Assembly: GCF_000377205.1 (NCBI RefSeq)
Contig: NZ_KB897909.1
Coordinates: 62,001-126,000, forward strand
Source of the DNA: Thioalkalivibrio sp. ALJ3
Lineage (GTDB): Bacteria > Pseudomonadota > Gammaproteobacteria > Ectothiorhodospirales > Ectothiorhodospiraceae
Direction: 5' to 3'
DNA: 64,000 nucleotides
Shown: piece after piece, positions 1-64,000 of the stretch
How the letters are laid out: the number at the start of each line of letters is the position of its first letter
Position numbering within the stretch: the first letter of the stretch is position 1
Program-made: the position numbers and the translations under genes
The notes under the pieces: model-generated
Database searches by the model: none
Seen by the model: the letters and a program-made list of their open reading frames with translations, nothing else
What the model was told of the DNA's origin: nothing

Positions 1-222
1 CGGGGTGTTGCGCGGCATGAAGGACCACTTGAGCCCGGTCGGGAAGCCCGCCCCGCCGCGGCCGCGCAGGTTGGAGGTCTTGACCTCCTCGATCACGTCC
101 TCGGGGGCCATCTTGCCCTTGTAAACCTTCTCCAGCGCCTGGTAGCCGCCGACGCTCTTGTAGGTCTCGAGCGAGGCCGGATCGTCCAGGTAGCGGGTCG
201 CAAAGCAGATCTGGTTGGCCAT
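1..222 (-). CDS. nuoF: NADH-quinone oxidoreductase subunit F, N-terminal part
   Basis: Flavoprotein subunit of complex I, which oxidises NADH through FMN in the peripheral arm. Only the first 74 codons lie in the window; the rest continues beyond base 1. The translation begins [12 protein letters not shown] and reaches the glycine-rich FMN/NADH loop [12 protein letters not shown] at about residues 52-63, which is diagnostic. The ATG at 222 follows the nuoE stop codon by one base, so translation is probably coupled. It is the last gene of the operon visible here. Identity is secure; length and the C-terminal Fe-S motif cannot be judged. Confidence 0.93.
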
Positions 223-223
223 G

Positions 224-754
224 CTACTTCTCCAGACCGTCGAGAATCTCGTCCACCTTCTCGGGGGTGAGATTCTCGTAGTAGACGTGATCTACCTGCA
301 TCATCGGGGCGCCACAGCAGGCCGCCAGGCACTCCTCTTCCATCTTCAGGTAGAACTTGCCGTCCGGCGTGCTCTCACCAAGCTTGATGCCGAGACGTTT
401 CTCCAGGTGCTCGATGATCTGTTCCGAGCCGCGCAGCATGCAGGAGATGTTGTTGCACACCATGATGGTGTGCTTCCCAACCGGTTCCAGCGAATACATG
501 GAGTAGAACGAGCCGACCTCGTAGACCGCGATTGCCGGCAAATCGAGATACTCGGCCACAGCGTCCATCTTCGCGGTGGAGAGGTAGCCATCCTCGTGCT
601 GAACCGCACGCAGGGCAGCCAGTACCGCGGAGCGCTTCTGGTCGTCCGGGTAGCGCGCCAGCCAGGTATCGATCTCCTCGCGCTCGTGTTCGCTGAGCTC
701 CACCTGCTTGCCGGCGGGCTTGTGGAAGGCGACGGTTTTCTGTTCGGCAGCCAT
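224..754 (-). CDS. nuoE: NADH-quinone oxidoreductase subunit E
   Basis: Thioredoxin-like [2Fe-2S] subunit (176 aa) of the complex I NADH module, partner of NuoF. The four cluster ligands are visible as C100-x4-C105 and C142-x3-C146, the family pattern. The start MAAEQKTV is taken at the ATG whose A overlaps the last base of the nuoD stop (TGATG). Longer upstream readings in this frame run inside nuoD and are not credible. Length is normal for the family. It lies between nuoD and nuoF with almost no spacing, so it is part of one transcript. Confidence 0.96.
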
Positions 755-2007
755 CAGCGGTCGATCTCCCCGAATACGATGTCCTGTGTCCCGATGATCG
801 CGACCACATCGGCCAGCATGTGGCCGCGCGCCATCTCGTCCAGCGCGGACAGGTGCACAAAGCCCGGCGGACGGACCTTCAGGCGATAGGGCTTGTTGGA
901 ACCATCCGAGACGAGGTACACGCCGAACTCGCCCTTCGGATGCTCCACTGCGGCATAGGCCTCGCCTTCCGGCAGGCACATCCCCTCGGTGAACAGCTTG
1001 AAGTGGTGGATCAGGGCCTCCATGTCGGCCTTCATCTCCTCGCGCTTGGGCGGGGTGATCTTGTGATCCTCCAGCAGCACCGGACCCGGGTTCTGGCGCA
1101 GCCAGTCCACACACTGGCGGATGATGCGGTTGGACTGGCGCATCTCCTCGATGCGCACCAGGTAGCGGTCATAGCAGTCGCCGTTGGCGCCGACCGGAAT
1201 ATCGAAATCGAGCCGGTCATAGACCTCGTAGGGCTGCTTCTTGCGCAGATCCCACTCGATGCCGGAGCCGCGCAGCATCGGGCCGGTAAAGCCCAGTTGC
1301 ATGGCACGTTCGGGGTCGACCACCCCGATACCCACGGTGCGCTGCTTCCAGATACGGTTGTCGGTCAACAGAGTCTCGTACTCGTCCACGCACCCCGGGA
1401 AACGCTCGGTAAACGCCTCAATGAAGTCCAGCAGCGAGCCCTGACGAATCCTGTTCAGGTCATCCACGACGTCCTGGGACTTCCACGAAGACGGCTGGTA
1501 CTGCGGCATCGTACTCGGCAGGTCGCGCGCAACGCCGCCTGGGCGATAGTAGGTCGCGTGCATCCGCGCACCCGAGACCGCCTCGTAGCAGTCCATCAGG
1601 TCTTCGCGCTCGCGGAAGGCATACAGGAACACCGCCATCGCGCCGATATCCAGCGCGTGCGCGCCCAGCCACATCAGGTGATTGAGGATGCGGGTGATCT
1701 CGTCGAACATCACCCGGATGTACTGCGCTCGCAGCGGGGCCTCGATCTGGAGCAGCTTTTCCATCGCGAGCACATACCCGTGCTCATTGGCCATCATCGA
1801 CACGTAGTCGAGGCGGTCCATGTAGCCGATGGACTGATTGTACGGTTTGCTCTCGGCGAGCTTTTCGGTGCCGCGGTGGAGCAGACCGATATGCGGATCG
1901 GCACGCTGGACGACCTCGCCATCCATCTCCAGCACCAGGCGCAGCACGCCGTGGGCAGACGGATGCTGCGGCCCGAAGTTCAGGGTGAAGTTGCGAATCT
2001 CAGGCAT
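754..2007 (-). CDS. nuoD: NADH-quinone oxidoreductase subunit D
   Basis: 49-kDa-type subunit (417 aa) of complex I. It helps form the quinone-binding cavity next to NuoB in the peripheral arm and descends from the [NiFe]-hydrogenase large subunit. The N-terminus shows [15 protein letters not shown], followed by [12 protein letters not shown], both hallmark stretches of NuoD; the C-terminus ends VFGEIDR as is usual. Length is typical for a separate (not NuoCD-fused) subunit. Its start overlaps the end of nuoC by 8 bases and its stop overlaps the start of nuoE. Confidence 0.97.
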
Positions 2008-2719
2008 TCTCGGCTCCTTCGCCCGGCTTCTCGCCCTCGCTGTAGCGATGGTCGTCGCGGATCACCTTGGGCACCAGCACGCGCGGCTCGATCGTCACGG
2101 GCTGGTAGAGCACGCGTGCCTGCTCGGCGTCGTAGCGCATCTCGACATGTCCGATCAGCGGGAAATCCTTGCGGAACGGATGCCCGACGAAGCCGTAGTC
2201 GGTAAGGATGCGGCGCAGGTCCGGATGTCCGGAAAACAGGATGCCGAACAGGTCAAAGGCCTCGCGCTCGAACCAGTTGGCCGAGGCCCAGACCTCCACC
2301 AGCGACTCGACCTCGGGGAATTCGTCATCCGCCAGCCAGGCGCGCATGCGCAGACGGCGATTGTGCTGGATCGACAGCAACTGCACGGCCACGGTAAAGC
2401 GCGGCCCGTCCCAAAGGCTGTCTTCCGGCGCATCGTCGAAGGTGAAGCGCCCGGAGGTGGCCGGCTCGACCCCGCGGGAGAAACCCGTGTTGGTCGCGGA
2501 CTCGGTGCCCCACTCGTCCTGGCCATACTCGAGGTAGTCGACCCCACACAGGTCAATCATGATCTCGAAACCGAACGTGTCGCGCAGCTTCTCGGCGGCC
2601 TCGCGCCACGACTCCGGCCGGATGTCGACGGTGACCTCGTCATAGGCCTCCGTGATCGTCTCCAGGGCGTCGCCCAGTTCCGCCCGCAGGGCGTCGATCC
2701 AGTTGTCTTGTTCAGCCAT
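2000..2719 (-). CDS. nuoC: NADH-quinone oxidoreductase subunit C
   Basis: 30-kDa-type subunit (239 aa) of the complex I peripheral arm. The start is placed at [12 protein letters not shown]; the open frame continues upstream but only into nuoB. The family block [10 protein letters not shown] (about residue 150 onward, in [15 protein letters not shown]), then [10 protein letters not shown] and [10 protein letters not shown] identify it. The C-terminus (about 30 residues, rich in E and G) is slightly extended. It is separate from nuoD, as in most non-enteric proteobacteria. Confidence 0.96.
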
Positions 2720-2736
2720 CTGAAACCCCGGGTGCG

Positions 2737-3213
2737 TCAGCGCGCGATGGTGTTCGTGCGCCGGATCTTGTTCTGCAGCTGGATGATGCCGTAGAGCAGT
2801 GCCTCGGCCGTTGGCGGACAGCCCGGCACGTAGACATCCACCGGCACGATGCGGTCGCACCCGCGCACCACGGCATAGGAGTAGTGGTAGTAGCCGCCGC
2901 CATTCGCGCAGGAACCCATCGAGATCACCCAGCGCGGCTCGGGCATCTGGTCGTATACCTTGCGCAGCGCCGGGGCCATCTTGTTGACCAGCGTGCCGGC
3001 CACGATCATCACGTCGGACTGGCGCGGGCTGGGCCGGAAGATGATCCCGAAGCGGTCGAGGTCATAGCGCGCGGCACCGGCGTGCATCATCTCCACCGCG
3101 CAGCAGGCCAGGCCGAAGGTCATCGGCCACAGAGAACCGGTACGGGCCCAGTTGATGAGCTTGTCAGCCGAGGTGGTGACAAAGCCCTTTTCAAGAACGC
3201 CTTCTATTCCCAT
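2737..3213 (-). CDS. nuoB: NADH-quinone oxidoreductase subunit B
   Basis: PSST-type subunit (158 aa) carrying cluster N2, the last Fe-S centre before quinone. The tandem cysteines C37-C38 in [13 protein letters not shown], the cysteine in [12 protein letters not shown] and the one in [15 protein letters not shown] supply the [4Fe-4S] ligands. The start [11 protein letters not shown] is chosen because it is conserved in the family. It overlaps the 3' end of nuoA by 10 bases, while an upstream in-frame extension lies entirely inside nuoA. Confidence 0.97.
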
Positions 3214-3560
3214 TCCAGCGCCCCCTTCTTCCACTCGTAAATGAACCCAACGACCAGAATGAGCAAAAACACGGCCATCGCAAGAAGCCCGAACAGGCCA
3301 ATGGCATCCAGCGATACCGCCCACGGGAAGAGAAAGGCGATCTCGAGATCAAAAATAATGAACAGGATCGCGACCAGGTAGAAGCGCACGTCGAACTTCA
3401 GCCGCGAGTCCTCGAAGGCCTCGAAGCCACATTCGTATGGCGAGTTCTTCGCGGCATCGGGCTTGCGCGGCCCGACGGCCATCCCGACCACCAGCGGCAC
3501 GATGCCGATCACGACGCCCACTGCGATGAACAGCAGGATGGGTAGATAACCTTCCAGCAT
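3204..3560 (-). CDS. nuoA: NADH-quinone oxidoreductase subunit A
   Basis: Small membrane subunit (118 aa) of complex I with three predicted transmembrane segments (about residues 6-27, 60-80 and 86-108). The loop [13 protein letters not shown] between helices 1 and 2 is the invariant NuoA signature near the quinone tunnel. The start [10 protein letters not shown] gives the normal length; longer readings add a basic, unconserved N-terminus. First gene of the nuo operon here. A plausible sigma-70 promoter lies 150 bp upstream at 3711-3740. Confidence 0.97.
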
Positions 3561-3710
3561 GTCTCTCTCCCGTACACCGCCCTCGGGCGGGTCGGTTCGC
3601 AGGGTGCCGCGTGGATCCGGCGCGTCCGCGAGCCGTTCTAGCGTTGCTGGTTGAATGCGCCGGCAGGTGGCCACCTCGATGGACGAGGCCGGGGCGCATA
3701 CCGGGCACGG

Positions 3711-3740
3711 AGTCTAGGTGAACCGTAAAAACGGTGTCAA
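3711..3740 (-). promoter_or_regulatory. Putative sigma-70 promoter for nuoA-F
   Basis: Reading the minus strand, TTGACA (3740-3735) is followed after 18 bp by TAGACT (3716-3711). This is a consensus -35 box and a reasonable -10 box in front of nuoA, in a locally AT-rich stretch unlike the surrounding genes. The 18 bp spacing is slightly long, and a leader of about 145 nt to the nuoA start would result. Read by eye; no transcript data. Confidence 0.5.
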
Positions 3741-3823
3741 GTGTTTGTTATTTTATAAGTTACTGATTTTGCTCTATTTTGGCTCAAGACGCCATTCTCG
3801 AACGACGCCGCAAGCCTTTGAAA

Positions 3824-3908
3824 TGGTGCAGATGGTGGGACTCGAACCCACACGGCTTTCGCCACTACCCCCTCAAGATAGCGTGTCTACCAATTCCACC
3901 ACATCTGC
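3824..3908 (-). tRNA. tRNA-Leu (anticodon GAG)
   Basis: An 85-nt tRNA with encoded CCA. The acceptor arm GCAGATG pairs with CATCTGC. The anticodon stem CTATC/GGTAG encloses the loop TTGAGGG, giving anticodon GAG (Leu, CUC/CUU codons). A long variable arm and the T-loop GGGTTCGAGTCCC are present, as expected for a class II tRNA. It lies between secG and the nuo operon on the same strand, so it may be cotranscribed with secG and tpiA. Confidence 0.96.
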
Positions 3909-3918
3909 GCGAGACCTG

Positions 3919-3942
3919 GGGAAACGCTGTTCAGTGTTTCCC
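3919..3942 (-). repeat. GGGAAAC hairpin between secG and tRNA-Leu
   Basis: On the minus strand GGGAAAC (3942-3936) and GTTTCCC (3925-3919) form a 7-bp stem with a 10-nt loop, starting right after TAG. The left arm plus loop (GGGAAACACTGAACA) recurs at 6699-6712, and GGGAAACAC also opens the MITE-like element at 17765. It is probably a fragment of a dispersed repeat. It has no T-tract, so it is not a classical terminator. Confidence 0.5.
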
Positions 3943-3955
3943 TAGAACCGGCCTA

Positions 3956-4336
3956 TTATTCCGGCACGTCGGCCGGGCGATCCGGCGCCGGGGCATCCTG
4001 ATCATCTTCCTGCGGCACCGTTCCCGGCACGCCTTCCGGGATATCACCCTCTTCCTGCATCTCCTGGGCCTCGAGTTGATCCATCAGGCTTTCGGCCTGC
4101 GGGGTCGAAGAGGCGAGGTAGGCCAGCGTCAAGCTGTTCGCGAAGAAGACCACGGCCAGAAAGGCCGTCGAGCGACTCAGGAAGTTGGCCGAGCCGCGGG
4201 CACCGAACACGGTTGCGGACGCGCCGCTGCCGAAGGCGGCACCGGCGTCGGCGCCCTTGCCATGCTGCATCAGCACGAGGGCGATCAGGGCGATCGAGAC
4301 CGCGACCTGAACGACCAGAAGCAACCCATAGATCAT
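3956..4336 (-). CDS. secG: Preprotein translocase subunit SecG
   Basis: Auxiliary membrane subunit (126 aa) of the SecYEG translocon. Two transmembrane helices (about residues 2-22 and 54-74) flank the conserved loop LMQHGKGADAGAAFGSGAS, the SecG signature. The C-terminal 45 residues are acidic and Pro/Gln rich (many D/E), longer than the enteric tail, which could fit a salt-adapted organism (inference). The start ATG overlaps the tpiA stop in an ATGA-type junction, so tpiA-secG are translationally coupled. Confidence 0.95.
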   Translation of the reverse strand: MIYGLLLVVQVAVSIALIALVLMQHGKGADAGAAFGSGASATVFGARGSANFLSRSTAFLAVVFFANSLTLAYLASSTPQAESLMDQLEAQEMQEEGDIPEGVPGTVPQEDDQDAPAPDRPADVPE

Positions 4337-5100
4337 GCCGCGACCCGCTCGCCCGCTGCACGGGCGATCGCGGTGAACCCATCGGCGTCCAGCGAGGCAC
4401 CGCCGATCAGCCCACCGTCGATGTCTTCCAGCGCCAGCAGACCCGCAGCATTGTCAGCCTTCATGCTGCCGCCATAGAGAATGCGCAGATCCGCGGCCAC
4501 ACGCGGGTCACGGCCCGCCACCCGATTGCGGATGAAGGCGTGAACTTCCTGCGCCTGCTCGGGCGTCGCGGTCAGACCGGTACCGATCGCCCAGACGGGC
4601 TCGTAGGCAATCACGGCCCGATCAAAGGCTTCAATGCCCGCCGCGTCGAGCACCGCGTCCAGCTGTTCGGACACGACCGACTCGGTGCGCCCGCCTTCAC
4701 GGTCACTCTTCTGTTCGCCGACACACAGGATCGGGGTCAGTCCGGCGGCCTGGGCGGCAATAAACTTCGCCGCCACCCCTTCGCTGGTCTCGTTCTGACG
4801 TTCGCGACGCTCGGAATGCCCGACGATCACGTAGCGGCAGCCCACCTCGGCCAGCATGGACCCGGCGAGCTCGCCGGTATAGGCGCCCTTCTCCTGATCC
4901 GAGCAGTCCTGCGCACCGACCTCGATCACGCTGCCCGACAGGGTCTCGGCGATCTCGGCCAGGTAGACGGCGGGCGGACACACCGCAACATCGACACCCT
5001 GCAGGTCACCCAGACTGCCCTTCAGGGCCGACAGGAGGGCGCCGTTCGCTTCACGCGAACCGTTCATCTTCCAGTTACCGGCGACCAGCGGCTTGCGCAT
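4333..5100 (-). CDS. tpiA: Triosephosphate isomerase
   Basis: Interconverts dihydroxyacetone phosphate and glyceraldehyde 3-phosphate (255 aa, TIM barrel). Catalytic residues are all visible: N9-x-K11 in GNWKMNG, H95 in VGHSERR and E167 in AYEPVWAIGTG; the phosphate-binding loop GGSMKADN is near the C-terminus. The start MRKPLVAGNWKMNG is the family N-terminus; the open frame upstream is unconserved. Followed directly by secG, a common gammaproteobacterial order. Confidence 0.97.
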   Translation of the reverse strand: MRKPLVAGNWKMNGSREANGALLSALKGSLGDLQGVDVAVCPPAVYLAEIAETLSGSVIEVGAQDCSDQEKGAYTGELAGSMLAEVGCRYVIVGHSERRERQNETSEGVAAKFIAAQAAGLTPILCVGEQKSDREGGRTESVVSEQLDAVLDAAGIEAFDRAVIAYEPVWAIGTGLTATPEQAQEVHAFIRNRVAGRDPRVAADLRILYGGSMKADNAAGLLALEDIDGGLIGGASLDADGFTAIARAAGERVAA

Positions 5101-5283
5101 GCGGATCTTCCTCCTGCGAGAACGGTCGGATCCGCGCGGATACACGGAGTCCGATCATGATGATTAGAGCGGCGGGATGTTACCGGCGCACCCGGTGCAA
5201 ATCAACCAAGCCCGGCACTGGGCGAACCGGCGATGGAGCCCCGGATGCACGGCCAACGGCTGGCCGGCACCCAAAGACCGGGA

Positions 5284-6624
5284 TCAAACGGCGGCGCGGA
5301 TACTGTCGGCAATTCGCTCGGCGGCCAGACGGGTAACGCCTTCGTCCTCGGCTTCGACCATCACGCGCACCAGCGGCTCGGTGCCGGAGGGCCGCAGGAG
5401 CACTCGCCCGTGCGTACCCAGCTCCGCCTCCACCGCGGCGACCTCGGAACGCACGGCAGGCGCCTCGAGACAGCCATTGGCCTTACCCGCGACCGGGACG
5501 TTCACGAGGCACTGCGGCAGCTTCGGGATGCTGGCCGCGAGTTCCGCGAGCGAGCAGCCGGTGCGATGCATCAGGTGGGCCACCTGCAACGCCGCAACGG
5601 TCCCGTCACCTGTGGTCGTGTGTTCGAGGCAGACGATATGCCCGGATCCTTCCCCGCCCAGCATCCAGGCCCGCTGACGCAGTTCCTCGAGCACATAGCG
5701 GTCGCCCACCTTCGCGCGGACAAACGGGATCCCGTGTTCACCCAGGGCATTCTCGAGCCCCAGGTTGGTCATCAGAGTACCGACCACGCCACCCTGGAGC
5801 AGGCCCGACTGCTGGCGATCGAGGGCGAGAATCCCCAGGATCTGGTCGCCATCGACCACGCTGCCGTTCGCATCCGCGAGGATCACGCGGTCACCGTCGC
5901 CGTCAAGGGCAATCCCGAGGTCGGCCCCGGAGGCCTTCACCTGCTCGGCCATGACCTCCGGGTACAGGGCGCCCACGCCGGCATTGATGTTGTAGCCATC
6001 CGGACGGGCACCCAGCACCTCGACTTCGGCCCCCAGTTCCTCGAATACCGGCGGGGCGACGTTGTAGGTTGCACCATGGGCACAATCGACCACGACGCGC
6101 AGGCCGCGCAGCTCGGAGCGCGCCGGGATCGCGCTCTTACAGAACTCGATGTAGCGCCCGGCCGCATCCGCGATACGGACGGCTTTGCCAAGATGCGCCC
6201 CGTCCACCGAGCGTTGCGGCTCTTCCAGCCGCGCCTCGATGGCCTCTTCCACCGCATCGGCGAGCTTGTCGCCCTCCGGGGTGAAGAACTTGAAGCCGTT
6301 ATCGTGAAACGGGTTGTGGGACGCGCTGATCACGACGCCGGCGGTCGCACGGAAGGTGCGGGTGAGATAGGCCACCGCGGGTGTCGGCATCGGCCCCAGC
6401 AGGGCCACATCCAGTCCCGCGGCCGACAACCCTGCCTGCAACGCCGACTCGAACATATACCCCGAGACCCGGGTGTCCTTGCCCACCAGCACCGGACCCT
6501 GACGCTGGGCCCGCGCGCCCAGCACCTCGCCCACCGCATAGCCCAGACGCAGCGCGAACTCGGGCGTCATCGGCCAGTCGCCTGTACGCCCTCGAATCCC
6601 GTCGGTACCGAAATAACGCCCCAT
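5284..6624 (-). CDS. glmM: Phosphoglucosamine mutase
   Basis: Converts glucosamine-6-phosphate to glucosamine-1-phosphate for UDP-GlcNAc and cell wall synthesis (446 aa). The phosphoserine loop [15 protein letters not shown] (active serine S102), the metal loop DGDGDR (about residue 243) and the C-terminal phosphate loop [14 protein letters not shown] are all present. Start at ATG 6624 ([12 protein letters not shown], conserved); a GTG three codons upstream at 6633 lies too close to the AAGGAGAA ribosome site to be preferred. Downstream of folP, the usual folP-glmM order. Confidence 0.97.
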
Positions 6625-6659
6625 GCCGGTCACTTCTCCTTGAAATCAAACCTTTCGCA

Positions 6660-7568
6660 TCACGAACCGCCGGGATCGCTTCCCGTTCGCGGTGTTAAGG
6701 AAACACTGAACAATGCGGAGTATAGCGCCAGCGCATCGTGTGTCCCTGCGACGTCGTGCACACGCAGCACACGCGCACCGGCCTGCGCGGCCAATAGCGC
6801 GGCAATCGCGGAACCGGCATCACGTTCCTGCACCGGACGATCGCCCATCAGGGCCCCGATCATCGACTTGCGCGACACCCCCACCAGCAGTGGCGACCCG
6901 AGCTCGGCCAGCACGGGCAACGCGTGGAACAGCGCCAGGTTGTGCTCCAGCGTCTTGCCGAACCCGAAGCCCGGATCCAGCAGCAACTGCTCGCCTGGAA
7001 CGCCCGCCCGCACCAACGTCTCGCGCCGATCGCGCAGAAACTCGCCGACCTCTTGTGCGACGTCGTCGTAGTGCGGGGCCTGCTGCATGGACTGCGGTTG
7101 CCCCTGCATGTGCATCGCGCACAGGGCCACGCCCTGCTCGCGAGCGGCTGCGACCGCGGCCTCCCAGGCCCCCTCGGCGCGAAACCCGTTGACGTCGTTC
7201 AGCAGCGTGGCCCCGGCCGCCACGGCCTCGCGCATCAGTTCCGGTTTCATCGTGTCCACCGACAGGGGCACGTCGAGTTCCGCGGACAACGCCTCGACGA
7301 CGGGCAATACTCGGCGCCGTTCCTCGTCCAGCGCCACCGGCTGCGCCCCCGGACGCGTCGACTCGCCCCCGATATCGATCAGGTGGGCGCCCTGCTCCAC
7401 CATTGCACGGGCGTGCGCCAGCGCCTGCTCCACGTGCTGATGGGACCCGCCATCGGAGAACGAGTCGGGCGTGACATTCAGGATGCCCATGATTCGCGGA
7501 CGATCCAGCGCCAGCCGGTGCCTTCCGCAGCGCAGGACCGCAGTCGTGCCTTGCGTATCCGTGCCCAT
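6660..7568 (-). CDS. folP: Dihydropteroate synthase
   Basis: Joins p-aminobenzoate with the pterin pyrophosphate in folate synthesis (302 aa, TIM barrel). Motifs: ILNVTPDSFSDGG (pterin site, about 29-41), GGESTRPGA, VNDVNGF-like LLNDVNGFRAEG, LLDPGFGFGK and VGVSRKSMIG. The final 17 residues beyond ALALYSA are unconserved. They are encoded partly by GGAAACACTGAACA (6699-6712), a copy of a dispersed repeat, so the C-terminus was apparently extended into repeat sequence. This should not matter for catalysis. Precedes glmM. Confidence 0.96.
   Translation of the reverse strand: MGTDTQGTTAVLRCGRHRLALDRPRIMGILNVTPDSFSDGGSHQHVEQALAHARAMVEQGAHLIDIGGESTRPGAQPVALDEERRRVLPVVEALSAELDVPLSVDTMKPELMREAVAAGATLLNDVNGFRAEGAWEAAVAAAREQGVALCAMHMQGQPQSMQQAPHYDDVAQEVGEFLRDRRETLVRAGVPGEQLLLDPGFGFGKTLEHNLALFHALPVLAELGSPLLVGVSRKSMIGALMGDRPVQERDAGSAIAALLAAQAGARVLRVHDVAGTHDALALYSALFSVSLTPRTGSDPGGS
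6699..6712 (+). repeat. Short dispersed repeat inside the folP 3' end
   Basis: GGAAACACTGAACA is identical to the arm and loop of the hairpin at 3928-3941 (opposite strand). Here it forms part of the folP coding sequence (residues LFSVS on the minus strand). Confidence 0.5.
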
Positions 7569-7591
7569 GTGTCTTGCCTCCCCGCCAAATG

Positions 7592-7620
7592 AAAAGGCCG
7601 CCAGAGAAACCCTGGCGGCC
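7592..7620 (-). terminator. Intrinsic terminator after ftsH
   Basis: On the minus strand GGCCGCCAG (7620-7612), a 7-nt loop and CTGGCGGCC (7604-7596) are followed by TTTT. A perfect 9-bp GC-rich stem between the ftsH stop and the folP start, so ftsH and folP are probably at least partly separate transcripts. Confidence 0.75.
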
Positions 7621-7657
7621 CATGGTGGCCCGATACCACCCCGTTGATACGCCCCAG

Positions 7658-9607
7658 TCAGGACTGCGGGGCAGGCCCGCCGACGACGCCCTTGCTGTCG
7701 TCGTCCTCGCGTCCATCATCGGAATCGGCGACGGACTCGTCGTTCGCCTGCGGCGACCCACCGGAACCGCTGTCGCTGTCCCAGTCCGCCGGCTCACGGG
7801 GATCGCGTCCGGCCATGATGTCCTCGATCTGCTTGTCATCGATGGTCTCGTACTTCATCAGGGCCTTGGCCATCGCGTGCAGCTTGTCGAGATTGTCCAG
7901 CAGGATCTGCTTCGCATTCTGGTAGTTGGTGTCGATGATCCGGCGCACCTCGGCATCGATCTGACGCGCGGTCTCGTCGGACATGGGCTTGGATTTGCCC
8001 ATCTGTCCCCCCAGGAACGGGTGCCCTTCCTCTTCGCCGTAATCCAGCGGGCCCAGCTTCTCGGACAACCCCCACTTGGTCACCATGTTGCGGGCGATCT
8101 GGGTGGCGCGCTCGATGTCGTTGGAGGCACCGGTGGTCACCTTGTCGTCACCAAAGATGATCTCTTCCGCCAGGCGCCCGCCGAACAGACTTGCCAACTG
8201 GCTCTCCAGCCGGGTCTTGGAATGGCTGTAGCGGTCTTCTTCGGGCAGGAACATGGTCACGCCCAGGGCGCGTCCACGCGGGATGATACTGACCTTGTAG
8301 ACCGGGTCGTGCTCGGGGACGGTGAGTCCGACGATCGCGTGCCCCGCCTCGTGGTACGCGGTCAGCTTCTTCTCGTCCTCGGACATCACCATGGACTTGC
8401 GCTCGGCGCCCATCATGATCTTGTCCTTGGCGCGCTCGAAGTCGCTCATATCCACCAGGCGCTTGCCGGCCCGGGCCGCAAACAGGGCCGCCTCGTTGAC
8501 CAGGTTGGCCAGGTCCGCGCCCGAGAAGCCGGGCGTACCACGCGCGATCAGGTCCGGACGCACGTCGTCGGCGATCGGCGTCTTCTTCATGTGGACCTTG
8601 AGGATCTGTTCGCGGCCCCTGACATCCGGCGGCGGCACCACAACCTGGCGATCGAAACGTCCCGGACGCAGGAGTGCGGGGTCGAGCACGTCCGGACGGT
8701 TGGTCGCGGCGATGACGATCACGCCCTCCGTACCTTCGAAGCCGTCCATCTCGACCAGCAACTGGTTCAGGGTCTGCTCGCGTTCGTCGTGACCGCCGCC
8801 CATGCCGGCGCCACGCTGGCGCCCCACCGCATCGATCTCGTCGATGAAGATGATGCAGGGGGCGTGCTTCTTGGCCTCCGAGAACATGTCACGCACGCGC
8901 GAAGCGCCCACCCCCACGAACATCTCCACGAAATCGGAACCGGAGATGCTGAAGAACGGCACCTTGGCCTCGCCGGCGATGGCCTTGGCCAGCAAGGTCT
9001 TGCCGGTACCGGGCGAACCCACCATCAGTACGCCACGCGGGATCTGGCCACCCAGCTTCTGGAACTTGGACGGGTCGCGCAGAAAATCGACCAGTTCGGA
9101 GACCTCGTCCTTCGCCTCGTCGCAGCCGGCCACGTCACCGAAAGTGACCTTTACCTGGTCCTCGGACATCAGCTTGGCCTTGGACTTGCCGAAGGACATC
9201 GCCCCGCGACCGGCGCCACCGCCACCCTGCATCTGGCGCATGAAGTAGATCCACACGGCGATCAGCAGCAGCATCGGGAACCAGGAGATCAGGATGCTCA
9301 TCAGTAGCGAGCGCTCGCCATCCTCCTGCGCATTGATCTCCACATTGTTCTGCAGGAGATCACCGATCAGGCCGGTGTCGTTGGGATTGACCGTGGTGAA
9401 GCGCTGACCCTCGATGGTCTGGCCGCGGATCTTGTCGCCCTCAATGGTGACGCTGTCGATACGGCCGCCCTGCACATCCCGGATGAACTCGGAATAGGTA
9501 ATACTCCGCACATCCTGCTGCTGTTGCGGGCTGAAGTTGTTGAACACCGACATCAGGACGATCGCGATGACCGCCCAGATGATCAAATTCTTGGCCAGAC
9601 CGTTCAA
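7658..9607 (-). CDS. ftsH: ATP-dependent zinc metalloprotease FtsH
   Basis: Membrane-anchored AAA+ protease (649 aa) that degrades misfolded membrane proteins and regulators. Two N-terminal membrane helices (about 8-25 and 103-125) flank a periplasmic domain. The AAA domain carries Walker A GSPGTGKT, Walker [12 protein letters not shown] and the SRH region; the zinc motif HEAGH sits in the protease domain. The start is taken as TTG 9607 ([13 protein letters not shown]) because GAGGTG lies just upstream and no ATG or GTG gives the conserved N-terminus; the open frame continues 83 codons further without similarity. Downstream of rlmE, as in E. coli. Confidence 0.95.
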
Positions 9608-9651
9608 AACGACACCTCGAAAAACTTTACCAACGTGGATTCCTGCGAGCT

Positions 9652-10278
9652 TTACACATCCCGAGGGCCGCGCGCCAATACGTACACTTCGCGTGACCGT
9701 GGGCGCGAGGCTTGCGGTTTGCGCACCTGCACCTTCTCGAACCGACGCCGCACCTCGGCCAGATAGGCGTCCGATCCCTCGCCCTGAAACAACTTGACCA
9801 GCATCGCACCCCGAGGGTTCAGCACATCGCAAGCCAGCTCCAGCGCCAGCTCGCACAGATGGATCGAGCGCGGCTGATCGATGGCGTCCGTACCGGTAAG
9901 GTTGGGGGCCATATCGGAAAGCACAAGGTCCGCGCGCTGTCCGTCCAGCGCGTCCAGGATCGCTTCCAGGACCGCATCTTCACGAAAATCACCGGTGATG
10001 ATCGTGGCACCGGGCACCGGGTCCATCGGCAGGATGTCGGAGGCCACCAATACGCCCTTACGGCCAATCTTCTGCGCGGCATATTGCGTCCAGCCACCCG
10101 GCGCCGCACCCAGATCCACTACGCGCATGCCGGGTTTGAGCAACCGATCACGTTCGTCGAGCTCCTGCAGCTTGTAGACGGCGCGACCGCGATAGCCCTC
10201 CTGCTGCGCCTGCTGTACGTACGGGTCGTCGAAGTGTTCCTTCAGCCAGCGCTGGCTGGAACGGCTACGCTTGGGCAC
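9652..10278 (-). CDS. rlmE: 23S rRNA 2'-O-methyltransferase RlmE (FtsJ)
   Basis: Methylates the 2'-OH of U2552 in the 23S rRNA A-loop in assembled 50S subunits (208 aa). The SAM motif [15 protein letters not shown], the catalytic Asp in [12 protein letters not shown] and the final Lys motif [12 protein letters not shown] identify the family. The gene ends 45 bp before ftsH, the classic rlmE-ftsH pair. It is divergent from yhbY over a 73-bp gap. Confidence 0.97.
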
Positions 10279-10351
10279 CGGGGTTCTCCTGGGTCAAACA
10301 CGCGATCCACGTGCTACACTTTCCGCGTTTCAACACCGAATCGACTCCCAC

Positions 10352-10651
10352 GTGAATCTGACCGACGCGCAACGCCGCCACCTGCGCAGCCTCGCCCATC
10401 CGCGCAAGCCCATCGTGACCATCGGCCGCAACGGCCTGACGGACTCGGTGATCAAGGAGCTGGAACAGGCACTGGCGCATCACGAACTGGTCAAGATCAA
10501 GGTCAATATCGGCGACCGCGAGGCCCGCAATGGCACCGTCGAGGCCGTGTGCGAACGCACGAATGCGGCACTGGTCCAGCGAATCGGCTTTGTGGCGACC
10601 CTGTTCCGGCGCAATCCGGACGAGCACAAGGTCACCCTCGACCCGGCCTGA
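10352..10651 (+). CDS. yhbY: YhbY-family RNA-binding (CRM domain) protein
   Basis: Small single CRM-domain protein (99 aa) bound to pre-50S ribosomes; part of the common rlmE/yhbY/greA neighbourhood. Motifs: LRSLAHPRKPIVTIGRNGL (the GxxG loop is GRNG) and LVKIKV. Start at GTG 10352 (VNLTDAQRRHLR), which matches the family N-terminus; the ATG further upstream at 10271 would add 27 unconserved residues lying inside the rlmE start. Transcribed divergently from rlmE and convergently with greA. Confidence 0.92.
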   Translation: MNLTDAQRRHLRSLAHPRKPIVTIGRNGLTDSVIKELEQALAHHELVKIKVNIGDREARNGTVEAVCERTNAALVQRIGFVATLFRRNPDEHKVTLDPA

Positions 10652-10672
10652 CCGCGCACGCAGGCCGCTGCG

Positions 10673-11148
10673 TCAATTGACGTAGCGCACTTCCAGGATC
10701 TCGTACTCCGTCTCTCCGCCCGGCGCCTGTACGGTCACGACGTCACCCTCTTCCTTTCCGATCAGCGCGCGCGCGATCGGCGAGGACACCGAAATCATGT
10801 TGTTCTTGATGTCGGCCTCGTCCTCGCCCACGATCTTGTAGGTCACCTGGCGACCGTCCTCGGTCGCCTCAAGCACCACGGTGGTGCCGAATACCACCTT
10901 GCCGGTCTGCGGCAGGGCCGTGACGTCGATGATCTGGGCGTTGGAGAGCTTGCCTTCCAGTTCGCGAATGCGCCCCTCGATAAAGCTCTGCTGCTCACGC
11001 GCGGCATGGTATTCGGCGTTCTCCTTCAGGTCGCCGTGTTCGCGCGCCTCGGCGATTGCATTGACCACCCGCGGGCGATCCTCGCCCTTCAGCTTTTTCA
11101 GCTCCGCCTTCATCTTCTCGGCGCCGGTTACGGTCAGCGGGGTCTTGT

Positions 11149-11152
<4 letters not shown>
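10673..11152 (-). CDS. greA: Transcript cleavage factor GreA
   Basis: Enters the RNA polymerase secondary channel and rescues backtracked complexes by stimulating transcript cleavage (159 aa). The N-terminal coiled coil has the acidic tip in the sequence [13 protein letters not shown] (catalytic D and E), followed by the C-terminal FKBP-like domain ending EILEVRYVN. The start ATG overlaps the carB stop by 4 bases, giving the familiar carA-carB-greA operon. Confidence 0.97.
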
Positions 11153-14382
<3,230 letters not shown>

Positions 14383-14430
14383 GTGACGGCTCTCGCAGGC
14401 TGTCGAAATCGGAAATTCGGAGGGGGAGCT

Positions 14431-15564
14431 TTAGCGACGCGCGGCGCGCATCATCTCGACGAAGTCGTCGAACGCCGGGGACACATCGTGCGGGCCCGGG
14501 CTGGCCTCGGGATGTCCCTGCAGGCTGAAGGCCGGGCAGTCGGTGCGGGCGATCCCCTGCAGCGTGCCGTCGAACAGCGACCGGTAGGTCGGCGTCAGCG
14601 TATCGGGCAGGTTGTCCTCGTCGATCGCAAAGCCGTGATTCTGCGACGAGATCATCACCCGCCCGCTTTCCTCGTGGCGGATCGGGTGGTTCGCCCCGTG
14701 ATGGCCGAACTTCATCTTCACGCTCTTGCCGCCGCTGGCAATGCCCAGCAGTTGGTGCCCGAGGCAGATGCCGAACAGCGGCAGCTTGCGCTCGCAGAAC
14801 CCGCGGATCGCCTCGATGGCATAGGTGCAGGGCTCGGGGTCGCCCGGGCCGTTGGACAGGAATACCCCATCGGGCTTCAGCTCCATGACCTCGTCCACCG
14901 GCGTCTCGGCCGGCACCACGGTCACGCGGCATCCGCGCTCCGCCAGTTTGCGCAGGATGTTCCGCTTCATGCCGAAGTCGTAGGCCACCACATGGTATTC
15001 GGCCTTATCCGGATTGACCCGCGCCGGCGCCTCTCCCAGCTTCCAGGTCCCTTCGAGCCATTCGTAGCGAGTCCGCGTGGTGACCTCGCGCGCCAAGTCC
15101 ATCCCCTTGATGCCGGGGAACTCGCGCGCGGCTGCCAGGGCCGCGGTCTCGTCGACATCCCCGGCCTGGATGCAGCCGTTGAGTGCACCCTTCTCGCGCA
15201 GGATGCGCGTCAGCTTGCGGGTGTCGATCCCGCTGATTGCCACAATCCCATGGCGCAGCAGGTAGTCCGGCAGCGACTCGCGCGAACGAAAGTTCGATAC
15301 CAGCGGCGGCAGGTCGCGGATGATCAGCCCCGCAGCATGGGCGCGCGCGGACTCGTCGTCTTCCGGGTTGGTGCCGGTATTGCCGATATGCGGATAGGTC
15401 AGCGTGACCAGCTGCCGGTGATAGGAAGGATCCGTCAGGATCTCCTGATAGCCGGTCATCGCGGTGTTGAACACCACCTCGCCGACTGTCTGGCCCTGGG
15501 CGCCAATCGCCTGACCATGAAAAACAGTGCCATCTTCCAGGACAAGCAGAGCAGGCGCGGACAC
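14431..15564 (-). CDS. carA: Carbamoyl-phosphate synthase small (glutaminase) subunit
   Basis: Glutamine amidotransferase subunit (377 aa) that supplies ammonia to CarB. The N-terminal CPSase_sm domain starts [14 protein letters not shown]; the class I glutaminase triad is visible as the Cys in [12 protein letters not shown] and the C-terminal [12 protein letters not shown] (His and Glu). The start is GTG 15564 with GGAGG five bases upstream; the frame stays open further but without conserved sequence. Leads the carA-carB-greA operon; no clear promoter was recognised between it and the tRNA-Ser tail array. Confidence 0.96.
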
Positions 15565-15819
15565 GTGGACCTCCGGATGGTCTGGGTCGAGGCCGCCAGG
15601 CCATTTGCCGGCGGCGGTACTGCGATTCGTTCGGGATCTTCGACCCGGCCTTGCCCGCACCGTTTCGCTGGGGCTGGACCCCGCGTTCGGACAACGGTTC
15701 GGCGGCTAAAGGACGGGTGCGGTTTCGGCTGCAAGTGTACGCGAGCGCCGCGCGCGACGTCCAACGAGAATGGCCACTGGACCCTCGTGAAACGCCTTCG
15801 CCCAGGCCTCGTCGCGAGG
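15565..15819. other. Intergenic region upstream of carA
   Basis: This 255-bp stretch lies between the carA start and the end of the tRNA-Ser repeat array. I see no convincing gene in it; open frames across it have no recognisable domains. A carA promoter on the minus strand must lie here or in the array, but no good -35/-10 pair was found by eye. Confidence 0.4.
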
Positions 15820-15858
15820 ACATCGAGCCCCGGTATTGCGGGGGCCGGACATACAAAT

Positions 15859-15879
15859 AAGGGGCCAGTTGGGCCCCTT
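15859..15879 (-). terminator. Hairpin, outermost repeat copy
   Basis: AAGGGGCC (15859-15866) and GGCCCCTT (15872-15879) form a perfect 8-bp stem with a 5-nt loop. On the minus strand the 3' arm is followed by ATTTG. It is the last hairpin of the array and the best candidate for the 3' end of the tRNA-Ser precursor. Confidence 0.5.
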
Positions 15880-16043
15880 TGCTTGAATCTGACGGAGAGG
15901 GAGGGATTACTCGGCGCTACGCGCCTCGCCCTCCGGGTCGTCGCCTGCGGCGACGTTCGGGTGCCGCTACGCGTCACCCGTCGAACCCGTCTTTCTCATG
16001 TATCGAGGGTTCGAATCCCGATATGTCAGGGGCCAGACATGCG

Positions 16044-16066
16044 AAAGGGGCCACTTGGACCCCTTT
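16044..16066 (-). terminator. Hairpin, middle repeat copy
   Basis: AAAGGGG (16044-16050) pairs with CCCCTTT (16060-16066), with an A-run before and a T-run after the stem on either strand. The equivalent element recurs in each unit, so it may act as a terminator, a processing site or both. Confidence 0.45.
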
Positions 16067-16227
16067 GCTTGAATCTGGCGGAGAGGGAGGGATTACTCGG
16101 CACTGCGTGCCTCGCCCTCCGGGTCGTCCCCTGCGGCGACGTTCGGGTGCCGCTGCGCGTCACCCGTCGAACCATCATTTTCTATTTCTCGGGTTCGAAT
16201 CCCCGTACCTCCGGGGCTATACATGCG

Positions 16228-16250
16228 AAAGGGGCCACTCGGACCCCTTT
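16228..16250 (-). terminator. Hairpin directly after tRNA-Ser
   Basis: AAAGGGG (16228-16234) pairs with CCCCTTT (16244-16250), 10 nt downstream of the tRNA-Ser CCA end on the minus strand. It could terminate most transcripts, with read-through producing the repeat RNAs. Confidence 0.5.
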
Positions 16251-16259
16251 GCTCGAATC

Positions 16260-16350
16260 TGGCGGAGAGGGAGGGATTCGAACCCTCGATACGGGGTTAC
16301 CGTATACACACTTTCCAGGCGTGCGCCTTCGACCGCTCGGCCACCTCTCC
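16260..16350 (-). tRNA. tRNA-Ser (anticodon GGA)
   Basis: A 91-nt class II tRNA including encoded CCA. The acceptor GGAGAGG pairs with CCTCTCC, discriminator G; the anticodon stem CACGC/GTGTG encloses CTGGAAA, giving GGA (Ser, UCC/UCU). A long variable arm pairs TACGG/CCGTA, and the T-arm is GAGGGTTCGAATCCCTC. Immediately downstream lies the tandem array that repeats its last 19 nt. Confidence 0.97.
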
Positions 16351-16443
16351 GTTTTGTTCCGCGAAGGCGCTGGCCCACGCGAAGCGCGAAAGGGTAAACC
16401 AGCGGCGGGCGGTTAGCAATGCAGACACCCGCCACGGACAGTA

Positions 16444-16800
16444 TCAGCCGCCTGTGGGCTTGCCCGGGCCGCGGCTCGGCAACGACGGGAAGGCGTGGAC
16501 ATTGCCGCTGTCCTGGCTGGCATCACGGATACGCGGGATGCCCACATCGGCCACTTCATCAATCCGGATCAGGGCATGCATCGGCACATGGAAGCGCTCG
16601 ACCCCCTCGAATTCGGTGCGAAGACGTTCCTCTGACGGGTCGACAACCACCTGCGAGCGCTCGCCAAACAGCAACCCCTCGACGGTGACAAAGCCGTACA
16701 GCTCGTCCTGATAGACCTCGCGGGCAAAGATCTCGTAGACCTTGCCCTGGTTGAGGAAGCTGACGCGATAACGGGTGGCGGACATATTCATTTGACTCAT
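16444..16800 (-). CDS. DUF1820 family protein
   Basis: Small soluble protein (118 aa) of unknown function, matching DUF1820 as I recall it: RYRVSFLNQGKVYEIFAREV, then GFVTVEGLLF and VVVDPSEERLRTEFEGV. In the family it is a short beta-rich protein found across gammaproteobacteria. The last 25 residues (Pro/Gly/Ser rich) are variable. Three near ATG codons exist (16800, 16788, 16782); the most upstream is listed, and the true start could be MSATRYRV. Stands alone upstream of tRNA-Ser on the same strand. No function is proposed. Confidence 0.8.
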   Translation of the reverse strand: MSQMNMSATRYRVSFLNQGKVYEIFAREVYQDELYGFVTVEGLLFGERSQVVVDPSEERLRTEFEGVERFHVPMHALIRIDEVADVGIPRIRDASQDSGNVHAFPSLPSRGPGKPTGG

Positions 16801-16904
16801 ATTGGGGTAGCAACCGCAGATTGCAACGGGTTGGCGTTGGTCCGGACCGACAATGCCGGTATGATTCGAGCGTTTAACCGCCCAGCGCCTTCGGTACGCC
16901 TTCG

Positions 16905-17765
16905 ATGAATTCCTCGCAGGAGCTGCTCGATCTATTGAGCCGCAACAGCCAGCCGTACGAGGACCCGCTCACACACGTGCGCTGGGACGCACTGTCGCTG
17001 GACGATTTCTGGATCCCGGAAGAGGCCGTCTCGCTCTTCGGCACCCCGGAGTACTCGGCGCTGGACGATGCCCGCAAACGGCGCCTGTCGCAATACGAGT
17101 TTCTGTATTTCATCAGCGGGGCGCTGTGGCTGGAAGGGCTGTTCATGGAGCGCATCTCGCGGATCTCCATGCACTCGACCGGCCGCCTGGACCGGCTGAA
17201 TTATCGCCTGCACGAGCTGCGCGAGGAAGCCGGCCACAGCCTGATGTTCATCGAGTTCATGCGCCGCAGCGGGCTGCCCCTGCCGGAACGTCGTTTCCCG
17301 AAACCAAAGCTGGCCACCCTGGTCGGTCGTTTCTCGCCGTTCGAGTCTTCGATCTTCTGGATCGCGGTGATGATCGGCGAGGAAGTCCCGGACCGCATGA
17401 ACCGGCTGATCCGCCAGCACAAGGACGCGATCAGCCCGACGGTGGACGACATCGTAACCCGGCACATGATCGACGAGGCGCGCCACATGGCGCATGCCCG
17501 CGACACGCTGGAGTCCTATCTGGATACGCTCCCGTCCTGGCAGAAATGGGCCTACCGCCCGCTGATGCGGCGCGTGTTCCGCCAGTTCGTACACGCGTTC
17601 TACTACCCAACCCGTGATATCTACGAACTGGCTGGCCTGCCCGAGGGCCCGGACTATCGCCGCATCGCCCGCGAGAACCCGCGCCGCGCCTCCTTCATCG
17701 ACACCTGCGTCGACCCCGCGCTCAAGATCCTGCGCGACCAGGGTCTGGTGCTCGACTGGCGCTAG
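16905..17765 (+). CDS. AurF-like diiron oxygenase
   Basis: Ferritin-like helical protein (286 aa) resembling AurF / p-aminobenzoate N-oxygenases. The diiron ligand pattern is intact: E77, E108-x2-H111 (in REEAGH), E160 (in IGEEVPD), H187, E191 and H194 (in RHMIDEARH). The spacing E160-27-H187-4-E191-3-H194 equals that of AurF as I recall it. Substrate is unknown. Not part of an evident operon. The stop codon TAG is the first three bases of the MITE-like element boundary, so the insertion abuts or trimmed the 3' end. Confidence 0.75.
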   Translation: MNSSQELLDLLSRNSQPYEDPLTHVRWDALSLDDFWIPEEAVSLFGTPEYSALDDARKRRLSQYEFLYFISGALWLEGLFMERISRISMHSTGRLDRLNYRLHELREEAGHSLMFIEFMRRSGLPLPERRFPKPKLATLVGRFSPFESSIFWIAVMIGEEVPDRMNRLIRQHKDAISPTVDDIVTRHMIDEARHMAHARDTLESYLDTLPSWQKWAYRPLMRRVFRQFVHAFYYPTRDIYELAGLPEGPDYRRIARENPRRASFIDTCVDPALKILRDQGLVLDWR

Positions 17766-18031
17766 GGAAACACGGATGAATGTACACGCTCGCGCTCGAG
17801 TCGCTTTTGCGTACGAACAAGGCGCGGTGACTGCCGTGCAGTCATTCTGCACAAAGGAGGCGCAACGCCGTTCCCGCGCAAAAGCGGCCGAACCCCTTGG
17901 GGTTGGCACCCCAGGTTCCCCGAGTCCGCGTTGCGGCCCTTGCCGGTAGAACCACTTCCGGCTGCGCACCGCGCCTTGTCTCGGAAAACCTGGGGTGCCA
18001 ACGCGAGTGTGTACATTCATCCGTGTTTCCC
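17765..18031. mobile_element. MITE-like element with 30-bp terminal inverted repeats
   Basis: A 267-bp non-coding block. Its left end 17765-17794 and the reverse complement of its right end 18002-18031 agree at 29 of 30 positions (both begin GGGAAACACGGATGAATG). Inside, GGCACCCCAGGTT (17905-17917) and ACAAGGCGCGGTG (17818-17830) recur inverted in the right half (around 17985-17999 and 17967-17980). No transposase is encoded. No clear target-site duplication was recognised. It fills the gap between the AurF-like gene and mltF. Confidence 0.7.
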
Positions 18032-18077
18032 AACCGTCCCCGGTGGCCACCGGGGCAATTGGGTATGATCCAGTGCC

Positions 18078-19655
18078 ATGGGCACGCATCTGAAACTCCG
18101 CCCCCCAAGCAGCACCTGGCGCCAGATCGAACTGGGGCTCTTCATCGTGCTGCTAACCGCCATCGTACTGCGGGTGTACTACAACCCGCCGGCGGCGCTG
18201 GAGCAGCTCACCTTCCGAGACGAGCTGCGGGTAGCGCTGGTCGAACGTCCGCTGGGGCGCTCCGAACTCGCCTCCACCGCGGGGCGCGACCAGCTCGATC
18301 TGGAACTGCTGCACGGCTTCGCCGAGGAACTGGGCACCCGTCTGCGCGTGACCCGCGTGGACGACGCCGCCACCGCCCACCGCTTGCTGCGACAGCGCCG
18401 CGTCGACATAGCCGCCGGATTGCTGGTCCCGCCACACGACCCCCTGATCAAACCGGGTCCCGAAATCCTGAACGTGCAGCATATCGTGGCCTACTGGGCC
18501 GGAAGCGAGTTGGCCACCCCCCTGCTGTCGCTCGCCGACATGCCCGCCGGGGCGCGCATCGGCATTACTGCCCAGGCACCTGTCCCCGAAAGCCTGAGCC
18601 AACCCCTGCTGGCCGAGGTCAGGCTGGACCCCGAAACCCTGGAGCCACCGGCAGATCCTGCCGATGACGAGGCATCACTGGAGGAGTACACGCCCGAATA
18701 CGCGGATGAGACACCCGACCGCGAACGGCCAGCCAATGATGCGAATGGCGAACTCGTCCCCTACGCCAATGCCGAAGCGCTGCGGGAGGCCCTGGAACAC
18801 GGCGAGATCGACTATGCAGTGATGAACTCCCTGGAATACCGACGCCTTCGGCGTCTGCATCCGGACCTGCGCCTGGCGCACGAACTGGAGCGCAGTACCG
18901 AGGTGCGCTGGTTGTTTCCGTCGGGTCTTGATCGCAGCCTGATCGAGGCGGCCGAGCAGTACGTCGCCGAGTTGCGCGACAGCCGCGAACTGGAATTGTT
19001 GCTCGACCGTTATCTCGGCCACCTGGAAACGCATGACCTCGTGGACGCGCTGACCTTCGCGCGTCGAGTCGAACACCGTCTGGAGCAATTCCGCCCGCTG
19101 TTCGAGGAGGCCGGGGAGGCCCACGGTCTCGACTGGCGCTTCATCGCGGCAGTGGCTTACCAGGAGTCCCACTGGAACCCCGACGCGGTGTCCCCTACCG
19201 GCGTGCGCGGGCTGATGATGCTGACCCAGGTGACCGCCGAGGGACTGGGTGTCGAGGACCGTACCGACCCGGCCGCCAGCGTGGACGGAGGCACACGCTA
19301 TCTGATCAATCTGCGCGAACGCCTGCCGGAATCGATCCCCGAGCCCGATCGTACCTGGATGACGCTGGCTGCCTACAACGTAGGACTGGGGCATCTACAC
19401 GACGCCCGGCGTCTGGCCGCTGCCAATGGTGACGACCCGGATCGCTGGCTGGATGTCATGCAATGGCTGCCGCGTCTGGCGCAGTCGGAGTGGTATGAAC
19501 AAACGCGCTACGGCTACGCCCGCGGCTGGGAGCCGGTGCATTACGTGCAGAACATCCGCAGCTACTACGACAAGCTGGTGCAACGCTTCCCGGAGTCCGA
19601 CGAACTCAAGCCCCCCGCCCCCGAACTCTACCGCCGCACACCGCTGGCGCTGTAG
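18078..19655 (+). CDS. mltF: Membrane-bound lytic transglycosylase F
   Basis: Cleaves peptidoglycan with formation of 1,6-anhydromuropeptides (525 aa). An N-terminal hydrophobic segment (about 20-36) is followed by a periplasmic solute-binding-like domain (from ELRVALVERP) and a C-terminal SLT domain. The SLT motif is YQESHWNPDAVSPTGVRGLMML (split by catalytic Glu in QES) near residue 360; a second SLT block AAYNVGLGHLHDAR follows. An acidic, proline-rich insert of roughly 45 residues (from about 188, PADPADDEASLEEY) interrupts the regulatory domain. Stands alone. Confidence 0.92.
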   Translation: MGTHLKLRPPSSTWRQIELGLFIVLLTAIVLRVYYNPPAALEQLTFRDELRVALVERPLGRSELASTAGRDQLDLELLHGFAEELGTRLRVTRVDDAATAHRLLRQRRVDIAAGLLVPPHDPLIKPGPEILNVQHIVAYWAGSELATPLLSLADMPAGARIGITAQAPVPESLSQPLLAEVRLDPETLEPPADPADDEASLEEYTPEYADETPDRERPANDANGELVPYANAEALREALEHGEIDYAVMNSLEYRRLRRLHPDLRLAHELERSTEVRWLFPSGLDRSLIEAAEQYVAELRDSRELELLLDRYLGHLETHDLVDALTFARRVEHRLEQFRPLFEEAGEAHGLDWRFIAAVAYQESHWNPDAVSPTGVRGLMMLTQVTAEGLGVEDRTDPAASVDGGTRYLINLRERLPESIPEPDRTWMTLAAYNVGLGHLHDARRLAAANGDDPDRWLDVMQWLPRLAQSEWYEQTRYGYARGWEPVHYVQNIRSYYDKLVQRFPESDELKPPAPELYRRTPLAL

Positions 19656-19756
19656 CCACGTAACAGCAGGATCACGGCCCTCCGCGCCGCCGGCTGGCGG
19701 TAGCGGGCTATTCCCCTATAATCGCGGGCCGTATTTTCTGATCACTAGGAGCCTGG

Positions 19757-21058
19757 ATGAGCCCGTCGACTCGCGCCTCTCTGCGGGCCGCCATCGGCCC
19801 GGGCCTGCTGATGGCCGGTGCGGCCGTCGGGGTGTCGCACCTGGTCCAGGCCACGCGGGGCGGGGCGGAGTACGGCCTGCTGCTGATCCCGATCGTGCTG
19901 CTGGCCTGCCTGTTCAAATATCCATTCCTGGAGTTCGGCCCGCGCTATGCCGCCGCTACCGGCCACCACCTGCTGACGGGCTACCATCGTCTGGGCAACT
20001 GGGCGCTAGGGCTGTACATCGCGGTAACCCTGGGCACCCTGTTCACCATCCAGGCAGTGGTCACACTGACCACCGCAGGGCTGGTCACGCTGGTGTTCGG
20101 TCTCGAGCTCTCGGTCACGCTGGTATCGGCACTGGTCCTCGCCGCCTGCATTGCATTCCTGATGATCGGGGCCTACCGCGGCCTGGACCTGGGCATGAAG
20201 ATCATCATGGCCGCTCTGAGCGTATCGACCGTGGCCGCGGTGGCACTGGCCTTCCGCGAGGCCCCGGACCTGGCCACCCTGTCCGGTGCCCAGGAGTGGT
20301 CGAACCTCTGGACCCTGGCCGGCTTCGCCTTCATTCTCGCGCTGCTGGGCTGGATGCCCATCCCGCTGGATGTCGCCGCCTGGCACTCGATCTGGACTCA
20401 GGAGCGCGCCCGCCAGACGGGGCACGCCCCGACCGTGCGCGAGGCGATCTTCGACTTCCGCCTGGGCTATCTGGGCGCAGTAGTGATCGCCGTGGCGTTC
20501 ATGCTGCTGGGCGCGGTGCTGATGTACGGCAGCGGCATCGGCTTTGCCGCCGGGGCGGCCGCATTCTCGGCTCAACTGGTGGACCTGTATGCCCAGAGCC
20601 TGGGCGAATGGAGCCGCACCCTGATCGCCGTCGCGGCCCTGACCACGATGTTCTCGACCACCCTGGCGGTCACCGATGCCTATCCCCGCGTGATCGTGGC
20701 CATCATCCGCACCCTGCGCGAGGATGGCCACGCACCGCAGACCATGGACCCGTCCCGCAAGGGCGAGCGTGGGCTCCACTGGTGGGGCTATCGCATTGCG
20801 CTGCTGGCCGTCGCCAGCGGCGCCCTGCTGCTGATCTCGCAGGCCGGGGAGCATTTCACACGGCTGGTGGATATCGCCACGCTGCTGTCCTTCCTCTCCG
20901 CTCCGGTACTCGCGTGGATCACCTTCAAGGTGGTCATGTCGCCGGACATGCCGGAGGCGGCCCGCCCGGGGCGCGGTCTGCGCGCTCTGGCCTGGGCCGG
21001 TATCACGTTCAGCCTGATCTTCTCGCTGCTGTATATCCTCTGGCGACTGCTCGGCTGA
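19757..21058 (+). CDS. Nramp-related divalent metal transporter-like protein
   Basis: Inner-membrane transporter of the Nramp superfamily (433 aa, about 11 transmembrane helices). The start GPGLLMAGAAVGVSHLVQATRG and the later LLGWMPIPLDVAAWHS resemble helices 1 and 6 of Nramp proteins. However, the DPGN motif that binds metal in helix 1 of canonical MntH is absent (GVSHLV at that place), so Mn/Fe transport cannot be assumed. ATG 19757 follows TAGGAG at a suitable distance. A monocistronic gene between mltF and a convergent dehydrogenase. Confidence 0.8.
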   Translation: MSPSTRASLRAAIGPGLLMAGAAVGVSHLVQATRGGAEYGLLLIPIVLLACLFKYPFLEFGPRYAAATGHHLLTGYHRLGNWALGLYIAVTLGTLFTIQAVVTLTTAGLVTLVFGLELSVTLVSALVLAACIAFLMIGAYRGLDLGMKIIMAALSVSTVAAVALAFREAPDLATLSGAQEWSNLWTLAGFAFILALLGWMPIPLDVAAWHSIWTQERARQTGHAPTVREAIFDFRLGYLGAVVIAVAFMLLGAVLMYGSGIGFAAGAAAFSAQLVDLYAQSLGEWSRTLIAVAALTTMFSTTLAVTDAYPRVIVAIIRTLREDGHAPQTMDPSRKGERGLHWWGYRIALLAVASGALLLISQAGEHFTRLVDIATLLSFLSAPVLAWITFKVVMSPDMPEAARPGRGLRALAWAGITFSLIFSLLYILWRLLG

Positions 21059-21067
21059 GCTCCCGCT

Positions 21068-21985
21068 TCAATCCCTCGTGCCCTCGCCACGGGCATGCAG
21101 GCAGAAACGCGCCAGGATCGCGACATCGTGATCGGCCTGACCGGCCTCCAGCGCCTTGTCCACCGCGCGGCGCACCGGCTCCAGCCCGTCCAGGCTGAGC
21201 CCCACCTGCTCGCCCAGGCCAGCCACAATGCCCAGATCCTTGTGGTAGAGCCCGGCCTGAAAACCGGGCTCGAAGTCGCCGTCCAGCAGGCGCTGACCGT
21301 GCACCTCGAGGATACGCGAAGCGGCAAAGCCACCCATCAGCGCCTCGCGCAGCCGCGCCGGATCGACTCCGGTCTGTTCCGCCAGCGCGAAGGCCTCCCC
21401 GATGGCGACCAGCGTCTCGCCCACCACCAGCTGGTTGCAGGCCTTGGTGATCTGTCCGGCTCCGCTGGCCCCGACATGGGTCAGCGTCGAGCCAACGACA
21501 TCGAAGATCGGCCGCAGACGGTTGACCGCATCCTCCGGGCCGCCGACCATCAGGCTCAGCGTGCCATTGCGCGCGCCCGGCTCGCCGCCCGAGACCGGCG
21601 CATCCACGAACGTAACCTCCTGCTCCGCCGCCGCCTGCGCAATCGCGCGGGTGCGGATCGGGTCGATCGTACTGTGATCGATCACCAGCAGCCCCGGACG
21701 GGCATGTTCGAGCACGCCGTCCGGGCCCAGCATCAGCTGCTCCACGTCCGGAGTGTCGGAAACATTCAGCACCAACACGCGTACGCTGGAGGCCAGTTCC
21801 GCCAGGCTAGAGGCCGCCCCGGCTCCCTCCGCCACCAGGGCCTCGGCCGCCTCCGGACGGCGTGCCCAGACCCGGATATCCGCTCCGCTGCGGAGCAGGT
21901 TCCGGGTCATGGGACCACCCATGATGCCCAGTCCCACACAACCGATCGGCTGCAGGGCTTCGGGGAGGCTGGATACTGTGTTCAT
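21068..21985 (-). CDS. NAD(P)-dependent beta-hydroxyacid dehydrogenase
   Basis: 3-hydroxyisobutyrate dehydrogenase / tartronate semialdehyde reductase family (305 aa). The N-terminal Rossmann motif GCVGLGIMGGPMTRNL, the substrate motif DAPVSGGEPGARNGTLS and the catalytic Lys region GAGQITKACNQLVV are all visible. Which hydroxyacid is used cannot be told from sequence. The start MNTVSSLPEALQ at 21985 is preferred; the frame upstream runs through the neighbouring promoter and EamA gene. Divergent from the EamA transporter. Confidence 0.9.
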   Translation of the reverse strand: MNTVSSLPEALQPIGCVGLGIMGGPMTRNLLRSGADIRVWARRPEAAEALVAEGAGAASSLAELASSVRVLVLNVSDTPDVEQLMLGPDGVLEHARPGLLVIDHSTIDPIRTRAIAQAAAEQEVTFVDAPVSGGEPGARNGTLSLMVGGPEDAVNRLRPIFDVVGSTLTHVGASGAGQITKACNQLVVGETLVAIGEAFALAEQTGVDPARLREALMGGFAASRILEVHGQRLLDGDFEPGFQAGLYHKDLGIVAGLGEQVGLSLDGLEPVRRAVDKALEAGQADHDVAILARFCLHARGEGTRD

Positions 21986-22052
21986 GGCGAAGGCTCCTGA
22001 CGGGGACGGCCGTCGAACTAGCCGTCCGGTTGAGTGAAGGGCCCACACTCTA

Positions 22053-22076
22053 GGGAAACACGCATCGATATACACC
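22053..22076 (+). repeat. Single end of the MITE-like repeat family
   Basis: GGGAAACACGCATCGATATA, preceded by TA as at 17763, matches the terminal sequence of the 17765-18031 element in its first ten bases and partly beyond. No matching inverted partner was seen nearby, so this looks like a remnant. Confidence 0.4.
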
Positions 22077-22096
22077 CTGGGAGACTGGAAACCACG

Positions 22097-22957
22097 ATGG
22101 ATCGCATGCCCCCCCGCCTCGTTGGCTCGCTCCTGGCATTTGCCGGCGTCATGGCACTTAGCTTCGACGGCCTGGTCCGCCTTGCCGACACCTCCGGCAT
22201 GAACATCGTGTTCTGGCGCGGGCTGTTCATGGGTGTCGCCCTGATCCTGGTGCTGCGTGTCCTCGACGGCGAATGGATCGGCCGGCACCTTCGCCGTGGC
22301 GGACGGGATGCCGGCTGGGTGAGCCTGGGATTCGCCGCCACCACACTTCTGTTCGTGTTCGCAATCCTGAACACGACCGTCGCCAATGTCGTCGTGATCC
22401 TCGCGGCCTCCCCTCTGTTCGCAGCGCTCTTCTCGGGCCTGTTGCTGCGCGAGTGGGTACCACTGCGGACCTGGGTGGCAATCCTGATCTGCCTCGGCGG
22501 CATCCTCGGCGTCTTCGCGGGGTCCCTTGAGGCCGGCGGCTGGATTGGCGACACCATGGCCCTGGCCGCCGCACTGGTAATTGGCCTCAACCTGACCATC
22601 CTTCGGCGCGCACCTCAAGTGGACCGCCTCGCCGTGATCGCGGCCGGCGGGCTGCTCGCAGCCCTGATCGCGTGGCCGCTGGCCACGCCGCTCGACGTCG
22701 GGCCGGAGTCGTTAGCGGTCCTGGCCCTGATGGGGCTGATCCAGATGCCCCTGGCACTGAGTCTGATCGCGCTGGCCACCCGCCATCTCCCCGCGGGCGA
22801 GGTCGCCCTGTTCCTGGTCCTCGAGGCGGTGTTCGGTACGCTCTGGGTCTGGCTGTTTCTCGCCGAGGCCCCCGGCATGATCACGCTCGCCGCTGGTGGC
22901 CTGGTCCTCCTGACGCTGGCGATCCACGGGACCGTCGGAATCCTGAAACGGCCTTAG
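22097..22957 (+). CDS. EamA/DMT-family transporter
   Basis: Inner-membrane protein (286 aa) with about ten transmembrane helices arranged as two EamA repeats (first from LVGSLLAFAGVMAL, second from TMALAAALVIGLNL). Members export amino acids or other metabolites; the substrate here is unknown. The second-half motif HLPAGEVALFLVLEAVFGTLW is typical. Start at MDRMPPRLVG; an in-frame ATG at 22034 would place 21 odd residues over the repeat remnant at 22053. Divergent from the dehydrogenase gene. Confidence 0.85.
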   Translation: MDRMPPRLVGSLLAFAGVMALSFDGLVRLADTSGMNIVFWRGLFMGVALILVLRVLDGEWIGRHLRRGGRDAGWVSLGFAATTLLFVFAILNTTVANVVVILAASPLFAALFSGLLLREWVPLRTWVAILICLGGILGVFAGSLEAGGWIGDTMALAAALVIGLNLTILRRAPQVDRLAVIAAGGLLAALIAWPLATPLDVGPESLAVLALMGLIQMPLALSLIALATRHLPAGEVALFLVLEAVFGTLWVWLFLAEAPGMITLAAGGLVLLTLAIHGTVGILKRP

Positions 22958-23191
22958 AAGACGTCTCCTCCACCAGCCCCGCGCCTCTTAAATCAGTATT
23001 GAATAATTTTCGGTATTTCGTAATGCACTTATCTATTATTTGATCGGAATAATTACGATGGGTTCCCGTCCTACCCCCAACAGGATTCGAAAAGCCACGG
23101 AGGCAAAACAGTCCGGTGGGCTTCCTGAAAGCCAGACATACGCCTTAACGCATATCCCTAAAGTAACGGGAAACCCGCGAGGAGTTCTGAC

Positions 23192-23641
23192 ATGAACAAA
23201 ACCTTTATCCTCCCGATTGCCCTGGCCGCCGCCGCTTTTGTCCTTCCGGGGACGGCCGCCGCGTCCGATTTCGACTACGGCGAGCACAAGGTGGTGTACC
23301 ACGTAAACTATGACGACACCGCCCGCTACATGGCCGCGATGGGCAACATCCAGAACCACATCAATGCCGTGGGCGCCGAGAACATGGAGATCAAGGTCGT
23401 TATGCACGGCGATGGCCTGGGGCTCCTCAGCACCGCCAAGGATCATGACGACCTGCGGGCCCGGGTGGACAACCTGAAGATGCAAGACGTTGATTTCCAG
23501 GTCTGTGCGAACACACTCGCGGGGCGTGACATCGATCTGCACGAAGACCTCTACGATGCCTCCGAGGATGACGTGATTCCGAGCGGCGTCGCGCACATCT
23601 CCTATCTGCAGAACAACGGGTTCAGCTACAGCAAGCCGTAA
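23192..23641 (+). CDS. Periplasmic DsrE-family protein, copy 1
   Basis: Secreted DsrE/DsrF-fold protein (149 aa) with a Sec signal peptide (residues 1-25, LAAAAFVLPGTAAAS). The mature part starts with HKVVYHVNYDD and has one conserved cysteine, C105 in QVCANTLAGR, suited to carrying a persulfide or thiol. Periplasmic DsrE proteins are not well characterised; a role in sulfur handling is inference. GAGGAG precedes the ATG. It has a close tandem paralogue at 23946 with a 60-base identical stretch but a different signal peptide. Terminator at 23692 separates the two. Confidence 0.87.
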   Translation: MNKTFILPIALAAAAFVLPGTAAASDFDYGEHKVVYHVNYDDTARYMAAMGNIQNHINAVGAENMEIKVVMHGDGLGLLSTAKDHDDLRARVDNLKMQDVDFQVCANTLAGRDIDLHEDLYDASEDDVIPSGVAHISYLQNNGFSYSKP

Positions 23642-23945
23642 ACACCAGGCAGTAAAGCCTTTGGATCGCCGCGTTCTCCCGGCGATCTTTCAGGGTCCGG
23701 ATTTTCCGGACCCTTTTTCTTTTCTCGGCCATGGTCACGGAACCATATTCCAACGATCCTTTGTCGTTTTCTTTGTCACATAAAAATATCTTCCGAATCG
23801 GGAATAACCAAAATTTCCGCCCGTCTTATTAAGTAGCTGGTCGATCCGCCTGCGTAGTGATTCGACCAGTGCGCTTTCGCTGGCGCGACACACCGAACGG
23901 CACACAGCCGCACGGAATTTTACGGAACGAAGAGGAACTCGAAAC
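23642..23945. other. AT-rich spacer between DsrE paralogues
   Basis: A 304-bp intergenic region. It holds the intrinsic terminator of copy 1 (23692-23725) and then a relatively AT-rich part (23740-23840) that probably contains the copy 2 promoter; no box pair is convincing. No gene is seen. Confidence 0.5.
23692..23725 (+). terminator. Intrinsic terminator after DsrE copy 1
   Basis: AGGGTCCGG (23692-23700), loop ATTTT and CCGGACCCT (23706-23714) form a perfect 9-bp stem followed by TTTTCTTTTC. Confidence 0.9.
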
Positions 23946-24389
23946 ATGAAAGCAATGAAGCTTGTCGCCCTGAGTCTGATTGCGCTCGCCCTGAGCGTAC
24001 CGGGCATGGCATCTGCTTTTGACTACGGCACCCACAAGGTCGTCTACCACGTGAACTATGACGACGAGCGCCGCTACATGGCCGCCACGGGCAACATCCA
24101 GAACCACATCAATGCCGTGGGCGCCGAGAACATGGAGATCAAGGTCGTGATGCACGGCGATGGCCTGGGTCTGTTGCAGCGCGCGAAGGACAATGAAGAC
24201 CTGCGGGCCCGCATCGACAACCTGAAGATGCAGAACGTCGAATTCATGGTCTGCGCGAATACGCTGGCCGGGCGGAACATCGACCTGCACAACGACCTCT
24301 ATGACGCCTCCGAGGATGACGTGATCCCCAGCGGCGTCGCGCACATCTCCTACCTGCAGCACAAAGGCTTCACCTACAGCAAGCCGTAA
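23946..24389 (+). CDS. Periplasmic DsrE-family protein, copy 2
   Basis: Second DsrE-family protein (147 aa) with signal peptide (residues 1-24, LIALALSVPGMASA) and the conserved C103 in MVCANTLAGR. The mature domain is nearly the same as copy 1 (HKVVYHVNYDDERRYM, DLYDASEDDVIPSGVAHISYL split at variable sites). Bases 24089-24148 are identical to 23341-23400, which suggests a recent duplication or gene conversion. The signal peptides and flanks differ, so each copy has its own expression unit. Function unknown; sulfur trafficking is a guess from the fold. Confidence 0.87.
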   Translation: MKAMKLVALSLIALALSVPGMASAFDYGTHKVVYHVNYDDERRYMAATGNIQNHINAVGAENMEIKVVMHGDGLGLLQRAKDNEDLRARIDNLKMQNVEFMVCANTLAGRNIDLHNDLYDASEDDVIPSGVAHISYLQHKGFTYSKP

Positions 24390-24415
24390 GCCACACCCCG
24401 GCATCACACGGGCAT

Positions 24416-24443
24416 GCCCGGGCCAGCAGGCCCGGGCTTTTTT
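24416..24443 (+). terminator. Intrinsic terminator after DsrE copy 2
   Basis: GCCCGGGCC (24416-24424), loop AGCA and GGCCCGGGC (24429-24437) followed by TTTTTT. Perfect 9-bp stem. Confidence 0.92.
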
Positions 24444-24485
24444 GTGACCAGGATTCGGCCATTGGGGAAGGCCCGGGGAAAGGGT

Positions 24486-25424
24486 ATGGTAGGCATCTCG
24501 CAAACCCCGGGACCGCCATTGTCCGCCATCCGCATTCAGCAACTGTGCAAAACCTACGACGGGGTAGCGGTGGTCGACGGCGTGGACCTCGAGATTGCCT
24601 CCGGCGAGTTCTTCGGGCTGCTCGGGCCCAACGGTGCTGGCAAGACGACGACCTTGCGCATGCTGCTGGGAATGACCCCGATCGACGGCGGTCATGTCGA
24701 AGTACTGGGTCTGCCAATGCCCGAAGGCGAACGCGAGGTGCGCAAGCGCCTGGGCATCGTCCCGCAGTTCGACACGCTGGACCCGGACTTCACCGTGATC
24801 GAGAACATGCGCACCTATGCCGCGTACTTCGGTCTTGCCGGCGCAACGGTTCAGGCTCGCATCGATCACCTGCTCGGACAGGTCAACCTGAACGACAAGC
24901 GCGGTGCGCGCATCAATGCCCTGTCCGGCGGCATGAAACGCCGGCTGACCCTCGCACGCGCCCTGATCAACGAACCCGAGGTCGTCGTCCTCGACGAACC
25001 CACAACCGGGCTGGACCCGCAGGCGCGCCACCACCTCTGGCGCCAGCTCCGACAACTACGCGCGTCCGGCGTCACGCTGGTACTGACCACGCACTACATG
25101 GAGGAGGCCCAGGAGCTGTGCGATCGCATCGCGATCATCGACCATGGCCGCATCATCGCCTGTGACCGACCCGGCCGCCTGATCGCCGAGCACATCGAAC
25201 CCTGGGTACTCACGGTCGGCGGCCCCGAGGCCGGCACCGCGATCGAGCAGGAGATCGGCCACCGCGATCGCGCCCACCAGGTAGCGGATACCTGGCTCGT
25301 GTATACGGCCGAACCGGACCGGCTGCGCGAACGCCTGCGCGCACGCGGCCTCGAGCCGACCCTGCGCGAGGCGGACCTGGAAGACGTGTTCCTGAAACTC
25401 ACCGGCCACGAGCTGCGCGACTGA
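24486..25424 (+). CDS. ABC-2 type exporter ATPase, NodI-like
   Basis: ATP-binding subunit (312 aa) of an ABC-2 exporter. Walker A GPNGAGKTTT, signature LSGGMKRRLTLARAL, Walker B VVVLDEPTTGLDP and the H-loop (LTTHYMEEA) are all present. The C-terminal part (DLEDVFLKLTGHELRD) is typical of the NodI / DrrA-like group. Start at ATG 24486 gives a family-like length; a TTG nearer the domain is possible. Its stop overlaps the permease start (ATGA at 25421-25424), so the two form a transporter. Substrate unknown. Confidence 0.88.
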   Translation: MVGISQTPGPPLSAIRIQQLCKTYDGVAVVDGVDLEIASGEFFGLLGPNGAGKTTTLRMLLGMTPIDGGHVEVLGLPMPEGEREVRKRLGIVPQFDTLDPDFTVIENMRTYAAYFGLAGATVQARIDHLLGQVNLNDKRGARINALSGGMKRRLTLARALINEPEVVVLDEPTTGLDPQARHHLWRQLRQLRASGVTLVLTTHYMEEAQELCDRIAIIDHGRIIACDRPGRLIAEHIEPWVLTVGGPEAGTAIEQEIGHRDRAHQVADTWLVYTAEPDRLRERLRARGLEPTLREADLEDVFLKLTGHELRD

Positions 25425-26212
25425 TGTCCGACCCGACCTCGACCTGGCTCCCCCGCCCCAGCCTGCGCTTCGTCGCGGTCTGGCGGCGCAACCTGCTGGT
25501 CTGGCGCAAGCTGCTGGTGCCGTCCATGCTCGGCAACTTCGGCGAGCCGATCCTCTACCTGCTGGCCTTCGGCTACGGCTTCGGCCGTCTGGTGGGCGAT
25601 CTCGACGGCATGAGCTACATGGTGTTCATCGCCTCCGGGATCATCTGCTCCTCGGCGATGTTCACTGCCAGCTTCGAGGGCATGTATTCCGCCTACACGC
25701 GCATGGCGGAGCAGAACACCTGGCTCGGAATGCTGGCCACACCACTGACACTGGACGACATCGTGTTCGCCGAGGCGATCTGGGCCGCGAGCAAGGGCCT
25801 GATCAGCGCCATCACCATCCTGGTCGTCGCCTCCGTCCTGGGGCTGGTGAGCGACGCCCGCGCCCTGCTCGCGCTGCCGGTGATCTTCCTCGCCGCGTTC
25901 ACCTTCGGCGCGCTGGCCCTGGTCATCACCGCGCTGGCGCGCAGCTACGACTTCTTCCTGTACTACTTCACCCTGGCGGTGACCCCCATGCTCCTGCTCT
26001 CCGGGGTGTTCTTCCCGCTGCAGGAGCTGCCCGACTGGGTGCAGACCCTGGCGCTGGCCCTGCCGCTGGCGCACGTGGTCGAGATCGTGCGTCCGCTGAT
26101 GACCGGCAGCTGGCCGACCAGCATCTGGCCGCACCTGGTGGTGATCGTGGGCTACGGCGCGGCGGCCATCATCCTGGCGACCGCGCTGATTCGACGCCGC
26201 CTGCTGCGCTGA
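25424..26212 (+). CDS. ABC-2 type exporter permease, NodJ-like
   Basis: Membrane subunit (262 aa) with six predicted helices. Block RNLLVWRKLLVPSMLGNFGEPILYLLAFGYG at the N-terminus and MLLLSGVFFPLQELPDW (about 190-206) are characteristic of the NodJ / ABC-2 permease family. Translationally coupled to the ATPase gene. NodIJ proteins export lipochitin oligosaccharides in rhizobia, but homologues are widespread in other proteobacteria with unknown substrates, so nodulation is not implied. Confidence 0.88.
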   Translation: MSDPTSTWLPRPSLRFVAVWRRNLLVWRKLLVPSMLGNFGEPILYLLAFGYGFGRLVGDLDGMSYMVFIASGIICSSAMFTASFEGMYSAYTRMAEQNTWLGMLATPLTLDDIVFAEAIWAASKGLISAITILVVASVLGLVSDARALLALPVIFLAAFTFGALALVITALARSYDFFLYYFTLAVTPMLLLSGVFFPLQELPDWVQTLALALPLAHVVEIVRPLMTGSWPTSIWPHLVVIVGYGAAAIILATALIRRRLLR

Positions 26213-26262
26213 CCACAACGGCGGCTGTGGCAAGATAGCCCCCCGTCCCAGGAAGACACCGC

Positions 26263-28467
26263 ATGGCCACACCCGAGAACGACCCCAGCACCCCGCAGGA
26301 ATACCGCGCCACCGTCGCCCGCGGGCTCGGCCCCCTGCTGGCCGAGGAACTGGGCACCCTCGGTGCCACCGACGTGCGCGAGGAAGGCGGCGCGGTGCAC
26401 TTCTCGGCCGATCTCGAGACGCTGTACCGGGTACTGCTGGGCAGCCGCATTGCCAGCCGTATCCTGCTGCCACTGGCACGCTTCGAGCAGCCGGACGGCG
26501 ACGGCTGCTACAGCGCCGCCCGCGCGATCGACTGGCCCGCGCTGCTGGAGCCCGGCGCGACCTTCGCGGTCGAGGTCAGCGGCAAGAGCCGCCACATCCG
26601 CCATACCCACTTCGCCGGGGTACGCATCAAGGACGCGGTGGCCGACGCCTTCCGCGAGGCGACCGGCGCGCGCCCGGACGTGGACCCGAAACACCCCGAC
26701 GTGCGCATCCTGCTGCAGCTGCAGGGCGATCACGCCCGGCTGTCCGTGGATATCGGCAACGGCGGCCTGCACCGGCGCGGCTATCGCGGCGCCGGCGGGG
26801 CCGCCCCGCTGCGCGAGAACCTCGCCGCGGCCCTGCTCGCCCGCGCCGGCTGGCCCGCACGCGTCGAGGACCACCCGGAACAGGCGCAGCTGCTGGACCC
26901 GTTCTGCGGCAGCGGCACCCTGGTGATTGAAGCCGCCCTGATCGCCACGCGGACCGCGCCCGGACTGCTGCGCCACGACTTCCGGCCGCAGGGTTGGGCC
27001 GGGCACGACACCGCCCTGTGGCAGCGCTGTGTGGACACGGCCCGGGCGGCGGTCCGCCCCTGGCAGGGCCCGGCGCTGCTGGGGTCGGATCGCGACCCGC
27101 GCGCGGTGCAGGCCGCACGCCAGGCGGCCCGGACGGCTGGGGTCGCCGCCTGCACCCGATTCGAGGTCGCCGACGTGCTGACCCTGGCGCCCCCCGCACC
27201 GAGCGGGCTGCTGATCAGCAACCCGCCCTACGGCGAACGCATCGGTGACCAGCCCGAGCTGATCAAGCTCTACAGCCTGCTGGGCGAGCATCTGAAACAG
27301 GCCTTTGGCGGCTGGCAGGTGGCCCTGCTGGTCGCGGACACCACCGACTCCCGCCGCCTCGGGCTGCGCGCCACGCGCAAGTACCGCGTACACAACGGCC
27401 CGATCGACTGCCAGCTGCTGGAGTTCGACATCCATGCCCGCGAGGGACAGGCCGAGGCGGCGCCCCCGGCACCCGAGTTCGCCAACCGCCTGCGCAAGAA
27501 CCTGAAACACCTGGATCGCTGGGCGCGGCGCCAGGGGGTCACCTGCTACCGCATTTACAGCGCGGACCTGGACGAGTATCCGCTGCTGATCGACCGTTAC
27601 CAGGCCACCGACGGCTCCGTGCACCTGCACCTGCAGGAGTTCGCCGCCCCGGCGTCGGTCGAACCCGCGCGCGCCGAGGCGCGCCTGCGCGGGGCGCTGG
27701 CCGCGACCCTGGAAGTCACCGGCGTCTTGCCCGCCCACCTGCACTACAAGCAGCGGCGTGCCCAGAAAGGCCGCTCGCAGTACCAGCGCGCCGAGACCGC
27801 CCAACCCGCCCCCTTCTGGGTCAAGGAACATGGCTGCCGACTCAAGGTGGAGCTGGATGCCTACCTGGACAGCGGCCTGTTCCTGGACCACCGCCCAATG
27901 CGGCGCCGCCTGCAGGAAGAATGCCGCGGACTGCGGTTGCTGAACCTGTTCTGCTACACCGCCGCGGTCAGTGCCCATGCCGCCGTCGGGGGTGCCCGCC
28001 AGACCGTCTCGGTGGACCTGTCCAATACCTACCTCGACTGGGCCGCCGACAACCTCGCAGCCAATGGTTTCGAGGCCACCGTGCGTGACGGGCGCAGTCG
28101 GCGCCGACCGGATACCCACGCCCTGCTACGTGCCGACTGCATCACCTGGGTGCGGGAGGCCGCCGACGACCCGGCCCTGCGCTTCGAGCGGATCTTCCTC
28201 GATCCCCCGACCTTCTCGAACTCGAAACGCACCGAGGCGGACTTCGAGGTGCAACGCGACCATGTCGAACTGATCCTGGATGCCGCGCGCCTGCTGACCG
28301 AGGACGGCATCCTGTACTTCTCGACCAACCGCCGCCGTTTCGAGCTGGATACCGAGTCACTTGCGGGGCTCGAGGTCCGCCACATCACGCGTGAGACACT
28401 GGATGAAGACTTCCGCCGACCACCGCCACCCCATCGCTGCTGGGCCATCTCGCACTCAACGGACTGA
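26263..28467 (+). CDS. rlmL: Bifunctional 23S rRNA methyltransferase RlmKL
   Basis: Single protein (734 aa) with two methyltransferase domains that modify G2445 (N2) and G2069 (N7) of 23S rRNA. N-terminal THUMP region, then the first domain with LLDPFCGSGTLVIEAALIA and catalytic SNPPYGER (about 323-330); the second domain holds the motif LNLFCYTAAVSAHAAVGG and LDPPTFSNSKR (about 645). Both halves look intact. Length is close to the E. coli protein. Follows the NodIJ-like pair by 50 bp on the same strand. Confidence 0.95.
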   Translation: MATPENDPSTPQEYRATVARGLGPLLAEELGTLGATDVREEGGAVHFSADLETLYRVLLGSRIASRILLPLARFEQPDGDGCYSAARAIDWPALLEPGATFAVEVSGKSRHIRHTHFAGVRIKDAVADAFREATGARPDVDPKHPDVRILLQLQGDHARLSVDIGNGGLHRRGYRGAGGAAPLRENLAAALLARAGWPARVEDHPEQAQLLDPFCGSGTLVIEAALIATRTAPGLLRHDFRPQGWAGHDTALWQRCVDTARAAVRPWQGPALLGSDRDPRAVQAARQAARTAGVAACTRFEVADVLTLAPPAPSGLLISNPPYGERIGDQPELIKLYSLLGEHLKQAFGGWQVALLVADTTDSRRLGLRATRKYRVHNGPIDCQLLEFDIHAREGQAEAAPPAPEFANRLRKNLKHLDRWARRQGVTCYRIYSADLDEYPLLIDRYQATDGSVHLHLQEFAAPASVEPARAEARLRGALAATLEVTGVLPAHLHYKQRRAQKGRSQYQRAETAQPAPFWVKEHGCRLKVELDAYLDSGLFLDHRPMRRRLQEECRGLRLLNLFCYTAAVSAHAAVGGARQTVSVDLSNTYLDWAADNLAANGFEATVRDGRSRRRPDTHALLRADCITWVREAADDPALRFERIFLDPPTFSNSKRTEADFEVQRDHVELILDAARLLTEDGILYFSTNRRRFELDTESLAGLEVRHITRETLDEDFRRPPPPHRCWAISHSTD

Positions 28468-28562
28468 CACGCCACAAGACCCGGTATCGCCACCGGCCAT
28501 TCACGGGCGGCGGACAGGCTCGCGGAGCGGAAACCCGGTGCCGCGCTTCACAGAGGCCACCA

Positions 28563-28588
28563 CAAAAAAGGCGCCCCTTGGGGCGCCT
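28563..28588 (-). terminator. Intrinsic terminator after sorB
   Basis: On the minus strand AGGCGCCCC (28588-28580), a 2-nt loop and GGGGCGCCT (28577-28569) are followed by TTTTTTG. The stem is perfect; a U-tract exists only for the minus strand, which suits sorB. Confidence 0.85.
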
Positions 28589-28626
28589 GAAGATACTGCC
28601 TCTGACTGCGGAGTATCCGGTACGGA

Positions 28627-28950
28627 CTAGTCGCCGTAACCGTAGTTCTCCACCAGGAAGTCCACGATGTCATCACGCTGCTCGTCGGTGAGCCAGGTCA
28701 TGCCGTAGTCTTCCATGTCGTCCATGACCCAGTTCCAGTCAGCACGATTCAGGTTCTGATTGGTGGCCTGACGGATGCCGTGGCAGGCGGAACAGGTCTG
28801 CTCAAACAGTTCCTTTGTCGCCGAGACCTCTTCGGCCTTCTCTTCCTGGGCTTGTTGTTCTTCCTCTGATATCGCCTCGTCGGCAACAACGGGCAAAGCC
28901 AGGGCCGCGAACGCAAACCCCAGCAGCGAAAGCATTACAAAACGCTTCAT
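28627..28950 (-). CDS. sorB: Periplasmic c-type cytochrome, SorB-like
   Basis: Small monohaem cytochrome c (107 aa) with signal peptide (residues 1-23, FAALALPVVADE). Haem site C53-S-A-C56-H57; M84 in DYGMTWLT is the likely sixth ligand. The segment between the signal and the haem is unusually Glu rich (EEEQQAQEEKAEE), perhaps a flexible linker. It lies directly downstream of the sulfite dehydrogenase gene, so it is the probable electron acceptor subunit. A hairpin with U-tract between the two genes may lower its expression or act as a partial terminator. Confidence 0.85.
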   Translation of the reverse strand: MKRFVMLSLLGFAFAALALPVVADEAISEEEQQAQEEKAEEVSATKELFEQTCSACHGIRQATNQNLNRADWNWVMDDMEDYGMTWLTDEQRDDIVDFLVENYGYGD

Positions 28951-28968
28951 GCGTACTCCGTTCTGATC

Positions 28969-29000
28969 AAAAAGAAACCCGGGGCAAATGATGCCCCGGG
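28969..29000 (-). terminator. Hairpin with U-tract between sorA and sorB
   Basis: On the minus strand CCCGGGGCA (29000-28992), loop TCATT and TGCCCCGGG (28986-28978) are followed by TTTCTTTTT. A strong intrinsic-terminator shape inside the presumed operon, only 13 bases past the sorA stop and 19 before the sorB start. Confidence 0.8.
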
Positions 29001-29012
29001 TATAGAGGTTTG

Positions 29013-30374
29013 TCACGCAGCGACTGTGACCGGGATCTTGTGGACGATGTTGCCGTCGTAGCCACGCGGGTTCCACGGCTGGACAATGGGCTGAGTATTG
29101 CCCTTGTCGTCCACCGCACGCGCCCAGATCTCGTAGTAGCCGCGATTCTCGAAGGACAGTTCCTTCTCGAAGTGCACCCAGGCGTACTTGTTGACCGGGT
29201 CGCCCTTGAGATCGGCCTTTTCCCAGTTGAGGCCAAAGTCGGTGGAGATCCAGACTTCCGCGACCTCGTCCTCGCCTGCCCAGGCATGACCGGTGACCTT
29301 GACGGTCTCGCCACGCTCCAGACCGGTGTCCTTCTTCGGACCGGTGATCACGGACTTGATCAGCCACGGGCCGCCAACCTTCATGTCCTCTTCCGGCGGG
29401 CGCTCGCCCGGGGCCACCGGGTACTTGGGCATGCGGTAGGAGTAGCCAGTCATGCCGCGGCCGTCGTGTTCTTGATCGCGCAGCGTGATCTTGTTCAGCC
29501 ACTTGTGCGAGCAGGAGCCATACCAGCCCGGCACCACCAGACGCACGGGGAAACCGTGGGTCGCAGGTATGTCCTCTCCGTTCATCGCATAGGCCACGAT
29601 GGTGTGCTCTTCCATCGCCTTGTCGATCGGCACGCCACGGGAGAACGGACCTCGGTCACCGAGGATCGGCTCGTAGCCCTCGTGCGCGGTGTAGACGGCG
29701 CTGTCCTTCACGCCGGCCCGCTCGAGGATGTCCTTCAGCGGCACGCCGGTCCACTTGGCGTTACCCACTGCACCGCGGTCCCAGGGGTTGCCTCGCGGCT
29801 GCGGATCGAAGTTGGCGCGGCCGTTGCCGCCACACTCGATGTGCAGGACCAGGTCCTTGCTGTCCATGCTCTTCAGGTCGTCGAGACCGATCTCGAGCTC
29901 GTCGTGCACCTCGCCGTCGATCTTCAGCGACCAGCCGTTCGGGTCACGATCCAGTGCTTGCTGCGGGATCAGGTCGTTGTTGCGAATAAAATGCCGGCTG
30001 GCCGGGGTGACCTCGTCCTCCAGCAGGTGCGGCGGGGTCTCGACGTTCAGCGGGCGATCGTTGTGCACGATCAGGCCGTCTTCCTTGCCGGCGTCGGACA
30101 TCGCGGCCTTCGCCTGCTCGTCCTCGAGGCCATTCGCCTCGTCCGCCCAGGCAGCCGGGATCAGACCGCGCCCGAACAGGCCGCGCATCGCGGCGTCGGT
30201 ACCGGCACCAAAGCCGAACAGCGTCAGGGCGGCGCCCCCCACGCCCATGCGGCCCATGAAACGACGCCGCGAGACGGCTTCGTCAAAGATCTCGAGGGTC
30301 TGGGGGTCCGCCCCGGCGTCTTCCGTTACGCCTCGCAGTCGGTCCCAGAACTGGTTTTCTTGTTTCTTGGTCAT
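29013..30374 (-). CDS. sorA: Tat-exported sulfite dehydrogenase, molybdopterin subunit (SorA-like)
   Basis: Sulfite oxidase-family enzyme (453 aa) that oxidises sulfite to sulfate in the periplasm. Twin-arginine signal S35-R-R-R-F-M followed by a hydrophobic stretch; the molybdenum ligand is C181 in HIECGGNGRANFD. The C-terminal Mo-co dimerisation domain contains VTGHAWAGEDEVAEVWIS. The N-terminal insert up to residue 120 is longer than in animal enzymes. Start MTKKQENQFW with GGAGGAG upstream. sorB follows. An inverted repeat at 30409-30439 and the divergent FKBP-rhodanese gene share its upstream region. Confidence 0.9.
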   Translation of the reverse strand: MTKKQENQFWDRLRGVTEDAGADPQTLEIFDEAVSRRRFMGRMGVGGAALTLFGFGAGTDAAMRGLFGRGLIPAAWADEANGLEDEQAKAAMSDAGKEDGLIVHNDRPLNVETPPHLLEDEVTPASRHFIRNNDLIPQQALDRDPNGWSLKIDGEVHDELEIGLDDLKSMDSKDLVLHIECGGNGRANFDPQPRGNPWDRGAVGNAKWTGVPLKDILERAGVKDSAVYTAHEGYEPILGDRGPFSRGVPIDKAMEEHTIVAYAMNGEDIPATHGFPVRLVVPGWYGSCSHKWLNKITLRDQEHDGRGMTGYSYRMPKYPVAPGERPPEEDMKVGGPWLIKSVITGPKKDTGLERGETVKVTGHAWAGEDEVAEVWISTDFGLNWEKADLKGDPVNKYAWVHFEKELSFENRGYYEIWARAVDDKGNTQPIVQPWNPRGYDGNIVHKIPVTVAA

Positions 30375-30408
30375 TGGCTCCTCCGTCGCGTGGATCCTTG
30401 CGGTTAGA

Positions 30409-30439
30409 ATCCCCAACAACACCTTTTCGGCTTGGGGAT
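30409..30439. promoter_or_regulatory. Dyad in the sorA / FKBP-rhodanese intergenic region
   Basis: ATCCCCAA (30409-30416) and TTGGGGAT (30432-30439) form a perfect 8-bp inverted repeat with 15-bp spacing. It lies 35 bp upstream of sorA and 125 bp upstream of the divergent gene. It could be an operator or a leader hairpin; the regulator is unknown. Confidence 0.45.
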
Positions 30440-30563
30440 CCTTGAGTCATTTAGACCAGGTTCAAATATATTTCAAAGGTTTTTTCGGGGAATTTTGGGA
30501 GCAATTTTGTGGTCCTTTATAAGCCTCCTCAAAAAACAAAAACTTGCACTTTATAAGGATAAA

Positions 30564-31322
30564 ATGATGAAAGCGTGGTTTCTGTTCGCCCTATTCCTGA
30601 CCCCGGCCTTTGCGCTGGCCGACAGCATCGAGATTCGCGACATCGAGGAGGGCGAGGGCGCCGAACTCGTGCGGCACGACAGCGCCCTGGTCCACTATGT
30701 CGGCAAGCTTGAGGAGGACGGTTCCGAGTTCGACTCCAGCCGGGGTGGCCAACCCCTGTCCGTGACCATCGGCTCCGGCCAGACCATCCCCGGCTTCGAG
30801 CAGGCGGTAAAGGGCATGCGCCTGGGCGGCAAGCGCGAGGCCATCATCCCGCCAGAGCTGGCCTACGGCGAACGGGGTGCCGGCAACATCATTCCGCCGA
30901 ACGCCACCCTGCGGTTCGAGATCGAGGTCGTCGAAGTGGATCGGGCCCCGTTCACCGGCCTGGACAACAAAGGCCTGGCCGAGAAGCTGGACGAAGGGGT
31001 AACCATCGTCGACATCCGTCGCCCGGATGAATGGGCCGAAACCGGCGTCGTGGAAGGCAGCCACCGCATCACCGCGTTCGAGGAAGACGGCAGCCTCAAT
31101 CCCGACTTCGGCAGCCAGTTCACCGCGCTGGTCGACTCCGACGACGAGGTGATCCTGATCTGCCGCGTGGGCAACCGCACCAGCGCACTCGCCCAGGCCC
31201 TTTCGGAGGGGCTCGGCTACGACAAGATCTACAACGTGACCGACGGGATCATGGAATGGCTGGACGACGATCGTGTCGTACGCCATGACTGCCCCGATCA
31301 CGAGGAGACCGCTCAATGCTGA
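30564..31322 (+). CDS. Exported FKBP-type prolyl isomerase fused to a rhodanese domain
   Basis: Two-domain secreted protein (252 aa). Signal peptide 1-19 (FLFALFLTPAFALA); FKBP domain about 21-127 with VHYVGKLEEDGSEFDSS, PGFEQAVKGMRLGGKR and ELAYGERGAGNIIPPNATL; rhodanese domain about 133-245 with active-site C200 in LICRVGNRTS. An intact active loop suggests sulfur transfer or persulfide chemistry, while the FKBP part suggests folding. Start: first of two adjacent ATGs, after TAAGGAT. Divergent from sorAB and overlapping the start of the S10 peptidase gene by 7 bases. The fusion is unusual; its role is unknown. Confidence 0.88.
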   Translation: MMKAWFLFALFLTPAFALADSIEIRDIEEGEGAELVRHDSALVHYVGKLEEDGSEFDSSRGGQPLSVTIGSGQTIPGFEQAVKGMRLGGKREAIIPPELAYGERGAGNIIPPNATLRFEIEVVEVDRAPFTGLDNKGLAEKLDEGVTIVDIRRPDEWAETGVVEGSHRITAFEEDGSLNPDFGSQFTALVDSDDEVILICRVGNRTSALAQALSEGLGYDKIYNVTDGIMEWLDDDRVVRHDCPDHEETAQC

Positions 31323-32857
31323 TAACGGCGCCGGAACGACGCCCGCTCAAACTCACATCTGCACCACGCACCGTCGCCGGCCCGCTCTACGGGCTGGCGC
31401 TCGGCCTGCTGATCGGTCCCGGGATGTCCGCCCCCCTGCTGGCGGACGAGACCGAACCGACGCCCCCCCTGCCCGATCCCGTGACCACCGAGCACTCGCT
31501 GGAGTTGCTTGACGGCAGCGCGCTCGAGTACCAGGCCACGGTCGGCTATGTCCCGCTGGGCGAGTCGCTGGACGAACCCGATGCCCGGGTCTTCACCGTC
31601 AGCTACACGGTGGACAGCGACCACGACCGCCCGGTCACCTTCATGGTCAACGGCGGCCCCGGCGCGGCCTCGGCCTACCTGAACGTGGGCGGCCTGGGCC
31701 CGCGGGTGCTGGAGACCGACGACAAGGGCCTGGCTTCCTCCACCCCGCCCCGGCTGGTCGACAATCCCAAGACCTGGCTGGCCTTCACCGATCTGGTCTT
31801 CATCGACCCGGTCGGGACCGGCTTCTCGCGCGTGATGGGAGGCGAAGCGGATCAGTACTACTCCCGTGATGGCGACCTGGCCGCGATGGAAGAGACGCTG
31901 GAGCGCTGGCTCGATGAACACGGCCGGCGCGGCGACGCGGTGTACCTGGCGGGCGAGAGCTACGGGGGCTACCGTGCCGCGGCGCTGCCGGCACGCATCG
32001 CCAAGGGCTCCGGCATCAGCCTGAGCGGCACGGTGCTGATCTCGCCCGCGCTGGATTACGGCATGCTGGAACACGGCACCGCCCGCCCGATCGGCTGGGC
32101 CCTGAGCCTGCCGGCGATCACCGCCGCCGCGAAGGCGCAGGGTCGGCTGGGCGACGACCCGCCCAGCCTGGAAGAGGCCGAGGCCTTTGCCCTGGGCGAT
32201 TACCTGCAGGGCCTGATCCACCCCGGGCAGATCGACGACGACTGGATTGACGAGGTCGCCCGCTTCACCGGCCTATCACGCGACCGTCTGAAGGCCACAC
32301 GGGGACGCATCACGCTGGATATGACCCAGCGCGGCCTGCTGATGGATGAAGGCCGGCTGGTCAGCCTGTACGACGGCGGCATCGACAACCTCGACCCGGT
32401 GCCCACGCACCTGCAACCGCAGGCGGACGCCATCCTGGACGGCCTGACCGCACCGCTGTCCACCGCGATGCTGGACCACCTGCGCAACACCCTGGACTGG
32501 GAGCACGGGCACCAGTACCGCCTGCTCAGCCGCGACGTGTTCCGCGCCTGGGACTGGGAGGCCAGTGGCCGCGAGGGACACTTCACCGCGATGGACGAGC
32601 TGGCCACCGCCCTGTCACTCAACCGCGACTTCCGTATCTTCAGCGTGCACGGCGAGGCGGACCTGATCACGCCCTACTTCACGACCGAGTGGCTGCTGGG
32701 CCAGATCGCGTTCGCCGCCGGCGACGAGGCCGACTCGCGCATCATCCCCCGCGCCTACCCCGGCGGGCACATGCTGTACATGCGGGCGGACACCAACGAG
32801 GCCCTGTTCAACGACGCCGAGGCGTTCTATCAGGGCGAACTGCGCGCCAACGACTGA
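31316..32857 (+). CDS. Serine carboxypeptidase (peptidase family S10)
   Basis: Exported alpha/beta-hydrolase carboxypeptidase (513 aa). Catalytic triad visible: S215 in LAGESYGGYRA, Asp in HGEADLITPYF and His in YPGGHMLYMR; the oxyanion block is MVNGGPGAASAYL. N-terminal hydrophobic segment (about 24-45, ending APLLADE) acts as signal peptide or anchor. The ATG lies inside the last codons of the FKBP-rhodanese gene (ATGCTGA), so translation is coupled. S10 enzymes trim C-terminal residues; the substrate is unknown. Confidence 0.88.
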   Translation: MLITAPERRPLKLTSAPRTVAGPLYGLALGLLIGPGMSAPLLADETEPTPPLPDPVTTEHSLELLDGSALEYQATVGYVPLGESLDEPDARVFTVSYTVDSDHDRPVTFMVNGGPGAASAYLNVGGLGPRVLETDDKGLASSTPPRLVDNPKTWLAFTDLVFIDPVGTGFSRVMGGEADQYYSRDGDLAAMEETLERWLDEHGRRGDAVYLAGESYGGYRAAALPARIAKGSGISLSGTVLISPALDYGMLEHGTARPIGWALSLPAITAAAKAQGRLGDDPPSLEEAEAFALGDYLQGLIHPGQIDDDWIDEVARFTGLSRDRLKATRGRITLDMTQRGLLMDEGRLVSLYDGGIDNLDPVPTHLQPQADAILDGLTAPLSTAMLDHLRNTLDWEHGHQYRLLSRDVFRAWDWEASGREGHFTAMDELATALSLNRDFRIFSVHGEADLITPYFTTEWLLGQIAFAAGDEADSRIIPRAYPGGHMLYMRADTNEALFNDAEAFYQGELRAND

Positions 32858-32914
32858 ATCCATCCTCGGGAGGACCCGCTATCCGGGTCCTCTCGCCAAC
32901 CTGGCGAACGCCAC

Positions 32915-33967
32915 ATGACCACCCACCATGACATCCCCACCCACCTGATTACCGGCTTTCTGGGGGTGGGCAAGACGACCACTATCCGCCAGCTGCTCGC
33001 ACTGCGCCCCGAGGGCGAGCACTGGGCCGTGCTGGTCAACGAGTTTGGCGAGATCGGGGTGGACGGCGGCCTGCTCGCGGATACCGGCGTCGCGCTGGAG
33101 GAGATCCCAGGCGGCTGTCTTTGCTGCGTCTCCGCGCAGATGTTCACCGTCGGCCTGAACCGGCTGATCCGCTCACAGCACCCCGACCGCATCCTGATCG
33201 AGCCCACCGGGCTCGGGCACCCGGCCGAGATCATCCGCACCCTCACCCAGCCCCCCTACGACGGCGTGCTGGACCTGCGTGCGACGATCACAGTCATGGA
33301 CGCCCGCCACCTGTCCTCGCCGCGCCACCGCGAACACCCGAACTGGAACGACCAGATTGCGCTGGCCGATGTGCTGCTAGCCAACAAGGCCGACCTCTAC
33401 AGCGAGGCGGACCGCGAGGCCCTGCAGGCGTTTGTCGCCGACATGTCGCCGCCACGCCCACTGGTGGTCGAAACGACCCAGGGGCGTGTGGAATCGGCAT
33501 GGCTGGAGCGCCCCCGGCTGGAACGAGGCGGGGCCCTGTTCCCGGAGGCCCGGGCCTTTCTGTCCGCCGGTGACCAGCACGATCATGCCCACGATCACGA
33601 CCATGGGCATGACCATGCACCGCACGAGCACGGGGACGAGCCCGTGACCATCGACACCCGCGGCGATGGCTACCTGGGCCGCAGCTGGCTGCTGCCCGAG
33701 GGGCAGGCGCTCGACCACGCGGCGCTGGAGGCGCTGGTGAGCGGTTTCACCGGAGAACGCCTCAAGGGCCTCGTGCGGACCGATCAGGGCTGGCAGCGCA
33801 TCAACCGCGTGGGCGGCGACGGCGGTCTTGAGGCCATGGAAGCGCCAGCCGCCGGCACCCGCCCCCGCATCGAGGCCATCCTGCCAGAGACCGACGCCCG
33901 GGCACTGGACACCTTCGACCACGCGCTGCAACAGGCTCACACCGATGCTCAGTACACCACGCTATAA
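32915..33967 (+). CDS. CobW/COG0523-family GTPase (putative metallochaperone)
   Basis: G3E-class GTPase (350 aa). P-loop GFLGVGKTT (14-22), metal motif C68-L-C70-C71 within GGCLCC, and the nucleotide motif NKAD. A histidine-rich linker (about 219-238, repeated HDH and HGH units) precedes the C-terminal CobW_C domain. Members supply zinc or other metals to client enzymes; the metal here is not fixed by sequence. Transcribed after the S10 gene with a 57-bp gap containing CCGCTATCCGG. Convergent with tauE; a REP-like doublet lies between. Confidence 0.88.
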   Translation: MTTHHDIPTHLITGFLGVGKTTTIRQLLALRPEGEHWAVLVNEFGEIGVDGGLLADTGVALEEIPGGCLCCVSAQMFTVGLNRLIRSQHPDRILIEPTGLGHPAEIIRTLTQPPYDGVLDLRATITVMDARHLSSPRHREHPNWNDQIALADVLLANKADLYSEADREALQAFVADMSPPRPLVVETTQGRVESAWLERPRLERGGALFPEARAFLSAGDQHDHAHDHDHGHDHAPHEHGDEPVTIDTRGDGYLGRSWLLPEGQALDHAALEALVSGFTGERLKGLVRTDQGWQRINRVGGDGGLEAMEAPAAGTRPRIEAILPETDARALDTFDHALQQAHTDAQYTTL

Positions 33968-33991
33968 GCCTCGGGTGTGGTCGGGGCAGCC

Positions 33992-34072
33992 GATGCGATT
34001 CGCTACGCTCATCGCATCCTACGCGCGCCTCCAGGACAACCGTAGGATGCAATGAGCCCCGCGAATTGCATC
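33992..34072. repeat. REP-like palindromic doublet
   Basis: Two copies of a ~31-nt palindrome in opposite orientation: 33992-34022 (read on the minus strand GTAGGATGCGATGAGCGTAG) and 34042-34072 (plus strand GTAGGATGCAATGAGCCCCG). Each folds with an 8-bp stem, GATGCGAT/ATCGCATC or GATGCAAT/ATTGCATC. The G-C to A-T change keeps pairing. Sits between convergent genes, a typical REP/BIME position. Confidence 0.75.
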
Positions 34073-34089
34073 AAACCCACGCCGAACAA

Positions 34090-34869
34090 CTACCCCAGCC
34101 AGCCCGGATCGACGAAGAAGAGCACGGTGGTGCCGGCACCCACCAGCGTGACCAGATACCGGTACCACGGTTCGGGCAGAACCCCCAGTAGCCCAATCCC
34201 GACCCGGGCGCCGAGAATGGCCCCGGCCCCGACGGCCAGCAACCCGGTCGCGACCACCTGCCCGCCCATGACAAAAACCACCACCGCAATCAACGTCAGC
34301 ACAGTGGAGAGCACGTTCTTCAGGGCATTGGCCTGTGTCAGGTCGGCCATCCCCTGTCCCCGCAGGATCGCCAGCAGCAGGATGCCGACCCCGCCGTTGA
34401 AATAGCCACCGTAGACGCAGCCAAGCCCCGCGCCCGCCACCCGGGCGAGTGCCGGGTGGGCCGTATGGGCCGCGCGACGCTGCAGCCACGGACCCAGTGC
34501 AAACAGCAGTGTCGCCAGCAACAGCAGCCAGGGGATGAAGGCCCGAAAACGCGCGTCCCCTGTCAGCAGGAGCAGGGCCGCACCCAGCGCCCCGCCCAGC
34601 GCACCCACAATCAGGAACAGCGCCAGCAGGCGCATGCCCAGATCCCGCCAGAGGGTACGCAGGCGTCGATGGTCCACCAGCAGGCTGGCCGCATACCCGG
34701 GCAGCAATGCCGCCGTCCCGGTGGCATTAGCCGCCACCGGCGGGACCCCCACGGCCATTAGGGCCGGCAGCGTAAGAAAGCTGCCGCCCCCGGCCAGGGC
34801 ATTCAAGGCACCGGCGAAGAATCCGGCCGCAAACAGCAGCGCGGCGACGCCGGAGAAGGCGAACTCCAC
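34090..34869 (-). CDS. TauE/SafE (TSUP) family transporter
   Basis: Inner-membrane protein (259 aa) with about eight helices in two TSUP repeats. The first begins AALLFAAGFFAGALNALAGGG, the second around GCVYGGYFNGGVGILLLA, each with the G-rich family motif. TSUP proteins export sulfite or sulfonates in known cases; the sorAB gene a few kb away makes an anion of sulfur a fair guess, not a proof. It is followed closely by nothing on its strand; the deacylase gene lies 6 bp upstream, so the two may be cotranscribed. Confidence 0.87.
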   Translation of the reverse strand: MEFAFSGVAALLFAAGFFAGALNALAGGGSFLTLPALMAVGVPPVAANATGTAALLPGYAASLLVDHRRLRTLWRDLGMRLLALFLIVGALGGALGAALLLLTGDARFRAFIPWLLLLATLLFALGPWLQRRAAHTAHPALARVAGAGLGCVYGGYFNGGVGILLLAILRGQGMADLTQANALKNVLSTVLTLIAVVVFVMGGQVVATGLLAVGAGAILGARVGIGLLGVLPEPWYRYLVTLVGAGTTVLFFVDPGWLG

Positions 34870-34875
34870 GGGGCG

Positions 34876-35856
34876 TCAGATCACGCGGCGGTCACTGAAC
34901 TCGGCGCGATAAAACCACTCGTTGCCCGGCAGCGAGTTGGGGTTGGGGAACACGATGAAGCCGTCGGCCGGCGCCTTCACCTCGGTCCCGTCCGCGCGAA
35001 CGCCGATCACATCACCCTCGTGCAGCGCATCGAAGCTCTTCCACTCACGCACGAACCGGTCATCGGGGTGGTCGCGGTCGATCACTTCGACCAGGCGCAG
35101 GACCTCCGGGTCGTCCTGCCCGGGCGTGGCCGGGGCCTCGATCATGCCGAGATGGGCCAGAGTATTGAGGATCGCGTTGTAGGCCACCACCGGCGCCTGC
35201 GGATCGTCGTGCTGGCCGCACTCCAGCGTCACGCCGTAGCCGCCCTGCGAGCGCATGTACTCGGTGGTACCGATGCCGTAGCTGGGGTCGGTAGACAGCA
35301 TCTGCGCGCGGTGACTGGCGTTCGGGTTCTTCATGCGCCGGGCAACTCCGCGCGCGTAGGTATCCAGCCAGCCCTCGACCATGCGCCGCGGGCCGAGGCA
35401 GGCGGCCAGGGCCTCCTCCTCGCGGGCACGGGTAAAGCCCTCCAGCCCGCCTTCGTTGTTCCGCGGACCGAGCATGATGAACGGCTGGCCGCCGGTATGA
35501 AACGAGTGCAGATCCAGCAGGACGTCATGGGCCGCCAGCAGGGGGCACAGTACGTTGGCAATGCGGTCCTCGAAGTCCTGCGGGTCTTCGGTCACGCGCA
35601 GGTTGCGGTTCAGGTTGCGCTCACCCATGCGCTGCCCCAGCTGGTAGGCCAGTGGGTTCGTGCGCGGGACCAGCGTCAGCGTCCCGCACTGCAGGCGGCG
35701 CTCGCCGCTCTCCAGCTCGCCGTGCAACCGCTCGGCCGCCTGCGTGCCGCAGGTCTCGTTGCCATGCACCGCACCCAGCACGATCAACCGCGGCCCCGGG
35801 GTCAGGCCGTGGAAGGTCAGGGAACGCATGGCGGTGGGATGCAGCTGGGACGACAT
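34876..35856 (-). CDS. Succinylglutamate desuccinylase / aspartoacylase family protein
   Basis: Zinc carboxypeptidase-fold deacylase (326 aa). Metal residues appear in GAVHGNETCGT (His and Glu) and DLHSFHTGG (His), with the family arginine motif NLNRNLRV. A C-terminal beta domain carries EGDVIGVRADGTEV. The acyl-amino-acid substrate cannot be assigned (N-succinylglutamate, N-acetylaspartate and others occur). The start MSSQLHPTAMRS is the first in frame; a second Met at residue 9 is possible. Upstream partner of the TSUP gene. Confidence 0.85.
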   Translation of the reverse strand: MSSQLHPTAMRSLTFHGLTPGPRLIVLGAVHGNETCGTQAAERLHGELESGERRLQCGTLTLVPRTNPLAYQLGQRMGERNLNRNLRVTEDPQDFEDRIANVLCPLLAAHDVLLDLHSFHTGGQPFIMLGPRNNEGGLEGFTRAREEEALAACLGPRRMVEGWLDTYARGVARRMKNPNASHRAQMLSTDPSYGIGTTEYMRSQGGYGVTLECGQHDDPQAPVVAYNAILNTLAHLGMIEAPATPGQDDPEVLRLVEVIDRDHPDDRFVREWKSFDALHEGDVIGVRADGTEVKAPADGFIVFPNPNSLPGNEWFYRAEFSDRRVI

Positions 35857-36025
35857 AACAAGAGCTCCGGCGAACGGGGGATCAGCCCGCCATTGTACGC
35901 GCGCGCCTTGTGGGCGCGAGCCGGCGGCTACTTCAAGCGGAAGAGGTCAAACCGCTTTTTCGGTCGCAGCGGGGCCGTATATGGGCCCTTCCGCTTTCAA
36001 CACCCCGAGATGACGGCTCTTCCCA

Positions 36026-37393
36026 CTACAGATCCGTGATATCCAGCATCGTCCCCTGGACCGCGTGCAGACCGTCGTCGCCCTCGACCACCGAGTCCAC
36101 CACCAGGCTGAACCAGCGCTCTTCGCCGCGCGAGGGATGCCGCCGCAGCCGGAAGCGCCGACCAACACCCTCCTGGCCGGGGGCCAGCTCGCGCAAAACC
36201 TCCCGCATTTGTTCCGCATCTCCGGCATCCGGGTCGAATTGCACATCCCAGACGTCACTCAGACTGGGCGTATAGTGGCGCGGATCCAGCCCCATCAGGT
36301 TGTACAGGTGATCGGACCACCACAGTCGCCCGGTCTCGACCACGTACTCCCACGAGCCGAGGCCCGCATGACGCTCGGCGCGTTCCAGGCGATCCAACTG
36401 GCAATTCAACGCCTGCTCGGCCTTTTTGCGCGGCTCGATATTGCGCAGGGTCACCAGAAGCAGCTGCTCGTTGGCGATCTCGGTTGCCTGCAGGTTCGCT
36501 TCCACCCAGAAGACATGACCATCGCGGTGGCGAGCGCGCCACTCGAACGAAAGTTGCTCGCCACGCCGCGCGCGGTTGATCAAGGCCTGCTGGCGTTCGA
36601 ACTCGTAGCCGGGCTCCTGGGCGCTAAGGTCACTGACCGTGCAACGCAGAATCTCCTCGCGCTCGTAGCCATACATGGCCAGCGCCGAGGCATTCGCCCC
36701 GACAAAGACGCCTGTCTCGAAGTCCTGCAACAGAACACCCTCCTGCACGTTGTCGAAGATGGCACGAAAGCGCTTCTCGCTGTCACGCAGGCCGCGCTCG
36801 GCTTCGACCCGTTCGGTAACATCCGTCAGCAGGCCATGAAAGCCGTGGACCTCGCCACCGGAGTCCCGCTCCAGCCAGGTCCGATCCTCGACCCAGATCC
36901 AGCGCCTCCCCCCCACATCCAGGCGGTAGTACTGCACATATTCGTCCGGCCCACGCTCCATATGCCGGTGCACGTCCTTGATGATGGCCTCCCGATCCTC
37001 GGGGTGAATCCGTTGCGCATAGTCCGCCGCACCGGAGGTCAGATCCTCCGGCTCGAGGCCCCAGCGCCGCACATTCGGGGACACATACACCACCGGCCAG
37101 CCGGGACGCGCGGCCCACTCGATGGCGACTACCGGCGAACGATTGACCACTTCGGTCAGGTAGCGGGCTTCGGCCGACGCCCGATCACGGGCCGCGAGCA
37201 CCCAGTACAACAGCAGAAAGAGAACCAGAGCGGTCACAGTGACATAGAAAAAGCCCTTGACCGTCTGCAACCAGCCAAGCAGCTGGATATCGTCCACCAG
37301 CCAAAGCAACGCCTTGTCGGACAGCGCAATCCACAGCAGCCCGAGCGCCAGATAGACCAGCGCCACCCAGCTGGCGGTACGCCAGGCACTCAT
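36026..37393 (-). CDS. Membrane-anchored PAS-domain sensor lacking an output domain
   Basis: A 455-aa protein with two N-terminal transmembrane helices (about 5-26 and 43-66) and three PAS/PAC units (about 80-200, 210-330, 340-455), each ending with a PAC-like D-T-R/I-T motif (LLTDVTERVEAERG, NIEPRKKAEQAL, MLDITDL). The TAG stop comes directly after the last PAC motif, where GGDEF, EAL or kinase domains normally begin. No such domain is readable in any frame before the next gene. It may be a truncated regulator or a stand-alone sensory adaptor. A TTG start at 37438 is an alternative to ATG 37393. Confidence 0.75.
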   Translation of the reverse strand: MSAWRTASWVALVYLALGLLWIALSDKALLWLVDDIQLLGWLQTVKGFFYVTVTALVLFLLLYWVLAARDRASAEARYLTEVVNRSPVVAIEWAARPGWPVVYVSPNVRRWGLEPEDLTSGAADYAQRIHPEDREAIIKDVHRHMERGPDEYVQYYRLDVGGRRWIWVEDRTWLERDSGGEVHGFHGLLTDVTERVEAERGLRDSEKRFRAIFDNVQEGVLLQDFETGVFVGANASALAMYGYEREEILRCTVSDLSAQEPGYEFERQQALINRARRGEQLSFEWRARHRDGHVFWVEANLQATEIANEQLLLVTLRNIEPRKKAEQALNCQLDRLERAERHAGLGSWEYVVETGRLWWSDHLYNLMGLDPRHYTPSLSDVWDVQFDPDAGDAEQMREVLRELAPGQEGVGRRFRLRRHPSRGEERWFSLVVDSVVEGDDGLHAVQGTMLDITDL

Positions 37394-37683
37394 CCCCCTT
37401 TCGGGAATACCGGCCTTATCCCTTGTCTCGTGCCTCAATCCCGTTCCCCAGCCCGCGCAGAAATCCCTCTGCGTATTGCTACTTTAGTTTGAGGATCGAC
37501 CAGCCGGCCCGGGGATGCAAGAGCCTCCAAAACGCCGGCTGCCAACCGTCCTTGCTCGCTGTTTGTATTCGATATCGGGTTACAACGGTTTTCCCGGAAG
37601 TCGCATCGGAATGCGTGTCCCGTTCTGCTCATCGGGGGCGCGGGATGGTACCCTTGGCGCTGGTTTCCGCGATACCGGCGTAC

Positions 37684-38123
37684 ATGTTCAAGACACTGGA
37701 AAAAGCCTCGCGCAACACCCGCCAGCCAGCCGCCGAGGTACTGGAAAAACTCAAGCTGAATTCGGACGGCCTGATTCCCGCGATCGCCCAGCAGTTCGAC
37801 AGCGGCGAGGTCCTGATGATGGCCTGGATGAACCGCGAGGCGCTGGACGAGACGCTGCGCACCGGGCGCGTGTGCTACTACTCGCGCTCGCGCCAGGCGC
37901 TGTGGCGCAAGGGCGAGCAGTCGGGTCAGGTGCAGCAGCTGCAGTCCCTGCACCTGGACTGCGACGGCGACACCATCCTGCTGAAGGTCGACCAGACGGG
38001 GCCCGCCTGCCACACCGGCCGGCGCAGCTGCTTCTACGTGCAGATCGACAACGACGAGGCCGTGATCACCAGCGACCCGGAGATCGCCCCCGAGACCCTG
38101 TACGGCCACAAGGACGACCCGCA

Positions 38124-38127
<4 letters not shown>
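37684..38127 (+). CDS. hisI: Phosphoribosyl-AMP cyclohydrolase
   Basis: Third step of histidine synthesis, opening the adenine ring of phosphoribosyl-AMP (147 aa). Stand-alone HisI without a HisE domain. Zinc and magnesium ligands: C93 in HLDCDGDT, C109-H110 and C116 in [14 protein letters not shown]-terminal block [20 protein letters not shown]. About 25 extra residues precede the domain compared with minimal HisI. Separated from the main his operon; coupled to cysS by a 4-base ATGA overlap. Confidence 0.93.
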
Positions 38128-39548
<1,421 letters not shown>

Positions 39549-39550
39549 AC

Positions 39551-40207
39551 ATGGCCCGACGCCTCATCCGGCGGCTCCTGCTGGGCCTGGCGCTGCTGAT
39601 CCCGGGCCTCGCGCTGGCACACCCCCACGCCTGGATCGACCTGCGCGTGGGGCTCGTGTTCGACGACAACGGCCAGCTGGAGCGCATGCAGCAGGCCTGG
39701 CTGATCGATCCGACCTACAGCCATATGCTGCTGGAAGAGATGACCCGGGACCTGGAAGGCGATATCGGCATCGACGAGGCGCTGGATCGGGTCGCCGAGC
39801 GCATGCTGGAAAACCTGGCCGCCTACGACTACTTCACCGAGCTGCGCCACGACGACGCGGAGCTTTCGGTACCCCGGGCGGAAAACGCCCGGCTCTCGCT
39901 GGAGGACCGGCGGCTTTATCTGCGTTTCGACCTGCCGCTGGCCGAACACGAACTCGACGATGCCAACGGCTTCACCTATCGCGTGTTCGACCCGACCTAC
40001 TGGATCGAGGTTCTGCACGACGCAGACGACGTGGTACATATCGAGAATCGCCAGGGCTGCGAGGTGCGGATCGAAGAGGCCCGACCGGACCCGCAACTGA
40101 TGCGCTATGCCGCCACCCTGGAACGTCAGGACCGCAGTCCTGTCGACAATCTCGGACGCTACTTTGCCGAGACCGCCACCCTGCAGTGCCGGAACCGTTC
40201 GGACTGA
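39551..40207 (+). CDS. DUF1007 family periplasmic protein
   Basis: Secreted protein (218 aa) with signal peptide 1-23 (LLLGLALLIPGLALAHPHAW) directly followed by the family start HPHAWID. Later conserved block DPTYWIEV. DUF1007 genes commonly pair with NicO-type metal transporters, often in Zur-regulated loci, so a role in metal (zinc, nickel or cobalt) transport is likely but unproven. It begins 2 bp after cysS, whose transcript it could share, and is followed by the NicO gene 70 bp later. Confidence 0.87.
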   Translation: MARRLIRRLLLGLALLIPGLALAHPHAWIDLRVGLVFDDNGQLERMQQAWLIDPTYSHMLLEEMTRDLEGDIGIDEALDRVAERMLENLAAYDYFTELRHDDAELSVPRAENARLSLEDRRLYLRFDLPLAEHELDDANGFTYRVFDPTYWIEVLHDADDVVHIENRQGCEVRIEEARPDPQLMRYAATLERQDRSPVDNLGRYFAETATLQCRNRSD

Positions 40208-40260
40208 GTCCGAACGCACACGATTCAAGGCCAGAATCGGTCGATGAACCCGCAGGAAAG

Positions 40261-40275
40261 CGTTATAGTGTAACG
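40261..40275 (+). promoter_or_regulatory. Zur-box-like palindrome before the NicO gene
   Basis: CGTTATAGTGTAACG: outer five bases pair perfectly (CGTTA/TAACG) around TA-G-TG. It resembles the gammaproteobacterial Zur operator core TGTTATAATATAACA (recalled). It ends 2 bp before the start codon, so it would block transcription or initiation if bound. Confidence 0.5.
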
Positions 40276-40277
40276 AT

Positions 40278-41390
40278 ATGATCGTCGCCCCCGCCCATCG
40301 ACTTCGCGGCCTCACGGCCTCCCTGGTCCTCCTGACCCTGGGACTCTTCTTGTTGCTGGGCGCTTTCAGCGCCCACGCCGGCGAATCAGCCCATCCTCTG
40401 GGTGGCGGCGCACCTGCTGGCGAGACCGAGGAACGCCCGTCCCCGCCCGATGCCGCCACCGGGCCCGTGCCCGAAACGCTGGCCGACCCCCCCGGCGCGC
40501 TCGAGCGCGTCACTGCCTGGATGCTGCAGACCCAGCGCCAGTTGCATCGCGACCTGACTCAGGGACTGCACGCCCTGCGCGACGCCCCTACCGCCCAGAC
40601 GGCCGGCGCCCTGATCCTGGTCAGCCTGCTGTACGGCATCTTCCACGCGGCCGGCCCAGGCCATGGCAAGGCGGTCATCAGCGCCTATCTGCTGACCCAG
40701 CCCCAGAACCTGAAACGCGGCATCCTGCTCTCCACGGTCTCGGCACTGGCCCAGGGGGTCACGGCCATCGTGCTGGTCGGGGTGCTGATCGGCCTGCTCG
40801 GCTGGCTGGCGCGCGATACGCTGGGCCAGGTACGCACGCTGGAGATCGCCAGCTTCGCGCTGGTCGCCCTGCTGGGCATCTGGCTGATGCTGCGCGCCCT
40901 GCGCCACGCCTGGCGCCTGCACAAGGCCCATGCCCGGGCACGCACAGAGACCCGGCACGAGCACGCAGACCATCATCACCATGAACACCATACCCATGAC
41001 GACCACTGCGGCTGCGGCACGCCGCATCATGTCGACCCGAACCACAGCGGGACCTGGTGGGGCACGGTCGCGGCCGTGGGCATCCGCCCCTGTTCCGGCG
41101 CGGTGCTGATCATGGCGGTCTCGGCGGCCCTGGGCCTGGCCTGGGCTGGCGTGCTGGCCGTGCTGGCGATGTCGCTGGGAACCGCGGCCACGGTATCCGT
41201 TCTGGCCACGCTGGCCGTCTCCGCACGCGACTGGACCCGCCGCTGGCTGGGCCCGACACGCGTCGGCCGCCTGACCTACGTGGGGCCGGCTTTCGGGCTC
41301 GCCGGCGGCGGCATCATCGCGCTCATCGGTGTCAGCCTGGTGATCGGGGCCGTCGCCTACCGGCCCGCCGCACACCCGCTGGGACTGTAG
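40278..41390 (+). CDS. NicO/RcnA-type nickel-cobalt (or zinc) membrane transporter
   Basis: Inner-membrane protein (370 aa) with about six to seven helices. The NicO family motif appears as GIFHAAGPGHGKAVISAYLL (about 116-135) and again as GIRPCSGAVLIM. Between lies a histidine-rich loop (about 229-258, HADHHHHEHHTHDDH plus CGCG), a metal-binding segment. N-terminal signal-like helix. Known relatives move Ni2+/Co2+; the Zur-like site at 40261 and DUF1007 partner make zinc an alternative. Confidence 0.87.
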   Translation: MIVAPAHRLRGLTASLVLLTLGLFLLLGAFSAHAGESAHPLGGGAPAGETEERPSPPDAATGPVPETLADPPGALERVTAWMLQTQRQLHRDLTQGLHALRDAPTAQTAGALILVSLLYGIFHAAGPGHGKAVISAYLLTQPQNLKRGILLSTVSALAQGVTAIVLVGVLIGLLGWLARDTLGQVRTLEIASFALVALLGIWLMLRALRHAWRLHKAHARARTETRHEHADHHHHEHHTHDDHCGCGTPHHVDPNHSGTWWGTVAAVGIRPCSGAVLIMAVSAALGLAWAGVLAVLAMSLGTAATVSVLATLAVSARDWTRRWLGPTRVGRLTYVGPAFGLAGGGIIALIGVSLVIGAVAYRPAAHPLGL

Positions 41391-41478
41391 AACACCGCAA
41401 GACGCTAGGGGTCAGGGTTGCCGCACAGGACCGGGTCCTCTAACGTCCCGAACATACTCCAAGTTGCGAGACGCGCCG

Positions 41479-43287
41479 ATGTCCGATTCCGCGATCCGTC
41501 CCGACCAGGCCCCAACCCTCCCCTCGCTGTTCCGCGTCCGCGTCGAGCAGACACCGGATACCCCGGCCTACCGCCACTACAACGCCGAGCGCGAGGAGTG
41601 GCAGCAGACCTCCTGGCACGAGATGGGGGCGATGGTGGATCGCTGGCAGGCCGCCCTGGCCGCGGAGGGCCTCAAGCCCGGCGAGCGCGTCGCGCTGATG
41701 CTCGGCAATTCGCGCGAGTGGGTCGCGTTCGACCAGGCGGCGATGGGGCTGGGGCTGGTCCCGGTCCCGCTGTACACCGACGATCGTCCGGACAACGTCG
41801 CCTACATCATCGGCCAGACACAGGCGCGCATCCTGCTGCTGGGCGAGAGCGCCCACAGCCGGCGGTTGTCCGAGCACTTCGAGAACATGCCGTCGCTGCG
41901 GCGCATCGTGAACATCGGCGGCGAGGATACGGAGCCGGACGACGAACGCGTAATCGAGCTGGAAGACTGGCTCGCACAGCATGAGGGTACGGACGTCCAC
42001 TATCCGGACCTCGATCCAGAGGCCATGGCCACGATCGTCTATACCTCCGGCACCACCGGGCGCCCCAAGGGCGTGATCCTCTCGCACCGCAACATCCTGG
42101 AGAACGCCTGGGCCTCCTCGCAGACCGGTCCCCTGTCCCCTGCCGACCGGTTCCTGTCGTTCCTGCCGCTGTCGCACATGCTGGAGCGCACCGCCGGGCT
42201 CTACATGCCCATGCTGATCGGTGCCGAGGTCGCCTTCGCGCGCTCCATCCAGGGCCTGGGGGAGGACCTGGTCACCGTACGCCCGACCGTACTGATCTCG
42301 GTACCGCGCATCTACGAGCGCGTGCACGGACGCATCCAGGCCGGCCTGAAGCAGAAATCAGGCCTCGGCCGAGCCCTGTTCAAGGCGACCGTCAGCATCG
42401 GCTGGAAGCGCTTCGAGCATCAGCAGGGCCGAGGCGGCTGGTCTCCCGGCTTCCTGCTCTGGCCCCTGCTGGAGCGCATTGTCGCGCGCAAGGTGCTGGA
42501 TCGCCTGGGGGGCGAGCTTCGCTTCGCGGTCTGCGGCGGCGCCCCCCTGCCCCCACCGATCGCCCAGTTCTTCATCGGCCTGGGCCTGCCGGTTCTGCAC
42601 GGCTACGGGATGACCGAGGCCAGTCCGGTGGTCACGGTGAACACCCCGGACAACAACCTGCCCGCCTCGATCGGCAAGCCGCTGCCCGGGGTGGAGGTGA
42701 AGATCGGCGAGATGGACGAACTGCTCACCCGCAGCCCCTGCGTGATGCTCGGCTACTGGAAGAACGAGGAGGCCACCGGCGAGACCATCGACGCGGACGG
42801 CTGGCTGCACAGTGGCGACCAGGCCCGCATCGACGACAGCGGGCATGTCTTCATCACCGGGCGCATCAAGGACATCCTGGTGCTGACCAACGGCGAAAAG
42901 GTCCCGCCGGCCGACATGGAGATGGCGATCGCACTGGATGCGCTGTTCGACCAGGTGATGATCGTCGGCGACAACCGCTCCTTCCTGACCGCGCTGGTCG
43001 TACCGGAGCCGGAGGCCTGGGCCTCGTTCGCCAGTGACCACAACCTCGAAGCCGAGGCCGAGGGCCGGCTGCCGCGCAAGGCCGAACGCGCCCTGCTGCA
43101 GCGCATCCAGTACCAGCTACGCGACTTCCCCGGCTACGCCAAAATCCGCCATGTCCATGTGACCCACGAGGCCTGGTCCGTGGAAAACGGCATGCTGACC
43201 CCGACCATGAAACTCAAGCGCCCGGTGATCAGCGAGCACTACAGCGAGGCCATCGAGGCCATGTACGCCGGCCACGACGGTCACTGA
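41479..43287 (+). CDS. Long-chain acyl-CoA synthetase (AMP-forming)
   Basis: ANL-superfamily ligase (602 aa) that activates a fatty acid through acyl-AMP. Motif A3 YTSGTTGRPKGV (about 192-203), gate motif FLPLSHMLER, A5 block GYGMTEASPV and A8/A10 lysine region ending NGMLTPTMKLKR. Resembles FadD15-type long-chain synthetases. Start at ATG 41479 (MSDSAIRPDQ); a TTG five codons upstream is possible. Single gene between the NicO locus and the convergent nitrate cluster. Confidence 0.9.
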   Translation: MSDSAIRPDQAPTLPSLFRVRVEQTPDTPAYRHYNAEREEWQQTSWHEMGAMVDRWQAALAAEGLKPGERVALMLGNSREWVAFDQAAMGLGLVPVPLYTDDRPDNVAYIIGQTQARILLLGESAHSRRLSEHFENMPSLRRIVNIGGEDTEPDDERVIELEDWLAQHEGTDVHYPDLDPEAMATIVYTSGTTGRPKGVILSHRNILENAWASSQTGPLSPADRFLSFLPLSHMLERTAGLYMPMLIGAEVAFARSIQGLGEDLVTVRPTVLISVPRIYERVHGRIQAGLKQKSGLGRALFKATVSIGWKRFEHQQGRGGWSPGFLLWPLLERIVARKVLDRLGGELRFAVCGGAPLPPPIAQFFIGLGLPVLHGYGMTEASPVVTVNTPDNNLPASIGKPLPGVEVKIGEMDELLTRSPCVMLGYWKNEEATGETIDADGWLHSGDQARIDDSGHVFITGRIKDILVLTNGEKVPPADMEMAIALDALFDQVMIVGDNRSFLTALVVPEPEAWASFASDHNLEAEAEGRLPRKAERALLQRIQYQLRDFPGYAKIRHVHVTHEAWSVENGMLTPTMKLKRPVISEHYSEAIEAMYAGHDGH

Positions 43288-43308
43288 GACCCGCGCCGGG
43301 CCCGCCAT

Positions 43309-44178
43309 TCAGCCGCGATGCCCACCCAGGTGGCGCGCGAGCGTCGAGACCAGGGGCTTCATGAAGTACTGACCGTCGGGGACCACTGTCGGGTGCACCC
43401 CGTGGGCGCGCAGCTCGTCGGCCACCACCGGGCCGATCGCGGCGACGACGGTTCGGCCGAGCGCTGACAGCAGCGCATCCTCGTGCCCCGCGTCACGGGC
43501 GACGCGCAGCAGTCGCCGCACCTGGGCCTGGCTGGTGAAGGCGATCGCATCCACCTCCCCCGTGATCAGGGCTGCGATCAGCCCGGTCACGCGCTCGGTC
43601 TCGGCGGCGTCCGCATAGCGGTAGGGCCAGACGGGAAAGACCTCGGCGCCCGCCTGCTCCAGGAACTCGAGCAGGCGGCGGTTGGGTTCCGCGCCGTAGA
43701 GCTGCACCCCGATGCGCTGCCCGGCCAGATGCTGCCCGGCCCGATCCTGTCCGGAAAGGGTCTCGATGATGCCCTCGGTCGTCGGCGCGGCCGCGACCGC
43801 ATCCGGCCGCACGCCGAAGGGCTTCATCGCCCGCCCCGGCTTGGGGCCCCGCACCAGGGTCTGCGTCCGCGCCACGGCCGCCAGCCAGGTGTCCTCGCGC
43901 CCGGCACGCCGGGCAAAACCGGTCAGGCGGGTGAAGCCCTCGCCGGTCAGAAAAATCAGGCGGTCGAACGGCGCCTCGATCGCCCTGTGCAGCCAGGCCT
44001 CGATCGCCGTGCGGTCGGGGCTGTCGTGGATCGCGATCAGCGGGCAGCGCCAGACCTCGGCCCCACGCCGCTCCAGCAGGCCGGCGAAGACCTCCAGCGC
44101 CCGGCTCTCCGGCAGGGCCACGCGGCGACCCGCGAGGCCACTGGCCGCCGCCTCCGGCACGACGGATGCGTCCGTCAC
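43309..44178 (-). CDS. hemD: Uroporphyrinogen-III synthase-like protein
   Basis: HemD-family protein (289 aa). N-terminal GRRVALPESRALEVFAGLLE and C-terminal AFTSQAQVRRLLRVA / AAIGPVVADELRAHG match the two-lobed fold; overall conservation in HemD is low. Start is GTG 44178, overlapping the cysG stop (GTGA). As the last gene of the nitrate-assimilation operon it should boost uroporphyrinogen III supply for siroheme, needed by NirB. A separate housekeeping hemD probably exists elsewhere (inference). Confidence 0.85.
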   Translation of the reverse strand: MTDASVVPEAAASGLAGRRVALPESRALEVFAGLLERRGAEVWRCPLIAIHDSPDRTAIEAWLHRAIEAPFDRLIFLTGEGFTRLTGFARRAGREDTWLAAVARTQTLVRGPKPGRAMKPFGVRPDAVAAAPTTEGIIETLSGQDRAGQHLAGQRIGVQLYGAEPNRRLLEFLEQAGAEVFPVWPYRYADAAETERVTGLIAALITGEVDAIAFTSQAQVRRLLRVARDAGHEDALLSALGRTVVAAIGPVVADELRAHGVHPTVVPDGQYFMKPLVSTLARHLGGHRG

Positions 44179-45641
44179 GCCGCGCTCGCCGCCGCGGCCC
44201 GCGACCCTGCCCCCGACAGCGGCATCGGCTGCGGGAACACCGTCGTGGCCCCGGCATCCGGCCGGAACCAGGCCAGACGTGTGTGGCAGGCCGCCACCTC
44301 GCCGATCACGATCAGGCTGGGCGAACCCACCTGCTCGCGCTCGGCACGTGCGGCCAGCGTATCCAGCGTGCCGGTCACGACGCGCTGGCGGGCGGTGGTG
44401 CCGTTCTCGATGATCGCCGCCGGTGTCTGCCCGGCGCGGCCGGCACCCTTCAGCCCCCGGCAGATCTCGCCCACCCCCTTGCGGCCCATGTAGAACACCA
44501 GGGTCTCGCGGGTACTGGTCAGCTGCGACCAGTCCACATCCAGCCGCCCTTCGCGGGTATGGCCGGTGATGAACCGCACCGACTGGGCATGGTCGCGGTG
44601 GGTCAGCGGTATGCCCGCATAGGCGGCACAGCCGCTGGCCGCGGTAATGCCGGGGACGACCTGGTAGGCCACGCCGTCGCGCGCCAGCACGTCCAGCTCC
44701 TCGCCGCCCCGGCCGAACACGAACGGGTCGCCGCCCTTCAGCCGGGCCACCCGCTTGCCCTTGCGCGCCAGGCGGGAGAGCAGCGCGCTGATCTCCTCCT
44801 GCGGCACGCAGTGGTGGTCGCGCTCCTTGCCGACATAGAAGCGCTCGGCCTCGCGCCGCGCCAGGTTCACCACCTCGGAGGACACCAGCCGGTCGTAGAC
44901 GACCACATCCGCCTGCTGCAGCAGGCGCAGCGCGCGAAAGGTCAGCAGGTCGGGATCGCCCGGCCCGGCGCCGATCAGGTAGACCTCGCCGGGCGTGCTG
45001 GTTGCGGCGTCCGCCAGTTCCTGCTCCAGGCGCGCCTCGGCCGCGTCCATGCGCCCGGCCAGGGCGAGCTCGGTGGCCGGCCCGGCAAAGGCCCGCTCCC
45101 AGAAGGCGCGGCGGGCGTTCACATGGTCGAAACGGGCGCGCACCCGGTCGCGCAGCCGCCCGGCGAGATCGGCCAGCCGACCATAGCCGGTCGGGATCAG
45201 GCTCTCGATCTTCGCGCGCAGCAGGCGCACCAGCACCGGGGCGCGGCCACCCGAGCCGATCGCGATGGTCAGCGGCCCGCGCTCCACGATCGCCGGCAGG
45301 ATGAAGCTGCACAGCTCGGGCTGGTCGGCGACGTTCACCGGGATCGAACGCGCGATGCAGTCCTCCGAGACCTGGCGGTTCACGGCCGCGTCATCGGTCG
45401 CGGCAATCACGATCGCCACACGATCCAGGCATTCGGTGTCATAGACCCCCGGATCGCGGCTGATCGACCCCGGTTGTTCGCGCAGCAGGCGCTCGGCGGC
45501 CTCGCTGTACTCGGGGGCTCGCAGGCGCACCCGCGCCCCGGCCTCCAGCAGCAGCGCAGCCTTGCGCGTGGCGACCGGCCCAGCCCCGACCACCAGGGCC
45601 TCGCGGCCGTGCAACTGCATATAGATCGGCAGGTGTTCCAT
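44175..45641 (-). CDS. cysG: Siroheme synthase (CysG)
   Basis: Trifunctional enzyme (488 aa) converting uroporphyrinogen III into siroheme. The N-terminal NAD-dependent dehydrogenase/ferrochelatase half starts MEHLPIYMQLHGREALVVG; the C-terminal methyltransferase half contains VYLIGAGPGDPDLLTFRAL and VARLKGGDPFVFGRGGEE. Full length. Two bases separate it from nasA. Operon position shows it serves the siroheme nitrite reductase NirB. Confidence 0.96.
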   Translation of the reverse strand: MEHLPIYMQLHGREALVVGAGPVATRKAALLLEAGARVRLRAPEYSEAAERLLREQPGSISRDPGVYDTECLDRVAIVIAATDDAAVNRQVSEDCIARSIPVNVADQPELCSFILPAIVERGPLTIAIGSGGRAPVLVRLLRAKIESLIPTGYGRLADLAGRLRDRVRARFDHVNARRAFWERAFAGPATELALAGRMDAAEARLEQELADAATSTPGEVYLIGAGPGDPDLLTFRALRLLQQADVVVYDRLVSSEVVNLARREAERFYVGKERDHHCVPQEEISALLSRLARKGKRVARLKGGDPFVFGRGGEELDVLARDGVAYQVVPGITAASGCAAYAGIPLTHRDHAQSVRFITGHTREGRLDVDWSQLTSTRETLVFYMGRKGVGEICRGLKGAGRAGQTPAAIIENGTTARQRVVTGTLDTLAARAEREQVGSPSLIVIGEVAACHTRLAWFRPDAGATTVFPQPMPLSGAGSRAAAASAA

Positions 45642-45643
45642 GC

Positions 45644-48334
45644 TTATCCCTCCCGCGCCACGGGGTCCGTGGGCGCCTCGGCTTCCTCGTTCAACAGGGT
45701 CTGGATCTCGGGGCGACAGGAGCCACAGTTGGTCCCGGCCTCGAGGGCCGCACCCACGGCCTCGCAGGTGGCCAGCCCCTGCTCGCGGATCGCGGTGCGG
45801 ATACGCGTCTCGTCCACGCCGAAGCAGGCGCAGACCATGCGTCCGCGCGCGGCCTGGCCGTTCGGTGGTCGCCCGGTCAGCAGAGCCATCCGTTCGGCAT
45901 CGCTGATCGTCTCGGCCGCGAACAGGCCACCCAGCCACTCGCGCTCGGGCAAGCCCCGATCGGGGCCCGCGAACAACACGCAGGCGAGCCGCCCCTCGTG
46001 GATCCGCGCGGCGCGGTAGCGCCCCCCGGCGGAGTCGGCGAACTCCAGCCATTCCCCCGGCCCGTCCAGGCGCTCGCGCCACGCATCCATCGTGGGCGGT
46101 GTGCCCCGCCCGGCCAGTTCGGTGCGCAGGTGCCGGGGACCGCAGGCGGTGACCGCGTAGTCCGCCTCCGGCGCGGTGATCGGCTCGCGGCTCAAGACGA
46201 AGCCGTGCCAGTCCAGCGCGGCCGGGCGCACAGCCACGGCCGTGTGCTTGAACGCCGGCTGCCCGGAGACCGGGTCGACATGCGCGGGCACCAGCGCATC
46301 CACACGGGCGAGCCGCGCGATCGGCCGGCTCCAGTGCATGGGCACGAACACGCTGCCCGGGCGCTGTTCGCGGCGGGTCTGCACCCGCGCCAGCAGGCGG
46401 CCGTGGCGACTGGTCACCTCGGCGAGATCGCCGGCCTGGAGCCGGAACAGACCGGCATCCACCGGATGGATCTCGACGAACGGTTCCGGCTGATGCGCAC
46501 TCAGGCGCGGGGTGCGTGCGGTGCGGGTCATGCTGTGCCACTGGTCTCGGATGCGGCCGGTGTTCAGGCGCAGCGGATAATCGGCAGCGACCGGGTCGGT
46601 CGGGGCCTGCGGGGTCACGGCCTTGAGCTGCGCCCGGCCACTGGCGGTAAAGAAACGGCCATCGCCATAGAGGTGCTCGGCACCCGTCCGGCTCCCCGCC
46701 GGCAGCGGCCACTGCACCGGCTCCAGGACGTCGTACTCGGCGTCGGAAAGCCCGGCCAGCGCGCCGATGTCGAAGTCGCGCGTGCCGTGGTTCTCGAAGG
46801 CGGACAGCGCCGCATGCTCGCGGAAGATCTCGCCCGGATGGGTATAGGGAAAGGCGTCGGCGAAACCCAGGCGCTGCGCGACCCGGGCCAGCGCCCACCA
46901 GTCGTGACGGGCCTCGCCCGGGGGCACCCGGAACGGGCGCTGGCGCGAGATGCGGCGCTCGGAGTTGGTTACCGTGCCGTCCTTCTCGCCCCAGGTGGTC
47001 GCCGGCAGCAATACGTCGGCCACCCGCGTGGTCTCGGTCTCGCGCACGCAGTCGGAGACCACGACCAGCGGGCATTCGGCCAGGGCGCGCTCGAAGCGCG
47101 CGGCCTCGGGCAGGCTGAACAGCGGATTGGTGCCGATGATCCAGATCGCCTTCACCTGCCCCGACTCGACCGCGCGAAACAGGTCCAGCGCCTTCAGGCC
47201 CGGCTGGCGAGCAAGGTTCGGTGCGCCCCAGAAGCGCCCAACCCGGTCCAGGGCCGCGTCGTCGAAGCCCATGTGCGCGGCCAGCTGGCTGGCCAGTCCG
47301 CCGACTTCGCGCCCGCCCATCGCGTTCGGCTGGCCGGTCAGCGAGAACGGGCCCATGCCCGAGCGCCCGATGCGGCCGGTGGCCAGGTGTACGTTGAGGA
47401 TCGTCCCGGCCTTGTCCACGCCGCTGTCGGACTGGTTGATGCCCTGGCAGAAGGCGGTCACGGTGCGCTCGGTACGGGCAAACCACTGGAAGAACGTCGC
47501 CACCGCCTCCGGCTCCAGCTCGCAGGCCTCGGCGGTCGCGGCGATCGACGGGCTGGAGGCCCGCGCGGCCGCCAGGGCGTCGGCAAAGCCTTCGACATGG
47601 CGCTCCAGGAAGCCGGGGTCCAGCGCATCCTCCCGGCGCAGATGGTCCAGCAGGCCGTTGAACAGCCAGGCATCCGTGCCTGGCGCCAGCGGCAGGTGCA
47701 GGTCGGCCGCCTGGGCGGTGGCCGTGCACCGCGGGTCGATCACCACCAGCTTCATCTCCGGGCGCGCCGCGCGGGCGGCCTGCAGGCGCTGGAAAAGTAC
47801 CGGGTGGGCCCAGGCCATGTTGGAGCCCGTGACCACGACCAGATCGGCCTGCTCGAGGTCGGTATAGCTTCCCGGCACGCCGTCCACGCCGAAGGCGCGG
47901 GTGTGGGCGGCCACCGCCGTGGACATGCAGAGCCGGGAGTTGGTGTCGATATTGGCCGAGCCGACGAAGCCCTTCATCAGCTTGTTGGCTACGTAGTAGT
48001 CCTCGGTCAGGATCTGCCCGGAGACGTACAGGGCGACCGCATCCGGCCCGTGTGCCGCGATGGTCTCGCGAAAGCCGTCCGCGACATGATCCAGCGCGGT
48101 CTCCCAGTCGACACGCCGCCCACCGATCTCCGGGTGCAGCAACCGGCCCTCGTCGCCGAGGGTCTCGGCCAGTGCCGCGCCCTTGGAGCACAGGCGCCCG
48201 GCATTCGCCGGATGGGCGGGATCACCGCATACCGCGACCGGAAACTCGCCGCCCGGCGTCGCGGTCACCTCCACGCCGCAGCCCACCCCGCAATAGGGAC
48301 AGGTCGTACGGGTCACCGACTGTTCCGCAGCCAT
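45644..48334 (-). CDS. nasA: Assimilatory nitrate reductase catalytic subunit with C-terminal [2Fe-2S] domain
   Basis: Cytoplasmic molybdopterin (bis-MGD) nitrate reductase (896 aa). N-terminal [4Fe-4S] ligands C12-x2-C15-x3-C19 and a later Cys in LCSKG; molybdopterin blocks such as TGQPNAMGGREVGGL and RLNTGRIRDQWHSMTRTA. The last ~55 residues form a BFD-like [2Fe-2S] domain (CACFGVDETRIRTAI, NCGSCRPEI). No NasB/NasC-type flavoprotein is encoded in this operon, so the electron donor is uncertain (ferredoxin or an unlinked partner). Confidence 0.96.
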   Translation of the reverse strand: MAAEQSVTRTTCPYCGVGCGVEVTATPGGEFPVAVCGDPAHPANAGRLCSKGAALAETLGDEGRLLHPEIGGRRVDWETALDHVADGFRETIAAHGPDAVALYVSGQILTEDYYVANKLMKGFVGSANIDTNSRLCMSTAVAAHTRAFGVDGVPGSYTDLEQADLVVVTGSNMAWAHPVLFQRLQAARAARPEMKLVVIDPRCTATAQAADLHLPLAPGTDAWLFNGLLDHLRREDALDPGFLERHVEGFADALAAARASSPSIAATAEACELEPEAVATFFQWFARTERTVTAFCQGINQSDSGVDKAGTILNVHLATGRIGRSGMGPFSLTGQPNAMGGREVGGLASQLAAHMGFDDAALDRVGRFWGAPNLARQPGLKALDLFRAVESGQVKAIWIIGTNPLFSLPEAARFERALAECPLVVVSDCVRETETTRVADVLLPATTWGEKDGTVTNSERRISRQRPFRVPPGEARHDWWALARVAQRLGFADAFPYTHPGEIFREHAALSAFENHGTRDFDIGALAGLSDAEYDVLEPVQWPLPAGSRTGAEHLYGDGRFFTASGRAQLKAVTPQAPTDPVAADYPLRLNTGRIRDQWHSMTRTARTPRLSAHQPEPFVEIHPVDAGLFRLQAGDLAEVTSRHGRLLARVQTRREQRPGSVFVPMHWSRPIARLARVDALVPAHVDPVSGQPAFKHTAVAVRPAALDWHGFVLSREPITAPEADYAVTACGPRHLRTELAGRGTPPTMDAWRERLDGPGEWLEFADSAGGRYRAARIHEGRLACVLFAGPDRGLPEREWLGGLFAAETISDAERMALLTGRPPNGQAARGRMVCACFGVDETRIRTAIREQGLATCEAVGAALEAGTNCGSCRPEIQTLLNEEAEAPTDPVAREG

Positions 48335-48335
48335 C

Positions 48336-48707
48336 TCAGCCCGCCTCGCGGCAGGCGACCGGTGCCGCAGCGGTATCGTCCGCGGCGTCGCCCGTGGCGC
48401 CGGAGAGGTCCAGCCACACCTGACCGTCGGTCACCCGGATCGGGAAGGCATGGGTGCAGCCACTGTCCGCCCCGGTGGCCTCGCCGGACTGCAGATCGAT
48501 CACCCAGTTGTGCAGCGGGCAGGTCACGCGCTCGCCGTGAACGATGCCCTGCGACAGCGGCCCACCCTTGTGCGGGCACTGATCGCGCAGGGCAAAGACG
48601 CGGTCATCCGCGGTGCGGAACACGGCGATGTCGCCGTTCGGGCCCGCCACCACGCGCGCACCCAGCGACGGGATGTCCTCGAGCGGACAGATCGCGAGCC
48701 AGCTCAT
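48336..48707 (-). CDS. nirD: Nitrite reductase small subunit NirD
   Basis: Rieske-like small subunit (123 aa) of NADH-dependent nitrite reductase. Rieske residues are retained: C-P-H in DQCPHKGGPLS and C-P-L-H in VTCPLHNWVIDL, so it could hold a [2Fe-2S] cluster; many enteric NirD proteins have lost these. C-terminal tail is Ala/Asp rich. Start overlaps the nirB stop by 4 bases; stop lies just before nasA. Confidence 0.94.
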   Translation of the reverse strand: MSWLAICPLEDIPSLGARVVAGPNGDIAVFRTADDRVFALRDQCPHKGGPLSQGIVHGERVTCPLHNWVIDLQSGEATGADSGCTHAFPIRVTDGQVWLDLSGATGDAADDTAAAPVACREAG

Positions 48708-51184
48708 GCCGACACCCCCTGGCGCGGGGTCGCGTCCACCGGCTTGATCGGGATGAACTCGTGCGCCGCATGCCCGGCGGCCCGCTCGGCCCAGGGGTCC
48801 ACCTGCGCCACCTCCTGCGACTCCAGGAAGCGGGCGTACAGCGCGGCGCGGTTCTCGGCGTCGTCCACGAGGCGTTCCTTCACCCGGGTCAGTCCGACGC
48901 GCTCGATCCACGGGGCGGTGCGTTCCAGATAGCGCGCGTCTTCGCGGTAGAACTGCATGAAGGCCCCGGCGTATTCGAGTACCTCGGCCTCGGTCTCCAC
49001 CTTGCAGAGGAAGTCGGTGGCGCGGACCTTCACCCCGCCGTTGCCACCCACGTGCAGCTCGTAGCCCGAGTCCACGCAGACCACGCCCAGGTCCTTGATC
49101 GTCGCCTCGGCGCAGTTACGCGGACAGCCGGAGACCGCCATCTTGAACTTGTGCGGGGTCCAGGAGCCCCAGGTCATCCGCTCCAGCTGGATGCCGAGTC
49201 CGGTCGAGTCCTGGGTGCCGAAGCGGCACCACTCGGAGCCGACACAGGTCTTCACCGTGCGCAGGGCCTTGCCATAGGCATGGCCGGAGACAAACCCGGC
49301 GTCGCCAAGATCGCGCCACATCGCCGGCAGATCGGCCTTCTGCACCCCCAGCAGGTCGATGCGCTGGCCGCCGGTGAACTTGACCGTGGGCACCTGGTAG
49401 CGCTCGGCCACCTCGGCGATCGCGCGCAGCTCGGCCGGTGTGGTCACCCCGCCCCAGATGCGCGGTACGACGGAATAGGTCCCGTCCTTCTGGATGTTGC
49501 CGTGGGCGCGCTCGTTGATGAAGCGTGACTGGGCGTCGTCCTGGTAGTCCTTCGGCCAGGCCGCCAGCAGGTAGTAGTTGAGCGCCGGACGGCAGACATG
49601 GCAGCCGTTCGGGGTCTTCCAGTCGAGGGCCTCGAACACCGCCGACATCGACTTCAGGCCGTCGCGGGCAATGGCCGCGCGCACCTCGTCGTGGCTGTGA
49701 TCGGTGCAGGCGCAGACCGGCTTTTTCGCCGGGGCGTCGGAGTAGTCGCCACCCAGCGTGGTCGCGAGCACGGACTCCACCAGCCCGGTGCAGGAGCCAC
49801 AGGAGTTCGACGCCTTGGTGTGGGCACGCACGTCCTCCAGCGTGAACAGCTTGTGCTCGCTGATCGCCTGGACGATCTCGCCCTTGCACACGCCGTTGCA
49901 GCCGCAGATCTCGGCCTCGTCGGGCATCGCCGCGACCCGCGAGGCCTCGTCGCCGTGGCCGGAGTCGCCGATATGCGCCTGGCCGAACAGCAGGTTCTCG
50001 CGGATGTCGGCCACCGGCGTTCCGTCCCGCATCAGCTGGAAATACCAGGAACCGTCCAGGGTATCGCCGTACAGCACGGCCCCCTGGATGCGGTTGTCCT
50101 TCAGCACCAGGCGCTTGTAGACGCCGCGCGCGGCATCCTTGAACACCAGGTCCTCGGTGTTCTCGTCGCCGGTGAAGTCGCCGGCGGAGAACAGGTCGAT
50201 CCCGGTCACCTTCAGCTTGGTGGAGGTCATCGAACCCTCGTAGCGCCCGATGCCGTACTCGGCCAGGTGGTTGGCGCAGACCTTCGCCTGCTCCCACAGG
50301 GGCGCAACCAGGCCGTAGGTGGCGCCGCGGTGCTGAACACACTCGCCGACCGCGTAGATCGACGGGTCATAGGTCTGCATCGTGTCGTTCACCACCACGC
50401 CGCGCTCGCAGTGCAGCCCGGCGGACTCGGCCAGCGCGGCGTTCGGGCGGATCCCGACCGCCATCACCACCAGATCCGCCTCGACCTCGCTGCCGTCGGT
50501 GAAACGCACGCCGGTAACGCGGCCCTCGCCCAGGATCGCCTCGGTCTGATGCGCCATGCGAAAACGCATGCCGCGCTCCTCCAGCGAGCCGCGCAGCATC
50601 CCGGCGGCCTCGGCATCCAGCTGGCGCTCCATCAGGTGGTCCATCAGGTGCACCACGGTGACCTCCATGCCCTGGCGCATCAGGCCGTTGGCGGCCTCCA
50701 GGCCGAGCAGGCCGCCGCCGATCACCACCGCATGCTGGTGTGCGCGGCTGGCCGCGAGCATCGCGTCCACGTCGTGGATATCGCGGAAGGCGACCACGCC
50801 CTCGAGCCCGTGCCCCGGCACCGGGATCATCACCGGATCGGAGCCGGTCGCCAGCAGCAGGCGGTCATAGGGCGCCTCGGTGCCGTCCTCGGCGATCACC
50901 CGCCGGTTCACGCGATCGATCTGCTCGATGCGCCTGCCCTTGTGCAGGGTGATGCCGCGTTCGGCATACCAGGCATCGTCGTTCAGCATGATCTCGTCGA
51001 CGGTCTTCTCCGAGGCCAGCACCGGCGAGAGCATGATGCGGTTGTAGTTGCCCCAGGGCTCGGCACCGAACACGGTGATGTCGTACATGTCGGGCTTGAG
51101 CTTCAGCAACTCCTCGACCGTGCGCATTCCGGCCATGCCGTTGCCGATCAGGACCAGCCGCGGCTTCTCGTTCGCGGTATCCAT
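48704..51184 (-). CDS. nirB: NADH-dependent nitrite reductase large subunit NirB
   Basis: Reduces nitrite to ammonium with NADH via FAD, Fe-S and siroheme (826 aa). FAD/NAD domain: LVLIGNGMAGMRTVEELL and later AVVIGGGLLGLEAANGL. Two BFD-like [2Fe-2S] blocks: CGCNGVCKGEIVQAI and CACTDHSHDEV. Siroheme/[4Fe-4S] ligands: CVGSEWCRFG and SGCPRNCAEA. Start MDTANEKPRLV overlaps the nrtD stop by one base. Central gene of the operon. Confidence 0.97.
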   Translation of the reverse strand: MDTANEKPRLVLIGNGMAGMRTVEELLKLKPDMYDITVFGAEPWGNYNRIMLSPVLASEKTVDEIMLNDDAWYAERGITLHKGRRIEQIDRVNRRVIAEDGTEAPYDRLLLATGSDPVMIPVPGHGLEGVVAFRDIHDVDAMLAASRAHQHAVVIGGGLLGLEAANGLMRQGMEVTVVHLMDHLMERQLDAEAAGMLRGSLEERGMRFRMAHQTEAILGEGRVTGVRFTDGSEVEADLVVMAVGIRPNAALAESAGLHCERGVVVNDTMQTYDPSIYAVGECVQHRGATYGLVAPLWEQAKVCANHLAEYGIGRYEGSMTSTKLKVTGIDLFSAGDFTGDENTEDLVFKDAARGVYKRLVLKDNRIQGAVLYGDTLDGSWYFQLMRDGTPVADIRENLLFGQAHIGDSGHGDEASRVAAMPDEAEICGCNGVCKGEIVQAISEHKLFTLEDVRAHTKASNSCGSCTGLVESVLATTLGGDYSDAPAKKPVCACTDHSHDEVRAAIARDGLKSMSAVFEALDWKTPNGCHVCRPALNYYLLAAWPKDYQDDAQSRFINERAHGNIQKDGTYSVVPRIWGGVTTPAELRAIAEVAERYQVPTVKFTGGQRIDLLGVQKADLPAMWRDLGDAGFVSGHAYGKALRTVKTCVGSEWCRFGTQDSTGLGIQLERMTWGSWTPHKFKMAVSGCPRNCAEATIKDLGVVCVDSGYELHVGGNGGVKVRATDFLCKVETEAEVLEYAGAFMQFYREDARYLERTAPWIERVGLTRVKERLVDDAENRAALYARFLESQEVAQVDPWAERAAGHAAHEFIPIKPVDATPRQGVSA

Positions 51185-51984
51185 CACGCGGCCTCCGACT
51201 CGGGGTTCTTGTGGCGCTCGTGGAGAAAGCGCAACACCTCGGCCCGGTAGTGGTTGTATTCGGCGTTGTCGGCCATCGCCAGGCGCTCGCGCGGCTTCGG
51301 CAGGTCGATCTCCAGGATCTCGCCGATGGTCGCGGCCGGGCCGTTGGTCATCATCACGATGCGGTCGGACAGCAACACCGCCTCGTCCACGTCGTGGGTG
51401 ACCATCAGTACGGTGTTGCCCAGATCCGACTGGATGCGCATCACCTCGTCCTGCAGGTGCGCCCGGGTCAGCGCGTCCAGCGCACCGAAGGGCTCGTCCA
51501 TCAGCAGCACCTTGGGCTCCATCGCCAGGGCTCGGGCGATGCCCACGCGCTGCTTCATGCCACCGGAGATCTCGTCCGGGCGCTTGTCCAGGGCATGGCC
51601 CATACCGACCATGTCGAGGGTGGCATTCACCCACTCGCGACGCTCGGCGGCCGACTTCTTGCCCTTGAAGGTCTTGTCCACCGCCAGCGCCACGTTGTCG
51701 CGCACGGTCAGCCAGGGCAGCAGGGAGTGGTTCTGGAACACGACGCTGCGATCCGGGCCCGGCTTGCTGACCTCCTTGCCGTCCAGGATCACCGCGCCGG
51801 TACTGGTCTCCAGCAGCCCGGCGACGATGTTGAGCACCGTCGACTTGCCGCAGCCGGAGTGGCCGATGATGGAGAGGAACTCGCCGCGCTCCACGTGCAG
51901 GTCGACGTCACGCAGCACTTCGGTCGCCGTCGGGCCTTCGCCAAAGGTCTTGTGGACGTGTTCGATGGAGAGATAGCTGGTCAT
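51184..51984 (-). CDS. nrtD: Nitrate ABC transporter ATPase
   Basis: ATP-binding subunit (266 aa) of a nitrate/nitrite/bicarbonate-type importer (NrtABD class, SsuB/TauB relatives). Walker A GHSGCGKST, Q-loop VFQNHSLLPWLTV, signature ISGGMKQRVGIARAL, Walker B LLMDEPFGALD, H-loop VTHDVDEA. Single ATPase only; the NrtC-type fusion to a solute-binding domain is not present. Lies between nrtB and nirB. Confidence 0.95.
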   Translation of the reverse strand: MTSYLSIEHVHKTFGEGPTATEVLRDVDLHVERGEFLSIIGHSGCGKSTVLNIVAGLLETSTGAVILDGKEVSKPGPDRSVVFQNHSLLPWLTVRDNVALAVDKTFKGKKSAAERREWVNATLDMVGMGHALDKRPDEISGGMKQRVGIARALAMEPKVLLMDEPFGALDALTRAHLQDEVMRIQSDLGNTVLMVTHDVDEAVLLSDRIVMMTNGPAATIGEILEIDLPKPRERLAMADNAEYNHYRAEVLRFLHERHKNPESEAA

Positions 51985-52010
51985 GATGATTCTCCTGTGA
52001 GGGGGCCGGC

Positions 52011-52946
52011 TCAGCCGGCCTGCGTGCCGCGGGTGACCCAGTTGCCGACGATCGCGACCAGACGGTCGAGGAAGAACCCGACCAGGCCGACGTAGACCAG
52101 GGCCAGCACGATGTCGCTGAGCATGGAGGCGTTCCAGGCATCCCAGATGAAGAAGCCGATGCCGACCCCGCCGATCAGCATCTCGGCGGCGACGATCGCC
52201 AGCCAGGCGAGACCGATGCCGATGCGCAGACCGGAGAAGACATACGGCGCGGCGGCCGGGAGCATGATCTTGGTGAAGTACTCGTAGCCGTTCAGGCGAA
52301 GCACGCGGGCCACGTTCACGTAGTCCTGCGAGATGTTCCGGATGCCGACCGAGGTGTTGATGATGATCGGCCAGATCGCAGTGATGAAGATCACGAAGAT
52401 CGCCGACGGGTTGCTGGCCTGGAAGGCAGCCAGGGAGATCGGCAGCCAGGCCAGCGGCGGCACGGTGCGCAGCACCTGGAACAGCGGGTCCAGCCCGCGC
52501 ATCGCCCAGGTGGACTGGCCGACCAACACGCCTAGACCGATCCCGGCGACCACCGCCAGGGCATAGCCGTAGGCCACCCGCTCGAGACTCGCGAGCAGCT
52601 GCCAGGCCATGCCCACGTCGTTGCCACCGTGGTCATAGAACGGATTGACGATCAGTTCCCAGGTGTCGGTGACCACCTGACTCGGGGCGGGCAACACGGC
52701 TCCCTGGGAAGACGAGAGCATCTCCCATATGAGCAAAAAAAACGCAGTCACGATCACCGGCGGCAGGACTACCGTGGCGGCGTTGCGCAGGCGCCGCGAC
52801 CAGACGCCGGGATCGGCGGGCACCGCGCCGGACCGGGCCGGAGGCGCTGTCTGTCGGGCCACTGGGGCCGTGGAGGTTTCCCTCACCGCCGGGCGTTCGC
52901 GCCCGGCACCGAAGGTCATGGTGCGGTCTATAATGGCACTCATCAT
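52011..52946 (-). CDS. nrtB: Nitrate ABC transporter permease
   Basis: Membrane subunit (311 aa) with about six helices; binding-protein-dependent transport motif near EMLIGGVGIGFFIWDAW and GIGLAWLAIVAAEM. The N-terminal 45 residues are cytosolic, Ala/Pro rich and variable. Start at the first of two adjacent Met codons (MMSAIIDRTM). Follows nrtA by 45 bp and precedes nrtD by 26 bp. Confidence 0.94.
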   Translation of the reverse strand: MMSAIIDRTMTFGAGRERPAVRETSTAPVARQTAPPARSGAVPADPGVWSRRLRNAATVVLPPVIVTAFFLLIWEMLSSSQGAVLPAPSQVVTDTWELIVNPFYDHGGNDVGMAWQLLASLERVAYGYALAVVAGIGLGVLVGQSTWAMRGLDPLFQVLRTVPPLAWLPISLAAFQASNPSAIFVIFITAIWPIIINTSVGIRNISQDYVNVARVLRLNGYEYFTKIMLPAAAPYVFSGLRIGIGLAWLAIVAAEMLIGGVGIGFFIWDAWNASMLSDIVLALVYVGLVGFFLDRLVAIVGNWVTRGTQAG

Positions 52947-52991
52947 CCAATCCTCTTGAATCGTCGGTACAGGTGTCGTCGGGCCGTCGCG

Positions 52992-54296
52992 TCAGGACGC
53001 GATGGCCTTGATCTCCAGGCTGTCGAGGTAGGCCTGCGGGTCTTCCGGGTCGAAGACCTTGCCGTCGAAGAATTCCTCCTTGCCACGCGAAGTCGACTCG
53101 GGGATGGCGGCCGAGTCGATGCCGAGCGTGTCGGCCGCCTCGCGCCAGATATCCTCGCGGTTGACCTCGTCTACCAGGGCCTGCATGTCGAGATCCGGCG
53201 GCAGGTAGCCCCAGCGGATGTCCTCGGTAAGGAACCACAGGTCGTGGCTCTTGAAGGGATAGGAGGCCTGATCGTTCCAGTAGCGCATGCGGTCGGGGTG
53301 GTCCTCGACCACGCGGCCGGTGCCGTAGTCGAAGTGCCCCTGCATACGGTCGATGATGTCGCCGTACGGGGCATGGATGTAGCGCCGGCGCGAGCAGATC
53401 TCGGCGACCTCCTCGATATTCGCCGGGTCCTCGCAGTACATCTGCGCCTCCATCACCGCCATGGTCAGGGCACGGGCCGCATTCGGGTTCGCCTCTACCC
53501 AGTCCGCGCGCATGCCCAGCGCCTTCTCGGGATGGTTGTGCCAGAGTTCGCCGGTGGTGTTCGCGGTATAGCCGATGCCCTGGTTGATCAGCTGCATGTT
53601 CCAGGGCTCGCAGACACAGAAGGTGTCCATGGAGCCGACACGCATGTTGGCGACCATCTGCGCCGGCGGCACGACGATGGTGGAGATGTCGCGGTTTGGG
53701 TCGATGCCGCCGGCCGCCATCCAGTAGCGAATCCACAGGTCATGGGTGCCGCCGGGGAAGGTCATCGCCGCGCGCACCTCGTCGCCCCCGGCGCGCTTTT
53801 CCGCCAGCGCGGTCTTGAACTCGCCGGTATCCAGGCCGACCTTCAGATCGGCGTACTCATCGCCCACCGAGATGCACTGCCCGGCCAGGTTCAGCCGCGC
53901 GAGGATGCTCATCGGCGTACCGCGGCGATGGATCAGGTAGGGCATCGGCGTCAGGATGTGGGATCCGTCGATGCCGCCGCGGCTCGAACCCAGTTCCAGG
54001 TTGTCGCGCACCGTGCCCCAGGAAGACTGCTTCAGCACCTGCACGTCTGGCATCCCGTGGTCGGCAAAGAAGCCCTTCTCCAGCGCGATGAACAGCGGTG
54101 CGGCATCGGTCAGGGCAATAAAGCCCAGCTTCGCCTCGGTGGTCTCCGGCTTGCCGTTGCCCGCCTTCGCATAGCCCCAGGGCGCGGCCCCGGACACGCC
54201 CAGCGCGGTCGCGCCGATCCCGGCGGCCATGCCGCCCAGGAAACGCCGGCGCGACAGGCCGGAGGTCTTTTTCGTGTCATTCGTGTGATCGGTCAT
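52992..54296 (-). CDS. nrtA: Nitrate ABC transporter substrate-binding protein (Tat substrate)
   Basis: Periplasmic nitrate-binding protein (434 aa) of the NrtA/CmpA family. A twin-arginine signal, S15-R-R-R-F-L, is followed by GGMAAGIGATALGVSGAA, so it is exported folded. Core motifs: LGFIALTDAAPLFIALEKGFF, ILARLNLAGQCISV, MTFPGGTHDLWIRYWMAAGG and DTFCVCEPWN. First structural gene after the sigma-54 promoter and ANTAR leader, consistent with uptake being induced together with reduction. Confidence 0.95.
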   Translation of the reverse strand: MTDHTNDTKKTSGLSRRRFLGGMAAGIGATALGVSGAAPWGYAKAGNGKPETTEAKLGFIALTDAAPLFIALEKGFFADHGMPDVQVLKQSSWGTVRDNLELGSSRGGIDGSHILTPMPYLIHRRGTPMSILARLNLAGQCISVGDEYADLKVGLDTGEFKTALAEKRAGGDEVRAAMTFPGGTHDLWIRYWMAAGGIDPNRDISTIVVPPAQMVANMRVGSMDTFCVCEPWNMQLINQGIGYTANTTGELWHNHPEKALGMRADWVEANPNAARALTMAVMEAQMYCEDPANIEEVAEICSRRRYIHAPYGDIIDRMQGHFDYGTGRVVEDHPDRMRYWNDQASYPFKSHDLWFLTEDIRWGYLPPDLDMQALVDEVNREDIWREAADTLGIDSAAIPESTSRGKEEFFDGKVFDPEDPQAYLDSLEIKAIAS

Positions 54297-54336
54297 TTCG
54301 GGTTCACTCCCCTTGTCAGATTTCCGCCCAGAAACG

Positions 54337-54391
54337 AAAAAAGGCGTCGCATCAGCCCGGCCGCGGTTGCAGCCGGTTGATGGACGCCTTT
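54337..54391 (-). terminator. Leader terminator upstream of nrtA
   Basis: On the minus strand AAAGGCGTC (54391-54383) pairs with GACGCCTTT (54348-54340), with an internal CGGC/GCCG stem, and the 3' arm runs into TTTTTTCG. It sits about 40 nt upstream of the nrtA start and would stop transcription unless antiterminated. This is the expected target of NasR. Confidence 0.85.
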
Positions 54392-54402
54392 GTCCAGTCC
54401 CA

Positions 54403-54461
54403 TGGGAGGCCCGGTCATCGGGTCTCCCAGTTGTCAGGTGACGAACCGCCATTGGCTCGTC
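54403..54461 (-). promoter_or_regulatory. ANTAR-type hairpins in the nas leader
   Basis: Hairpin 1 (54461-54440, minus strand): stem GACGAGCC/GGTTCGTC with hexaloop AATGGC, having A at loop position 1 and G at position 4, the ANTAR recognition rule. Hairpin 2 (54429-54403): TGGGAG/CTCCCA plus CCCG/CGGG, apical loop ATGAC, which fits the rule less well. The terminator follows at 54391. NasR encoded upstream has an ANTAR domain. Confidence 0.75.
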
Positions 54462-54474
54462 TTGCTCAATGTCC

Positions 54475-54490
54475 TGCAGGAGGTGTGCCA
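54475..54490 (-). promoter_or_regulatory. Sigma-54 promoter of the nas operon
   Basis: On the minus strand TGGCACACCTCCTGCA matches the -24/-12 consensus TGGCACG-N4-TTGCA, with GG and GC 10 bp apart. Transcription would start near 54464, only a few bases before the first ANTAR hairpin, which agrees with the leader layout. Confidence 0.8.
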
Positions 54491-54635
54491 GTTAGCCGTT
54501 ACTAATCGACCCCGCGAGGAAGAATCGCACCGTGGCGCGGGAAAATCGGATGGTCTCGGCTACTCAATCGAACCCCGGGAGACCCACGCCGACCGCAATC
54601 CCGCAGACAGCGGCACCACCCTGGGGCGCGCTGGC

Positions 54636-54662
54636 GGTGCAGGTGAACTGCATTGGTGCACC
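54636..54662. promoter_or_regulatory. Possible NtrC enhancer sites
   Basis: GGTGCA at 54636-54641, TGCA at 54649 and the palindrome GGTGCACC at 54655-54662 resemble NtrC half-sites (GCACC / GGTGC). They lie about 150-190 bp upstream of the sigma-54 promoter, a usual enhancer distance. The remainder of 54491-54676 shows no gene. Confidence 0.35.
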
Positions 54663-54676
54663 GCGCGAGGAAACTA

Positions 54677-55984
54677 CTACAAGCCCTTGCCCAGCAGATC
54701 CGACATCGCGACCGTCGCCTCGGCGACCTCGGCCAGGCGCCGGTTCTGGTTCATCGCCGTCTGGCGCAGGAGCTTGTAGGCCTGGTCCTCGCTGAGGCCA
54801 CGGTGCTGGATCAGAAGCGCCTTGGCACGCTCGATGGTCTTGCGTTCGGCCAGGGCCTGGCGTGCCGCATGCAGTTCGTCCTCCACCGACTGCAACCGGG
54901 CGGCCTGGCGCTGCACCAGGTCCATCACCGAGTGCCCGACAATCGGGACGTTGAGCACCGTCTCGCCATCCTCCTCGTGATCCAGACCCTCCGGCGCCCC
55001 GAAGAACACCGCATACGGAACGCTGTCACGCAGCTCGGATTCCGCCAGTTGGGCGATGCGGTCACGCACCGCGCCCAGGTCCGCGCGATCCGCCGTAATG
55101 CGTGCCGAGCAACGCTCGTTCAGGTGCATCTCCAGGAGGTCCTCGATCTCCTTCATCGCGTCGATGCGCGCGGTGGTGCAGGCAAACCAGGTCTCGGCAC
55201 GGGCCGGGTCCGGCAGGGACTCGTCCCGGGTGCAGGCCAGACGGCGCAGCCGCTCGACCTCCGCCGAGAAGCCCGCGCCCTGCAGTTCCTGCCAGGCCGC
55301 GCAGGCCGGCTCCGGGGCAAACGCGGAGAAGATCCGAAACGAGCGTTCCTGCGTATCGATCCGATGCAGCAGGGACTGACGCAGTTCGCCATCAAACGCG
55401 CCCCGGCCAAAGCCGGCGGCCCCGATCGCGCGTTCCTGGCCCGCCAGCTCCTTGCCCTGCATGAAGTTCAACAGGGCGACCAGAGCTCGCGAGACCTCCG
55501 GGTCCGTGGCGGAATCGGCGGCCTCGAACACCACCGCCAGTAGCGACCGGATCAGCTCGCTGAAGCCGCGCATCGCCTCCATCGGCGAGAGCGTGCGTTC
55601 GCTGACCTCCGCCCGCAGGCTGGGCAGGCCCGACAGGCCATGCAGCGCCAGCGCCATGCGCCCCAGCAGACGACTGCGCGCGTGGGCACAGGCCCCGGGC
55701 TCCAGCCAGCCATCGAGGTGTTCGCGAAACGCTTGGGCGGTAGTGTCGGATTCGGCTCGGTACTGCGCCAGCTCGTCCGCATAGCGCTGCCCACCGGAGC
55801 CGATCCAGAGGCTGGAGGCCCCGCGTTCGCGCTGGAGCTGATGCACCAGCGCACGGATGCGCCCGACCAGCTGTACTGCGTCCAGCAGGCGCTCCAGGCT
55901 CACCACCTCGCACTTGCGCGAGGCGACCAGGAAATCGCCAATGGCCTCTTCGAAGGAAAAACTCGGGGATGCGTTCTGGGTCAT
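54677..55984 (-). CDS. nasR: Nitrate-responsive antiterminator NasR (NIT-ANTAR)
   Basis: RNA-binding regulator (435 aa). The NIT domain (about 40-290) includes LVHQLQRERGASSLWIGS and has the all-helical, nitrate-sensing look. The C-terminal ANTAR domain (about 372-432) contains ALAERKTIERAKALLIQHRG and AYKLLRQTAMNQNRRLAEVA, with the conserved residues for dual-hairpin binding. Start MTQNASPSF at 55984; an in-frame ATG at 56023 is possible. Lies directly upstream of the leader it should control. Confidence 0.9.
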   Translation of the reverse strand: MTQNASPSFSFEEAIGDFLVASRKCEVVSLERLLDAVQLVGRIRALVHQLQRERGASSLWIGSGGQRYADELAQYRAESDTTAQAFREHLDGWLEPGACAHARSRLLGRMALALHGLSGLPSLRAEVSERTLSPMEAMRGFSELIRSLLAVVFEAADSATDPEVSRALVALLNFMQGKELAGQERAIGAAGFGRGAFDGELRQSLLHRIDTQERSFRIFSAFAPEPACAAWQELQGAGFSAEVERLRRLACTRDESLPDPARAETWFACTTARIDAMKEIEDLLEMHLNERCSARITADRADLGAVRDRIAQLAESELRDSVPYAVFFGAPEGLDHEEDGETVLNVPIVGHSVMDLVQRQAARLQSVEDELHAARQALAERKTIERAKALLIQHRGLSEDQAYKLLRQTAMNQNRRLAEVAEATVAMSDLLGKGL

Positions 55985-56069
55985 GCTCGTCGTCCGCGGA
56001 TCATTCCCGGAACAAACAAGCATGCGATGTGCCAGTTCGAGGGACTGGCACAGGAAGTGCGGGTAAATA

Positions 56070-56094
56070 CGGGCGGGGGATCACACCCCGCCCG
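56070..56094 (-). terminator. GC-rich hairpin after the DsrE gene
   Basis: CGGGCGGGG (56070-56078) and CCCCGCCCG (56086-56094) form a perfect 9-bp stem. On the minus strand it is followed by TATTTACC, a weak U-tract. Probably terminates the DsrE gene at 56112. Confidence 0.6.
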
Positions 56095-56111
56095 CGGACC
56101 GGCCCGCTCGA

Positions 56112-56468
56112 TCAGAAGCTCATGGAGCGATCGAACTCGGCAACGGCCTGGACGTACTGACCCATGCCGGCCATCTCGGCATTCGGCAGGAAGTTGTGCT
56201 CGCCGACGTCGCGGCCGTTGGCGCAGGCCTCGCAGGCCCAGAACGGGACGCCTTCCTCGACCAGCGAGTCCACGATGTCCTTCATCGCCGGCATGTTGTG
56301 GCCGACGATCTTGTCGTAGACATTGCGGTTGGCGATGTTCACGGCCTCGCCCTGCAGCCAGACGGTCACGTCATGGCCCTGCTGCTTGGCCACATTGGCG
56401 GCGATCATGCCGAGGGTGGCACGGGTGGGGTCGTCGGTACCGGCGGTGACAGAAACGATAAAACGCAT
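56112..56468 (-). CDS. Cytoplasmic DsrE/DsrF-like protein
   Basis: A 118-aa DsrE-fold protein without signal peptide (MRFIVSVTAGTDDPTRATLG). Two cysteines, C79 and C82 in FWACEACANGR, could bind a persulfide or form a disulfide; NFLPNAEMAGMGQYVQA is the family C-terminus. It differs from the periplasmic copies at 23192 and 23946. The start at 56468 follows GGAGAG; the frame upstream is unconserved. Single gene with its own hairpin terminator. Sulfur relay is suggested by the fold only. Confidence 0.85.
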   Translation of the reverse strand: MRFIVSVTAGTDDPTRATLGMIAANVAKQQGHDVTVWLQGEAVNIANRNVYDKIVGHNMPAMKDIVDSLVEEGVPFWACEACANGRDVGEHNFLPNAEMAGMGQYVQAVAEFDRSMSF

Positions 56469-56559
56469 GGGACTCTCCTTGGTCACGTCAAAGTGGCAGG
56501 CACCGTAGCGACCCAAGCCGGGGCCGTCGAGTTCCCACAAGCCTCAAGGAGACGCCGAG

Positions 56560-56811
56560 TCAGGAAGCGCCTTTCGACGCAATACTCATGCGATAGAGCT
56601 TGAAGGCCATCAGCAACCAGGGGATGGCGTGCATGATCAGGTCGAGGATATCGATCGCGCGAGTCAGTTCGCCCTGGAAGAGCCAGCGGATCTTCTCGAC
56701 GATGTGCGGCTCGGGGACATAGGGCGACAGCCCCAGGGTGGCCACAAACAGAATGAACAACCACAACGGGGCACGGTCGACCCAGGCAACAAACGCTTTC
56801 ATGGCGCGCAT
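56560..56811 (-). CDS. Small membrane protein of unknown function
   Basis: An 83-aa protein with two hydrophobic segments (about 16-30 and 57-72) and the stretch LGLSPYVPEPHIVEKIRWL between them. I recall similar short proteins in gammaproteobacteria sometimes labelled RND transporter, but it is far too small to be one. A Met at residue 4 (MKAF) may be the real start. Lies between the DsrE gene and the DUF2064 gene on the same strand. No function is proposed. Confidence 0.7.
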   Translation of the reverse strand: MRAMKAFVAWVDRAPLWLFILFVATLGLSPYVPEPHIVEKIRWLFQGELTRAIDILDLIMHAIPWLLMAFKLYRMSIASKGAS

Positions 56812-56875
56812 CCTACCCGAAGCCTGGCCCAGCTTGCGACTGCCCCGGGACCGGGCGCGTCCTGGAGAGCCGTTC

Positions 56876-57514
56876 TCAAGGCGTCGTTATGCCACGCAGG
56901 AGAACCGGCGGACAATGCGCCAGGTCCTCCGGGCGGTCGATGTCGGCCCGCGCTTCCAGCTCCGCCCAGACAAGACCCTGAGCCCGGGCCCGCTCACGGG
57001 TCTGTTCCAACACCCAGTCGCTGCCCCACTCGATGGCCTCGAACAGCTCCGGTACGGGCCGCGCGGCGGCCAACAGCACGTAACCGCCATCCAGCGCCGG
57101 GATCACTACCACATCCTGGCCTCCGGCCAGTGCACTACGTGCGGCGACCAGATCCCCAACACCCAGCGTCGGGGCGTCGGACCCCATCACCAGTGCCGGA
57201 AACGGCCCGGCCTCCAGTGCATGGCACATGCGGGCCCCGAGGTCATCACCCACCTGGCTGTGCAGGGAACAGCCAAAGCGTTCGGCACAACGCTCGAGGA
57301 ACGGATGATCGGTATCCGGGGTGCACCACAGCTCCACATGGTCCGGTGCCACTTGACGGGCCACGTCCAGCGCGTGCTCCAGCAACCGCTCGTGCAGCCG
57401 TGCGGCGCCCTCGGCGCCCAGCGCTGGGATCAGCCGGGTCTTGGTCCGGCCCGGATCGGGCGCGCGGGCAAAGACCAGTACACGCAGTGCTTCCGACGGC
57501 CGCCGGTCAGGCAT
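56876..57514 (-). CDS. DUF2064 / TIGR04282-type glycosyltransferase-like protein
   Basis: GT-A-fold protein (212 aa) with LRVLVFARAPDPGRTKTRL at the N-terminus, the pattern of nucleotide-sugar-type transferases, and MGSDAPTLGVGDL and LDGGYVLLAA later. Often paired with the TIGR04283 glycosyltransferase, as here. The family name links to arsenosugar synthesis in some clusters, but no arsenic gene is nearby. Start MPDRRPSEAL overlaps the preceding gene by 8 bases. Confidence 0.85.
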   Translation of the reverse strand: MPDRRPSEALRVLVFARAPDPGRTKTRLIPALGAEGAARLHERLLEHALDVARQVAPDHVELWCTPDTDHPFLERCAERFGCSLHSQVGDDLGARMCHALEAGPFPALVMGSDAPTLGVGDLVAARSALAGGQDVVVIPALDGGYVLLAAARPVPELFEAIEWGSDWVLEQTRERARAQGLVWAELEARADIDRPEDLAHCPPVLLRGITTP

Positions 57515-58211
57515 CGCCACGATACAGTCGCGCCAGCCCATCCGGGCTTACACCCAGCCAGTAGGCCAGGCGCAACCGCCACATCAGCCAGATCGTGCGC
57601 CATGCGCCCTTCTGTTCCCAACGCCGCGACGACGTGACCAGCCGGGTGCGCAGGCACCTTGGGCGCCCCACCGAGCGCTTCAGTCGCCGCGAGAGCTCGA
57701 TGTCCTCCATCAGCGGCTGATCCGGCCAGCCGCCCACGGTATCGAACGCCGAACGCGTGACGAAGACACCCTGATCCCCGGTCGCGATCCCGCTCAGACG
57801 CGAGCGCAGGTTCATCATCGCACCGATCAGCGCGAATATCGCGCGCCCCCCCGACAGCCGGACATCGAAACGCCCCCAGGCGCGATCGCCCCGGGCCACC
57901 GCATCACGCAGGGCGTGCACCGCCACCCCAGCCCTGTCCGGGAACGCCGTGTCCGCATGCAGGAACCAGAGCACCTCGCCGCGGGCGCGCTCGGCACCGG
58001 CATTCATCTGCCGTGCGCGGCCGGGGGCACTGGACAGCACGCTCACGCCGCGTTGCTCTGCCTGCTGGACAGTACCGTCCGTGCTCCCCCCGTCGACCAC
58101 GATCACCTCACAGTCGAGGATTTCGCCCAGCGTATCCAGCAAGGACGGGAGGGATCCGGCCTCGTTCAGCACCGGGATGATCACGGACAGGAAGGGTGAC
58201 TCCCGTGACAT
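57507..58211 (-). CDS. Family 2 glycosyltransferase (TIGR04283 type)
   Basis: Glycosyltransferase (234 aa) with SVIIPVLNEAGSLPSLL, VDGGSTDGT (donor site) and LHADTAF (the D-x-D-like metal site). The QGVFVTRSAFDTVGGWP and MEDIELSRRLK blocks complete the GT2 pattern. Encoded with the DUF2064 gene, overlapping by 8 bases, and just after the TVP38 gene. Acceptor unknown. Confidence 0.88.
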   Translation of the reverse strand: MSRESPFLSVIIPVLNEAGSLPSLLDTLGEILDCEVIVVDGGSTDGTVQQAEQRGVSVLSSAPGRARQMNAGAERARGEVLWFLHADTAFPDRAGVAVHALRDAVARGDRAWGRFDVRLSGGRAIFALIGAMMNLRSRLSGIATGDQGVFVTRSAFDTVGGWPDQPLMEDIELSRRLKRSVGRPRCLRTRLVTSSRRWEQKGAWRTIWLMWRLRLAYWLGVSPDGLARLYRGDA

Positions 58212-58225
58212 GGTTACCGTGGGAC

Positions 58226-58918
58226 TCAGGCGGGCGACTGGACGGATTTCTGCCCCTGCCAGATCCGGTGCAACAGCCGAGGAAGCAACAGCACAAGGGC
58301 CAGTACGGCGAGAATCGCGAGCCCCAGCTGAACCCGGTTGTCCGCATCGCCTGCCACCATCTCTCGCGTGGCGTGGCCCAGCCAGGAATAGGCGAACAGG
58401 CTGGGGATCAGTGCGACCAGGGTCGTGACTGTGAACACAGTGAGCGGCATGCGCACCAGGCCCAGGGCGTAGTTGGTCGGGGCGAACGGGAACACCGGCA
58501 CCAGCCGTGTCAGTGCGACCACGCGCCAGCCCTCGGCCTCCACATCCTCGCGCAGCCGTGCGCTGCGCGGACCCAGACGCGGTTCCAGCCAGGGTTGCAG
58601 CAGGGTACGCGCCAGCGTGAACGCGATGATCGCGGCGATGGTCGCCGCCAGCAGGCTCAGAGCCCCGCCGGTGAACGGCCCGAACAACGCCCCTCCCAAC
58701 AGGATCCAGAAGGTGCTGGGCAACGGAAACAGCGCAAGGACGACAAAGGCCAACACAAACACCATGTAGGCGCCCGCCCCCCAGCTGGCGAGCCACGCCT
58801 CGACGTCCTGCAGCGGCAACAGCTCGGGCCATTCGGTGGTAAGCGCCACCCAGCCCAGCGATCCTGCCAGCAGGATCGCGGCCAACAGCCACCAGCGTCC
58901 GGGATGATGTATCTGCAT
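58226..58918 (-). CDS. TVP38/TMEM64 (DedA-like) membrane protein
   Basis: Inner-membrane protein (230 aa) with about five helices and the family block FPLPSTFWILLGGALFGPFTG (about 65-85) and VPVFPFAPTNYALGL. Members act as lipid scramblases or flippase-like proteins in some systems; the role here is unknown. First gene of a three-gene set with the glycosyltransferases (gap of 14 bp), suggesting work on a lipid-linked sugar. Confidence 0.85.
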   Translation of the reverse strand: MQIHHPGRWWLLAAILLAGSLGWVALTTEWPELLPLQDVEAWLASWGAGAYMVFVLAFVVLALFPLPSTFWILLGGALFGPFTGGALSLLAATIAAIIAFTLARTLLQPWLEPRLGPRSARLREDVEAEGWRVVALTRLVPVFPFAPTNYALGLVRMPLTVFTVTTLVALIPSLFAYSWLGHATREMVAGDADNRVQLGLAILAVLALVLLLPRLLHRIWQGQKSVQSPA

Positions 58919-58924
58919 GGGTCC

Positions 58925-60289
58925 CTATTCCTTGTCGTCGCCGCGCAGTCGCTCCAGCCGCTCGGCCAGCGCGCGCTCCGTACCCTCGCGTTTCGCTCGA
59001 TAGAAGTGCTGATCCTCCAGCCCTTCGGGCAGATAGACCTGCCCGCGCGCGAAACCATCCGGTTCATCATGATCATAGCGATATCCCGCGCCGAACCCCT
59101 CCTCGCGCATCAACTCCGTAGGGGCATTGCGAAGATGCAGGGGCACGCCGGGGCTGCCCGTCTCGCGGATGCTTGCGCGGACCTCGTTCAACGCCGCATA
59201 GGCGCTGTTGCTCTTGGGGGCGGCGGCCAGCTCGATCGCCACCTGGATCAGCGCGAGGTCGCCTTCCGGCCGCCCCAGGCGCTCCATGGTCTGCCAGGCC
59301 GCCAGCACCCGCGCCCCCAGCCCCACGGCCGCCAGCCCGATGTCCTCGTAGGCCATGCGTAGCAGGCGCCGACCGAGATAATCCGGGTCGCAGCCGGCAT
59401 CCAGCATGCGCGTGAGCCAGTACACAGCCGCACTGGGGTCTGACCCGCGCACCGACTTGTGCAGGGCGGAGATCTGGTCATAGAAGGCATCGCCCTGGCG
59501 ATCGAAGGCCAGGCTCTGCGCCCCCATCACCGCGCGCAGCGCGTCGGCGGTGATCTCGCCGTCGCGTGCCAGATCCGAGGCGGTCTCCAGCCAGTTCAGT
59601 GCGCGCCGGGCATCGCCATCCGCCGCACGCGCCAGCCGCTGGCATTCGGTGGCCTCCAGCCGCAGCCCGCGCCCCCCGAGTCCGCGCTCGGGATCGCTCA
59701 GCGCCCGGTCAATCAACGCCTCGATCGCCTCGGCGCCGACGGACTCCATGCGATAGACACGCGCTCGCGACAGCAACGCACTATTGAGCGCGAACGAGGG
59801 ATTCTCGGTCGTCGCACCCACGAAGGTCAGTGTCCCGTCCTCGATGTGCGGCAGCAGGGCATCCTGCTGGCCCTTGTTGAAGCGATGGATCTCGTCGATG
59901 AACAGCAACGTACCGACCCCGTTGCGTCGCCGGGCCTTGGCCGCGTCCACCACCGCGCGCACGTCCTTGACCCCGGCCAGTACCGCGGACAGCGTCACCA
60001 GGCGCTGCGCCCCGGCCGCCGCTACCAGGCGGGCCAGCGTGGTCTTGCCGCAGCCCGGAGGGCCCCACAGGATCATCGACGGGGTCTGCCCCTGCTCGAT
60101 CGCCTGGCGCAAGGCGGCATCCGGGCCGACCAGATGATCCTGGCCCACCATCTCGTCCAGCCGCGCCGGGCGCATGCGCTCGGCCAGCGGTGCGTTCGGG
60201 TCCGGACCCTGTACGGCCGGTTCGGGCTCGGGGGGCAGTCCGCCCGCATCCGGACCGAACAGGTCGTCTTCGGAAGTATTGCTCATCAT
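58925..60289 (-). CDS. rarA: Replication-associated recombination protein A (RarA/MgsA)
   Basis: AAA+ ATPase (454 aa) acting at stalled replication forks. Walker A GPPGCGKTT (about 75-83), Walker B LLFIDEIHRF, sensor block ATTENPSFALNSALLSRARV and the C-terminal tetramerisation region FDRQGDAFYDQISALHKSVRGS (split by variable residues). The N-terminal 30 residues are acidic. Start is the first of two adjacent Met codons. Ends 6 bp before the TVP38 gene, so it may lead that operon. Divergent from the GTPase pair. Confidence 0.94.
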   Translation of the reverse strand: MMSNTSEDDLFGPDAGGLPPEPEPAVQGPDPNAPLAERMRPARLDEMVGQDHLVGPDAALRQAIEQGQTPSMILWGPPGCGKTTLARLVAAAGAQRLVTLSAVLAGVKDVRAVVDAAKARRRNGVGTLLFIDEIHRFNKGQQDALLPHIEDGTLTFVGATTENPSFALNSALLSRARVYRMESVGAEAIEALIDRALSDPERGLGGRGLRLEATECQRLARAADGDARRALNWLETASDLARDGEITADALRAVMGAQSLAFDRQGDAFYDQISALHKSVRGSDPSAAVYWLTRMLDAGCDPDYLGRRLLRMAYEDIGLAAVGLGARVLAAWQTMERLGRPEGDLALIQVAIELAAAPKSNSAYAALNEVRASIRETGSPGVPLHLRNAPTELMREEGFGAGYRYDHDEPDGFARGQVYLPEGLEDQHFYRAKREGTERALAERLERLRGDDKE

Positions 60290-60422
60290 TTCAGTGTACC
60301 GCGCCCGCCGCGAACATTGGCCGAGACATGGCACACTGAGCGGCGGGCTGGCTCACAAGCCCTGCACAGTTGCGCCCTCTTCACTGACGAAAGGTTTCCA
60401 TGCCGCGAAACGGAATCACAGC

Positions 60423-61658
60423 ATGAAGATGCCCTGGCAATCCCTCCGCCTGCCGAAGGGCCTCGGCTGGCGCAAGATCATGCAGGTCGTCCTGCGGCCC
60501 GAAGCGGAGGCCCCCGATGCCGACGTCGTGGCCGAGCGGGCGCGCGAGCAGGCCCCCGTGCTGTGGCTGCTGGGCAAGGTGCAGTCCGGCAAGAGCACGC
60601 TGGTGCGCGCGATCACGGGCGACTCCAATGTGGCGATCGGGACCGGTTTCAAGAGCTGCACCCGGACTGCACGCGCCTACGACTTCCCGGCCGAGGCGCC
60701 GGTGCTGCGCTTCCTGGACACGCGGGGTCTGGGCGAGGTCGCCTATGACCCCGGCGAGGATCTCGCCGAGCTCGCAGGCCACGCGCACATGGTGGTCGCC
60801 GTGGCGCGCGCGATGGATCTGCAGCAGGAGCCCGTCCTGAATGCCCTGCGGGACATTCGCCGCCGGCATCCGAACTGGCCGGTCCTGGTGGTGCAGACCT
60901 GCCTGCACGAGGGCTATCCCGACGGGCGCGATCATCCGCCCTACGCCGAGCTGGACCGCAGCCCCGGGCTGGAGGAACTGAACCGCGCGCGGCGCACCCA
61001 GGCCGAGGCCTTTCGCAACCTGCCCGGGACCGGACCGGTGCAGATCGTGCCCGTCGATATCACGCCCGAGGACGAGGGCTTCACCCCGACCCACTACGGG
61101 CTGGACGCCCTGCTCGACGCCCTGGAGAATCTGGCTCCCGAACGCATGGGGGTGATCCTGCAGGGGCTGCGCCAGTCCACAGGCGGCGACGCCCGTCGGC
61201 TGCGCGCCCGATCGCACATCATCGGCTACGCCAGCGTGGCCGCGACTACCGATGCCGTACCCCTGCTGGGTCTGTTCTCCGTGCCGGCGGTCCAGGGAAA
61301 GCTGCTGCACAGCCTGGCCAGCATCTACGGGGTCACCTGGGATTCCCGCAGCCTGCGCGAGTTCTCCGCGGCGCTCGGTTCCAGCACCCTGCTCGGCCTG
61401 GGCCTCAGCCACGGCGCCCGGCAGGTCGGCAAGCTGGTCCCGGTCTACGGCCAGACCGCGGGGGCGGCGGCGGCGGCCGCCACCAGCTTTGCCACCACCT
61501 ATGCGCTGGGCTATGCCGCACGTCACTACTTGGCCCGTCGACATGACGGGCGCGAGGCCACCGCCGGGGTAGAACAGGCCTACCGCGATGCCCTGCGCGA
61601 GGCCCTGAACCTGGCCCGGCACCGCCAGGCCGGGCCCTCGGGGAACGACACGCCATGA
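60423..61658 (+). CDS. Era-like GTPase with DUF697-type membrane domain
   Basis: A 411-aa protein. The GTPase domain (about 45-240) has P-loop GKVQSGKST, the G3 motif DTRGLG and a TCLHEG region in place of a typical NKxD, so nucleotide specificity is unsure. The C-terminal part (about 260-390) is hydrophobic and Ala/Gly rich, like DUF697/YcjF proteins. Start MKMPWQSLRLP is preferred to longer readings overlapping the rarA promoter. Its stop overlaps the start of the second GTPase (ATGA). Confidence 0.8.
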   Translation: MKMPWQSLRLPKGLGWRKIMQVVLRPEAEAPDADVVAERAREQAPVLWLLGKVQSGKSTLVRAITGDSNVAIGTGFKSCTRTARAYDFPAEAPVLRFLDTRGLGEVAYDPGEDLAELAGHAHMVVAVARAMDLQQEPVLNALRDIRRRHPNWPVLVVQTCLHEGYPDGRDHPPYAELDRSPGLEELNRARRTQAEAFRNLPGTGPVQIVPVDITPEDEGFTPTHYGLDALLDALENLAPERMGVILQGLRQSTGGDARRLRARSHIIGYASVAATTDAVPLLGLFSVPAVQGKLLHSLASIYGVTWDSRSLREFSAALGSSTLLGLGLSHGARQVGKLVPVYGQTAGAAAAAATSFATTYALGYAARHYLARRHDGREATAGVEQAYRDALREALNLARHRQAGPSGNDTP

Positions 61659-63190
61659 AACGCCGCTGGCTCACCCGCCTGCAGGTCACGGGCGTCACCT
61701 TCGCCGCGGTCCTGCTGCTGTCGCCCTTTGTGGTGGCCTTCGTCCTGGGTCTGCTCTGGCTCTACGAACACAATATCCTGCTGATCTGGATCGCCGCGGC
61801 CGCCATCGCCGCGGGCAGCGTATGGGGCATGACGCTGTGGGCGCGCTACCGGATCAAGGTCCACACCCGCGAGCGGACGACCGAGCCCGTGCGCCCCGCC
61901 GATGGCGACTGGGCGCCACTGGAGCACGCCGCCTGGGCCGAGGTCATGCGCCTGAGCGAGCATGCCAGCGGCGAGATCGTCACCGACTACGACCGTCTGC
62001 GGGAGGCGGGCGAGGAAACCCTGCGTACGGTGGCCGCGCACTATCACCCGGAACAGGAAGACCCCATCTGGGAATTCACCGTGCCCGAGGCCCTGCTGCT
62101 CAGCGAGCGGGTCAGCGCCCGGCTGCGCAAGATCCTGCTGGAGGAAGTCCCGTTGTCGGATCGCCTGCGCATGGGCCAGATCCTGCGCATCTGGGGCTAC
62201 CGCCCCATGGTGACATCGGGGTTGTCCTACGGGCGCACGGCCTACAAGGCCTATCGTATTGCTCGCCTGGCCAATCCCCTGCACGCCCTGGCCGCCGAGC
62301 TGCGCGACCGCTTCTTCAACGAGCTCTCTGGCACCGCACGCGAATACCTGCTGCGACGGGTCGCACGCATCTGGATTGAGGAGGTCGGCCGCGCGGCGAT
62401 CGAACTCTACTCCGGCCGCCTGCAGCACGATGCCGACGCCCTGGCCAAGATCGCCGACCAGGAGACACAGGCGAGTAATCCTGCAGAGGAGGCGTTCCCG
62501 GGCCGGCCGAAGATACTGGTCGTGGGCCAGCCACAGGCCGGGAAATCCACGCTGGTCAACGCGCTACTGGGGGAATACCGCGCGGCTACGGACGTGCTGC
62601 CGCTGACCGCCGAGCAGGAGGGCTATCTGCTGACCCTCGCGGACGGCCAGGAACTGCTGCTGGTGGACACCCCGGGGCTCGGCGACCGCATGGATGTCGA
62701 TACCCTGGTTGAAGCCACCCGGACCGCGGACCTGGTGCTCTGGGTCGCACCGGCGCACCAGGCCGACCGTTCCCCGGACAACAAGGCGCTGCAAGCCATA
62801 CGGCGCTTCTTTGCGGAGCACCCGGATCGACGCCAGCCCCCCATTCGCATTGTGGCCAGCCATATCGATCGCCTGTCCCCCGCACGCGAATGGGAACCGC
62901 CGTATGCGATCGACCCGCCGGAAGCCCGGCCAAAGGCGCAGAACATCGCCGCCGCCCGGCAGGCGATCGCCGCGGACTTCGGCCTGCCCGAACAGGAGGT
63001 GATTCCTGCCCGGCTCGATGGCGCAACGCCCTACAACATCGACGGCCTGACCAGTGAACTGGAAACGCTGATCCCGGCCATGCAGCAAACCCGCAAGACC
63101 CGGCTGCTGCGCCACCCGTCGTCCCGAAGCTGGCGCCAGATCTGGCGCCAGACCCGCAAGGGGGCCGGTCGCCTGTTGGGTCGCCGATGA
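61655..63190 (+). CDS. Membrane-anchored Era-like GTPase
   Basis: A 511-aa protein. Two N-terminal transmembrane helices (about 13-35 and 40-60), a helical middle region (about 80-270), then a GTPase domain with P-loop GQPQAGKST (about 290-298), G3 DTPGLGD and an SHID motif where NKxD is expected. The C-terminus is basic (RSWRQIWRQTRKGAGR). Coupled at both ends by ATGA overlaps to the preceding GTPase and following MFS gene. Resembles YeeP/YcjX-neighbour GTPases; function unknown. Confidence 0.8.
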   Translation: MKRRWLTRLQVTGVTFAAVLLLSPFVVAFVLGLLWLYEHNILLIWIAAAAIAAGSVWGMTLWARYRIKVHTRERTTEPVRPADGDWAPLEHAAWAEVMRLSEHASGEIVTDYDRLREAGEETLRTVAAHYHPEQEDPIWEFTVPEALLLSERVSARLRKILLEEVPLSDRLRMGQILRIWGYRPMVTSGLSYGRTAYKAYRIARLANPLHALAAELRDRFFNELSGTAREYLLRRVARIWIEEVGRAAIELYSGRLQHDADALAKIADQETQASNPAEEAFPGRPKILVVGQPQAGKSTLVNALLGEYRAATDVLPLTAEQEGYLLTLADGQELLLVDTPGLGDRMDVDTLVEATRTADLVLWVAPAHQADRSPDNKALQAIRRFFAEHPDRRQPPIRIVASHIDRLSPAREWEPPYAIDPPEARPKAQNIAAARQAIAADFGLPEQEVIPARLDGATPYNIDGLTSELETLIPAMQQTRKTRLLRHPSSRSWRQIWRQTRKGAGRLLGRR

Positions 63191-64000
63191 CCCTCCGTCG
63201 ACGCCAGCATCAGGGCGATCCCTCCCTGGACTCCCCGACCGCCTGGCTCGCCTGCGGGCTCTCCCTTGTGGCGCTGTTCGTGGCCTTTGGCATCGCGTAC
63301 AGCTACGGGGCGTTTTTCTCCTCCATGGCACAGGAGTTCGGTACAAGGCATGCCGGATCCGCGCTGTTCTTTTCCGCAACTGCCCTGTTGTTCTTTGGCC
63401 TGAGTGGCGTAACCGGTCCTCTGTCCGACCGTATCGGCCCGGGCCCGCTGCTCATTGCGGGTGGCCTGTTCATCGCGGCGGGTCTTGTCGGGACGGCGCG
63501 TGCCGGCGAACTCTGGCAGGCCTATCTGGCCTATGGTCTCGGCGTGGGTATCGGGGCGAGCTGCGTGTTCGTACCCGTCGTGGCCGCGGTCGGGCGCTGG
63601 TTCTCCCGCAGGCGCTCCATGGCCCTGGGCATCGCGGTGTCCGGCATCGGGCTGGGCGTCCTCGGCTTTGCACCCTTGTCCGCCTGGCTGATCGAGCTCC
63701 ACGGCTGGCGCTCGACATACCATTTCTACGCGCTCGCGGCGGCCATCATCCTGCCGCTGGCCGGTATCCTGTATCCGCGGCCCGGGCGCGCGCCGGATGG
63801 TACCCATGCCGCCACCACCCGCTGGGGTGGGCGCCGCTTCGCCCAGCTCTACCTGGCGACCTTTCTGCTCAATACGATTATGTACGTCCCGTTCGTGCAC
63901 CTGCCGCCCGCGGCCGAGGCGGGCGGCATCGATCCGCTGCGCGCGGCGGGTCTGGTCGGGATCATCGGGCTGGCGAGCGTGGTCGGGCGGCTGGCGATCG
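63187..64000 (+). CDS. MFS transporter, N-terminal part
   Basis: Major facilitator protein cut by the window end; 271 codons are visible. About eight helices, with the A-like motif GPLSDRIGPGPLL after helix 2 and RWFSRRRSMALGIAVSG in the helix 4-5 loop, a pattern of the monocarboxylate / OFA group. The start ATG overlaps the GTPase stop (ATGA). The substrate is unknown. Completion requires the adjoining sequence. Confidence 0.85.
   Translation, partial: MTLRRRQHQGDPSLDSPTAWLACGLSLVALFVAFGIAYSYGAFFSSMAQEFGTRHAGSALFFSATALLFFGLSGVTGPLSDRIGPGPLLIAGGLFIAAGLVGTARAGELWQAYLAYGLGVGIGASCVFVPVVAAVGRWFSRRRSMALGIAVSGIGLGVLGFAPLSAWLIELHGWRSTYHFYALAAAIILPLAGILYPRPGRAPDGTHAATTRWGGRRFAQLYLATFLLNTIMYVPFVHLPPAAEAGGIDPLRAAGLVGIIGLASVVGRLAI

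Follow-up and report, generated by a model that had tools for sequence, protein, structure and literature searches.

The minus strand of the window, the whole stretch of 64,000 nucleotides from Thioalkalivibrio sp. ALJ3 that was analysed, carries a tRNA-Ser(GGA) gene (16350 to 16260), identified with ARAGORN, and an array of repeats, which, since it lies on this strand, is downstream of the tRNA at lower coordinates (Table 1). A preliminary description had named a tRNA-Ser(GGA) followed by a tandem array, without giving the strand, and had reported that the last 19 nucleotides of the tRNA recur, once exactly and once with one change, in units of 184–186 bp with a third partial unit. All of this was recovered, the partial unit being a further copy of the trailer with a terminator-like hairpin. 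Unit 1 starts immediately past the CCA of the tRNA, on the same strand, and the tail-to-tail spacing is 186 and 184 bp. Tandem Repeats Finder reported the region 15859–16278 with a period of 186, 2.3 copies, 88 % matches and a score of 654, which far exceeds that of every other result of this program in the window. No comparable array accompanies tRNA-Leu(GAG), the other tRNA in the window.

The last trailer of the array is the only terminator-like site of the region; no terminator was called at the trailer hairpin of unit 1 and no consensus promoter in the stretch 16386–16422 upstream of the tRNA. An open frame of 920 codons on the plus strand (13654–16416) is antisense to carAB and runs through the array, and appears to be an artefact of high GC content.

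Table 1 Features of the tRNA-Ser(GGA) locus in the window
Feature	Position	Strand	Evidence
Stretch upstream of tRNA-Ser(GGA), kept in four congeners, putatively promoter-like by eye	16386–16422	-	
tRNA-Ser(GGA), intact, CCA encoded	16260–16350	-	ARAGORN; Rfam RF00005, 57.8 bits
Repeat unit 1 (proximal), 184 nt	16076–16259	-	RtT 36.8 bits (below cutoff); R1 91.5 bits
Unit 1 trailer hairpin AAAGGGGTCC..GGCCCCTTT, then merely a short T run	16228–16250	-	Fold
Unit 1 antisense T-arm copy GGGATTCGAACCC, 13 nt complementary to tRNA-Ser	16191–16203	-	Inverted repeat
Unit 1 sense T-arm 5' half, GGTTCGA	16167–16173	-	Left end of R1 match
Unit 1 body, hairpins A–D	16095–16166	-	R1 91.5 bits; covariation
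Unit 1 19-nt tail AATCCCTCCCTCTCCGCCA, tRNA nucleotides 58–76, exact	16076–16094	-	Sequence match
Repeat unit 2 (distal), 186 nt	15890–16075	-	RtT 46.9 bits (above cutoff 45); R1 95.6 bits
Unit 2 trailer hairpin	16044–16066	-	Fold
Unit 2 antisense T-arm copy GGGATTCGAACCCTCGATAC, 20 nt, perfect complement of tRNA-Ser 16273–16292	16000–16019	-	Inverted repeat
Unit 2 sense T-arm 5' half, GGTTCGA	15981–15987	-	Left end of R1 match
Unit 2 body, hairpins A–D	15909–15980	-	R1 95.6 bits; covariation; fold
Unit 2 19-nt tail, one change (CCA to TCA; reads CCGTCA)	15890–15908	-	Sequence match
Partial third copy, trailer and terminator-like hairpin (15879–15859)	15859–15889	-	Kept after last tail in congeners
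carA ORF, downstream of array; true start probably ~15564; synteny anchor	14431–15660	-	

Anatomy and fold of the repeat unit

The Rfam model RtT (RF00391) matched both units, scoring unit 2 above and unit 1 below its curated cutoff of 45 bits. The array had earlier been called rtT-like and at the same time another sequence than rtT; the likeness holds, in anatomy as well as in score, and the relationship is closer than was supposed, as unit 2 exceeds the cutoff of the family. Both units also scored high with R1, a model built in this analysis (Table 1). The lys, arg and tyr repeats of E. coli all match R1, in which two rows from E. coli tyrT are included, the lys and arg repeats partly in shortened form, and the anatomy of the window array equals that of these repeats. 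Because RtT is one case of the tRNA-linked repeats (TLRs) of E. coli, the window array belongs to the TLR kind and is classified here as a two-unit TLR (Rfam RtT) array. It lies downstream of a tRNA on the same strand, contains copies of the tRNA 3' end (19/19 and 18/19 nucleotides) and has a hairpin body, and its two units, with one to three at the same locus in congeners, fall within the TLR range of one to five units per locus.

The order of elements in well-formed units, identical from the window to E. coli tyrT, is the CCA of the tRNA, a trailer which in many cases contains a hairpin, an antisense copy of the T-arm region of the local tRNA, GGTTCGA, the body, and AATCC...NCCA. The GGTTCGA is the 5' half of the T-arm and ends at A58, and the AATCC...NCCA corresponds to nucleotides 58–76 of the local tRNA. 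Judged by its sequence, the unit corresponds to the T-arm of a tRNA interrupted after A58, where a body of 59–82 nt with four predicted hairpins is placed. The hairpins of the body mostly have GNA loops, with 2.24 such hairpins per body compared with 0.15 in shuffled bodies. Seventeen base pairs are common to 42 diverse bodies, 91.6 % of the cells being paired (74.5 % after shuffling), with a covariation of 0.440 (0.135 after shuffling); none of 500 shuffles reached either the pairing or the covariation value, and controls with slid partners gave a covariation of at most 0.084. Changes on both sides were seen in 13 of the 17 pairs, and covariation was also found within sets of a single tRNA type of the genus (Arg; Gln). 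In minimum free energy folds, most of the expected hairpins appeared for the window's unit 2 and also for Gln and Tyr relatives, whereas the fold of unit 1 was unremarkable compared with shuffles (z -1.56) and less convincing than that of unit 2.

The loops of hairpin C read GAA (88), GCA (42), GGA (30) and GTA (8). A role of the units as a sponge for CsrA is therefore not favoured, GGA not being conserved in these loops. A coding role of the body was also discarded, its length ranging over 59–82 nt with no reading-frame step and the ORFs which span it appearing spurious. At one locus (L106:928–1020 and 1247–1341), hairpin C has extra inserted bases in the downstream unit and in an upstream interrupted tRNA copy alike.

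The 19-nt tail is the usual attachment stretch of tRNA-targeting integrases, and on this account the repeats might be scars of integrative elements with their attachment site at the 3' end of the tRNA, or else a chance segmental duplication. Such an origin is considered extremely improbable, because the T-loop core is unduplicated, with TTCGA solely to the left and ATCC solely to the right of the body, and because the same body, with a covarying structure, lies behind many tRNAs, its conservation already contradicting a scar. No integrase-like ORF was noticed between 13000 and 19500 by means of the ORF list alone.

The tail and the antisense segment both fit the local tRNA. Among 171 non-redundant units from 131 loci, which were gathered first as RtT hits and then on the condition that the tail had at most four mismatches, so that the tail statistic is partly conditioned by the selection, the tail matched that of the own tRNA exactly in 102 units and with one change in 51, i.e. 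with no more than one mismatch in 153 of 171. The nearest tail of another isotype was three to nine changes away. RtT hits without a qualifying tail were looked at separately. The antisense segment is complementary to the own tRNA over 11.1 nt on average, compared with 8.1 nt for other isotypes, the own value lying above the mean of the others in 158 of 163 units; these units are not mutually independent. In Gln, Glu and Tyr units it includes part of the acceptor stem and is able to form a helix of 10–13 bp with the tail, and in Ser and Arg units it spans the T-arm and the variable region.

A control of the tRNA by this antisense segment may be considered, in which the T-arm copy would pair with tRNA-Ser or its precursor, the tail copy would compete, and tRNA maturation would be tuned. 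The perfect 20-nt complement in unit 2 exceeds what the unit itself can pair, and the antisense stretch is locus-specific across tRNA types. Nevertheless such a control is thought improbable, as the stability of mature tRNA is very high, the complementary stretch of unit 1 amounts to just 13 nucleotides and the halves of the unit itself already offer the antisense strand good pairing.

Distribution and variation in unit number

Nine RtT matches (E up to 0.005) were found in the genome to which the window belongs, at six tRNA loci (Gln TTG, Gln CTG, Ser GCT, Ser GGA, Ser CGA and Arg ACG), and all good R1 matches of this genome sit at tRNAs already flagged by RtT. Conservation in relatives, which had been put forward as a check on the array, is extensive: RtT matches occur in 28 of 30 genomes of the genus Thioalkalivibrio and, in an even draw over the class, in 56 of 370 genomes and 48 of 272 genera (E ≤ 1e-4). 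In the class the tRNAs which precede the design are those for Gln, Ser, Tyr, Arg, Lys, Glu and Val, and the tail is nearly always the local one. R1 also matches one family outside the class and inside the phylum (f194, 17 genomes); in a family so placed, good matches lie behind Ser and Gln tRNAs (loci L248, L252 and L255–L258).

The syntenic order tRNA-Ser(GGA), array and carA was found with two, one, one and three units in genomes G000, G025, G001 and G029, respectively, with conserved flanks, and the suspicion that the array could be an accident of one strain did not survive this comparison. In the window, the distal unit clusters with its orthologs between tRNA-Ser(GGA) and carA (96 % identity to G001), the proximal unit is closest to a unit at tRNA-Ser(CGA) (92 %), and two of the three units of G029 are identical. 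These relationships fit unequal crossing-over and exchange between tRNA-Ser loci with the same tail.

The array lies between tRNA-Ser and carA in four congeners and its last trailer is the sole terminator-like site, which could be taken to mean that it acts in cis on carA as a leader, terminator stack or attenuator. We regard this as very unlikely. The element is adjoined by carA in merely 4 of the 27 congeners in which carA was found, its other copies preceding unrelated genes, and with carA so rarely adjacent a carA leader is discarded as an account of the element in general.

Interrupted tRNA copies

Outside the window, full tRNA copies lie directly upstream of several intact tRNAs, with the T-loop broken after A58 by an RtT-type body. 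At most loci the 5' part equals the neighbouring intact gene, at many with no mismatch in 56–72 nt; most of the acceptor 3' strand is kept, without CCA, and is often followed by another hairpin. Such copies were seen for Gln TTG in nine congeners and, as three in tandem, in another family, for Ser TGA in six congeners, and for Ser GGA and Ser GCT. For the interrupted tRNA-Gln copy a cloverleaf with hairpins in the T-loop was predicted. Intact tRNAs can, then, have a CCA-less form upstream and a CCA-bearing form downstream.

The interrupted tRNA-Gln(TTG) of locus L001 (1821–1950, minus strand), and those of L013, L033, L072, L081, L095, L097, L104 and L106, lie upstream of an intact tRNA-Gln and prs, with three tandem copies in L081 and two in L097, the latter with a both-sided change in the anticodon stem. 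Further interrupted copies directly upstream of intact tRNAs are those of L018, L020, L073, L074, L075 and L079 (Ser TGA) and of L173, L185 and L193, in most of which the 5' part is identical; in each of them the CCA is replaced, often by the start of a hairpin. The tRNA-Ser(GCT) copy on the reverse strand of L148 (1391–1640) has bodies in both the D-loop and the T-loop, is otherwise nearly identical, up to a truncated tail, to the intact gene and lies just upstream of it. The downstream Gln units at L033:1532–1610 and L095:887–965 have a body of the interrupted-copy sequence type, which suggests exchange between upstream and downstream elements. In L179 and L184 there are remnants of tRNA-Lys with a body in the T-loop and the CCA kept, and no intact tRNA was called near them.

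Since the same body occurs inside the T-loop, and once also the D-loop, of tRNA copies, it behaves as a separable module. It is conceivable, albeit at somewhat less than even odds, that the RtT/TLR body is generally a separable folded module lodged in tRNA loops, which marks tRNA genes across the Gammaproteobacteria in two mirrored forms, upstream a complete tRNA copy which lacks CCA and has its T-loop occupied by the body, and downstream a copy without the 5' part, with the antisense T-arm and with CCA, both being kept identical to the intact tRNA between them. If this is true, the module would represent a general, undescribed class of interrupted tRNA-like RNA. No description of interrupted upstream copies was found in the literature searched, from which the early TLR papers were out of reach, so that a prior account is possible, and the split T-arm and the antisense copy were likewise absent from the TLR literature searched.

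The main rival to a functional RNA is a selfish hairpin body which would insert into tRNA loops (the T-loop after A58, rarely the D-loop), persist in spare copies and spread by recombination, the covariation reflecting the element's own folding, of no use to the cell. The full-length copies with a T-loop body and a 5' part identical to the intact gene are in its favour, as are the tRNA-Ser(GCT) copy with two bodies and the exchange between loci suggested by the proximal and distal units of the window. The bodies in the genome of the window, however, are at tRNA loci only, in the sense direction and adjoining an intact tRNA, no target-site duplication, enzyme or fresh insertion was identified at the loci analysed, and the bodies resemble each other mostly by tRNA type, as would be expected of old residents. 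A selfish origin is accordingly judged rather unlikely, although it does not exclude that the units are processed as RNA, and the interrupted upstream copies offer a concrete handle for separating the two.

Proposed working and comparison with known repeats

The reading preferred here, with a probability of roughly 0.6, is that the TLR array is transcribed by read-through together with the tRNA, folds around the split T-arm, uses the tail as a processing signal and is released as structured RNAs tied to tRNA transcription. Transcription of tRNA-Ser(GGA) would pass the trailer hairpin, which is weak, and enter the array. In every unit the four short hairpins A–D would occupy the position of the T-loop in a compact fold, held where the antisense T-arm copy base-pairs both with the GGTTCGA half and with the tail of that unit. 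The tail repeats nucleotides 58–76 of this tRNA and would supply a 3' end recognised by tRNA maturation enzymes, and each unit would be freed as a structured RNA of ~185 nt or shorter, the level of which would track tRNA transcription. The units would multiply, shrink and be swapped via recombination between copies. The sequences show the anatomy, homology, covariation, fit of the tail and antisense segment to the local tRNA and variation in unit number at one locus; read-through, processing, release and a growth-coupled role of the RNA are what we infer for the array. In favour of the reading are the RtT hits, the covariation, the local tail and antisense segment, and published transcription and processing of relatives. 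Counting against it is the short pairing of the tail with the antisense strand in the window units (~5 bp; 10–13 bp in units of Gln, Glu and, from E. coli, Tyr), as are the score of unit 1 below the RtT cutoff and its unremarkable fold, and the TCA end of the unit 2 tail could weaken processing.

TLRs were described by Egan and Landy (1978) and Rudd (1999), as told in PMC8144298, according to which the E. coli family comprises 22 copies at ten loci, with 18–19 bp equal to the upstream stable RNA and no known function; by this account a function has been lacking since the first description in 1978. The same source reports that a claimed role of rtT in the stringent response was withdrawn by its authors in 1994, and this role was therefore not carried over to the window array. 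Its authors proposed the repeated 3' end as a signal for RNase E processing and obtained CsrA scores below 0.01 for the 19 tRNA TLRs with their predictor. Northern signals have been reported for two relatives of RtT in A. pleuropneumoniae, located close to tRNAs for Asn and Lys (PMC4986893), a 175-bp difference in rtT copy number between Salmonella serovars (PMC2658671), rtT similarity in enteric attenuator clusters (PMC2965389) and covarying tandem GA in RtT (PMC7657543).

The TLR/RtT kind was thus already known; new are the split T-arm with its covarying body, the antisense T-arm copy, the wide spread and the interrupted tRNA copies. One anatomy, strong covariation and a locus-specific tail in dozens of families point to an old element, selected or self-maintaining, beyond an E. 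coli curiosity, and follow-up is most worthwhile for the wider pattern, chiefly the interrupted copies upstream of intact tRNAs.

Among known RNAs, the model of Rfam sX4 spans tRNA-Ser into the trailer and matches weakly at 16365–16193 on the minus strand, but the 30.2 bits are far under the cutoff of 70 and the match is mostly tRNA-Ser proper. The end of the sX4 model, GGGGGGUGAGA, resembles the start of the antisense T-arm of TLRs, a hint that sX4 may be a tRNA-Ser with the start of a TLR. The E. coli RNAs RrA, RrB and RrF, TLRs behind 5S rRNA which are made by terminator read-through and processed (PMC8144298), share with the window array a repeated 3' end, hairpins and, in the proposed reading, transcription by read-through; they bind CsrA and Hfq in vitro (PMC8144298), whereas loops of the window type are GNA with any middle base. 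The TLRs of E. coli as a whole, described from this species and other enteric bacteria, are alike in carrying 18–19 bp of the 3' end of the stable RNA directly upstream, in one to five units per locus. The RtT RNA of E. coli tyrT shares with the array the covariance family, a unit of ~178–186 nt, a 19-nt tail, a hairpin body and a tandem arrangement behind a tRNA. It differs in that its antisense segment covers the acceptor and T-arm, compared with the T-arm and variable region in the window array, which lies behind tRNA-Ser(GGA).

Follow-up and report, generated by a model that had tools for sequence, protein, structure and literature searches.

The repeats that follow the tRNA-Ser(GGA) gene of Thioalkalivibrio sp. 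ALJ3 raise the question of why an array located next to a tRNA gene should combine a direct copy of the end of this tRNA with an inverted copy of its T-arm. We analyzed a stretch of 64,000 nt of contig NZ_KB897909.1 carrying this locus, hereafter called the window, and compared the array with related loci in gammaproteobacterial genomes.

A Variant RtT Array Downstream of tRNA-Ser(GGA)

A tandem array of RtT-type units lies 3′ of tRNA-Ser(GGA) on the minus strand. It comprises about 2.3 copies with a period of 186, that is, two full units and a trailing hairpin, in the order tRNA-Ser, terminator-like hairpin, unit 1, hairpin, unit 2, hairpin. Each full unit closes with a direct copy of the tRNA 3′ end (16076-16094 and 15890-15908). 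The features are as follows:

16260..16350, minus strand: tRNA-Ser, anticodon GGA (ARAGORN; Rfam tRNA, 57.8 bits)
16273..16292, minus strand: target stretch in the tRNA, comprising the end of the V-arm, the T-stem 5′ strand, the T-loop, and the start of the T-stem 3′ strand (about tRNA positions 44-63)
16228..16250, minus strand: terminator-like hairpin AAAGGGG..CCCCTTT in the spacer between tRNA and unit 1 (sequence; repeat families)
16076..16206, minus strand: RtT unit 1 (RF00391, 36.8 bits, below the gathering threshold of 45)
16191..16203, minus strand: anti-T-arm of unit 1, GGGATTCGAACCC followed by the CCGAG swap (complementary over 13 nt, without specificity for tRNA-Ser)
16167..16174, minus strand: sense fragment TGGTTCGA of unit 1, pairing with the anti-T-arm center
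16076..16094, minus strand: direct copy of the tRNA 3′ end, AATCCCTCCCTCTCCGCCA, at the end of unit 1 (sequence; repeat search)
15890..16033, minus strand: RtT unit 2 (RF00391, 46.9 bits, above the gathering threshold)
16000..16019, minus strand: anti-T-arm of unit 2, GGGATTCGAACCCTCGATAC (complementary to tRNA-Ser(GGA) over all 20 nt)
15981..15988, minus strand: sense fragment GGGTTCGA of unit 2, with which the conserved RtT core begins (fold; alignment)
15909..15980, minus strand: RtT core, hairpins between the T-loop halves of the unit (Rfam alignment; fold)
15890..15908, minus strand: tRNA 3′ end repeated a second time in direct orientation, with one change (sequence; repeat search)
15859..15880, minus strand: trailing terminator-like hairpin after unit 2 (repeat search)

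These repeats are a variant form of RtT (Rfam RF00391), which is known as a tRNA-linked repeat at E. coli tyrT. According to the covariance model (gathering threshold 45 bits), unit 2 is a member (46.9) and unit 1 scores below (36.8). Like RtT, the array consists of tandem units of about 180 nt that directly follow a tRNA gene and repeat the 3′ end of the tRNA, CCA included, at their own ends, and the core hairpins are the same. It differs from RtT in that its antisense segment crosses the entire T-loop and faces the V-loop and the T-stem 5′ strand, not the acceptor side, the linker is longer, and most of the Rfam basal stem appears to be missing. In unit 2, the alignment lacks four model positions in the 5′ strand of this stem, marked as non-pairs, while the remainder aligns; in predicted folds the tRNA-end copy is unpaired in unit 2 and paired in unit 1. 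On the basis of this alignment and these folds, we class the array as an RtT variant and not as a typical member. The tRNA-Ser and spacer also gave a sub-threshold match to sX4 (RF02223), a proteobacterial sRNA family (30.2 bits for a gathering threshold of 70), whose aligned part is largely tRNA; the locus is not a member.

The units share a common plan: (i) hairpin, (ii) inverted T-arm segment, (iii) linker, (iv) GGTTCGA, (v) core hairpins, and (vi) tRNA-end copy, the last spanning tRNA positions ~59-76 including the CCA. Together, parts (iv) to (vi) resemble a T-arm with the core set into its loop. The E. coli rtT follows the same plan, and its inverted segment, GAAGGATGAGAAGCTTCGA, is an imperfect antisense of the tRNA-Tyr T-arm. 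At three tRNA-Gln(TTG) loci (L001, L044, and L058), a second tRNA-Gln copy with its T-loop interrupted by an RtT core stands beside an intact tRNA-Gln; it is possibly a tRNA with a giant T-loop or a recombination product.

Ten RtT matches (E up to 1) were found in the source genome. Nine adjoin genes for tRNA-Ser(GGA, GCT, CGA), tRNA-Gln(CTG, TTG), or tRNA-Arg(ACG), and the stretch carrying the tenth and weakest contains no tRNA. Matches occur in 66 of 369 gammaproteobacterial genomes and in 26 of the 30 genomes of the genus. RtT-like arrays are also found at tRNA-Pro and tRNA-Arg(TCT) genes (L179 and L212), beyond the tRNAs of our first RtT scan.

A Complement of the T-Arm in Each Unit

The preliminary description of this DNA reported that 16000-16019, read on the plus strand, is identical to the sense strand of the tRNA-Ser(GGA) T-arm region. 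An inverted-repeat search confirmed this 20-nt match, which is 100% and involves the V-loop and T-arm (16292-16273, minus strand). The 13 nt said to be kept by the neighboring unit are equally exact (16191-16203 versus 16273-16285, 100%). These two are the only complementary sites with up to three mismatches in the 64 kb, for 0.01 expected. As previously described, each unit therefore combines the tRNA end in direct orientation with the T-arm in inverted orientation, and in relatives the inverted segment varies with the adjacent tRNA.

When all 43 tRNAs of the genome are compared, tRNA-Ser(GGA) is the single best match of unit 2 only. The GGGATTCGAACCC segment of unit 1 (13 nt) fits tRNA-Pro and the other Ser tRNAs equally well, and tRNA-Glu better (16). 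Extending this comparison to the other arrays of the genome, the own tRNA is the best of the 43 targets for window unit 2, both Arg units, and the first Gln units, and is not the best for window unit 1, the Ser-GCT and Ser-CGA units, and the second Gln-CTG unit.

The Complement Follows the Adjacent tRNA

Across 82 arrays, the best ungapped antisense score was 12.4 for the own tRNA versus 8.3 for other tRNAs, and the median share of other tRNAs scoring as well as the own one was 0.04. At 120 tRNAs of RtT loci, scores of at least 13 were reached 53 times downstream and once in an equally long upstream stretch.

Anchored comparison splits the units into two classes. One class, 48 E. coli-like units with a short linker, has a left arm complementary to the T-stem 3′ strand and the acceptor (own 6.00 vs. 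other 3.70 of 8); this arm can pair with the tRNA-end copy of the unit itself, as in the Rfam structure, and a V-loop complement is absent from these 48 units in this comparison. Only seven units of this class can tell changes of the arm with the tRNA from changes with the copy in the unit, which is too few (four lean toward the tRNA, none toward the copy, and three are ties). In some short-linker arrays at tRNA-Ser(GCT) (L081, L042, L108, and L093), the antisense reaches the CCA or nearly so, as if the tRNA 3′ end were complemented in full. In the 25 long-linker units, which include those of the window, it is the right arm that complements the tRNA, both at the T-stem 5′ strand (3.24 vs. 2.01 of 4) and at the V-loop (3.12 vs. 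1.99 of 5).

To look at the tRNA-specific bases independently, we searched the 369 gammaproteobacterial genomes with the pattern GATTCGAACN{16,46}GGTTCGA, that is, GATTCGAAC, a gap, and GGTTCGA, which leaves the tRNA-specific part free. The reversed pattern, used as a control, gave few matches. Outside the genus of the window, 27 distinct matches lie downstream of a tRNA, and in 19 of these loci all seven bases after GATTCGAAC match the adjacent tRNA. For tRNA positions 52 to 46, in this order, 27, 27, 24, 26, 25, 23, and 20 of the 27 match; the next three drop to 5, 5, and 9. Leftward, only position 62 is matched (21/27), the rest being near chance (6-12/27). Examples of these bases are CTCCGAC, CTGCGAC, and CTCTGAC at tRNA-Arg, CCCCGAC at tRNA-Pro, and CCTCGAT, CCTCGGT, CCACGGA, and CCCCGGA at tRNA-Ser. 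A narrower pattern applied to the whole collection returned 16 stretches, seven of them with the upstream tRNA found in the stretch; five of these match at 7/7 and two carry the CCGAG swap described below.

When the tRNAs were permuted, the observed total was never reached (0/20,000), and the same held with identical pairs collapsed, within isotype, and for V-loop positions 46-48 alone, figures that overstate independence as related loci share ancestry. The 40-unit permutation set consisted of the 27 units plus 13 chosen by linker class, two of which mismatch. Among 29 tRNA-arm pairs, the covariation count gave 66 double-change cells versus 28 ± 4 after shuffling and 2-17 in slid registers, and this covariation falls wholly outside the TTCGAA core.

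By these sequence comparisons, we show that long-linker RtT units carry a 17-nt complement of their own tRNA, from about position 46 to 62, with sharp borders and compensatory changes. It covers the V-loop end, the T-stem 5′ strand, and the T-loop and tracks the T-stems and V-loops of Ser, Arg, and Pro tRNAs. As this stretch changes in step with the adjacent tRNA, the repeat RNA is suggested to base-pair with its own tRNA, a pairing that the comparisons support well.

Constraint and Exceptions

In 16 units at orthologous tRNA-Ser(GGA) genes of the genus, the complement of positions 46-63 is near-invariant and both flanks vary. The anti-T-arm segment also persists where no tRNA 3′ copy was found (L157 and L159; L178, L206, and L209).

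Exceptions to the tRNA-specific complement with compensatory changes are the Ser arrays with CCGAG in place of CCTCG, namely window unit 1, those at the Ser-CGA and Ser-GCT genes of the genus, and a few from other families (L188, L270, and L273). The swap costs two T-stem pairs and weakens the pairing. The interpretation given in the preliminary description, which proposed to check conservation of the complement, is supported in part: in relatives the segment tracks its own tRNA, but the CCGAG arms and the E. coli-like units, which have no V-loop complement, depart from it. The 2-nt change is recurrent in Ser arrays (16191-16203 in the window; L005, L029, L126, L128, L130, L188, L270, and L273) and sometimes restores a self-hairpin, TCGGGATTCGAACCCGA. 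In a pair of related genomes, L161 has no unit and L162 has one, seemingly joined at the tRNA 3′ end, pointing to unit loss or gain.

Predicted Folding

The preliminary description anticipated that a transcript running from the tRNA into the array would contain an antisense of its own T-arm. In the minimum free energy (MFE) fold of the 492-nt window precursor computed with ViennaRNA, the T-arm of the tRNA pairs with the anti-T-arm of unit 1; the perfect 20-bp duplex with unit 2, when forced, lies 3.0 kcal/mol above the MFE. For 52 units, the net duplex energy with the own tRNA after opening both partners averages −7.9 kcal/mol; these computed energies leave aside tRNA modification, tertiary contacts, and folding order. 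According to RNAalifold, the hairpin formed by UUCGAACC and GGUUCGA is invariant in the 14 long-linker units aligned. Beyond it, only one weak core stem was found in these 14 units, probably because hairpin lengths differ.

Alternative Origins of the Inverted Segment

The inverted T-arm might be only an internal strand of the RtT fold, pairing with the tRNA-end copy and GGTTCGA of its unit and tracking the tRNA through this copy. The preliminary description missed the RtT family, in which the E. coli-like complement does partly pair in this way. Such a basal stem belongs to the Rfam RtT structure, the 48 short-linker units match the 3′ side of acceptor and T-stem and not the V-loop, and the hairpin of the 14 long-linker units is invariant. 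However, in the long-linker class, including the window, the acceptor side is unmatched and V-loop positions 46-48 are matched, and four positions of the basal-stem 5′ side are deleted in window unit 2. Moreover, the sense strand of V-loop 46-48 has no counterpart at the unit positions where it would be expected: the 7-8 nt directly upstream of GGTTCGA do not copy the tRNA (2.93 vs. 2.68 of 8), so that the tRNA itself is the likely partner. A copy just before GGTTCGA is thus ruled out as partner of the V-loop complement, and an internal strand is refuted as the sole cause of V-loop matching unless another copy of 46-48 exists in the unit. We consider this explanation unlikely as a full account, although it is the most serious of the alternatives. 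A functionless mutational relic, arising by inverted duplication or template switching at the near-palindromic T-arm and kept alike by gene conversion, seems less probable still. Arrays do appear to recombine between tRNA ends, as at L161 and L162, and RtT cores interrupt full tRNA-Gln copies (L001), but the borders are fixed at tRNA positions 46 and 62 across many families, the segment is conserved in orthologues while its flanks diverge, and loci in which no 3′ copy was found retain it.

Two further explanations are highly improbable. The direct copy of the tRNA 3′ end resembles an attachment-site duplication and the T-arm is a common integrase target, so that the segment could be a DNA-level site, such as a decoy or half-site for a tRNA-targeting integrase recombining at the T-loop. 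Against this, the complement spans positions 46-62, whereas a T-arm core site would be symmetric (49-65), the far copy does not contain the TTCG half of the loop, and the units contain conserved RNA hairpins. Least credible of all is that the palindromic TTCGAA core gives any two T-arms an apparent complementarity by chance, the possibility by which the preliminary description would have withdrawn its match. The 13-nt match of unit 1, which fits several tRNAs of the genome equally, would agree with it, but other tRNAs sharing the core score far lower, covariation lies outside the core, and the upstream control yields 1/120 versus 53/120 downstream. The other-tRNA and upstream controls refute it for the array family as a whole, and the core alone is insufficient because the inverted segment changes with the neighboring tRNA among relatives.

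A Putative Antisense Acting on Its Own tRNA

Over these alternatives, we favor the reading that complementarity to the own tRNA is maintained in an anti-T-arm of the RtT RNA and that the target is probably a precursor or a misfolded form of this tRNA; judged from sequence, we hold it somewhat better than even. The function of this segment can be inferred along the following lines. The center of the segment, UUCGAACC, can pair with the invariant GGUUCGA of its unit and then leaves the tRNA-specific part, including bases of CUCGAUAC, in the hairpin loop, where it could serve as a toehold. The RtT RNA, within the read-through precursor or once released, might then pair with the V-loop and T-arm of its own tRNA when this is nascent, hypomodified, or misfolded. 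Opening of the T-arm would delay maturation or mark the molecule for decay and could limit the output of the own tRNA when transcription passes the terminator hairpin. Counting against pairing, a folded and modified tRNA hides its T-arm. The broader proposal, that RtT arrays are widespread bacterial anti-tRNA RNAs each co-evolving with the tRNA of its own transcript and regulating the folding, maturation, or decay of this tRNA through the 17-nt anti-T-arm, we advance tentatively, as a possibility with the odds somewhat against it. If true, a bacterial tRNA gene would have its own antisense regulator on one transcript. A tRNA-specific, co-varying anti-T-arm offers a concrete target for rtT that can be checked base by base and would help account for the pieces of the adjacent tRNA in the repeat.

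Comparison with Known Systems

The rtT of the E. coli tyrT operon was reportedly described by Bosl and Kersten in 1991; to our knowledge, it has been known since that year and its role is unsettled. Toehold or kissing antisense RNAs, such as the plasmid RNAI-RNAII pair, present their complementary segment in a hairpin loop. The complement of the window is likewise displayed in a predicted hairpin loop but differs in that its target is a tRNA and in that the antisense is made downstream on the same strand, thus from an inverted copy and not from an opposite-strand transcript. The 3′ETS-leuZ of E. coli is a tRNA-precursor spacer that acts as a sponge for small RNAs; like the RNA proposed here, it is a regulatory RNA from a tRNA transcript, but it binds small RNAs and not its own tRNA. 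Expression of RtT as small RNAs has been described, including in A. pleuropneumoniae, and a role in modulating the stringent response has been discussed; for E. coli, a stable RtT RNA is reported to be released in tRNA processing and to be linked to this response (PMC4986893). A tandem GA motif has been noted in RtT (PMC7657543), and rtT-like elements have been named as candidate attenuators (PMC2965389). No account of an RtT segment antisense to the T-arm came up in the searchable literature, outside which lies the 1991 article, which may mention one.

Genes around the Array

Downstream of the array, on the same strand, carA- and carB-like frames (translation read by eye) occupy positions 11149-15660, so that read-through from tRNA-Ser would enter carA. 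On the plus strand, a 172-aa ORF at 15879-16397 with GRDSNPR-like motifs is antisense to the tRNA and the array and is probably spurious.
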